The notes beneath the pieces are model-generated. The model worked only from the letters and a program-made list of their open reading frames with translations. It ran no database searches and was not told the DNA's origin. 24,611 nucleotides of DNA. Origin: a virus. Location of the stretch: positions 1-24,611 of IMG/VR virus record IMGVR_UViG_3300009320_000115; one strand, written 5' to 3'. Position numbers and translations under genes: made by a program. Positions 1-24,611 of this stretch are shown here, piece after piece; position 1 is the first letter of the stretch, and each line of letters begins with the position of its first letter.

Positions 1-19
1 AAACCAAAAAACGGGAACA

Positions 20-820
20 ATGAGTAAGAAAGAATCGACCCCCGAAAGGAGACAATTACACCAACTCCCCGACGAGCGGTACGCCGTTCGCGCGGAAAAA
101 GATAACGACGGTAACCGATATTTTGTCGGGTACGCCGCGGTATTTAATGTTCGATCGAAACTTATATGGGACTGGGACCGCGTCTTTTATGAGATCATTA
201 AACCCGAGGCGTTCGATACGGTCCTTGCAAGGGAGGGACTCGACGTTCCCCTGGTAATGAACCACGTTCCGCATGTATCGATTGCGAGAACGATATCGGG
301 GAACCTTACCCTCGAGACCGACGAGACGGGATTAAAGATCCGCGCCCTGGTTCCCGATACAACCCTCGGGAACGATACGTACGAAATGATCGAGAGAGGA
401 GATTATACCGATATGTCGTTCCGTTTCCGAATGGAGGAGAGCGGGTCGAAATGGTATAAGGATAACGAGGGTAATTTAATACATGAAGTACGCGACGTCC
501 TGGATCTCCTGGACGTTTCAATACTCGCGTTTCATGGTGCTTATGGAGAAACGGTAATCGATACCGAGGTAGCTAATCGGATGTACGACGAATTGATACG
601 GGAGGATAGCGGCTCCGACGACGAGGACGCGGGGGATAACCCCGACAACCCCGACGACGGAAAACCGGAACCGACCCCCGAGGAGATCACGGAAGCCGAA
701 GCCGCAACCGCCGCGGACCTGGACGAGGCCGAAATGGACCTCGAATTGAAACAGGCCGAATACGGTATCGAACCGACAGATACACAAACAAAAACAGAAG
801 AAAATGAAAAAACTGAATGA
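20..820 (+). CDS. HK97-type prohead protease
   Basis: This 266-residue protein is a probable capsid maturation protease of the HK97 gp4/herpesvirus assemblin fold (family U35-like). Such proteases cut the scaffold part of the capsid protein inside the prohead. The sequence shows the family order: a Gly-Tyr-Ala-Ala-Val-Phe stretch near residue 37, a Pro-Glu-Ala-Phe turn near 62, the likely catalytic His82 in Asn-His-Val, and the likely nucleophile Ser133 in Asp-Met-Ser-Phe. The last 70 residues are very acidic and low in complexity (many Asp/Glu/Pro), which may be an internal scaffold tail. The start is the first ATG in an A-rich leader. The 3' end overlaps the capsid gene by 17 bp, as expected for protease and capsid neighbours. 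Family assignment is strong; the catalytic residues are read from motif similarity only. Confidence 0.9.
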   Translation: MSKKESTPERRQLHQLPDERYAVRAEKDNDGNRYFVGYAAVFNVRSKLIWDWDRVFYEIIKPEAFDTVLAREGLDVPLVMNHVPHVSIARTISGNLTLETDETGLKIRALVPDTTLGNDTYEMIERGDYTDMSFRFRMEESGSKWYKDNEGNLIHEVRDVLDLLDVSILAFHGAYGETVIDTEVANRMYDELIREDSGSDDEDAGDNPDNPDDGKPEPTPEEITEAEAATAADLDEAEMDLELKQAEYGIEPTDTQTKTEENEKTE

Positions 821-2054
821 TCTATTGATCGACCGCTCGACAAAGATCGGGCGAATGTCCGAGATTCTGGAGACCGCAAGGTCCGAAAAACGGGAGAGAA
901 CAGAGGACGAAAAATCCGAATGGCAACGCCTGGACGGTGAAGTAAAAGAACACTCCGACGAGATTAAAACTCTCGAAAGGCAAGCGGAGTTAGATCGCGA
1001 GGAGGCCGCGCGCAAACCTCTCGAGAAACCCGAGGCGGACGTTCTGAGGAATTACGATTTCTCAAAGGCTATTATGGCTCTGGGTAACCGTCAAGGTATC
1101 GAGGGACTGGAGGCAGAAATGCACCAGGAAGCGAGGAGAGAGGTCGGTCCCGCCGTTAACCTCTCGGGTAACCTTTACGTCCCGAAATTCATTTGCGACC
1201 GTATGTATATGACCGCCGCGCAACGTGCGAACGAGGAGACCAAAACGACAGGACTCGCCGCGGGACATATCCCCCTTGCCGTCGGAGATCCCTCGTTTGT
1301 AGTTCCGAAACCTCTATACCGCGAAATGGGAGCGACTGTTTACGAGAACCTCGGAACGGGTAAACTGGATCTTCCTTTCTCTCAGGGTCACACAGCGGAC
1401 CAGGTAGCGGAAGCGGGAACCGCGGTACAGTCCGTACCGACTGACACGAAAGGAACCCTCTCCGCGAGTCGTTTCCAGGGGTGGCAGAATTATACAATGG
1501 AGTACCTTGCCGAGTCCGCCGTAATGAACCAGGTATTCGCGGACAAACTTATGGCAATCGACCGAGGTATCGGTAAAGCCCTTGCACTGGACGCCGTCGC
1601 CGTTAATGTTATGACGGGGTACGCGACCACGGATACGAAAGCGGCCCTTACTTATGCGATCGTACTTTCTATGATCTCCGAGATTGAAAGCGACAGTTTC
1701 GTATCCGAGGGGTTCGTAATGAGTAAAGGCGTATTTTATAAGCTGGCACAAACCGTTGTCGGGACCGATCAAGCAATGGTCCTTAATTTCCTCGAAGGAA
1801 ACAACCGAGGTAAGATCTCGGGAATTAACTCCGCGGGAACCGCTTTCCTCCCCGTACATGATACCGACAAGTACGATATTATTTACGGAGACTGGAAAGA
1901 GGGATACGTCGGACTTTGGGGAGGCGCGCAAATCCTCGTCGACCCGTTCAGTAATTCCGACGACGGTTATACCAAACTTACGTTTTATCGTATGGGAGCG
2001 GTCGACAGTAACCCGTACGCGTTCGCAAGTATCCGAAACGTAGACATAGCGTAA
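804..2054 (+). CDS. Major capsid protein, HK97 fold
   Basis: This 416-residue protein has the size and layout of HK97 gp5-type major capsid proteins. Residues 1 to about 75 are charged and predicted coiled coil (a delta-like scaffold domain rich in Glu, Arg and Lys). The rest is a compact mixed domain beginning near Ser-Gly-Asn-Leu-Tyr-Val-Pro. It directly follows the prohead protease, which would remove the N-terminal domain. The start overlaps the protease by 17 bp in the context gaagaaaATGAAAAAACTG. A strong terminator-like hairpin follows, so this gene probably ends a high-expression transcript. The cleavage site cannot be placed by reading alone. Confidence 0.92.
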   Translation: MKKLNDLLIDRSTKIGRMSEILETARSEKRERTEDEKSEWQRLDGEVKEHSDEIKTLERQAELDREEAARKPLEKPEADVLRNYDFSKAIMALGNRQGIEGLEAEMHQEARREVGPAVNLSGNLYVPKFICDRMYMTAAQRANEETKTTGLAAGHIPLAVGDPSFVVPKPLYREMGATVYENLGTGKLDLPFSQGHTADQVAEAGTAVQSVPTDTKGTLSASRFQGWQNYTMEYLAESAVMNQVFADKLMAIDRGIGKALALDAVAVNVMTGYATTDTKAALTYAIVLSMISEIESDSFVSEGFVMSKGVFYKLAQTVVGTDQAMVLNFLEGNNRGKISGINSAGTAFLPVHDTDKYDIIYGDWKEGYVGLWGGAQILVDPFSNSDDGYTKLTFYRMGAVDSNPYAFASIRNVDIA

Positions 2055-2112
2055 CCCTCTTAACTAAAAGAAAGGAGTTCTTTTTTATAGTTGGTTTTAG
2101 TTAGTAAATAAG

Positions 2113-2155
2113 GAAAGGGGGATTATCCCTCGCGCATGGGGACCCCCTTTCTTTT
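2113..2155 (+). terminator. Rho-independent terminator after the capsid gene
   Basis: The arms GAAAGGGGG (2113-2121) and CCCCCTTTC (2143-2151) form a 9-bp stem followed by TTTT. It sits about 60 bp behind the major capsid stop and just before a small membrane-protein gene. It probably limits read-through from the abundant capsid transcript. Confidence 0.75.
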
Positions 2156-2167
2156 AAAACAAAAAGC

Positions 2168-2353
2168 ATGAACGCAAAAAAATCGTTAATTATCTGGATT
2201 GTATATATCGTCGTATTTGTCGGTATATTCCTCGCCTTTATCAAAGGAACAAACCAGGAGGGTTTACTTAAACTCGCCTGGATGGGAGGAGCAATCGTCG
2301 CCGCAATCCTGGCTATTTTCATAGCCGTACGACTGAACAGGGCGAAACGTTAA
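2168..2353 (+). CDS. Small two-helix membrane protein of unknown function
   Basis: This 61-residue protein has two hydrophobic segments, residues about 6-24 and 38-54, joined by a short polar loop, and a basic C-terminus (Arg-Leu-Asn-Arg-Ala-Lys-Arg). This fits a small inner-membrane hairpin. It lies between the capsid terminator and the head-tail connector genes. A small holin-like or superinfection-exclusion protein is possible, but no family is recognised. The codon choice resembles the surrounding phage genes, and the minus-strand reading frame over it is a shadow. Confidence 0.6.
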   Translation: MNAKKSLIIWIVYIVVFVGIFLAFIKGTNQEGLLKLAWMGGAIVAAILAIFIAVRLNRAKR

Positions 2354-2374
2354 GAACCTTTTAAGTTTAAAGAG

Positions 2375-2929
2375 ATGATCGCGAAAACGAAATCGATTTA
2401 CCATTTAGCACTCGAGGAGGCTAAAGAACATTGCCGCCTCCGCGACGAGTTCGTTAATGACGACGAACAAATTAAGCGGATTATAAAAGCCGCGGTCGAG
2501 TTTGTCGAGGGGGATATCGAAAAGGATATCGCTTATACGGCGAACGTGCTTACTCGTAACGAATGGAGCGGATCAGAAATCCGCGTTAACGAGGGGAATA
2601 TGGTATCGATCTCCTCCATTACGACGACCGAGGACGGCGAATCTCCCGTTACTCTCTCGGATTATACGACGTATGTATATCGCGATTACTTTAAAGTCGA
2701 CCTCGATAGCTCGGTCGATACGGATCTCTTAACGGTAAACTTTATAACAGGGTACGCCGCGGATGCGATTCCCTGGGATCTCCGCCAAGCCTGTTTAATC
2801 AAAGTCTCGGACTTTTACGACGTCGATCGTTCCTCGTCTCGGTTCGTATCGATCAAAGATACCCAGGCGTACGATCGAATCGTCGCCAAATACAAGGCGT
2901 ATTATTTTGATTATCAAAGGGAGGCGTAA
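2375..2929 (+). CDS. Head-tail connector (gp6-like adaptor)
   Basis: This 184-residue protein resembles the HK97 gp6 / phiE125 gp8 connector family, which forms a ring under the portal. Supporting features are an N-terminal helical part with Leu-Glu-Glu-Ala-Lys-Glu-His-Cys-Arg (helix alpha0/1), a central beta-rich piece with Thr and Val repeats, the family-typical Phe-Ile-Thr-Gly-Tyr followed by Ile-Pro-Trp-Asp-Leu-Arg-Gln-Ala near residue 140, and a final helix. The gene is followed with zero spacing by the head-closure gene (stop TAA then ATG), as in many siphophages. The fold is inferred from position plus these motifs. Confidence 0.8.
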   Translation: MIAKTKSIYHLALEEAKEHCRLRDEFVNDDEQIKRIIKAAVEFVEGDIEKDIAYTANVLTRNEWSGSEIRVNEGNMVSISSITTTEDGESPVTLSDYTTYVYRDYFKVDLDSSVDTDLLTVNFITGYAADAIPWDLRQACLIKVSDFYDVDRSSSRFVSIKDTQAYDRIVAKYKAYYFDYQREA

Positions 2930-3256
2930 ATGTTAGCGGCGGAGTTAAATAGGTGGATTACGATCGAGAAAGCGACCAGGGCAAAGGACGCCACAATCGG
3001 ACACCCGAAGGATACGTACGCAACTCTGTATAGTACATGGGCGGGGGTATCATACGGAGCGGGTTCGTTCAATAAGGATAACGCAGGGAGTAACGTACGG
3101 GTCGACGCCGCGTTTACAATTCGGTACGACGAGGACGTTAATTACAAATGTCGGATCCTTTACGAGGAGCAATATTATGAGTTCGATCATATCGAGATAA
3201 TCGGACGTAACGAGGGAATGAGAATTAAGACAATCTTATTTACTGAGGAGGCTTAA
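2930..3256 (+). CDS. Head closure / head-tail joining protein (SPP1 gp16-like)
   Basis: This 108-residue protein matches the head-tail joining family (Phage_H_T_join, SPP1 gp16/HK97 gp7 type), which seals the connector before tail attachment. It starts with the usual Leu-Asn-Arg-Trp-Ile-Thr-Ile-Glu strand, has a Trp-Ala-Gly-Val segment near residue 37, and ends with beta strands including Tyr-Tyr-Glu-Phe-Asp-His-Ile-Glu. It starts directly after the connector stop and ends 2 bp before the next ATG, with a GAGGAGG-like stretch just upstream of that next start. The length is normal for the family. Confidence 0.8.
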   Translation: MLAAELNRWITIEKATRAKDATIGHPKDTYATLYSTWAGVSYGAGSFNKDNAGSNVRVDAAFTIRYDEDVNYKCRILYEEQYYEFDHIEIIGRNEGMRIKTILFTEEA

Positions 3257-3258
3257 TT

Positions 3259-3810
3259 ATGTCAAAGGGAATAGGACCATTAGGAACAGGATCCTTACCG
3301 ACTGAGGATATTGTCGGAGCGGACGAGATAATCGCGGCCCTGGATAACCTGGCTCCGAAACTCTCCCGTAAAATCCTGTTCGATGCACATAAAAGCGTCC
3401 TGGCTAAAACGGTCCGCCCCGATCTTAAATCGGTCCTTAACTCCTTTTCCCGCGCCTCCAGGACCTCGGTATCGATTCGCAAGGCGAAGGGAACCGACTC
3501 GGGCGCGTATATCGGTATAACAACGAAAGCGTTTTGGCTCCGTTTCGTGAACTATGGTACAAAGGATCGTAAGACCAAGCAAGCGAAGATCGAACGAATT
3601 AAGTCAAAACGATACCATACCGTCGGGCGGTTCGGTCGCCGTGAGGCCGCAAACCGCGGACGGGTCCAGGGGGACAAGTCGATCTCCTCCGCCCTGGATA
3701 GCAGGGTAAACGCGGTACTTAAGGAGGTCCAGGAGAACTATTCGGATCTCATTTACGAGGCTCTTAATAAAGAGATGCAAAGGGTTAAAAAGAAATTCGC
3801 AAAGTTATGA
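3259..3810 (+). CDS. HK97 gp10-like tail completion protein
   Basis: This 183-residue protein has the pattern of HK97-gp10-type proteins that sit at the neck or tail top. A helical N-terminal part holds Leu-Asp-Asn-Leu-Ala-Pro-Lys-Leu-Ser-Arg. A strand with Phe-Trp-Leu-Arg-Phe-Val-Asn-Tyr-Gly-Thr-Lys-Asp-Arg follows near residues 93-105, where the family usually shows F/Y-x-E-x-G-T. The C-terminal part is basic and helical. It contains an extra basic stretch (about residues 105-135) not needed for the core fold. The stop overlaps the next start (ATGA), consistent with translational coupling. Confidence 0.78.
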   Translation: MSKGIGPLGTGSLPTEDIVGADEIIAALDNLAPKLSRKILFDAHKSVLAKTVRPDLKSVLNSFSRASRTSVSIRKAKGTDSGAYIGITTKAFWLRFVNYGTKDRKTKQAKIERIKSKRYHTVGRFGRREAANRGRVQGDKSISSALDSRVNAVLKEVQENYSDLIYEALNKEMQRVKKKFAKL

Positions 3811-4208
3811 GTTTTGCAACCGTAATAAATACGCTTTTACAATCGGACGCGACTTTGAACGCGGCCCTCCTGGACGCGGATAGCGGGGAGACCAATATAT
3901 ACGCGTACCATTTACCCGACAACCTGGACGTAAGTAAAACCGCGATTGTCTTTACTTACAAAAAGGACGAGGGGGTCGACGTCCTGGAGGAAAAAAACGT
4001 TCTTGAAAAATATACCCTTTACCTGGTTATCGTTGCGGGAGATCCCGCAGATACCGAATCGACCGCGGCCCTGGTACATTCGTTTGTCGATACGTACTCG
4101 GATTCGAACCTCCTCGATATAACATACGAGGACGAGGTTAACGGACAGAACGACGAAAGGGACAGGTACTTTAAAAGTTTGGAATTTGTAATCTGGTATC
4201 AATCTTAA
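3807..4208 (+). CDS. Tail terminator / tail completion protein
   Basis: This 133-residue protein lies between the gp10-like gene and the tail tube gene, exactly where siphophages carry the tail terminator (DUF3168 / lambda gpU-like). The composition is that of a small alpha/beta protein: an N-terminal helix, then strands such as Ala-Ile-Val-Phe-Thr-Tyr and Tyr-Thr-Leu-Tyr-Leu-Val-Ile-Val, a helix with Ala-Leu-Val-His-Ser-Phe-Val, and a final strand. The ATG overlaps the previous stop by 4 bp. The call rests on gene order and secondary-structure pattern, not on a conserved catalytic motif. Confidence 0.7.
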   Translation: MSFATVINTLLQSDATLNAALLDADSGETNIYAYHLPDNLDVSKTAIVFTYKKDEGVDVLEEKNVLEKYTLYLVIVAGDPADTESTAALVHSFVDTYSDSNLLDITYEDEVNGQNDERDRYFKSLEFVIWYQS

Positions 4209-4219
4209 AATAAACTACA

Positions 4220-4627
4220 ATGGCAACAGACGTAATTCTCGGTAAAGCAATGACGTTAACGTACGATTCGAAAGTGATCGCACGTTGTACCGATTTCACC
4301 CTGGAAGTAAACAAAGAACCGATCGATATTACGACCCTCCAGTCGAGCGGGTGGAAGGAAAAGAAAGTCGACCTTAAGGAATGGTCGGTCTCCTTTAACG
4401 GACTCGTTACCCGCGGCGCGGACGGAACTTACTCGGTATACGACGAGTTACTCGCGGATATCCTGGGAACCGATACCGCGATTACGATATCGATCGACGA
4501 TACCGACGGATCGGGTACGATCGCGGTCGGAGGAGACGTATTCTTAACCTCCCTCTCGACGGGCGTAACCGTCGGAGATAAGGTTACCTATTCGGGAACC
4601 CTGGAGGGAACGGGCGCGCTCGCGTAA
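4220..4627 (+). CDS. Major tail tube protein (short copy)
   Basis: This 135-residue protein is a probable tail tube subunit of the TP901-1/phi13 type. It begins Met-Ala-Thr-Asp-Val and holds the typical Cys-Thr-Asp-Phe-Thr-Leu-Glu, an Asp-Ile-Thr-Thr-Leu loop near residue 36, and a Val-Ser-Phe-Asn-Gly-Leu strand near 55. It closes with Thr-Tyr-Ser-Gly-Thr-Leu-Glu-Gly-Thr-Gly. It precedes the tail assembly chaperone and tape measure, the standard order. A clear longer paralogue lies at 11487-12677 with the same first and last blocks. The short copy is the likely bulk tube protein because of its canonical position and the strong hairpin behind it. Confidence 0.88.
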   Translation: MATDVILGKAMTLTYDSKVIARCTDFTLEVNKEPIDITTLQSSGWKEKKVDLKEWSVSFNGLVTRGADGTYSVYDELLADILGTDTAITISIDDTDGSGTIAVGGDVFLTSLSTGVTVGDKVTYSGTLEGTGALA

Positions 4628-4663
4628 TCGAATCTCAGGCGTATGATCGGATTCGCAACCGAT

Positions 4664-4695
4664 ACCCCCTTTCCTTTGGATCCAGGAGAGGGGGT
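4664..4695 (+). terminator. G/C-rich stem-loop between tail tube and chaperone genes
   Basis: ACCCCCT (4664-4670) pairs with AGGGGGT (4689-4695), and CCT/AGG can pair inside. No T-run follows on either strand, so it is a weak intrinsic terminator at best. It may be an attenuator or an RNA 3'-end protector lowering expression of downstream genes relative to the tube gene. Confidence 0.45.
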
Positions 4696-4721
4696 TACAT
4701 ATATAACCAAATGTCAACAAC

Positions 4722-5087
4722 ATGATAAAGCACGTAACGTACAACGGAGTCGAGGTCCCGTACTCGATAGGGTATTACGCCCTTAAACGCTTCAAAGGCG
4801 AAACGGGAAAAGATTTCGAAAAGACCCCCGACGACGATCTCGAGGCCCTCGAGATTATTGCCTGGTACGCAATCGAGGCGGGTTGTAAAATGGAAAAGAT
4901 CGAGAACCCAGTCGATCGGAACGATATCGAGATGTTCTTAAACGAATGTATGAACGAGTTTAACGAATCGATACCCGATTTTTTCCAGACCCCCCCGAAG
5001 AAGAAAGCGACCAGGACACCCGCGAAACGCCCGACGGGGGCGGGCAAAAACACAACCCCAAAAAGTCCCAGGAAAAACAAATCGTAA
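4722..5087 (+). CDS. Tail assembly chaperone, short (unshifted) form
   Basis: This 121-residue product lies between the tail tube and tape measure genes, where lambda gpG-type chaperones are found. The first 85 residues look like a folded domain (helices with Ile-Gly-Tyr-Tyr-Ala-Leu-Lys-Arg-Phe and Glu-Ile-Ile-Ala-Trp-Tyr-Ala-Ile-Glu-Ala). After the slippery region the zero frame turns into a low-complexity Lys/Pro/Thr/Arg tail, unlike a folded domain. The -1 frame over the same DNA stays open into a 140-codon extension ending at 5419. The natural products are therefore probably a short chaperone and a long fusion, as with gpG/gpGT, which bind the tape measure during assembly. Confidence 0.82.
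   Translation: MIKHVTYNGVEVPYSIGYYALKRFKGETGKDFEKTPDDDLEALEIIAWYAIEAGCKMEKIENPVDRNDIEMFLNECMNEFNESIPDFFQTPPKKKATRTPAKRPTGAGKNTTPKSPRKNKS
4979..4997 (+). promoter_or_regulatory. Candidate -1 ribosomal frameshift site
   Basis: Two heptamers of the X XXY YYZ type lie in the zero frame: T TTT TTC (4979-4985) and C CCC CCG (4991-4997). Slipping back one base at either enters the frame that stays open to 5419. A possible G/C stem (CGCCC 5028-5032 with GGGCG 5038-5042) lies about 30 nt beyond the C run, farther than usual for a stimulator. Which site is used cannot be told from sequence. Confidence 0.7.
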
Positions 5088-5419
5088 CCGCGACGATCGA
5101 GGAGATCGAAGGGGAGGCCGTTGCGCTCCTCGGGTACACTCCCGAACGGTTCGACTTTACGACTCCGCGATATCTCTTTTACGCGTTCAAAGGAATAGCA
5201 AAGGAGAGGGATCGAGTATTCCGTTCCCGTTGCGAACTTACGCGGATGCAAACCCTTATCCTCGTCAATAACGGACGGTCTGAAAAAGATATGATAAAGG
5301 ACCCGCGGCGTATTTGGCCCTTTGAATGGGAGGACGAGATCGAGGAGGACGAGGTATATATCCCGACGGCGGACGAATGGGAGGAACTCGATAGCAAGTA
5401 CGCGAATAAGAAAAAGTAA
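4997..5419 (+). CDS. Tail assembly chaperone extension, made by -1 frameshift (T part)
   Basis: This frame has no good ATG near its 5' end and runs open for 140 codons from the slippery region to TAA at 5417-5419. It starts with an acidic linker (Glu-Glu-Glu-Ser-Asp-Gln-Asp), then a folded-looking domain with Leu-Leu-Gly-Tyr-Thr-Pro-Glu, Tyr-Leu-Phe-Tyr-Ala-Phe-Lys-Gly, and Arg-Arg-Ile-Trp-Pro-Phe-Glu-Trp-Glu-Asp. It ends in an Asp/Glu-rich part and a Lys tail. With the 92 codons before the shift it would give a protein of about 232 residues. Codons match neighbouring genes, and frames in other phases here are unconvincing. It ends 38 bp before the tape measure start, as expected for the lambda gpT-like part. 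Confidence 0.78.
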   Translation, partial: EEESDQDTRETPDGGGQKHNPKKSQEKQIVTATIEEIEGEAVALLGYTPERFDFTTPRYLFYAFKGIAKERDRVFRSRCELTRMQTLILVNNGRSEKDMIKDPRRIWPFEWEDEIEEDEVYIPTADEWEELDSKYANKKK

Positions 5420-5429
5420 TCGTTTACCG

Positions 5430-5448
5430 ATTGTCTTTATAATTAAAA
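5430..5448 (+). promoter_or_regulatory. Conserved leader motif upstream of the tape measure gene
   Basis: ATTGTCTTTATAATTAAAA begins 28 bp before the tape measure ATG. Nearly the same word (17 of 19 positions) begins 27 bp before the second tail-tube gene at 11460. It could be a phage promoter or a shared untranslated-leader signal. The function is inferred from position only. Confidence 0.4.
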
Positions 5449-5457
5449 TACGAACGT

Positions 5458-7449
5458 ATGGCCTCCTCCATTTTAACCGACCTAGCGATACGCTTACACG
5501 CCAAAACCGCGGAACTGAACAAAGGACTCTCCCGCGCGAAAGGGCAAATCCGAGACTTTAAAAGCAATGCCAAAAAAGGAACGACCGAGATCCGAAAGGG
5601 ATTCGCGGAAATGGGTAACGGCGCGCGGCAATCCCTCGGGTTAATGACGTCTCAATTCGGAATGATGGGAACAGTCCTTACCCGAGCAATCGGAGGGGTA
5701 AAGGGGTTAACGCTCGGTATGAAAGGACTCAAAGCGGTACTTATATCGACGGGGATCGGAGCTATATTTGTCGCGATCGGAACGGCGGTCGCGGCCCTTA
5801 TGACTTACTTTAAAGGGACGATCGACGGCGCGCGAAAGTTCGCCGCGATATCGGGAACCCTTAAGGGAATAATGACTGCTTTAAAAGAGATCCTTATTAA
5901 CGTCGGTCGGTTCTTGGTTAAGATGTTCGAAGATCCGAAACAAGCAATCGCGGATCTATGGGAGGCAATTAAACAGAACCTCGTAAACCGTTTCCAGGGG
6001 TTGTTAACGTTCTTTAAATCGGGATGGTCAGCAATCGCGAACGGAGCGAAGGGGGTCGGAGCCGCGGTCGCGGGGATCTTCAATAAGGAGAAAAAAGACC
6101 AGGCACATGAATACTTTTTGCAGATGCAAAAAGATATGGTCGATACGGGTAAAGCCGCGGTCCAAATGGCGACGGGGTTCGACGTCGAAAAAGGTATCGG
6201 GAAAGCTCGCGAGGAAATGGATAAGATAAAGGAAACCGCGGGTAAAGCCGCGGCCCTCGAACAACGTAAACATGATCTTTACGCGGCGAATACAAAGTTT
6301 CTGGTACGCGAGGCGGAGTTAGTCGAGGAGATCGCGCGCCTTACCGACATATCCTCCGATAAGGAACTGGAGATCTCGGAGAGTTTGAAAGGAACACTCG
6401 ACGCGATCGCGGTAACCAAAGATCTTTACGCGGGACGCATTGCACTCGCGGAGGAGGCGTTACGGATCCAGGAGGCGGAAATGGCTCTCGGGTCGAATAG
6501 TCTCGAGGACGAGCGCAAAAAGGCCGAACTCCAGGTTACGTTAAACGCTCTCCGTAAAGAGGAGTACGATAAGATCCGCGAACTCAAAAACCGTAAAGAG
6601 GAAATAGACGCGAGAGCGAACGCCATCGAAGTAAAAGCGGAAGCCGAAAAGCAAGCCAAGTTAAAAGCCGAAAGGGACAAAGCCGCCGCCGCGGAGAAAG
6701 CGCGCCTCGACTCGATCGAGGCGTATCGCGTCCAGGTCCTCGGTCAATCCCTGGAGGGGCAATTAGCATTACTTACCGAACAGTACGACGCGCGAAGGAT
6801 AGCGGATAAAGAATACTGGAGCGAATACGAACGACTCCGCGACGAGATAATCGAGAGAGACAAAGCCGCGGCGGAGGAGGAGAGGCAACGGGCCGCGGAT
6901 CTATGGGACGCCAAACTCGAAAAGGCGACTCAATATATCGACTCGGTCGGATATGGTATCGATATCCTGGGACAGATGTTCGAAGCTCAGAAGCAAAAAG
7001 AACTTAAGGCCGCGGGGGACAATGCCAAAAAGAAAGAGGAGATCGAAAAGAAGTACGCGAAAAAGCAAAAGAAAATCGCGATCGCGCAAGCGATAATCGG
7101 AGCGGCCCTCGCCGTTGTTAACGCCCTGCAAACTCAACCCTTCCCTTTGGGACTAGTCATGGCGGGACTGGCAATCGCGATGGGAGGAGCGCAGATCGCG
7201 ACCATTGCCTCGACGCCCCTCGCAAAAGGAGGTATCGCATACGGCCCGACTAACGCCCTGGTCGGGGAGTACGCGGGAGCGGCAAATAACCCCGAGGTAA
7301 TCGCGCCTCTCGATAAGTTACCTGGTCTCCTGGCTAAAGCGGGAGGAGGCGGAGGAGGGATCCTTGCGGGTAAAGTGAAATTTGAACTCGAGGACGGCGT
7401 TCTGGTCGGGTGGCTCGAGCAACAACGTAATTACGCGGAGAGTTATTAA
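5458..7449 (+). CDS. Tape measure protein
   Basis: This 663-residue protein follows the tail chaperone pair and has the make-up of a tape measure. The N-terminus is helical and basic. Hydrophobic Gly/Ala-rich segments (about residues 60-120) resemble membrane-active parts. A long charged coiled-coil region runs from about 200 to 540 with many Glu, Lys and Ala. A second hydrophobic Ala/Gly/Ile stretch lies at about 545-590, and a Gly-rich piece near the C-terminus. Tape measure length sets tail length; at about 1.5 angstrom per residue this suggests a tail near 100 nm, an estimate only. No lysozyme or peptidase motif is seen. The stop is 2 bp before the next ATG. Confidence 0.9.
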   Translation: MASSILTDLAIRLHAKTAELNKGLSRAKGQIRDFKSNAKKGTTEIRKGFAEMGNGARQSLGLMTSQFGMMGTVLTRAIGGVKGLTLGMKGLKAVLISTGIGAIFVAIGTAVAALMTYFKGTIDGARKFAAISGTLKGIMTALKEILINVGRFLVKMFEDPKQAIADLWEAIKQNLVNRFQGLLTFFKSGWSAIANGAKGVGAAVAGIFNKEKKDQAHEYFLQMQKDMVDTGKAAVQMATGFDVEKGIGKAREEMDKIKETAGKAAALEQRKHDLYAANTKFLVREAELVEEIARLTDISSDKELEISESLKGTLDAIAVTKDLYAGRIALAEEALRIQEAEMALGSNSLEDERKKAELQVTLNALRKEEYDKIRELKNRKEEIDARANAIEVKAEAEKQAKLKAERDKAAAAEKARLDSIEAYRVQVLGQSLEGQLALLTEQYDARRIADKEYWSEYERLRDEIIERDKAAAEEERQRAADLWDAKLEKATQYIDSVGYGIDILGQMFEAQKQKELKAAGDNAKKKEEIEKKYAKKQKKIAIAQAIIGAALAVVNALQTQPFPLGLVMAGLAIAMGGAQIATIASTPLAKGGIAYGPTNALVGEYAGAANNPEVIAPLDKLPGLLAKAGGGGGGILAGKVKFELEDGVLVGWLEQQRNYAESY

Positions 7450-7451
7450 TT

Positions 7452-9407
7452 ATGGCTTACGGAAACCATTATCGGATCGGATACTCGTCGAAGGAAACGA
7501 CGGGTTATATATACGTTTGGGAGGAGGGGTATTCGGGATCGATCGAGGACCTTACCCTGGTAGCAAATTCCTTTAAAGTCGACTATAAACCGAACGGATG
7601 GGAGAACCCTATAATCGGTCTCGCGGCGTCCTTTGGGATACTGAACGACGAGACGGATTATTTTACTTTGCTCCCGTTGTTGACAGCGACGGAGAAACAA
7701 TACTGGGTTCGGGTAACCCGCGTTTCTCCGTCGTCTTTGACATTATTCGAGGGGTATATCGCTTGTAACAACAACGAACAAAAGTACCTTAAGAATCGTA
7801 CTATACGCCTGGTCGCGACCTCGTACCTTTCGAAACTCCAGTACGTAACTCCTCCCGCGATCGAGACTTTACAAACGATCTCCTTTATCGATTACCTGGA
7901 CGATTGCTTACGACAGACAGGGACCGAACAAAATATCCGAATTAACTCCTCCCTGTATCCGACAGGGGATACGATCGGGAGTACCTCGAGTATGTTCAAT
8001 AAGGCGGGTGTATGGTCCGAGGTATTCCATAAGAACAATATCGATCGCGATAACGCCCTGGATGTAATTACGAAAATTCTTAAGACGTTCGATTGTTATA
8101 TATACTGGTATAACGAGAACTGGTATATCGAGCGGTACGACGATATCTATAACGCGACAACGCAATCGTATGTCGAGTATACAACGGGATCCAGTTACGG
8201 ACCCTCGGATACGGGATCCGCGCACTCGACCAGTTATACCCCTATCGATTTTCAGGATCTATCCCCTATGGGACAATCTCAGACGATCGGGGTTATCCAG
8301 GGAATGAAAGAGATCGAGATACGTATCCCCGCGGAGAGATATACGAACCTGGTTCCCGCAACCTTGCGCGACGCCTTACCAATTACAACGACAGCTAACC
8401 CCGACTTTCGAACCTGGGAGTATTGGAACGTAGTTGCAACGAAATGGATATCCACAACGAAGGGTAATCCGTTCTCGAATATTAACTCCGCTATACAGCG
8501 TTCAGGGTGGTATACGTACGGCGGAGGGATAACCGCTCACCACATCGGACTATATACAAAGGCTCGGGTAACGGTCGCGGCGTCCGAAACGGTCCTCGAT
8601 GTTAAGTTTAAATTTGGAACCGCAAAGGGAACGTTTGGAACGTTTACCTCCTGGGAGGATTACGAGTTTAATTTTTATTACTTTATCCGTCGAGCGGGGA
8701 CGACTCATTACCTGGAGTATAATAGAGGAGCGGATACCTGGGCCGTCGATACGTCGGGGGACGAGATAACAAGTTATGTTCGTGTTGTTGTAAACGGAGA
8801 GAACTTCGATAACGCCGCGGTAACGGTCGACGTATCGTTCTCGGTTCCCCTCTCGGATGTTTCCGGACTGGCAACGGGGGACCATGATCTCGTTATCGGA
8901 ATAGGAACGGAAAGGATCGACGATACCGCCTCGGGAGGTTCGTACAACGATCCCGCAACCTCCGCGATATATGGAGATTTTCAGGTAAAGACAACAGGAA
9001 CGGCCCCCGACAATAATTACAAAGGAGTTATCAGTACCGATATGTTAAACAAACTATCGATCGAGATTCCTTTCTCGGACTTTGATTCCCTGAACTTTAA
9101 AAACTGCCTGGTACGGGGAACCTCGTTCGCCTCCAGGACAACAACCTGGACAGACGACGGAACGAATATACATACCATTGCAGAGCAAAAGATACGATCG
9201 CGGTTCCGCCTGTATCGGATCCCCCGACAGAAGATAACCGCGAAGATATCGACCTCGGAGTTTTACCGCCCCTTACGAAACTTTACAGACTCCGAACAAT
9301 CGGGAAAGCAGTTTATACTATTCGGGTTCACGCATTACCCCGAGCGGGATCAGATGTTAGTAATACTCATGGAGTACGATAATACAGAAACGGTAACTAT
9401 AACATAA
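7452..9407 (+). CDS. Large distal tail / baseplate protein
   Basis: This 651-residue protein directly follows the tape measure, so it is probably the distal tail or tail-hub protein. The first 200 residues look like a baseplate domain, with Ile-Gly-Leu-Ala-Ala-Ser-Phe-Gly-Ile, then Trp-Val-Arg-Val and Leu-Phe-Glu-Gly-Tyr-Ile, a pattern common in hypothetical tail proteins of Bacteroidota phages. Residues about 200-260 contain many Trp and Tyr (Tyr-Trp-Tyr-Asn-Glu-Asn-Trp-Tyr-Ile). The middle to C-terminal part (about 330-560) is beta-rich with Thr, Ser and Gly and could be an inserted carbohydrate-binding or adhesion domain. No enzyme motif is seen. It ends directly at the next ATG. Confidence 0.7.
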   Translation: MAYGNHYRIGYSSKETTGYIYVWEEGYSGSIEDLTLVANSFKVDYKPNGWENPIIGLAASFGILNDETDYFTLLPLLTATEKQYWVRVTRVSPSSLTLFEGYIACNNNEQKYLKNRTIRLVATSYLSKLQYVTPPAIETLQTISFIDYLDDCLRQTGTEQNIRINSSLYPTGDTIGSTSSMFNKAGVWSEVFHKNNIDRDNALDVITKILKTFDCYIYWYNENWYIERYDDIYNATTQSYVEYTTGSSYGPSDTGSAHSTSYTPIDFQDLSPMGQSQTIGVIQGMKEIEIRIPAERYTNLVPATLRDALPITTTANPDFRTWEYWNVVATKWISTTKGNPFSNINSAIQRSGWYTYGGGITAHHIGLYTKARVTVAASETVLDVKFKFGTAKGTFGTFTSWEDYEFNFYYFIRRAGTTHYLEYNRGADTWAVDTSGDEITSYVRVVVNGENFDNAAVTVDVSFSVPLSDVSGLATGDHDLVIGIGTERIDDTASGGSYNDPATSAIYGDFQVKTTGTAPDNNYKGVISTDMLNKLSIEIPFSDFDSLNFKNCLVRGTSFASRTTTWTDDGTNIHTIAEQKIRSRFRLYRIPRQKITAKISTSEFYRPLRNFTDSEQSGKQFILFGFTHYPERDQMLVILMEYDNTETVTIT

Positions 9408-10031
9408 ATGGCAACGAGCGTAACGGTAACGGCGGAATACAGGATCGACGATTATTTCGACGAGAGGCAATCGGGAGGAGATATATACATTTATACCTCG
9501 AGCGGGGGATCCTTTTTTGATCCGAGTTTGTATTACTCGATCGCGGATCTCGACGGGGGGCAACTCGACAACCGCTATTTTACCGAGACCGAATCCGACG
9601 CGCGGTTCGTTCGCCTGACAACAAACCAGACGATCGCGGGGCAAAAGACGTTCTCGAGCCTTGCAACGTTCTCCGCGGGGATCAATGTAACGGGAGCGGT
9701 AACCGCAACGGGGGAGGTCGAATCCTGGGATACCTCGGACGAGAGATTGAAAGCGGAGATCGAGGATCTCCAGAAACGAAAAACCCTTTCCGCGTTAATG
9801 CGACTCCGCCCCGTTCGATACTGGCACAAGCGAAAGCAGAAACGCGAGATCGGGTTAATAGCGCAACAGGTAATAAAGGATTTTCCCGAGGTTGTCAAAG
9901 AGGACGGAAAAGGGTTCCTTATGATTAATTACGGGAAACTGGTTCCCGCTCTCCTGGTCGCGATCCAGGCCCTTAAAGAGGAGGTCGATATCTTAAAAGA
10001 TATGCTCACAAATGGCCCTGACCGCGAATAA
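9408..10031 (+). CDS. Short tail fibre with S74 intramolecular chaperone domain
   Basis: The C-terminal 100 residues match the peptidase S74 / intramolecular chaperone family. Ser110-Asp111-Glu-Arg-Leu-Lys115 marks the usual self-cleavage point with its Ser-Lys pair. Arg-Glu-Ile-Gly-Leu-Ile-Ala-Gln-Gln-Val follows, then Phe-Pro-Glu-Val-Val, and a final helix with Ala-Leu-Leu-Val-Ala-Ile-Gln-Ala-Leu. The chaperone helps a fibre fold as a trimer and then cuts itself off. The remaining N-terminal part (about 109 residues) is short for a fibre, with an anchor and a small beta segment (Phe-Ser-Ser-Leu-Ala-Thr-Phe-Ser-Ala). The 3' end overlaps the next gene by 20 bp. Confidence 0.85.
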   Translation: MATSVTVTAEYRIDDYFDERQSGGDIYIYTSSGGSFFDPSLYYSIADLDGGQLDNRYFTETESDARFVRLTTNQTIAGQKTFSSLATFSAGINVTGAVTATGEVESWDTSDERLKAEIEDLQKRKTLSALMRLRPVRYWHKRKQKREIGLIAQQVIKDFPEVVKEDGKGFLMINYGKLVPALLVAIQALKEEVDILKDMLTNGPDRE

Positions 10032-11064
10032 CATAACGACCCGCGGGGTAAATATAGAACTCGGATCCCCGTTCGGGGTGAACGATCTTACCGTTAAGGC
10101 CCTTTGCGAATATGCCTCGCAAAACCCCCTCTCCTTTTACGGGCCCTGGCCCCTCTCGGTAAATGCAAATAAGGATCCGATAATATCGTACGGAACCAAT
10201 AACCACAAACTCGGGGACTTTCGTTCTTACAATCACGCCGCCGCAAGTACGGGAGCGAATAACTTTACTCAGAACTGGGGACCAGCGGGAACCAGTTTCG
10301 ACCTTACGATCGCAACCCTCGCGGGAGAGTTAAACGTACTTAATTGCGATTCGAGCGCGCAATACATTACGTATAACGCGTACCTCTCGAGCGCGAACCG
10401 CGCCGCGGAAACCTCCCGACACGACCAGGATATTAACTCGATTCTGTTTAATACGATTACCGCCCTTACGGGACATATCCGAACACAAACGCAAAAGATT
10501 CACTCGGTACATATCGATACGTTTGTCGGTATGGCAACGGCGGGACTCAGCACCCCGAACGATATTATATACATGGATACCTTTTTCTCGAATATCTCAG
10601 GGACCCGCCTCGTTAACCTGGGATCCGTCTCGGGAGGATATACCGATATAACAACCCACGAACGACAGGATCCCGAGATATACGCAACGGGAAATATCTC
10701 CTCCCCCCCGAGCGGATATACGGCACTATTCCCAGTCCTCGCGGCGTCGAACGGTAATTGCCTCGATGATTCGCCCCTCGCTTTTTATAGCGGCGGGATA
10801 GGGGATCCAGATATCGATTTTTATTTTGGATTTCATGGGATATATGGAACAGAAACGCGCGCGGTTGAGGCGACGAGCGTAACGATACAAATCGAGTACG
10901 ACGGGGAAACGAAAAACGTTGTACTCGGAACCGTTTCACATAACCAAAAAACCCAGGTCGACGAGACCTTACCAGGGTCTAAAGTATGGGCGTACGACGA
11001 GGACGCGGAGATAACCGTCGTTGCGGCGACCTTTGCCTCGACTCCGAATTACGTAACCTGTTAA
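10012..11064 (+). CDS. Probable tail-tip or baseplate structural protein
   Basis: This 350-residue protein has no recognised family. It is rich in Ser, Thr, Asn, Gly and Tyr with alternating hydrophobic residues, suggesting beta structure. It has few charged residues, unlike an enzyme or DNA-binding protein. It starts inside the end of the S74 fibre gene (20-bp overlap), so the two are probably translated together. Its place between the fibre and the second tail-tube gene suggests a virion surface protein. Codon use matches the phage genes. Confidence 0.55.
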   Translation: MALTANNITTRGVNIELGSPFGVNDLTVKALCEYASQNPLSFYGPWPLSVNANKDPIISYGTNNHKLGDFRSYNHAAASTGANNFTQNWGPAGTSFDLTIATLAGELNVLNCDSSAQYITYNAYLSSANRAAETSRHDQDINSILFNTITALTGHIRTQTQKIHSVHIDTFVGMATAGLSTPNDIIYMDTFFSNISGTRLVNLGSVSGGYTDITTHERQDPEIYATGNISSPPSGYTALFPVLAASNGNCLDDSPLAFYSGGIGDPDIDFYFGFHGIYGTETRAVEATSVTIQIEYDGETKNVVLGTVSHNQKTQVDETLPGSKVWAYDEDAEITVVAATFASTPNYVTC

Positions 11065-11066
11065 CA

Positions 11067-11444
11067 ATGGCAGATCTAAAAAAGGAAATAGAGGACCGTT
11101 TAATACTGAGTAAAGACGTACTCCAGTTATTCAATTCGACCAGGTTATTAAACGACCGCGAGCGCAAACACGTATCGACCAGGTCGACGCGAATCCGCTC
11201 CAGGACCGAGTACGACGTTCACGAACATACGGTAACTCTGGTCCAGGATACACCGATCGAGAAACATATACACCCGAAAGCGATCCGCAAGGGAGTGTTA
11301 GCAATGCAGGGGGAGCGGTTGCGGAAAGTCATATACAACGGGACGACATATTCCCAAAGGGGTAATCTATACGTCGCGGAGATCTCCTTTATAATGATTC
11401 ATAGTTTTGAGAAAACAGGGATCCGACTATTCTCTCGACGGTAA
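11067..11444 (+). CDS. Small basic tail-region protein
   Basis: This 125-residue protein starts at the ATG at 11067, 2 bp after the previous stop in the leader ttaacaATG. An in-frame start farther upstream would overlap the previous gene by nearly 80 bp and is less likely. The first 60 residues are charged and helical (Leu-Lys-Lys-Glu-Ile-Glu-Asp-Arg-Leu). The rest is a mixed domain with Val-Ile-Tyr-Asn-Gly-Thr-Thr-Tyr and Ile-Arg-Leu-Phe-Ser-Arg-Arg at the end. No family is recognised. It sits directly before the second tail-tube gene, so a chaperone or attachment role for that protein is possible but unproven. Confidence 0.6.
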   Translation: MADLKKEIEDRLILSKDVLQLFNSTRLLNDRERKHVSTRSTRIRSRTEYDVHEHTVTLVQDTPIEKHIHPKAIRKGVLAMQGERLRKVIYNGTTYSQRGNLYVAEISFIMIHSFEKTGIRLFSRR

Positions 11445-11459
11445 GCAAGTTAAGTACGA

Positions 11460-11478
11460 ATTGTCTTTATTATAAAAA
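11460..11478 (+). promoter_or_regulatory. Conserved leader motif upstream of the second tail-tube gene
   Basis: ATTGTCTTTATTATAAAAA begins 27 bp before the ATG at 11487 and nearly repeats the word before the tape measure gene (5430). The gap of 42 bp before this gene is larger than most spacings in this region, which fits a separate promoter or leader. Confidence 0.4.
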
Positions 11479-11486
11479 ACTGAGCA

Positions 11487-12677
11487 ATGGCAACCGATGT
11501 AAAATTATCAAGCGAGTTTACGATTATATACGGCGGAGAAGTAATCGCATATTGTACCGATTTCACTCTCGAAAAGAACAAAGAGATAATCGATATTACC
11601 AAACTCGGGGACACCTGGAAAAATAAAAAGGTCGACACGAAAGATTTTAACGTTTCCTTTAACGGAATGATTACCCGAGGGGATACCGTTACCGCGTCCC
11701 TTTGGAACGTCGCGACCGCTTATACGGTTGGGCAATACGTTGTTCTCGCGGGTAAAGCATGGGAGGCGCAAGGCAGTACAACGGGAGATAACCCAACAAC
11801 GGACGACGGTACGAATTGGCTCGAGACCTCCGCCTGGTCCGCGGCAACGACATACGCGGCGGGAGATATGGTATACATAACCTCGGTTGAACAGGAGACC
11901 AGGATATATAAATCCCTCCAGGGATCCAATCTTAACCAGAATCCGTTAACGGAGACGGCGTACTGGGAACGCCTGACCACGAATTACGAGTCTCTGTTAA
12001 ATGAACTCAAAAACAACGATACCGAGGTACTTTGTACGATTAAGCCAACGGCGGAGGGAGAAACCTATTATTATGGAAATGGAGTTTTAACCTCCCTTTC
12101 CGCGTCGATTACGCAAGGGGATAAGGCGACGTTCTCGGGGTCCTTTGAGGGGTCGGGCGAACTGAGTGCAATATGCGACGAATACGGGTCTGAACTTTAC
12201 GATCATTCCAACGCGATAGCGGATCCGAACGGAAGCGAAGCAAATGCGACAACGGGTTGGACCGACGTAGGATTAAACGGAACAGGAGCAAACGTTTTTG
12301 AATCCCAAAGCTCAGTAGTAAACGAGGGAACATACGCTTTTCACTTTAACTCAAACGATACCCCTACCTCGGGAGCAAGATTATACATCGATTTAGAGGC
12401 CCTGGGAATATCGGTCGACGATGAGGTAAAAATCGAAATCGATGTTAGACACATTGGAACGGGGGGAACCTGGACTGTTACCCGCGCGCAACAAACAAAC
12501 CTAACATCAGGGGAAACATCGATACAAGATATTAGCGTCGGAGAAACTACGTTCCAAACCATTGAGGTAGAATATACCCAAACTGCAAATACTCGATATT
12601 TCGGATTCAGGGAGGCGAGCGGAACAAACAACGGAGGTTTGTATGTCGATAACCTCTCTATTAAAGTGAAAGTTTAA
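11487..12677 (+). CDS. Second tail-tube protein with carbohydrate-binding domains
   Basis: This 396-residue protein is a paralogue of the short tail tube at 4220-4627. Residues 1-70 match its first half (both start Met-Ala-Thr-Asp-Val and hold Cys-Thr-Asp-Phe-Thr-Leu-Glu, Asp-Ile-Thr and Val-Ser-Phe-Asn-Gly). Residues about 165-225 match its second half, ending Phe-Ser-Gly-Ser-Phe-Glu-Gly-Ser-Gly. Between them lie two CBM5/12-like repeats with Trp, Ala-x-x-Tyr-x-x-Gly-x-x-Val and Trp. After residue 225 comes an extra beta domain (about 170 residues) resembling carbohydrate-binding jelly rolls. It is placed among fibre genes. It may decorate the tube or form a tail-tip ring that binds glycans. 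The binding role is inferred from domain patterns. Confidence 0.8.
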   Translation: MATDVKLSSEFTIIYGGEVIAYCTDFTLEKNKEIIDITKLGDTWKNKKVDTKDFNVSFNGMITRGDTVTASLWNVATAYTVGQYVVLAGKAWEAQGSTTGDNPTTDDGTNWLETSAWSAATTYAAGDMVYITSVEQETRIYKSLQGSNLNQNPLTETAYWERLTTNYESLLNELKNNDTEVLCTIKPTAEGETYYYGNGVLTSLSASITQGDKATFSGSFEGSGELSAICDEYGSELYDHSNAIADPNGSEANATTGWTDVGLNGTGANVFESQSSVVNEGTYAFHFNSNDTPTSGARLYIDLEALGISVDDEVKIEIDVRHIGTGGTWTVTRAQQTNLTSGETSIQDISVGETTFQTIEVEYTQTANTRYFGFREASGTNNGGLYVDNLSIKVKV

Positions 12678-12686
12678 TCGTACAAT

Positions 12687-13031
12687 ATGGATACATATAT
12701 TCAGGGCGAAAGCATCGAACTAACGATCCCCGTTGTTGACGGGAGCGGCGACGCCGTCGATCTTAGCGGGATCGATACAATAGCCGTCGAGATATTTCAT
12801 AGAATCTATAAATCAGTACTCAAATCGGGTACTTATGCAGGGGGGGAGGTCACAAGCGCGGATCTCTCGACGGGGCAATTAAAGATCCATATAGAGGACG
12901 GGTTAACCGCCGCGGCTCAAACAGGGATATATAATTACCTGGTAACCCTTACTCAAACAGATGCTGGCTTTGATGATGACACTAATACCAGTAAAGCTAA
13001 AGATGCTGCCTTTAAACTTGTAGAGAAATGA
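12687..13031 (+). CDS. BppU-like N-terminal domain protein
   Basis: This 114-residue protein resembles the N-terminal domain of lactococcal-phage BppU-type baseplate proteins. It starts with Tyr-Ile-Gln-Gly-Glu-Ser-Ile-Glu-Leu-Thr-Ile-Pro-Val-Val-Asp, then Val-Asp-Leu-Ser-Gly and a strand Ile-Ala-Val-Glu-Ile. In BppU this domain anchors a receptor-binding part to the tail. Here it stands alone and is followed with a 4-bp overlap (ATGA) by the deacetylase lipoprotein. The last 25 codons use GCT, GAT and AAA much more than the rest, suggesting a recombination joint near 12955. Confidence 0.65.
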   Translation: MDTYIQGESIELTIPVVDGSGDAVDLSGIDTIAVEIFHRIYKSVLKSGTYAGGEVTSADLSTGQLKIHIEDGLTAAAQTGIYNYLVTLTQTDAGFDDDTNTSKAKDAAFKLVEK

Positions 13032-15034
13032 GACTTTTTATAAGTATATTATTGATTCTGTTTTTTGTCTCCGCCTCCTGTCAAACAGGCATCAAATCGG
13101 GAACGACGGCGGACTCGGGAACCATAACGACAGGAACGACGGCGGACTCGGGAACCATAACGACGGGAACGACGGCGGACTCGGGAACCATAACGACGGG
13201 AACGACGACAGAATCGGGAACCATTACAACGGGAACAACAACTCTCGGAGCGGTATTTACAGATATCGCGGTTGCTAATTACTATATGAAAGGGGGATAT
13301 TTTCAGCGTATCGACGATCCAATGCTCGGAGACGGTTATTCGGATTCGGTTTATCAAAGACAGAACATAGATACAACCTTAATGATTTGCGAGTCTCACG
13401 ATATTGATAAAATTACATGGGCCGTTGTTACGGAATACCATTTTATCAGCGGGGATACGATCGAACCGTATTCGGGTTTTATGCCTCACAGAGTAACACA
13501 ATTAAACAGACTGGTAAACGCGGGACATCAAATCGCGAATCATTCTGTAAATCATTCGTCAAATTATTATATCTCTCATATTGACAGTTTATGGTCGGAG
13601 GACTCGATACTGGTCGCGGATGGATACGACATATCGGACGGGGTTGACACAATTATTATTAACGACTCGGATACGGCGTTATATACCTGGTACTGGAAGC
13701 ACCAGCCCGACGACCATTACGCCCTCGGAGCCGCGCGAAGGATTATCGATAAGGACGACGATATCGATTCAATTTATATGTACGCGGCCCTCCCCCCGAG
13801 ATCTGTATTTATCGCAACGTATCCAAATCGGTGGGGATTGAAACGTATTATCGACGTATGGAATTACCGCGCGGGACTTGTCGGTTTACCCGAAACGCAT
13901 TTCTTTATAATGCCTGGTCAAGATTATTACCAGGTCGTCGGGATCGATACCCTGTTAAAAGAGGCGAGCGGGTACGTAGAAACGGCGGTCGGGGAGGATA
14001 CGGTAATATTTCACGTTCAAGAGGCATGGAGTTCTAAACCGTACGTAGTTAACAACTATAACAACAACTGGCTCTCAATAGGACCAGGAGATCGGTATCA
14101 AATCGATTATAACGACGTTACGGAGATAGACGATACGACGTTTCATTTCTATTTAACAGGATACACAGGAGACGGGAATAATCACGACGCGGACCTGGTT
14201 CCAAACAAAGGAACTGACTGGATGTGGCAGGTCGAACCCGATACCTTACTCGCCTTACGAGATTCGTTCCCCGATATTCAGGGGTCCTTATACCCCGCGG
14301 GGCGTCAATATATGTCAAAAGGGTATTTTCCTAAATCGGAGGACCAGAAGTTCCCGCAACGGGACAACGACGTATTTATGGACGACGATCACGCGACCGC
14401 GAAACACTCAATCGCGCTCGTCCTGGACGCCGCGTTAAAGCATTATTTTATTGCATCGGATGAACACGGAGGATTTCAGGGGGGATACGCGCGGGTCGAT
14501 AGTTTTTATAATTTCATTATGAACGAACCGTATATTACCACGTATTCGAACCATGATTTACTCGAGAATATGTACTCCGCCGTACCTGACTCCTCGCAAA
14601 ATATTGTCCCTTCAATGGATTTTGATCTAAACGAGGACGACGTATCGGACGCCTGGGAACTGGTCGGGTCCCCGACCTGGTCCACGCTCCCGAGTTCAAT
14701 CGAAAGCACGAATAAATATTTCGAATGTGACGAGAGTAATTACCTGGATAATACTAATATTTGGGCAGTCTCTCCAGGGGTGAATCGTCTTAGCCTCTGG
14801 TTACAAAACGTCGACTCCGACTCTGTAATGGTAGAATTAACGGAACATAGATACCGAGCGAATACCAGTAACCAAACTTACAAAGTATATATCGAGGAGA
14901 AATTCGAACCCGATAGTACATTTACGGAGTATTATTTCGATAGGACCGTCCCGTCGACGACTGATTATATTGATATCAAAATACAACCGTTCGGGGGAAC
15001 CTGTAACGTTGCGAACGTTAAATTTAATCAATGA
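13028..15034 (+). CDS. Lipoprotein-type polysaccharide deacetylase (NodB-like)
   Basis: This 668-residue protein starts with a basic Met-Arg, a hydrophobic core and Ser-Ala-Ser-Cys18-Gln, a signal peptide with a Bacteroidota-type lipidation site. Residues about 25-70 are four 11-residue repeats (Gly-Thr-Thr-Ala-Asp-Ser-Gly-Thr-Ile-Thr-Thr). A NodB-like domain follows: Asp96-Asp97 fits the first motif, and Gly-His-Gln-Ile-Ala-Asn-His172-Ser-Val-Asn-His176 fits the zinc-binding HxxxH motif. The family removes acetyl groups from glycans such as peptidoglycan or capsule. The C-terminal 130 residues look like a beta-sandwich, possibly a CBM. It is odd for a virion protein to carry a signal peptide, so it may be displayed on the infected cell. 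A virion role cannot be excluded. Confidence 0.72.
   Translation: MRLFISILLILFFVSASCQTGIKSGTTADSGTITTGTTADSGTITTGTTADSGTITTGTTTESGTITTGTTTLGAVFTDIAVANYYMKGGYFQRIDDPMLGDGYSDSVYQRQNIDTTLMICESHDIDKITWAVVTEYHFISGDTIEPYSGFMPHRVTQLNRLVNAGHQIANHSVNHSSNYYISHIDSLWSEDSILVADGYDISDGVDTIIINDSDTALYTWYWKHQPDDHYALGAARRIIDKDDDIDSIYMYAALPPRSVFIATYPNRWGLKRIIDVWNYRAGLVGLPETHFFIMPGQDYYQVVGIDTLLKEASGYVETAVGEDTVIFHVQEAWSSKPYVVNNYNNNWLSIGPGDRYQIDYNDVTEIDDTTFHFYLTGYTGDGNNHDADLVPNKGTDWMWQVEPDTLLALRDSFPDIQGSLYPAGRQYMSKGYFPKSEDQKFPQRDNDVFMDDDHATAKHSIALVLDAALKHYFIASDEHGGFQGGYARVDSFYNFIMNEPYITTYSNHDLLENMYSAVPDSSQNIVPSMDFDLNEDDVSDAWELVGSPTWSTLPSSIESTNKYFECDESNYLDNTNIWAVSPGVNRLSLWLQNVDSDSVMVELTEHRYRANTSNQTYKVYIEEKFEPDSTFTEYYFDRTVPSTTDYIDIKIQPFGGTCNVANVKFNQ
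13100..13240 (+). repeat. 33-bp tandem repeat, four units plus a partial unit
   Basis: Units start at 13100, 13133, 13166 and 13199, each with ggaacgacggcggactcggg or a close form. The first three are almost identical, the fourth has several changes, and a partial fifth follows. Each unit codes 11 residues, so gain or loss of units keeps the reading frame. Confidence 0.92.
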
Positions 15035-15411
15035 GACCTTACTTAATCATAATATACTTACTCATCTCGGTAATCGTCGGAGCCGTTTCGGACGGACTGA
15101 ACGACGAGGGGGTAAAGATCCTGGGACACGCGCTCGGATCCGCGGAGATTGTCTTACTGATATCGGGCGCGTTCCTGTTTCGCCTGGAGCGGAGATCCTG
15201 GATCCCTTATCTCGTCGCGTATGTTTCCTTTCGGATCCTCGCGTTCGATTATACTTACAATATTACCCGAGGTCTCGATATATTGTATTTAGGATCCTCG
15301 AGTGTTTGGGACCTGTTTTTTTCGAAACAATATCCAGGCGGGATACTGTTCGGGAGGGTAATATTCGCGGCCCTCGGGGTCGGGTTAACCTTTAACGAAT
15401 TGAGAAAGTAA
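15031..15411 (+). CDS. Polytopic membrane protein, possible holin
   Basis: This 126-residue protein has about four hydrophobic segments (residues about 4-19, 36-50, 57-72 and 104-119) with basic residues between (Leu-Glu-Arg-Arg-Ser). The start overlaps the deacetylase stop by 4 bp (ATGA). It is followed by two more small membrane proteins and then the amidase, which suggests a lysis or cell-envelope function. A role with the deacetylase lipoprotein is also possible because of the tight coupling. No specific family is recognised. Confidence 0.6.
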   Translation: MRPYLIIIYLLISVIVGAVSDGLNDEGVKILGHALGSAEIVLLISGAFLFRLERRSWIPYLVAYVSFRILAFDYTYNITRGLDILYLGSSSVWDLFFSKQYPGGILFGRVIFAALGVGLTFNELRK

Positions 15412-15426
15412 ACGAATGTTTCAAAT

Positions 15427-15780
15427 ATGCCTATTATCGGGGATAAACATATATGCCCTCACAAAGGGGAACTCGAGGGGGTTATAAAGGACCTCCGCGG
15501 TAACGGTAACCAGGGGGTTATTAAGGATGTAACGGAATTAAAGGTACAAATGGAGGATATTAAAGGAGATATCGAGAAACTCGCGACCAGTTATTCCGCC
15601 CTCGCGAAATCAGAAATCCAGAAAGACGCGCTCGAGCAAGCGAGAATCGAACTCGAGGAACGTAAGCTCGCGGAAAGGGAAAAAAGATCCTCGATATTTA
15701 AACGCCTGGGAACGATCTTTGCGATCCTGTTCGGGGCCGTCGCGACCTTTTATATCATTATCGACCATTTAGGTACATAA
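15427..15780 (+). CDS. Coiled-coil protein with C-terminal membrane anchor
   Basis: This 117-residue protein has a coiled coil from about residue 28 to 90 (many Glu, Lys, Leu and Ile) and one hydrophobic segment near the C-terminus (Leu-Gly-Thr-Ile-Phe-Ala-Ile-Leu-Phe-Gly-Ala-Val). This resembles XhlA-type hemolysin/holin helpers placed next to phage lysis genes. The N-terminus has a Cys-Pro-His piece of unknown meaning. It lies between two other membrane proteins and ahead of the amidase. An XhlA-like role is an inference from architecture and position. Confidence 0.62.
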   Translation: MPIIGDKHICPHKGELEGVIKDLRGNGNQGVIKDVTELKVQMEDIKGDIEKLATSYSALAKSEIQKDALEQARIELEERKLAEREKRSSIFKRLGTIFAILFGAVATFYIIIDHLGT

Positions 15781-15808
15781 ATATAAGTTTCATTTAAAAC
15801 GTTCAACA

Positions 15809-16180
15809 ATGGAATTACAAGACATTATTATTCAACTGATCGTTATTATCCTCCCATTGATCGGAGGCGTCGCGATCGTATTGCGAAAAGTTAACAAGAT
15901 TACGAGCGCGGTTGTACCATACGTCGGTATGGTAAACGCGACCGCGGAGAACCTGGTTCCGATCCTCCGTTCCGTCGGATTGGAGAAACTTGCCGAAGCC
16001 GTCGAGGAGGGCGGGGACGTAACCGAGGCCGTCGAGACCCTGTTATCGACCCTGCAAACAGCGTCCGAGGACGGTAAGATCGATACCGCGGAGGCCCTTG
16101 CACTATTCAAAGCAGGGAAAGGGGTCTGGATCGAGGCGAAGGATTTCCGCGTTAAGATTATTCCGGCAAAGCCGCAATAA
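15809..16180 (+). CDS. N-terminally anchored small protein of the lysis region
   Basis: This 123-residue protein has one strong hydrophobic segment (residues about 5-25) followed by a soluble, mainly helical part rich in Glu, Ala, Leu and Val (Leu-Ala-Glu-Ala-Val-Glu-Glu-Gly-Gly). The start lies in a cgttcaacaATGG leader. It ends 19 bp before a strong terminator. Class III holins have one membrane segment, so a holin role is possible, but the large soluble tail is unusual and the function is unknown. Confidence 0.6.
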   Translation: MELQDIIIQLIVIILPLIGGVAIVLRKVNKITSAVVPYVGMVNATAENLVPILRSVGLEKLAEAVEEGGDVTEAVETLLSTLQTASEDGKIDTAEALALFKAGKGVWIEAKDFRVKIIPAKPQ

Positions 16181-16198
16181 GGCGAACGCTTTTACTCG

Positions 16199-16232
16199 GG
16201 GGGGATGTTCGCGCAAGCGACTCCCCCTTTTT
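16199..16232 (+). terminator. Rho-independent terminator after the membrane-protein genes
   Basis: GGGGGA (16200-16205) pairs with TCCCCC (16222-16227), with CGC/GCG and a GCAA tetraloop inside, followed by TTTTT. It ends the long rightward tail transcript or reduces read-through into the amidase gene. Confidence 0.8.
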
Positions 16233-16268
16233 AAGCTCATATAAGACGTTTAACTAATATTCGATATA

Positions 16269-16808
16269 ATGGCACAAAAGAAAGCAACCAGTAAACCAGG
16301 GACCCCGAAAGCGACTCCAAACAAAGCGAGAGCGCAAGCGGTCCAGGAGGCAAAGGACCAGGGGTTCGTCGGAGGGATTGTTATCCATTGCTCCGCGTCT
16401 AATCGTTTAAAACATGATAACGCCGCAACGATCGACGCCTGGCACAAGCGGCGCGGATGGAAAGGGATCGGTTACCACTGGTTTATCCGTAGCGACGGCA
16501 AACTCGAGACGGGTCGCCCGATCGACTCGGATCCGTACCTGGATAAGGACGAGCAAGGCGCGCACGTTCTCGGACATAACCGAACGTATTTCGGGGTTTG
16601 TTTGCATGGGATCGACAAGCGGGATTTTACCCCCGCTCAGTTTAAGACCCTCAAAGATTTGATCGAATCCCAGGTCCTCACGAAAAACAAAGACGCGGAG
16701 ATCCTCGGACATAACTATTTCACTGATAAAAAGACTTGTCCGAATTTCGACTGGAGAGCCTGGGTTAAACTCCATTTCCCGAAAAACTTCCCCGTTGAAA
16801 AAGGTTAA
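16269..16808 (+). CDS. N-acetylmuramoyl-L-alanine amidase (endolysin, T7 lysozyme type)
   Basis: This 179-residue enzyme cuts the bond between N-acetylmuramic acid and L-alanine in peptidoglycan. The Amidase_2 core starts near residue 33. His40 in Val-Ile-His-Cys-Ser-Ala-Ser, His148 in Leu-Gly-His-Asn, and Cys157 in Lys-Thr-Cys-Pro fit the T7 zinc ligands. Tyr69 in Gly-Tyr-His-Trp and Lys155 fit the catalytic pair. The first 30 residues are a Lys/Thr/Pro-rich tail, not a signal peptide, so it needs a holin. It follows the small membrane-protein genes and overlaps a spanin-like gene. Length and motifs are complete, with no extra cell-wall binding domain. Confidence 0.92.
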   Translation: MAQKKATSKPGTPKATPNKARAQAVQEAKDQGFVGGIVIHCSASNRLKHDNAATIDAWHKRRGWKGIGYHWFIRSDGKLETGRPIDSDPYLDKDEQGAHVLGHNRTYFGVCLHGIDKRDFTPAQFKTLKDLIESQVLTKNKDAEILGHNYFTDKKTCPNFDWRAWVKLHFPKNFPVEKG

Positions 16809-17091
16809 CATAATCTGGAGGGTCCTTTTTATCCTTATGGTCGGGTATTCGCTCGGAACGTTTGTTACGATCAAATACCTGGTTCCCCCGACGACCGAGA
16901 TCAAGGTCGGTAAGATCAAGTTAAAGGGGGATAACAGTACCGTTGCGCCATCCATTGTGATTACTCCCGACGAGGACTCCCCGTCCCCGCGGGAGGTTCG
17001 CAAGGCGGAACGAAAGGAGAAAAAGGATATACGCGCTCGCGACCGAGCAATAAAAAAAGAAGCTCGCAAACGCAACCGCGACGGGCCTTAA
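16795..17091 (+). CDS. Small inner-membrane protein after the amidase, possible i-spanin
   Basis: This 98-residue protein would start with TTG at 16795, overlapping the amidase end by 14 bp. The first residues are Lys-Lys-Val-Asn, then a hydrophobic segment (about residues 6-24). The C-terminal 40 residues are extremely basic and helical (many Lys, Arg and Glu). One N-terminal anchor plus a charged helical tail next to an endolysin is the usual layout of an i-spanin (Rz-like). No o-spanin lipoprotein is nested in it. The TTG start is the main uncertainty, but later starts would lose the membrane segment. Confidence 0.55.
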   Translation: MKKVNIIWRVLFILMVGYSLGTFVTIKYLVPPTTEIKVGKIKLKGDNSTVAPSIVITPDEDSPSPREVRKAERKEKKDIRARDRAIKKEARKRNRDGP

Positions 17092-17112
17092 CGCGTATAT
17101 GTTAATATCTCT

Positions 17113-17144
17113 ATTGACGGATATAATAATTTGCTATATATTTG
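17113..17144 (+). promoter_or_regulatory. Candidate Bacteroidota-type promoter of the polymerase operon
   Basis: ATTG (17113-17116), 20 bp, then TATATTTG (17137-17144) fit the -33 TTG / -7 TAnnTTTG pattern of the Bacteroidota primary sigma factor. It lies in a 162-bp intergenic region, 110 bp before the polymerase-like gene. Confidence 0.55.
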
Positions 17145-17209
17145 GATTGTGGGTTCGGGATACACCTTACAACAAAATCCCCAAAAAGGGACCCCGCGAC
17201 GGGTGCGAA

Positions 17210-17237
17210 GGGGGACGTTAAATTCCCCCTCCCTTTT
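17210..17237 (+). terminator. Stem-loop with T-run before the polymerase-like gene
   Basis: GGGGGA (17210-17215) pairs with TCCCCC (17224-17229) around a short AT-rich loop; CCCTTTT follows and can extend the pairing with AAAAGGG near 17184. It lies 17 bp before the next ATG and downstream of the candidate promoter. It could therefore be a terminator of the lysis transcript or an attenuator in the leader of the next operon. Confidence 0.5.
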
Positions 17238-17253
17238 ACTTAAAATTTAACGT

Positions 17254-18501
17254 ATGACAAAACGCCGCGATAACCTTAATTACTCGTATAACATATACCA
17301 GGAGATCCAGGGGATCCCCAAAACCTCCGACCTGGGAGAGCGGGTAAACATATTCCTAACTGAACTTAATAAGATCTCGCGAATCGTTGACATAACCTTA
17401 CGGTTTACCCCCTCGAGGAACTTTGTTTACTTTAACGCTAATCAACTCCAGGCCCTTTTAAGTCATATCCGATACAAATCCGTAATCCAGGATCTCCAGG
17501 ATAAAGGGGTAATAAGACGAGCTCCTGTTAAATCGAAGTTCCAAACGTTGTTGTATTGTTTCGATCCCCTGTTTATGGATCCGATCGAGACGGGCGTTAA
17601 GATCCGAAACCTCAAAGTACGAAACGGCGTTCGGCGTTACCTCGGGATCCAACAAGACACGGTCGATAAAAACGTCCTCTCCTGGACGCGATCGTCCCTC
17701 CTGGAAACTAAGATCCTGGTAACCGAGGAGATCTTTTTCTCGGACCTGGAGGATAAGTACCGTATTTACCGCCGTTCTAAAACGCTCCAGGGATTGAAGT
17801 ATAAGAACTTCGATAACTACCTGGAGGATCTCGCGAGGAACTATTTCTCTGTTCGGCACTATCAGCAACTCGATAAACAGGAGCGGTCCAGGTACATTAA
17901 ACAGGATACGTTCTCGGGTCGGATCTATACGATCGCGACGGGCGTTCCGAAATGGGTCCGATCGTATGTTCGGATCCAGGGCGAACCTCTCGCGGAAATA
18001 GATATGAGGGCGACACACCCGTACCTTTTATTTCACATCCTGAAAAATACCGACTATATACGTTTCCTTTGGGAGACAACCCTCTCAGGAAAGGATATTT
18101 ACGAGGCGTACGGGGAAAGGATAGGGATAACCGACAGAGCCGCGGTCAAATACCGCTTTTTACGGTCGATCTATGGTCGGATGAATAGTAAGTACTACAA
18201 AGAGTTCAAACAACAGTTTCCCGAGGCGGGTAAAGTAATCGATAATATCAAAACGCGGAACGTACCAGGCAACCCGAGCAAAAAGGGATCATATACGAAC
18301 CTCGCTTATAAAATAATGAATAAGGAGGTTAAGTTATTTCGTAAGGTATGGGAGGGAATGTACCTCGCGGAGATCCCTTTCCTCCCGATCCACGACGGGA
18401 TACTCGTACCCGCCTCGAGGTTATCCGAGTCTCGGGTCCTTATGGAACAGATAATAAAGCGATCGATACCAATAGTACAAACGAGTTTTAGATTCTTGTA
18501 G
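17254..18501 (+). CDS. Minimal family-A polymerase palm protein
   Basis: This 415-residue protein shows the three polymerase motifs of DNA polymerase I / T7 RNA polymerase palms. Motif A is Glu-Ile-Asp250-Met-Arg-Ala-Thr-His255-Pro. Motif B is Arg295-x3-Lys299-x3-Leu-x3-Tyr307-Gly308, the exact spacing of the Klenow O helix. Motif C is Ile-His380-Asp381-Gly382. Asp250 and Asp381 would bind the metals. A Gly-Arg-Ile-Tyr-Thr block (near 220) precedes motif A as in this family. There is no 3'-5' exonuclease domain. The first 150 residues may hold a winged-helix domain. The steric-gate position is His, not the Glu of DNA polymerases, and position 762 (Klenow numbering) is Leu. The product made and template used are unknown. 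It heads an operon of small unknown genes. Confidence 0.72.
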   Translation: MTKRRDNLNYSYNIYQEIQGIPKTSDLGERVNIFLTELNKISRIVDITLRFTPSRNFVYFNANQLQALLSHIRYKSVIQDLQDKGVIRRAPVKSKFQTLLYCFDPLFMDPIETGVKIRNLKVRNGVRRYLGIQQDTVDKNVLSWTRSSLLETKILVTEEIFFSDLEDKYRIYRRSKTLQGLKYKNFDNYLEDLARNYFSVRHYQQLDKQERSRYIKQDTFSGRIYTIATGVPKWVRSYVRIQGEPLAEIDMRATHPYLLFHILKNTDYIRFLWETTLSGKDIYEAYGERIGITDRAAVKYRFLRSIYGRMNSKYYKEFKQQFPEAGKVIDNIKTRNVPGNPSKKGSYTNLAYKIMNKEVKLFRKVWEGMYLAEIPFLPIHDGILVPASRLSESRVLMEQIIKRSIPIVQTSFRFL

Positions 18502-18503
18502 AT

Positions 18504-18560
18504 ATGAAACTGGATTTTCAAGTCTCGGGGGAGGTAATACAGACGTTTGCGGAGCAATGA
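18504..18560 (+). CDS. 18-residue micro-ORF between two coupled genes
   Basis: The ATG lies 2 bp behind the polymerase stop and the TGA overlaps the next start (ATGA). The gene order thus leaves no gap, like other genes in this operon. The peptide (Met-Lys-Leu-Asp-Phe-Gln-Val and so on) is too short to judge. It could be a real leader peptide used for coupling, or chance. Confidence 0.35.
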   Translation: MKLDFQVSGEVIQTFAEQ

Positions 18561-18772
18561 TCGACGAGAATTACATATTGAAACAGGCCGTAAAAGCCGC
18601 GTTTCGATTACCTGAGTACCTTTTCCACGGAATGAACGAGGGCGTACGACTCCCGTTTATTCCGTATCCCCTTGCAACGAACATAGAAATATATTTTTTG
18701 ATCTATAAACCCGAGGAGGGCGAATTGATTTCGATCGAATGTCCCGACGGATCCTTTATCCTCCTCGACTAA
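18557..18772 (+). CDS. Unknown 71-residue protein
   Basis: No family is recognised. The sequence has an N-terminal amphipathic helix (Leu-Lys-Gln-Ala-Val-Lys-Ala-Ala-Phe) and a C-terminal beta part (Ile-Glu-Ile-Tyr-Phe-Leu-Ile-Tyr, then Leu-Ile-Ser-Ile-Glu), with several Pro residues between. It is acidic overall. It starts in overlap with an 18-residue ORF and ends 10 bp before the next gene, so it belongs to the polymerase operon. Codons match the phage. Confidence 0.6.
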   Translation: MIDENYILKQAVKAAFRLPEYLFHGMNEGVRLPFIPYPLATNIEIYFLIYKPEEGELISIECPDGSFILLD

Positions 18773-18782
18773 AATTTAACAC

Positions 18783-19205
18783 ATGGAAAAACAACAGAAA
18801 ATCGAAAAGAAGCTCCGCGAGGCGGAGCGGATTGTTACCGAACTACTAATCGATTACCCGATAACCAGGGACGACGACCGTCTCCTGGTTTGGTTATTCT
18901 GGAGAAAGCAATTCGAGAGGATCGATCGTTATACGCTCGAGATGTTTCGGAGCGCGTTCCTGGGAGGGATGTTATCTCCTCCCGAGACCATTACCCGAGC
19001 GCGGAGAAAGGTCCAGGAGAAACACGAAAATTTAAGGGGGTTAACCTATGGATCCCGCGCGGATCTCCAGGATATTTACTCTCATTATTACGCCTCCTCG
19101 GAGGCCGTACAACAGGATCTTTTCTCGGGCCGTTTTAAGGATATGGCAATCGCGGGATCGATGTACGACCAAATCGTCGGAAAGGGGGTCGAACATGGAT
19201 CTTAA
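18783..19205 (+). CDS. Unknown helical 140-residue protein
   Basis: No family is recognised. The protein is mostly alpha-helical and charged. A first helix (residues about 3-25) is rich in Lys and Glu, and a middle part has Trp-Leu-Phe-Trp-Arg-Lys-Gln-Phe. A segment Ile-Thr-Arg-Ala-Arg-Arg-Lys-Val-Gln-Glu-Lys (near 75) looks like it could bind nucleic acid. Phage genes of this kind are often replication or DNA-binding helpers, but nothing specific supports that here. It overlaps the following gene by 11 bp. Confidence 0.6.
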   Translation: MEKQQKIEKKLREAERIVTELLIDYPITRDDDRLLVWLFWRKQFERIDRYTLEMFRSAFLGGMLSPPETITRARRKVQEKHENLRGLTYGSRADLQDIYSHYYASSEAVQQDLFSGRFKDMAIAGSMYDQIVGKGVEHGS

Positions 19206-19440
19206 AAGACTTGCGGAGGCGAACGTCCTCCAGGAGAAAATCAAGGAACTTACTCGGGTCCTGGACGCGGTTCAGGGACAGACAACAAAGTTCGATATAT
19301 GGGTTAACTCGGAAAGCGGAGACGAGTTCTCGATTAACCATTTAATCCCGATGGATCTCAAAACTCAGATAATCCAGGCCGCGAAAAGCGAACTCGAACT
19401 CGAGTTAAAGAGAGCGGAAAAGAAATTCGCGGACTTATGA
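19195..19440 (+). CDS. Unknown 81-residue coiled-coil protein
   Basis: The ATG at 19195 overlaps the previous gene by 11 bp; an in-frame start upstream at 19048 would lie deep inside that gene and is rejected. Residues 1-24 and 57-80 are strongly helical with heptad-like Leu/Glu/Lys (Leu-Glu-Leu-Glu-Leu-Lys-Arg-Ala-Glu-Lys-Lys). Between them lies a short strand-rich piece with Phe-Asp-Ile-Trp-Val. It overlaps the next gene by 4 bp (ATGA). It may form a complex with its similarly sized neighbour. Confidence 0.65.
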   Translation: MDLKRLAEANVLQEKIKELTRVLDAVQGQTTKFDIWVNSESGDEFSINHLIPMDLKTQIIQAAKSELELELKRAEKKFADL

Positions 19441-19727
19441 AAGCGTTAAAGATAATACGCGATAACGCGCGGAAACGTCGGGAGGTCAAAAACGACCTTA
19501 CAACGGCGGAATATCGGTTGCAAAGCGTATCGATCGTATACAAGGCCCTCGAGGATCCCGATACATACGATCTATTTATCGCAACGAATGAACCAGGGCA
19601 AGGGTCGTTCGTATGCAACCTTAAACCCTCTATTGCGAAACAGATCCGTAAAGTAATTCTCGAGGATCTCGATAAGACAATTAACGCGGAACTTGCGTTT
19701 ATTCACGATTTAAGATCTCAGTTATGA
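19437..19727 (+). CDS. Unknown 96-residue protein
   Basis: No family is recognised. It has a basic N-terminal helix (Arg-Asp-Asn-Ala-Arg-Lys-Arg-Arg), then Leu-Phe-Ile-Ala-Thr-Asn-Glu-Pro-Gly-Gln-Gly near residue 46 and an amphipathic C-terminal helix (Ile-Arg-Lys-Val-Ile-Leu-Glu-Asp-Leu). Its layout (helix, short strand part, helix) resembles the previous 81-residue protein, and they may be distant paralogues. Starts and stops overlap by 4 bp on both sides. Confidence 0.62.
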   Translation: MKALKIIRDNARKRREVKNDLTTAEYRLQSVSIVYKALEDPDTYDLFIATNEPGQGSFVCNLKPSIAKQIRKVILEDLDKTINAELAFIHDLRSQL

Positions 19728-20239
19728 AACATCTAAGTATAAATATCGGAGTAATACCAGGGACAACGAACCATATTTACGCCGCGGGGATCCGCAAGGT
19801 CCCCGACTGGAAAGCAACAGGAGGAGAGTACGTCCCCGAAACAGTCAAAGGGATTCTCCAGGTATGTTTTAACTGTAAAGAACCGATCGTCCCGTTGAGG
19901 GGAGCGTATTTCGTCGGAGAGACGGTTACTTGCGATCGTTGCGGAGAGGCGTTTACTGTTTCCGGGCGGTTCGGGTTTATGGAACTCCGCTTAACGGCGG
20001 ATATCTCGAGGGCGTACCAGGTTCTCCGATTCCTGGAACGCCTGGTACGTTATCGGAGCGGGTTTAACGGATCTCAGATCCTCTATTTCGATAAAGAGGT
20101 TACCGCGGAGCGTTATTCGGAAATACTCTTAAATTGTGGATCCTCCGTATCCTGGTACGGGGATAGCATTGTTTGTGGTCGGGTCCCTGAAATGGACCTT
20201 ATAATCGAGGGCGACGAGATGTTCGCCGTATCAAAGTAA
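19724..20239 (+). CDS. Zinc-ribbon protein of unknown function
   Basis: This 171-residue protein has two CxxC pairs: Cys48-Phe-Asn-Cys51 and Cys70-Asp-Arg-Cys73. These can hold one zinc as a ribbon between two mixed alpha/beta parts. The N-terminal part has Leu-Ser-Ile-Asn-Ile-Gly-Val. The C-terminal part has a helix with Ala-Tyr-Gln-Val-Leu-Arg-Phe-Leu-Glu-Arg-Leu. Zinc ribbons often contact DNA, RNA or the transcription machinery; no closer call is possible. It overlaps the 96-residue gene by 4 bp and closes the intact part of the operon. Confidence 0.65.
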   Translation: MKHLSINIGVIPGTTNHIYAAGIRKVPDWKATGGEYVPETVKGILQVCFNCKEPIVPLRGAYFVGETVTCDRCGEAFTVSGRFGFMELRLTADISRAYQVLRFLERLVRYRSGFNGSQILYFDKEVTAERYSEILLNCGSSVSWYGDSIVCGRVPEMDLIIEGDEMFAVSK

Positions 20240-20281
20240 ATTTAACGACAATGGGATTTAAAAAACCTTAAATAGTCAACA

Positions 20282-20371
20282 ATGGGAAACGAGTCGACAA
20301 CGACTTATTATCGCGCCTGGGAAACCTTATTAACGAGTTTCAGGGCCGCGGATACAAGCTTATGGATATAG
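20282..20371 (+). CDS. 29-residue small ORF
   Basis: The ATG follows agtcaaca, the leader style of other genes here. Codons such as acg, gcc-gcg-gat and cgc-gcc resemble the phage. The peptide has no known motif. Its stop overlaps a following small ORF by 10 bp, which is typical of this operon. It is a candidate gene only. Confidence 0.35.
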   Translation: MGNESTTTYYRAWETLLTSFRAADTSLWI

Positions 20372-20439
20372 AAAAACTTAAATACGAGGCACAAGACAAG
20401 GCTTTACATATAGCCGTGTTAGCTGGCTGGTGCGGATAA
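20362..20439 (+). pseudogene. Small ORF cut by the methyltransferase island
   Basis: The ATG overlaps the previous small ORF by 10 bp. Codons look phage-like for about 12 codons. The frame then runs through the GTTAGCTG border at 20418 into foreign-looking DNA and stops at 20439. It may be the broken 5' end of a longer gene. Whether any remainder survives right of the island near 22395-22408 cannot be shown by reading. Confidence 0.35.
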
Positions 20440-20467
20440 TTTAGTACAAACTAAAATAAATAAACGA

Positions 20468-21523
20468 ATGATAGTAAAAGAAAAAAAGGGAGGGCAATTT
20501 TTTGAATTAATAAAAGGGGATTGCCTTATTGAAAACGAACATATAGAAGATGGAAGTGTTGACCTTATTTTAACTGATTTGCCTTATGGTAATATGAAAA
20601 CCATTAAAAATCCACAAAGACCTAAAAGTTGGGGAAAAGAAGGTTATTTAGGTTGGGACAATGTTATTGATACAAATGAGATTTATAAGATAGCAAATAG
20701 AATACTACGTAAAAATGGTAAGATGATTTTATTTGCGCAACAACCTTTTACAACTGAACTAATAAATAAAGCAATACTCAATATACCATTTAGTTATTCT
20801 ATGATTTGGGAGAAAAATGACTTTGCAAATTGCTTGCTTGCTAAAAAAGCACCTGTAAGTTATTTTGAAGATATTTTGATTTATAGTAAAGACCAATGTT
20901 ACACTTCTAAGCATCCTTTAAGAGAAATAATGCTAACTTACGTTGAGCAATATGGAAAAGATTATTTGATTAACTTATTTTTAAAAGAAGGGAGATATAC
21001 AAGCGAACTTTCTGCAAGAGTACACGCTTCTTATAAATTTGCTTTTAATAAAGGAATGCGATTCGATTTAATGGATTATAAGCTATATGAATTTTTATCT
21101 AAGCATATAGAATTTAAACACACTTATCAATGGTTGCAAAGTATAGATATTGAATATAAGAATAAGTTTGCAAGCGTCTTTAACCTTTGGGAAGGTAAAA
21201 AATACAAAAGCAATATTCTGAAATATAAAAAGGATTATGGTGGACACCACCCAACTCAAAAACCTGTTTTATTGCTTGAAGATTTAATAAAGACCTTTAG
21301 CAATAAAAATGATTTAGTAGTTGATTTGACTATGGGAAGCGGAAGCACAGGAGTAGCAGCAATGAATACAAACCGCAATTTTATAGGTATTGAAAAAGAC
21401 GACAAATATTTTAATATAGCAGTAAACAGAATTAAAGGGACTGAACCAAACCACAACAACTTTGAAAAAGTTGAGGCGTGGGGGCTTTTTTCTTTTACGG
21501 ATGATACGCAGAAAGCTGATTAA
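20468..21523 (+). CDS. DNA methyltransferase, beta-class (N4/N6 type)
   Basis: This 351-residue enzyme probably moves a methyl group from S-adenosylmethionine to adenine N6 or cytosine N4 in DNA. The catalytic motif IV is Thr-Asp37-Leu-Pro-Tyr40-Gly near the N-terminus. The AdoMet site is at the C-terminus: Val-Asp286-Leu-Thr-Met-Gly-Ser-Gly-Ser-Thr-Gly, then Phe-Ile-Gly-Ile-Glu-Lys. Catalytic motif first and AdoMet motif last is the beta-class order. The segment His-His-Pro-Thr-Gln-Lys-Pro precedes the AdoMet site as usual. Residues about 130-235 are the likely target-recognition part. Base composition differs sharply from the phage genes, so it was acquired. No restriction enzyme gene is adjacent. 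The target sequence cannot be predicted. Confidence 0.9.
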   Translation: MIVKEKKGGQFFELIKGDCLIENEHIEDGSVDLILTDLPYGNMKTIKNPQRPKSWGKEGYLGWDNVIDTNEIYKIANRILRKNGKMILFAQQPFTTELINKAILNIPFSYSMIWEKNDFANCLLAKKAPVSYFEDILIYSKDQCYTSKHPLREIMLTYVEQYGKDYLINLFLKEGRYTSELSARVHASYKFAFNKGMRFDLMDYKLYEFLSKHIEFKHTYQWLQSIDIEYKNKFASVFNLWEGKKYKSNILKYKKDYGGHHPTQKPVLLLEDLIKTFSNKNDLVVDLTMGSGSTGVAAMNTNRNFIGIEKDDKYFNIAVNRIKGTEPNHNNFEKVEAWGLFSFTDDTQKAD

Positions 21524-21543
21524 AAGCACGAATGTAGCACTTG

Positions 21544-21600
21544 CAGCTAACGGTTTGTATATACGCCTGTGCTTGTATGGCGTATATACATTGTTAGCTG
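21544..21600. repeat. Imperfect inverted repeat resembling an integron attC site
   Basis: CAGCTAAC (21544-21551) pairs with GTTAGCTG (21593-21600). TGTATATACGCC (21556-21567) pairs with GGCGTATATACA (21579-21590). The unpaired spacers are 4 and 2 nt and the loop 11 nt. This R-spacer-L-loop-L-spacer-R layout with AAC and GTT ends is the attC plan, and it sits 20 bp behind a gene stop, as in cassettes. No T-run follows, so it is a poor terminator. Confidence 0.6.
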
Positions 21601-21645
21601 ACGAAGTGAACTGTTATTATTAAAAGAAAAAAAGCGATGGCAAAT

Positions 21646-21653
21646 TATTTTTG
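21646..21653 (+). promoter_or_regulatory. Possible -7 box before the second methyltransferase
   Basis: TATTTTTG fits TAnnTTTG, 23 bp before the ATG. No clear TTTG lies at the right distance upstream, so this is a weak candidate. Confidence 0.3.
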
Positions 21654-21676
21654 CAAAAAATAAAACTTTATAAATT

Positions 21677-22345
21677 ATGAGTAAGATAGAAATAACAAAC
21701 GAAGATAATATGAAACTAATGGCAAGGTATGAAGATAATTACTTTGACCTTGCTATTGTAGACCCACCTTATGGTATTGATGCTGGTTTTGGCAGTGGAA
21801 AAAATATGCGCAAAAGAATAAAAGACGGAAAAATGAAAGGCTCTGATTGGGATAGTGAAACACCTAAAAAAGAATATTGGGATGAATTATTTAGAGTTAG
21901 TAAAAACCAAATTGTTTGGGGAGGAAATTATATGACTTCTTTTTTAAAAGAAAGTAAAGGATGGATATTTTGGGATAAAATACAAACATCTGATAATCAT
22001 TCTGATGGCGAATTAGCTTGGACTTCTTTTCAAAAAAGATTGAGAATGTTTAAATATTGTTGGGCTGGAAATATATATGGATTTCAGGGAAGTATTGAGG
22101 GTGCGGGTAAAAAATCTATTAGAATACACCCAACTGAAAAACCAGTAAAATTATACGAATGGCTTTTAGATGAATATGCAGAAAAAGGCAATAAAATAAT
22201 TGATACTCATTTAGGAAGTGGAAGCATTGCGATTGCCTGCCATAATAGAGGTTTTGATTTAGTTGCTTGCGAATTAGACGAAGACTATTGTAAACAAGCC
22301 TTAAAACGGCTTAAAACGCACCAACAACAACTGACAATGTTTTAG
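21677..22345 (+). CDS. DNA adenine-type methyltransferase, beta-class
   Basis: This 222-residue enzyme has Asp29-Pro-Pro-Tyr32-Gly (motif IV) at the N-terminus. Asp176-Thr-His-Leu-Gly-Ser-Gly-Ser (AdoMet site) and Cys-Glu-Leu-Asp-Glu-Asp-Tyr lie at the C-terminus, with His-Pro-Thr-Glu-Lys-Pro between. It also holds Phe-Arg-Val-Ser-Lys-Asn-Gln-Ile-Val-Trp-Gly-Gly-Asn-Tyr, common in small methyltransferases carried by Bacteroidota phages. The recognition part is short, so the target is probably short. Its codon use is as AT-rich as the first methyltransferase, which it follows by about 150 bp. It is only distantly similar to that gene, so it is not a recent duplicate. No cognate nuclease is seen. 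Confidence 0.9.
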   Translation: MSKIEITNEDNMKLMARYEDNYFDLAIVDPPYGIDAGFGSGKNMRKRIKDGKMKGSDWDSETPKKEYWDELFRVSKNQIVWGGNYMTSFLKESKGWIFWDKIQTSDNHSDGELAWTSFQKRLRMFKYCWAGNIYGFQGSIEGAGKKSIRIHPTEKPVKLYEWLLDEYAEKGNKIIDTHLGSGSIAIACHNRGFDLVACELDEDYCKQALKRLKTHQQQLTMF

Positions 22346-22411
22346 AGTATGAGTGGGTGGCAAAAAAAATATTGTACATAACGAGGATATATAAACCTTA
22401 CGGATAAAAGC

Positions 22412-22618
22412 ATGGAATACGTTAAAAGCATTTTACAAAGGGCCTGGAATATAAACGCGGACGATATGGAGTATATGAAGGTCGGATCTCCTGAACTCGA
22501 GGAGGCTTTTAAAAAGCAAAAGGAGATCGAGGACGCGATCGAAAAACTTAACTCGAAAGGATTACCCGAACATATTAACCAGGCCCTAAACGAGGGCGAC
22601 GGAACTTATCGTCCTTAA
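22412..22618 (+). CDS. Small acidic helical protein
   Basis: This 68-residue protein is back in phage codon style (gcg, gac, gag, ctc). It is mostly helical and acidic: a first helix Val-Lys-Ser-Ile-Leu-Gln-Arg-Ala-Trp, then Leu-Glu-Glu-Ala-Phe-Lys-Lys-Gln-Lys-Glu-Ile-Glu-Asp-Ala-Ile-Glu-Lys-Leu. No family is recognised. It is the last rightward gene and ends just before a bidirectional terminator. A role in the operon interrupted by the methyltransferase island is likely. Confidence 0.65.
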   Translation: MEYVKSILQRAWNINADDMEYMKVGSPELEEAFKKQKEIEDAIEKLNSKGLPEHINQALNEGDGTYRP

Positions 22619-22625
22619 ATGAAAG

Positions 22626-22652
22626 AAAAGGGATCCGAGCGGGTCCCTTTTT
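22626..22652. terminator. Bidirectional terminator between convergent operons
   Basis: AAAAGGGATCC (22626-22636) pairs with GGGTCCCTTTT (22641-22651) around GAGC, allowing one G-T pair. A T-run follows on the plus strand, and the A-run at the left arm gives a T-run on the minus strand. It overlaps the stop of the leftward gene. Confidence 0.8.
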
Positions 22653-22872
22653 ATTTACCTGGTCCTCGACGAAAACGGATTTCCCCTTTCTCCTCCTCGA
22701 GGACCTTTTTACGATAACTGGGAGGCGTATTGACATGAACAGCCTTAAAAAGTTTCACAGCGGCCCGATAAGTACGTACCGATATCCCTCCATTTACTGA
22801 AAGCGTCTCGAGATATTCGTCGATTTGCTCCTGAGACATACTTTCCAGGGCCATTTTTAAGAGATCTGCCAT
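22651..22872 (-). CDS. Unknown 73-residue protein, last gene of the leftward operon
   Basis: Translation most likely starts at the ATG at 22872, which overlaps the previous stop (TAATG) and has a GAGAGGAGG-like Shine-Dalgarno 5' to it. A start 8 codons upstream is less supported. The protein has two helices (Met-Ser-Gln-Glu-Gln-Ile-Asp-Glu-Tyr-Leu and Val-Arg-Thr-Tyr-Arg-Ala-Ala-Val-Lys-Leu-Phe) and a basic C-terminus. No family is recognised. Small terminases occur near HNH genes, but the length and pattern do not support that call. Confidence 0.6.
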   Translation of the reverse strand: MADLLKMALESMSQEQIDEYLETLSVNGGISVRTYRAAVKLFKAVHVNTPPSYRKKVLEEEKGEIRFRRGPGK

Positions 22873-23108
22873 TAACGCCTCCTCTCCCCTTTCCAAATGA
22901 GAAAGGCCGTATATAAGCCTAAAAAGAGGTTATTTTCCTTTATCATTTTTAACTGATCGTTTGCGGCCTTATAAGCCTCCTCCAGAAAAGCGAGATTTTG
23001 GTTTACCTGGAGGAGATTGTCGTTCGATTCGCTTAACGCCTTGCGGAGGTTGCGGATCTCGATTAATAGGGCCTTTTTCGGTACGACCTCTCGGGTTTTG
23101 TTGCTCAT
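22872..23108 (-). CDS. Coiled-coil protein with C-terminal membrane segment
   Basis: This 78-residue protein is helical with heptad-like spacing (Leu-Leu-Ile-Glu-Ile-Arg-Asn-Leu-Arg-Lys-Ala-Leu) through residue 60. A short hydrophobic segment (Leu-Phe-Leu-Gly-Leu-Tyr-Thr-Ala-Phe-Leu-Ile-Trp) and a basic end follow. It overlaps the HNH gene by 4 bp (ATGA). A spanin or other envelope role is possible but unproven; no family is recognised. Confidence 0.62.
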   Translation of the reverse strand: MSNKTREVVPKKALLIEIRNLRKALSESNDNLLQVNQNLAFLEEAYKAANDQLKMIKENNLFLGLYTAFLIWKGERRR

Positions 23109-23461
23109 GGTTTGCGTTTATGAATGTTCTTTAATCCGTAATTGTATATCGCGCCCTTTTTCCCCTTGCGGCCCTTTGTTGCGGTCTCTCGAGAGTGACA
23201 AGTCTTACAAAGGGATTCCAGGTTATCGTATTCCAGGGCAAGGTCGGGGCGAATATCGACCTCATGGATATGGTGAACGTCGATAGCAGGGACGACGATA
23301 TTACGCTCCTGGCAACGTTCGCAAAAGGGATCCTCCGCGAGTTTAAGGGACCTTAACCGTCTCCAGGCGGGAGAGGTATAAAAGGAGTTCATAGTCGCGT
23401 AATGGAAAGGACCCTTTTTCGGGGGATCCTGGATCCAAAATAGTTTAACTTTTTCGCTCAC
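23105..23461 (-). CDS. HNH endonuclease
   Basis: This 118-residue protein has an HNH core. Two pairs, Cys47-Glu-Arg-Cys50 and Cys85-Lys-Thr-Cys88-His89, form the zinc site. Asp62-Val-His-His64-Ile-His66 is the first strand with the catalytic His, and Asn80-Leu-Glu-Ser-Leu follows. The stretch Phe-Tyr-Thr-Ser-Pro-Ala-Trp-Arg-Arg-Leu-Arg (about 27-37) is a common lead-in of phage HNH proteins that assist packaging. The GTG start at 23461 overlaps the upstream stop (GTGA); an ATG start at Met24 just before this lead-in is an alternative. It is the only clear nuclease in the window. Confidence 0.85.
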   Translation of the reverse strand: MSEKVKLFWIQDPPKKGPFHYATMNSFYTSPAWRRLRSLKLAEDPFCERCQERNIVVPAIDVHHIHEVDIRPDLALEYDNLESLCKTCHSRETATKGRKGKKGAIYNYGLKNIHKRKP

Positions 23462-23628
23462 CTTTTTACAGTATAAGGAGTTTTACATTTAAAGCAGTCC
23501 TTTCCGAAATGGAGATCCCTTTCCTCGATAGGATCGAAGTAAGTACCCTCGTTCGGGTTGAACTCAATACCGACCATATCGCAATCGGGATTGTTACATT
23601 CGATTAACTTACGCTTGTCCTGGTTCAT
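23458..23628 (-). CDS. Small zinc-ribbon protein
   Basis: This 56-residue reading frame starts at the ATG complementary to 23626-23628. It overlaps the end of the sigma-like gene by 20 bp and its TGA overlaps the HNH GTG start. Cys11-Asn-Asn-Pro-Asp-Cys16 and Cys45-Phe-Lys-Cys48 form two zinc-binding knuckles. The middle has Phe-Asp-Pro-Ile-Glu-Glu-Arg. The tight overlaps on both sides and the Cys pattern support a real gene. Its partner or target is unknown; a transcription or DNA-binding helper is plausible. Confidence 0.7.
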   Translation of the reverse strand: MNQDKRKLIECNNPDCDMVGIEFNPNEGTYFDPIEERDLHFGKDCFKCKTPYTVKR

Positions 23629-23977
23629 CCTGTTCAATAATTTTGGTTATCTTCTTTTTAAAGTCTCTCCGCCTGTTCGACGATACCAAGTAATTAACCG
23701 TCGCGTTACGGATCTTTATATATAGATAGTTCTTAATCGATCGGATCCCGTTACCCTGGTTCTCAAAGCCTGGTATAACCTTTAAGTATAATTCCTGTTT
23801 AAGATCCTTTAAGAACTCCTCGTCCTCCCGATGGATCCTTAAGGTTAAAAAGACGCCGTTTATCATATCCTCGATAAAGGGTTGTATGTCGTCTCGGAAT
23901 ACTCGGGAACGTTCGGGATCCGTCTCCTCGAGGCTTTTATATAGGCTTATCCCCTCAATTAACCTTTGTTGATCCAT
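23609..23977 (-). CDS. Sigma-70 region-2-like protein
   Basis: This 122-residue protein resembles region 2 of sigma-70 factors. Residues about 52-67 (Glu-Asp-Glu-Glu-Phe-Leu-Lys-Asp-Leu-Lys-Gln-Glu-Leu-Tyr-Leu-Lys) fit the first helices that bind the RNA polymerase beta' clamp. A Phe-Glu-Asn-Gln-Gly loop follows. Residues about 80-103 (Ile-Lys-Asn-Tyr-Leu-Tyr-Ile-Lys-Ile-Arg-Asn, then Asn-Arg-Arg-Arg) fit the -10-binding helix. Region 4 is absent, as in T4 gp55-type late sigma factors. It is the second gene of a leftward operon. A function as late-gene activator is an inference. Confidence 0.6.
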   Translation of the reverse strand: MDQQRLIEGISLYKSLEETDPERSRVFRDDIQPFIEDMINGVFLTLRIHREDEEFLKDLKQELYLKVIPGFENQGNGIRSIKNYLYIKIRNATVNYLVSSNRRRDFKKKITKIIEQDEPGQA

Positions 23978-24114
23978 AAGCAGTATATAATAAATAGAAC
24001 GAACTGTATACAGTAATACAATAGTATAAAGACAAACCGCGCGAGATCTTTAGTCCTCTCCTCCTCGTTATCGTAACGATTCAGGGTAAAAGGTTTATCT
24101 AATATCTTACACAT
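23959..24114 (-). CDS. Small single-span membrane protein
   Basis: This 51-residue protein starts at the ATG complementary to 24112-24114. A longer reading frame reaches 24240, but its extra 42 codons run through the intergenic repeat and have odd Cys-rich content, so the inner start is preferred. Residues 1-25 are polar and acidic (Asn-Glu-Glu-Glu-Arg-Thr-Lys-Asp-Leu). The C-terminal half is one hydrophobic span rich in Phe, Ile and Tyr. It overlaps the sigma-like gene by 19 bp. The function is unknown. Confidence 0.5.
   Translation of the reverse strand: MCKILDKPFTLNRYDNEEERTKDLARFVFILLYYCIQFVLFIIYCLWINKG
24005..24017. repeat. 13-bp repeat, copy 1
   Basis: TGTATACAGTAAT is repeated exactly at 24151-24163. 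It contains the palindrome CTGTATACAG together with the preceding base. It lies inside the small membrane-protein gene in a different reading phase from the other copy. Confidence 0.6.
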
Positions 24115-24129
24115 AACCCGCGGCGTTTG

Positions 24130-24163
24130 TATATAGCAAATGTAATGCGATGTATACAGTAAT
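24130..24163. promoter_or_regulatory. Leftward operon promoter region with 13-bp repeat, copy 2
   Basis: TGTATACAGTAAT (24151-24163) repeats the word at 24005. Next to it, the minus strand reads ATTTGCTATATA (24141-24130), the same 12-mer that lies in the candidate promoter at 17129-17140. It is 16 bp upstream of the membrane-protein ATG. It is a possible operator plus promoter, though no full TAnnTTTG box is seen. Confidence 0.4.
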
Positions 24164-24205
24164 CCGATACAGGTTATTAACAGGCCCGAGAGCCTAATAC
24201 AAAAC

Positions 24206-24237
24206 AAAAAAGCGCGGCAACCCGCGTACCGCGCGGC
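24206..24237 (-). terminator. Leftward intrinsic terminator 1
   Basis: On the minus strand GCGCGG (24234-24229) pairs with CCGCGC (24217-24212) and is followed by six T residues (24211-24206). It stops transcripts coming from the right before the sigma operon. Confidence 0.75.
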
Positions 24238-24254
24238 CACTGGAGGTTTTCAAC

Positions 24255-24279
24255 AAAAAAAAAGTTCGTCCAAAGGACG
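24255..24279 (-). terminator. Leftward intrinsic terminator 2
   Basis: On the minus strand CGTCC, loop TTT, GGACG (24279-24267) is followed by AAC and nine T residues (24263-24255). Together with the terminator at 24206 it forms a tandem stop for a transcript from the right-end region, which has no clear gene. Confidence 0.8.
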
Positions 24280-24371
24280 GTAAGTACTGTACTGTCTTTT
24301 AGTAAGTGTACGTACGCAAAAAAAAAGAAAGGGAAAAGGAGAAAAAGGAAAACAACTCTCTCTCACAACAA

Positions 24372-24446
24372 CGGGGCAACAGGTCGAGACTTGTTCGGAG
24401 ATAACCCCTCTCGGGTTATCCTGAACAACAAGACCGCAAGGCCCCG
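24372..24446. repeat. 75-nt imperfect hairpin with four helices
   Basis: CGGGGC (24372-24377) pairs with GCCCCG (24441-24446). GGTC (24382-24385) pairs with GACC (24432-24435). TTGTTCGG (24391-24398) pairs with CTGAACAA (24421-24428, one G-T pair). GATAACCC (24400-24407) pairs with GGGTTATC (24413-24420). A single A bulge (24399) separates the last two helices, and CTCTC is the loop. Either strand can form it. Confidence 0.8.
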
Positions 24447-24481
24447 ACGTACTGAAAAAAATTTTGCCGAAAGTTTTTCCG

Positions 24482-24517
24482 AATCGACCAGGTGGTAACC
24501 TGTTTCGGGCGTCGATT
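24482..24517. repeat. Nested stem with inner hairpin
   Basis: AATCGAC (24482-24488) pairs with GTCGATT (24511-24517). Directly stacked inside is CAGGT (24489-24493) with ACCTG (24498-24502) around GGTA, leaving an 8-nt bulge on the 3' side. Confidence 0.7.
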
Positions 24518-24581
24518 GTCTTTAATGGGTACGAAAGGTACAGGTAAGGTACAGTTTGTAACGTTTTAAGGAAGGGGGGGG

Positions 24582-24589
24582 TATTTTTG
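24582..24589 (+). promoter_or_regulatory. Possible rightward -7 box at the window end
   Basis: TATTTTTG fits TAnnTTTG; a TTTG lies 23 bp upstream (24555-24558), slightly farther than usual. It could drive genes beyond the window. Confidence 0.35.
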
Positions 24590-24611
24590 CACAAGGGGAC
24601 CCCCTACAAAC

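Follow-up and report, generated by a model that had tools for sequence, protein, structure and literature searches.

A small, divergent family-A-type polymerase shared by phages and mobile elements: a candidate primase-polymerase

What might a polymerase of only 415 residues, devoid of exonuclease and encoded just after the lysis genes of a phage, be used for? The question was raised by one gene of IMG/VR virus record IMGVR_UViG_3300009320_000115, whose 24,611 bases, hereafter the window, are the whole stretch of DNA analysed and are probably a fragment. The left part of the window is a tailed-phage structural region, with genes for a head protease, a major head protein, a tape measure and a major tail protein. 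An earlier note had recognised in the protein a family-A palm whose gate residue resembled that of neither DNA nor RNA polymerases, and had proposed three activities for it: primer making, template-free nucleotide transfer or RNA-directed polymerisation. The gene and its surroundings are as follows.

16269 to 16808, plus strand: N-acetylmuramoyl-L-alanine amidase, lysis gene upstream (PF01510, E 3.5e-13; PHROG 822)
17114 to 17144, plus strand: Bacteroidota-type promoter-like site, TTG-N20-TATATTTG, in the 162-bp gap before the polymerase gene
17254 to 18501, plus strand: family-A-like polymerase of 415 aa, PHROG 4756, TV-Pol-like
18557 to 20239, plus strand: five small downstream genes of 71, 140, 81, 96 and 171 aa

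The polymerase ORF (17254-18501) begins with ATG and has no internal stop. As it follows the amidase gene, the position after lysis genes given in the earlier note is correct, and so is its description of the downstream genes as small and without assigned function, as neither Pfam nor PHROGs returned an informative family for them. An E. coli sigma-70 promoter before the gene was rejected, such sites being no more frequent than by chance (4 counted, for 5.5 expected), whereas the Bacteroidota-type promoter-like site is present in the gap, and 3 sites of this form were counted in the window on both strands, for about 0.3 expected.

Some other features of the window were recorded. At the DNA level its matches were few, confined to flavobacterial phages and located around methylase genes; two adjacent DNA methyltransferase genes (20468-21523 and 21677-22345) include short stretches with 84-95% DNA identity to these phages. 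The AT-rich TAAAATTTAAC is found nearly identical at 17240-17253 and 18771-18782, in each case directly 5' of a start codon: that of the polymerase gene in the first, that of ORF 18783-19205 in the second. A small protein encoded on the minus strand (23612-23977) has a weak match to sigma-70 region 2 (E 0.0038, under the curated cut-off), and a 668-aa protein (13028-15034), in which tandem repeats of TTADSGTITTG occur close to the N-terminus, has no PHROG match. No integrase or resolvase was seen in the window fragment.

The window protein matched no family of Pfam or NCBIfam. Searches of viral and genome contigs with its sequence alone found no relatives, its divergence being such that alignments are required, and a search against the sequences of solved structures gave chance matches only. 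PHROG 4756, a family labelled 'unknown function', did match it with a profile E of 3.8e-7. This family contains gp65 of Vibrio phage HNL01 and UZS00904 of Pseudomonas phage M1. Its first relatives to be collected came from a Neorhizobium plasmid and from phages, followed by about 250 phage records, among which are ORF100 of Vibrio phage ICP1, the Rheinheimera Barba phages and many Vibrio and Aeromonas phages. Several of the Vibrio and Aeromonas phages have two or three family-matching places each. Alignment-based scans added 47 viral contigs and more than 100 bacterial contigs, mostly alphaproteobacterial, and plasmid searches for family members yielded three records only. With these additions, PHROG 4756 grew to an alignment of about 100 proteins, contributed by phages, by satellite-like elements of 10 kb and by mobile elements of bacteria.

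Identity between the window protein and its relatives ranges from 14 to 24%. A family profile built by leaving it out nevertheless scored it at 67.6 bits (E 5e-23, for one sequence), against 7.2 bits for the best of 500 shuffled versions, and its terminal branch is the longest in the tree made from the palm region (2.5, for a median of 0.57). Judged by this score and this branch, the window protein is a true but very divergent member of the PHROG 4756 family, and the impression of an isolated oddity left by the earlier note has to be abandoned: the family is widespread.

Conservation was counted on 103 aligned family members, including the window protein, in which the following elements were located.

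17332 to 17562, plus strand: N-terminal winged-helix-like region, residues about 27-103, same order of helices and strands in both AlphaFold2 models
17563 to 17727, plus strand: variable linker, residues about 104-158, low confidence (pLDDT 24-39)
17917 to 17928, plus strand: G222-R223-I-Y225 with the beta-hairpin Arg, R223 in 103/103
18001 to 18018, plus strand: motif A, from D250 (18001-18003; D in 102/103) to the gate residue H255 (18016-18018)
18094 to 18102, plus strand: fingers D281-x-Y283, D in 91/103 and Y in 101/103
18136 to 18177, plus strand: motif B (O helix), R295-x3-K299-x3-L303-x3-Y307-G308, R in 100/103 and K in 103/103
18391 to 18399, plus strand: motif C, H380-D381-G382, H and D in 102/103

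Every residue named in the earlier note (D250, H255, R295, K299, L303, Y307-G308 and H380-D381) is present, and the key ones are kept in the homologues as well: D250 and D381 in 102/103 each, K299 in all. Arg236 is likewise found in 103/103 members. The G222-R223-I-Y225 element is the equivalent of the Thr-Gly-Arg of Pol I, by profile alignment, and of the Gly-Arg-x-Tyr of T7 RNA polymerase. The pocket is more variable. At gate position 255, His occurs in 85 members, Gln in 9, Glu, Phe and Ser in 2 each, and Trp, Met and Asn are also seen; Gly occurs in none of the 103. Position 307, which corresponds to Tyr766 of Pol I, is Asn in 93/103 and Tyr in 4, including the window protein, whose motif B reads R295-AAV-K299-YRF-L303-RSI-Y307-G308, unlike most members of PHROG 4756, which have Asn-Ala at this place. 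Combining both positions, 79 members have a His-Asn pair, 3 (the window protein among them) a His-Tyr pair, and 1 the Pol I-like Glu-Tyr pair. The third position of motif C is Ser in 96 of the 103 and Gly in 3, the window protein being one of the latter.

The distance of 131 residues between the two catalytic Asp was measured as the earlier note had given it, and is indeed shorter than in Klenow (177) or T7 RNA polymerase (275), the latter two values agreeing with the alignment numbering (D705/D882 and D537/D812). It is not special, however: across the family this distance ranges from 113 to 174, so that 131 is ordinary. In a Pseudodesulfovibrio MAG, two family members are in tandem; the first (L123:5755-7092) has lost both catalytic Asp, replaced by Gly and Glu, and the second (L123:7341-8675) keeps both. 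Could the window protein be, as this first copy may be, a catalytically dead relic that only binds DNA? That no branch of the tree is longer than its own would agree with such a fate, but every catalytic residue is kept in it, and we regard this explanation as highly improbable.

A structure prediction and a fold search, proposed in the earlier note, were carried out. The AlphaFold2 model of the window protein, built from 88 sequences, has a mean pLDDT of 66.9; in the palm and fingers most values lie within 72-95, with a drop to 57-58 for residues 331-350. The AlphaFold model of a relative, L029, is better (pLDDT 92.1, pTM 0.88). For both models, family-A DNA polymerases occupied the top ranks of Foldseek. 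The window model aligned to the apicoplast Pol (VIA) with a Z of 13.4 (225 aligned residues, rmsd 4.2), to T7 DNA polymerase, Taq and Klenow with a Z of about 12-13, and to yeast mitochondrial RNA polymerase with a Z of 12.0. No reverse-transcriptase fold was among the fold matches listed, and the closest predicted viral structures were mostly unnamed phage proteins of the same size as the window protein.

Profile-profile alignment gave a concordant picture. Alignments by hhalign with five-sequence reference sets were weak, and larger sets gave significant values: against 25 Pol I-type sequences, the family profile aligned over 183 columns with an E of 2.2e-6, with the hairpin Arg and motifs A, B and C in order. 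For comparison, the Pol I-type and T7-type RNA polymerase sets aligned to each other in the same way with an E of 0.19. From the Pol I profile match and the family-A folds, it follows that the family is a branch of the family-A superfamily, and the window protein, in descent as in fold, is almost certainly a polymerase of the family-A type. The central claim of the earlier note, an exonuclease-less family-A palm with a gate like neither that of DNA polymerases nor that of RNA polymerases, is thus supported by the fold, by the profile alignment and by conservation. Neither outcome that this note had set as a refutation was seen, the homologues having kept Asp250, Asp381 and Lys299 and the fold being matched by family A. 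With DNA polymerase I (PF00476) it shares the fold of palm and fingers and the register of motifs A, B and C. It differs from it by its His gate, by its Asp pair (131 residues apart instead of 177) and by the lack of any exonuclease or other Pfam domain; at the curated score, PF00476 matched neither the window protein nor any other place in the window.

A small single-subunit RNA polymerase, making transcripts or RNA primers after its winged helix has recognised promoter or origin DNA, would account for several T7-type (PF00940) traits: the Gly-Arg-x-Tyr element, the Asp-x-Tyr of the fingers, the His-Asp-Ser-Phe that most relatives have as motif C, and weak Pfam RNA_pol matches. The L029 model adds to these, as its Z of 14-15 was the same to DNA polymerases as to mitochondrial and T7 RNA polymerases (about 15 for the latter). 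But the Gly gate of RNA polymerases is found in 0/103 members, the window protein having His255, and its motif C has Gly instead of Ser. Moreover, the alignment of the family to 41 T7-type RNA polymerases was limited to motif C (E 1.4e-3), when that to Pol I covered the whole palm, and T7-type enzymes are far larger. Based on their sequences, the family members are therefore nearer to DNA polymerases overall, with RNA-polymerase-like GRxY, DxY and, in most of them, HDSF motifs, and an RNA polymerase is quite unlikely.

Ahead of the palm, the N-terminal part was modelled in both the window protein and L029 with the order helix-helix-strand-strand of a winged helix, and the corresponding part of the family profile had weak matches to the winged helices of PadR, MarR and AspA (E 0.03-0.9). 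Structure and profile matches, too weak for a family name, are only suggestive of a winged helix.

The surroundings of the relatives' genes were then considered. Of the 135 loci, 36 have a tyrosine integrase nearby and 20 a serine recombinase. In bacteria, the family gene has three kinds of setting: next to integrases and resolvases, next to a Rep_3 initiator, or by itself in small elements bearing a capsid gene. One of these elements, L026, is a record of 9.9 kb; because of its 127-bp end repeat it is probably a circle, of 9.8 kb. It has terminase, portal, protease and capsid genes, and the family gene is the sole replication-like gene seen in it. Similar 10-kb elements recur in Rhodobacterales: like L026, L029, L033 and L075 are about 10 kb long and encode an HK97-type capsid, portal, protease and terminase, with no tail genes seen. 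These four are possibly capsid-forming satellites of Rhodobacterales. Two other capsid-bearing contigs, L043 and L048, look like phage-plasmids; a Rep_3 plasmid initiator gene (L043:607-1422 and L048:4976-5782) lies just upstream of the polymerase gene (L043:2079-3209 and L048:5866-6993). Finally, in L056:1-9075 a 4.66-kb unit comprising an integrase and the family gene is repeated in tandem, as expected of a concatemer or of a circular small element.

Large phages offer a different situation. Of 12 phage records with a family member, 11 have in addition a longer DNA polymerase of family A, so that the family member is not the replicase of these phages, and the role of replicative DNA polymerase was rejected for the relatives. 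In Barba5A, annotated primase and polymerase genes lie near the family member; besides ORF100, ICP1 has a primase/helicase (ORF57) and a polymerase (ORF58). Toprim_2 was found in 7 of the 12 phages, and a DnaG zinc-ribbon in none of them. An accessory, primer-dependent DNA polymerase that fills gaps, repairs or bypasses lesions but does not prime would fit phages already endowed with a replicase and often a primase, as it would fit an enzyme whose nearest profile is DNA polymerase I, whose gate is bulky in nearly all members and which has no exonuclease. It would not readily explain why the family gene is the only replication-like one seen in satellite-like elements and follows Rep_3 in others, nor the winged-helix-like N-terminus, which suggests a recognition of DNA beyond the primer terminus. 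We consider this alternative unlikely.

The primase-polymerase reading draws on known enzymes. The transposon-virus polymerases (TV-Pol; Iyer et al. 2008, PMC2579912) were predicted to be primase-polymerases from their context. They comprise a beta-hairpin with an invariant Arg, a palm Asp pair, fingers with an Asp and RxxxK, and a thumb made of a two-helix coiled-coil, without nuclease, and they neighbour an integrase, a resolvase or a D5 helicase on mobile elements (PMC2579912). Our family is similar in size, in its hairpin Arg (R223, 103/103; flanked by strands in both models), in its palm Asp pair, in its fingers D281 and RxxxK, in the integrase or resolvase neighbourhoods of some of the relatives' loci and in overlapping host genera. 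No nuclease is present either, be it in the window protein, by Pfam, or in the list of 25 families obtained for 88 members. A difference exists: the N-terminal domain of TV-Pol was described as all-helical, when here it is modelled as winged-helix-like. As to the thumb, a single long helix precedes the hairpin in the models (157-175 in L029, 184-196 in the window protein). The whole genome of Microcystis phage Ma-LMM01 had no match to the family profile. The window protein thus fits a TV-Pol-like type set by anatomy and neighbours, rather than by a sequence match to a named TV-Pol.

CCPol-MP of SCC elements, the sole TV-Pol member tested, makes DNA primers de novo with a preference for dNTPs (PMC7581432), and related PolA-SSB primase pairs are common in Bacillota (PMC10061031). 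Like them, the members of the present family are family-A polymerases that lack an exonuclease and are encoded on mobile elements, close to recombinase genes. In CCPol, the gate Glu and the O-helix Phe of Pol I are retained, and the enzyme acts together with an OB-fold partner (PMC7581432), in contrast with His255, Leu303 and a fused winged-helix-like part in the window protein. As the family mostly has His with Asn or Leu where CCPol has Glu and Phe, the substrate preference cannot be transferred from one to the other; dNTPs would be the probable substrate because the gate is bulky.

Priming by CCPol-MP, TV-Pol-like anatomy and mobile-element context, together with the family gene as sole replication-like gene of L026 and the upstream Rep_3 genes of L043 and L048, make a primase-polymerase the best reading for the window protein, one that we hold with about even confidence. 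Of the three activities of the earlier note, primer making is therefore favoured by context and literature, and nothing particular speaks for the other two. A template-free nucleotidyltransferase could recall the terminal transferase activity that CCPol-MP has to some extent (PMC7581432), but like an RNA-directed polymerase it is very unlikely in view of the complete fingers motifs and of the conserved Arg223, which contacts the template strand in the superfamily (PMC2579912). Counting against the primase-polymerase reading, large phages usually have another primase (ICP1 ORF57; Toprim_2 in 7/12), so that a primer-maker would be redundant there.

Under the primase-polymerase reading, the protein would be a minimal family-A polymerase in which a winged-helix-like DNA-binding part precedes a palm and short fingers, without exonuclease. 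The N-terminal part would hold template or origin DNA, Asp250 and Asp381 would perform two-metal catalysis, and Arg295 and Lys299 would grip the incoming nucleotide triphosphate; a new strand would be started and briefly extended. By analogy with CCPol-MP, and from context, de novo initiation and a priming role are what we infer for the family. In the phage of the window, the enzyme would then be an accessory or specialised primer-maker, not the main replicase. A bolder proposal, which we put forward as tentative and somewhat doubtful, is that of a third family-A branch, as distinct as Pol I is from T7 RNA polymerase, starting strands de novo with a built-in winged helix, selecting sugars by a His-Asn (here His-Tyr) pocket instead of Glu-Tyr or Gly-Tyr, and providing many satellites and integrative elements with the enzyme that primes them.

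To our knowledge, proven primases beyond the DnaG and archaeo-eukaryotic classes are few, one of them being CCPol-MP, of family A. The kind of enzyme described here is thus already known. Its His-Asn (here His-Tyr) pocket, its fused winged-helix-like part and its occurrence both in satellite-like elements and in large phages were not described in the open-licence literature searched. The family is large, spread over phages, satellite-like and integrative elements, has no Pfam name and has an altered sugar-selection pocket. It bears on how widespread family-A priming is, and on how the choice between DNA and RNA has evolved in the superfamily. As the well-studied phage ICP1 carries a member, ORF100, a genetic approach is practical.
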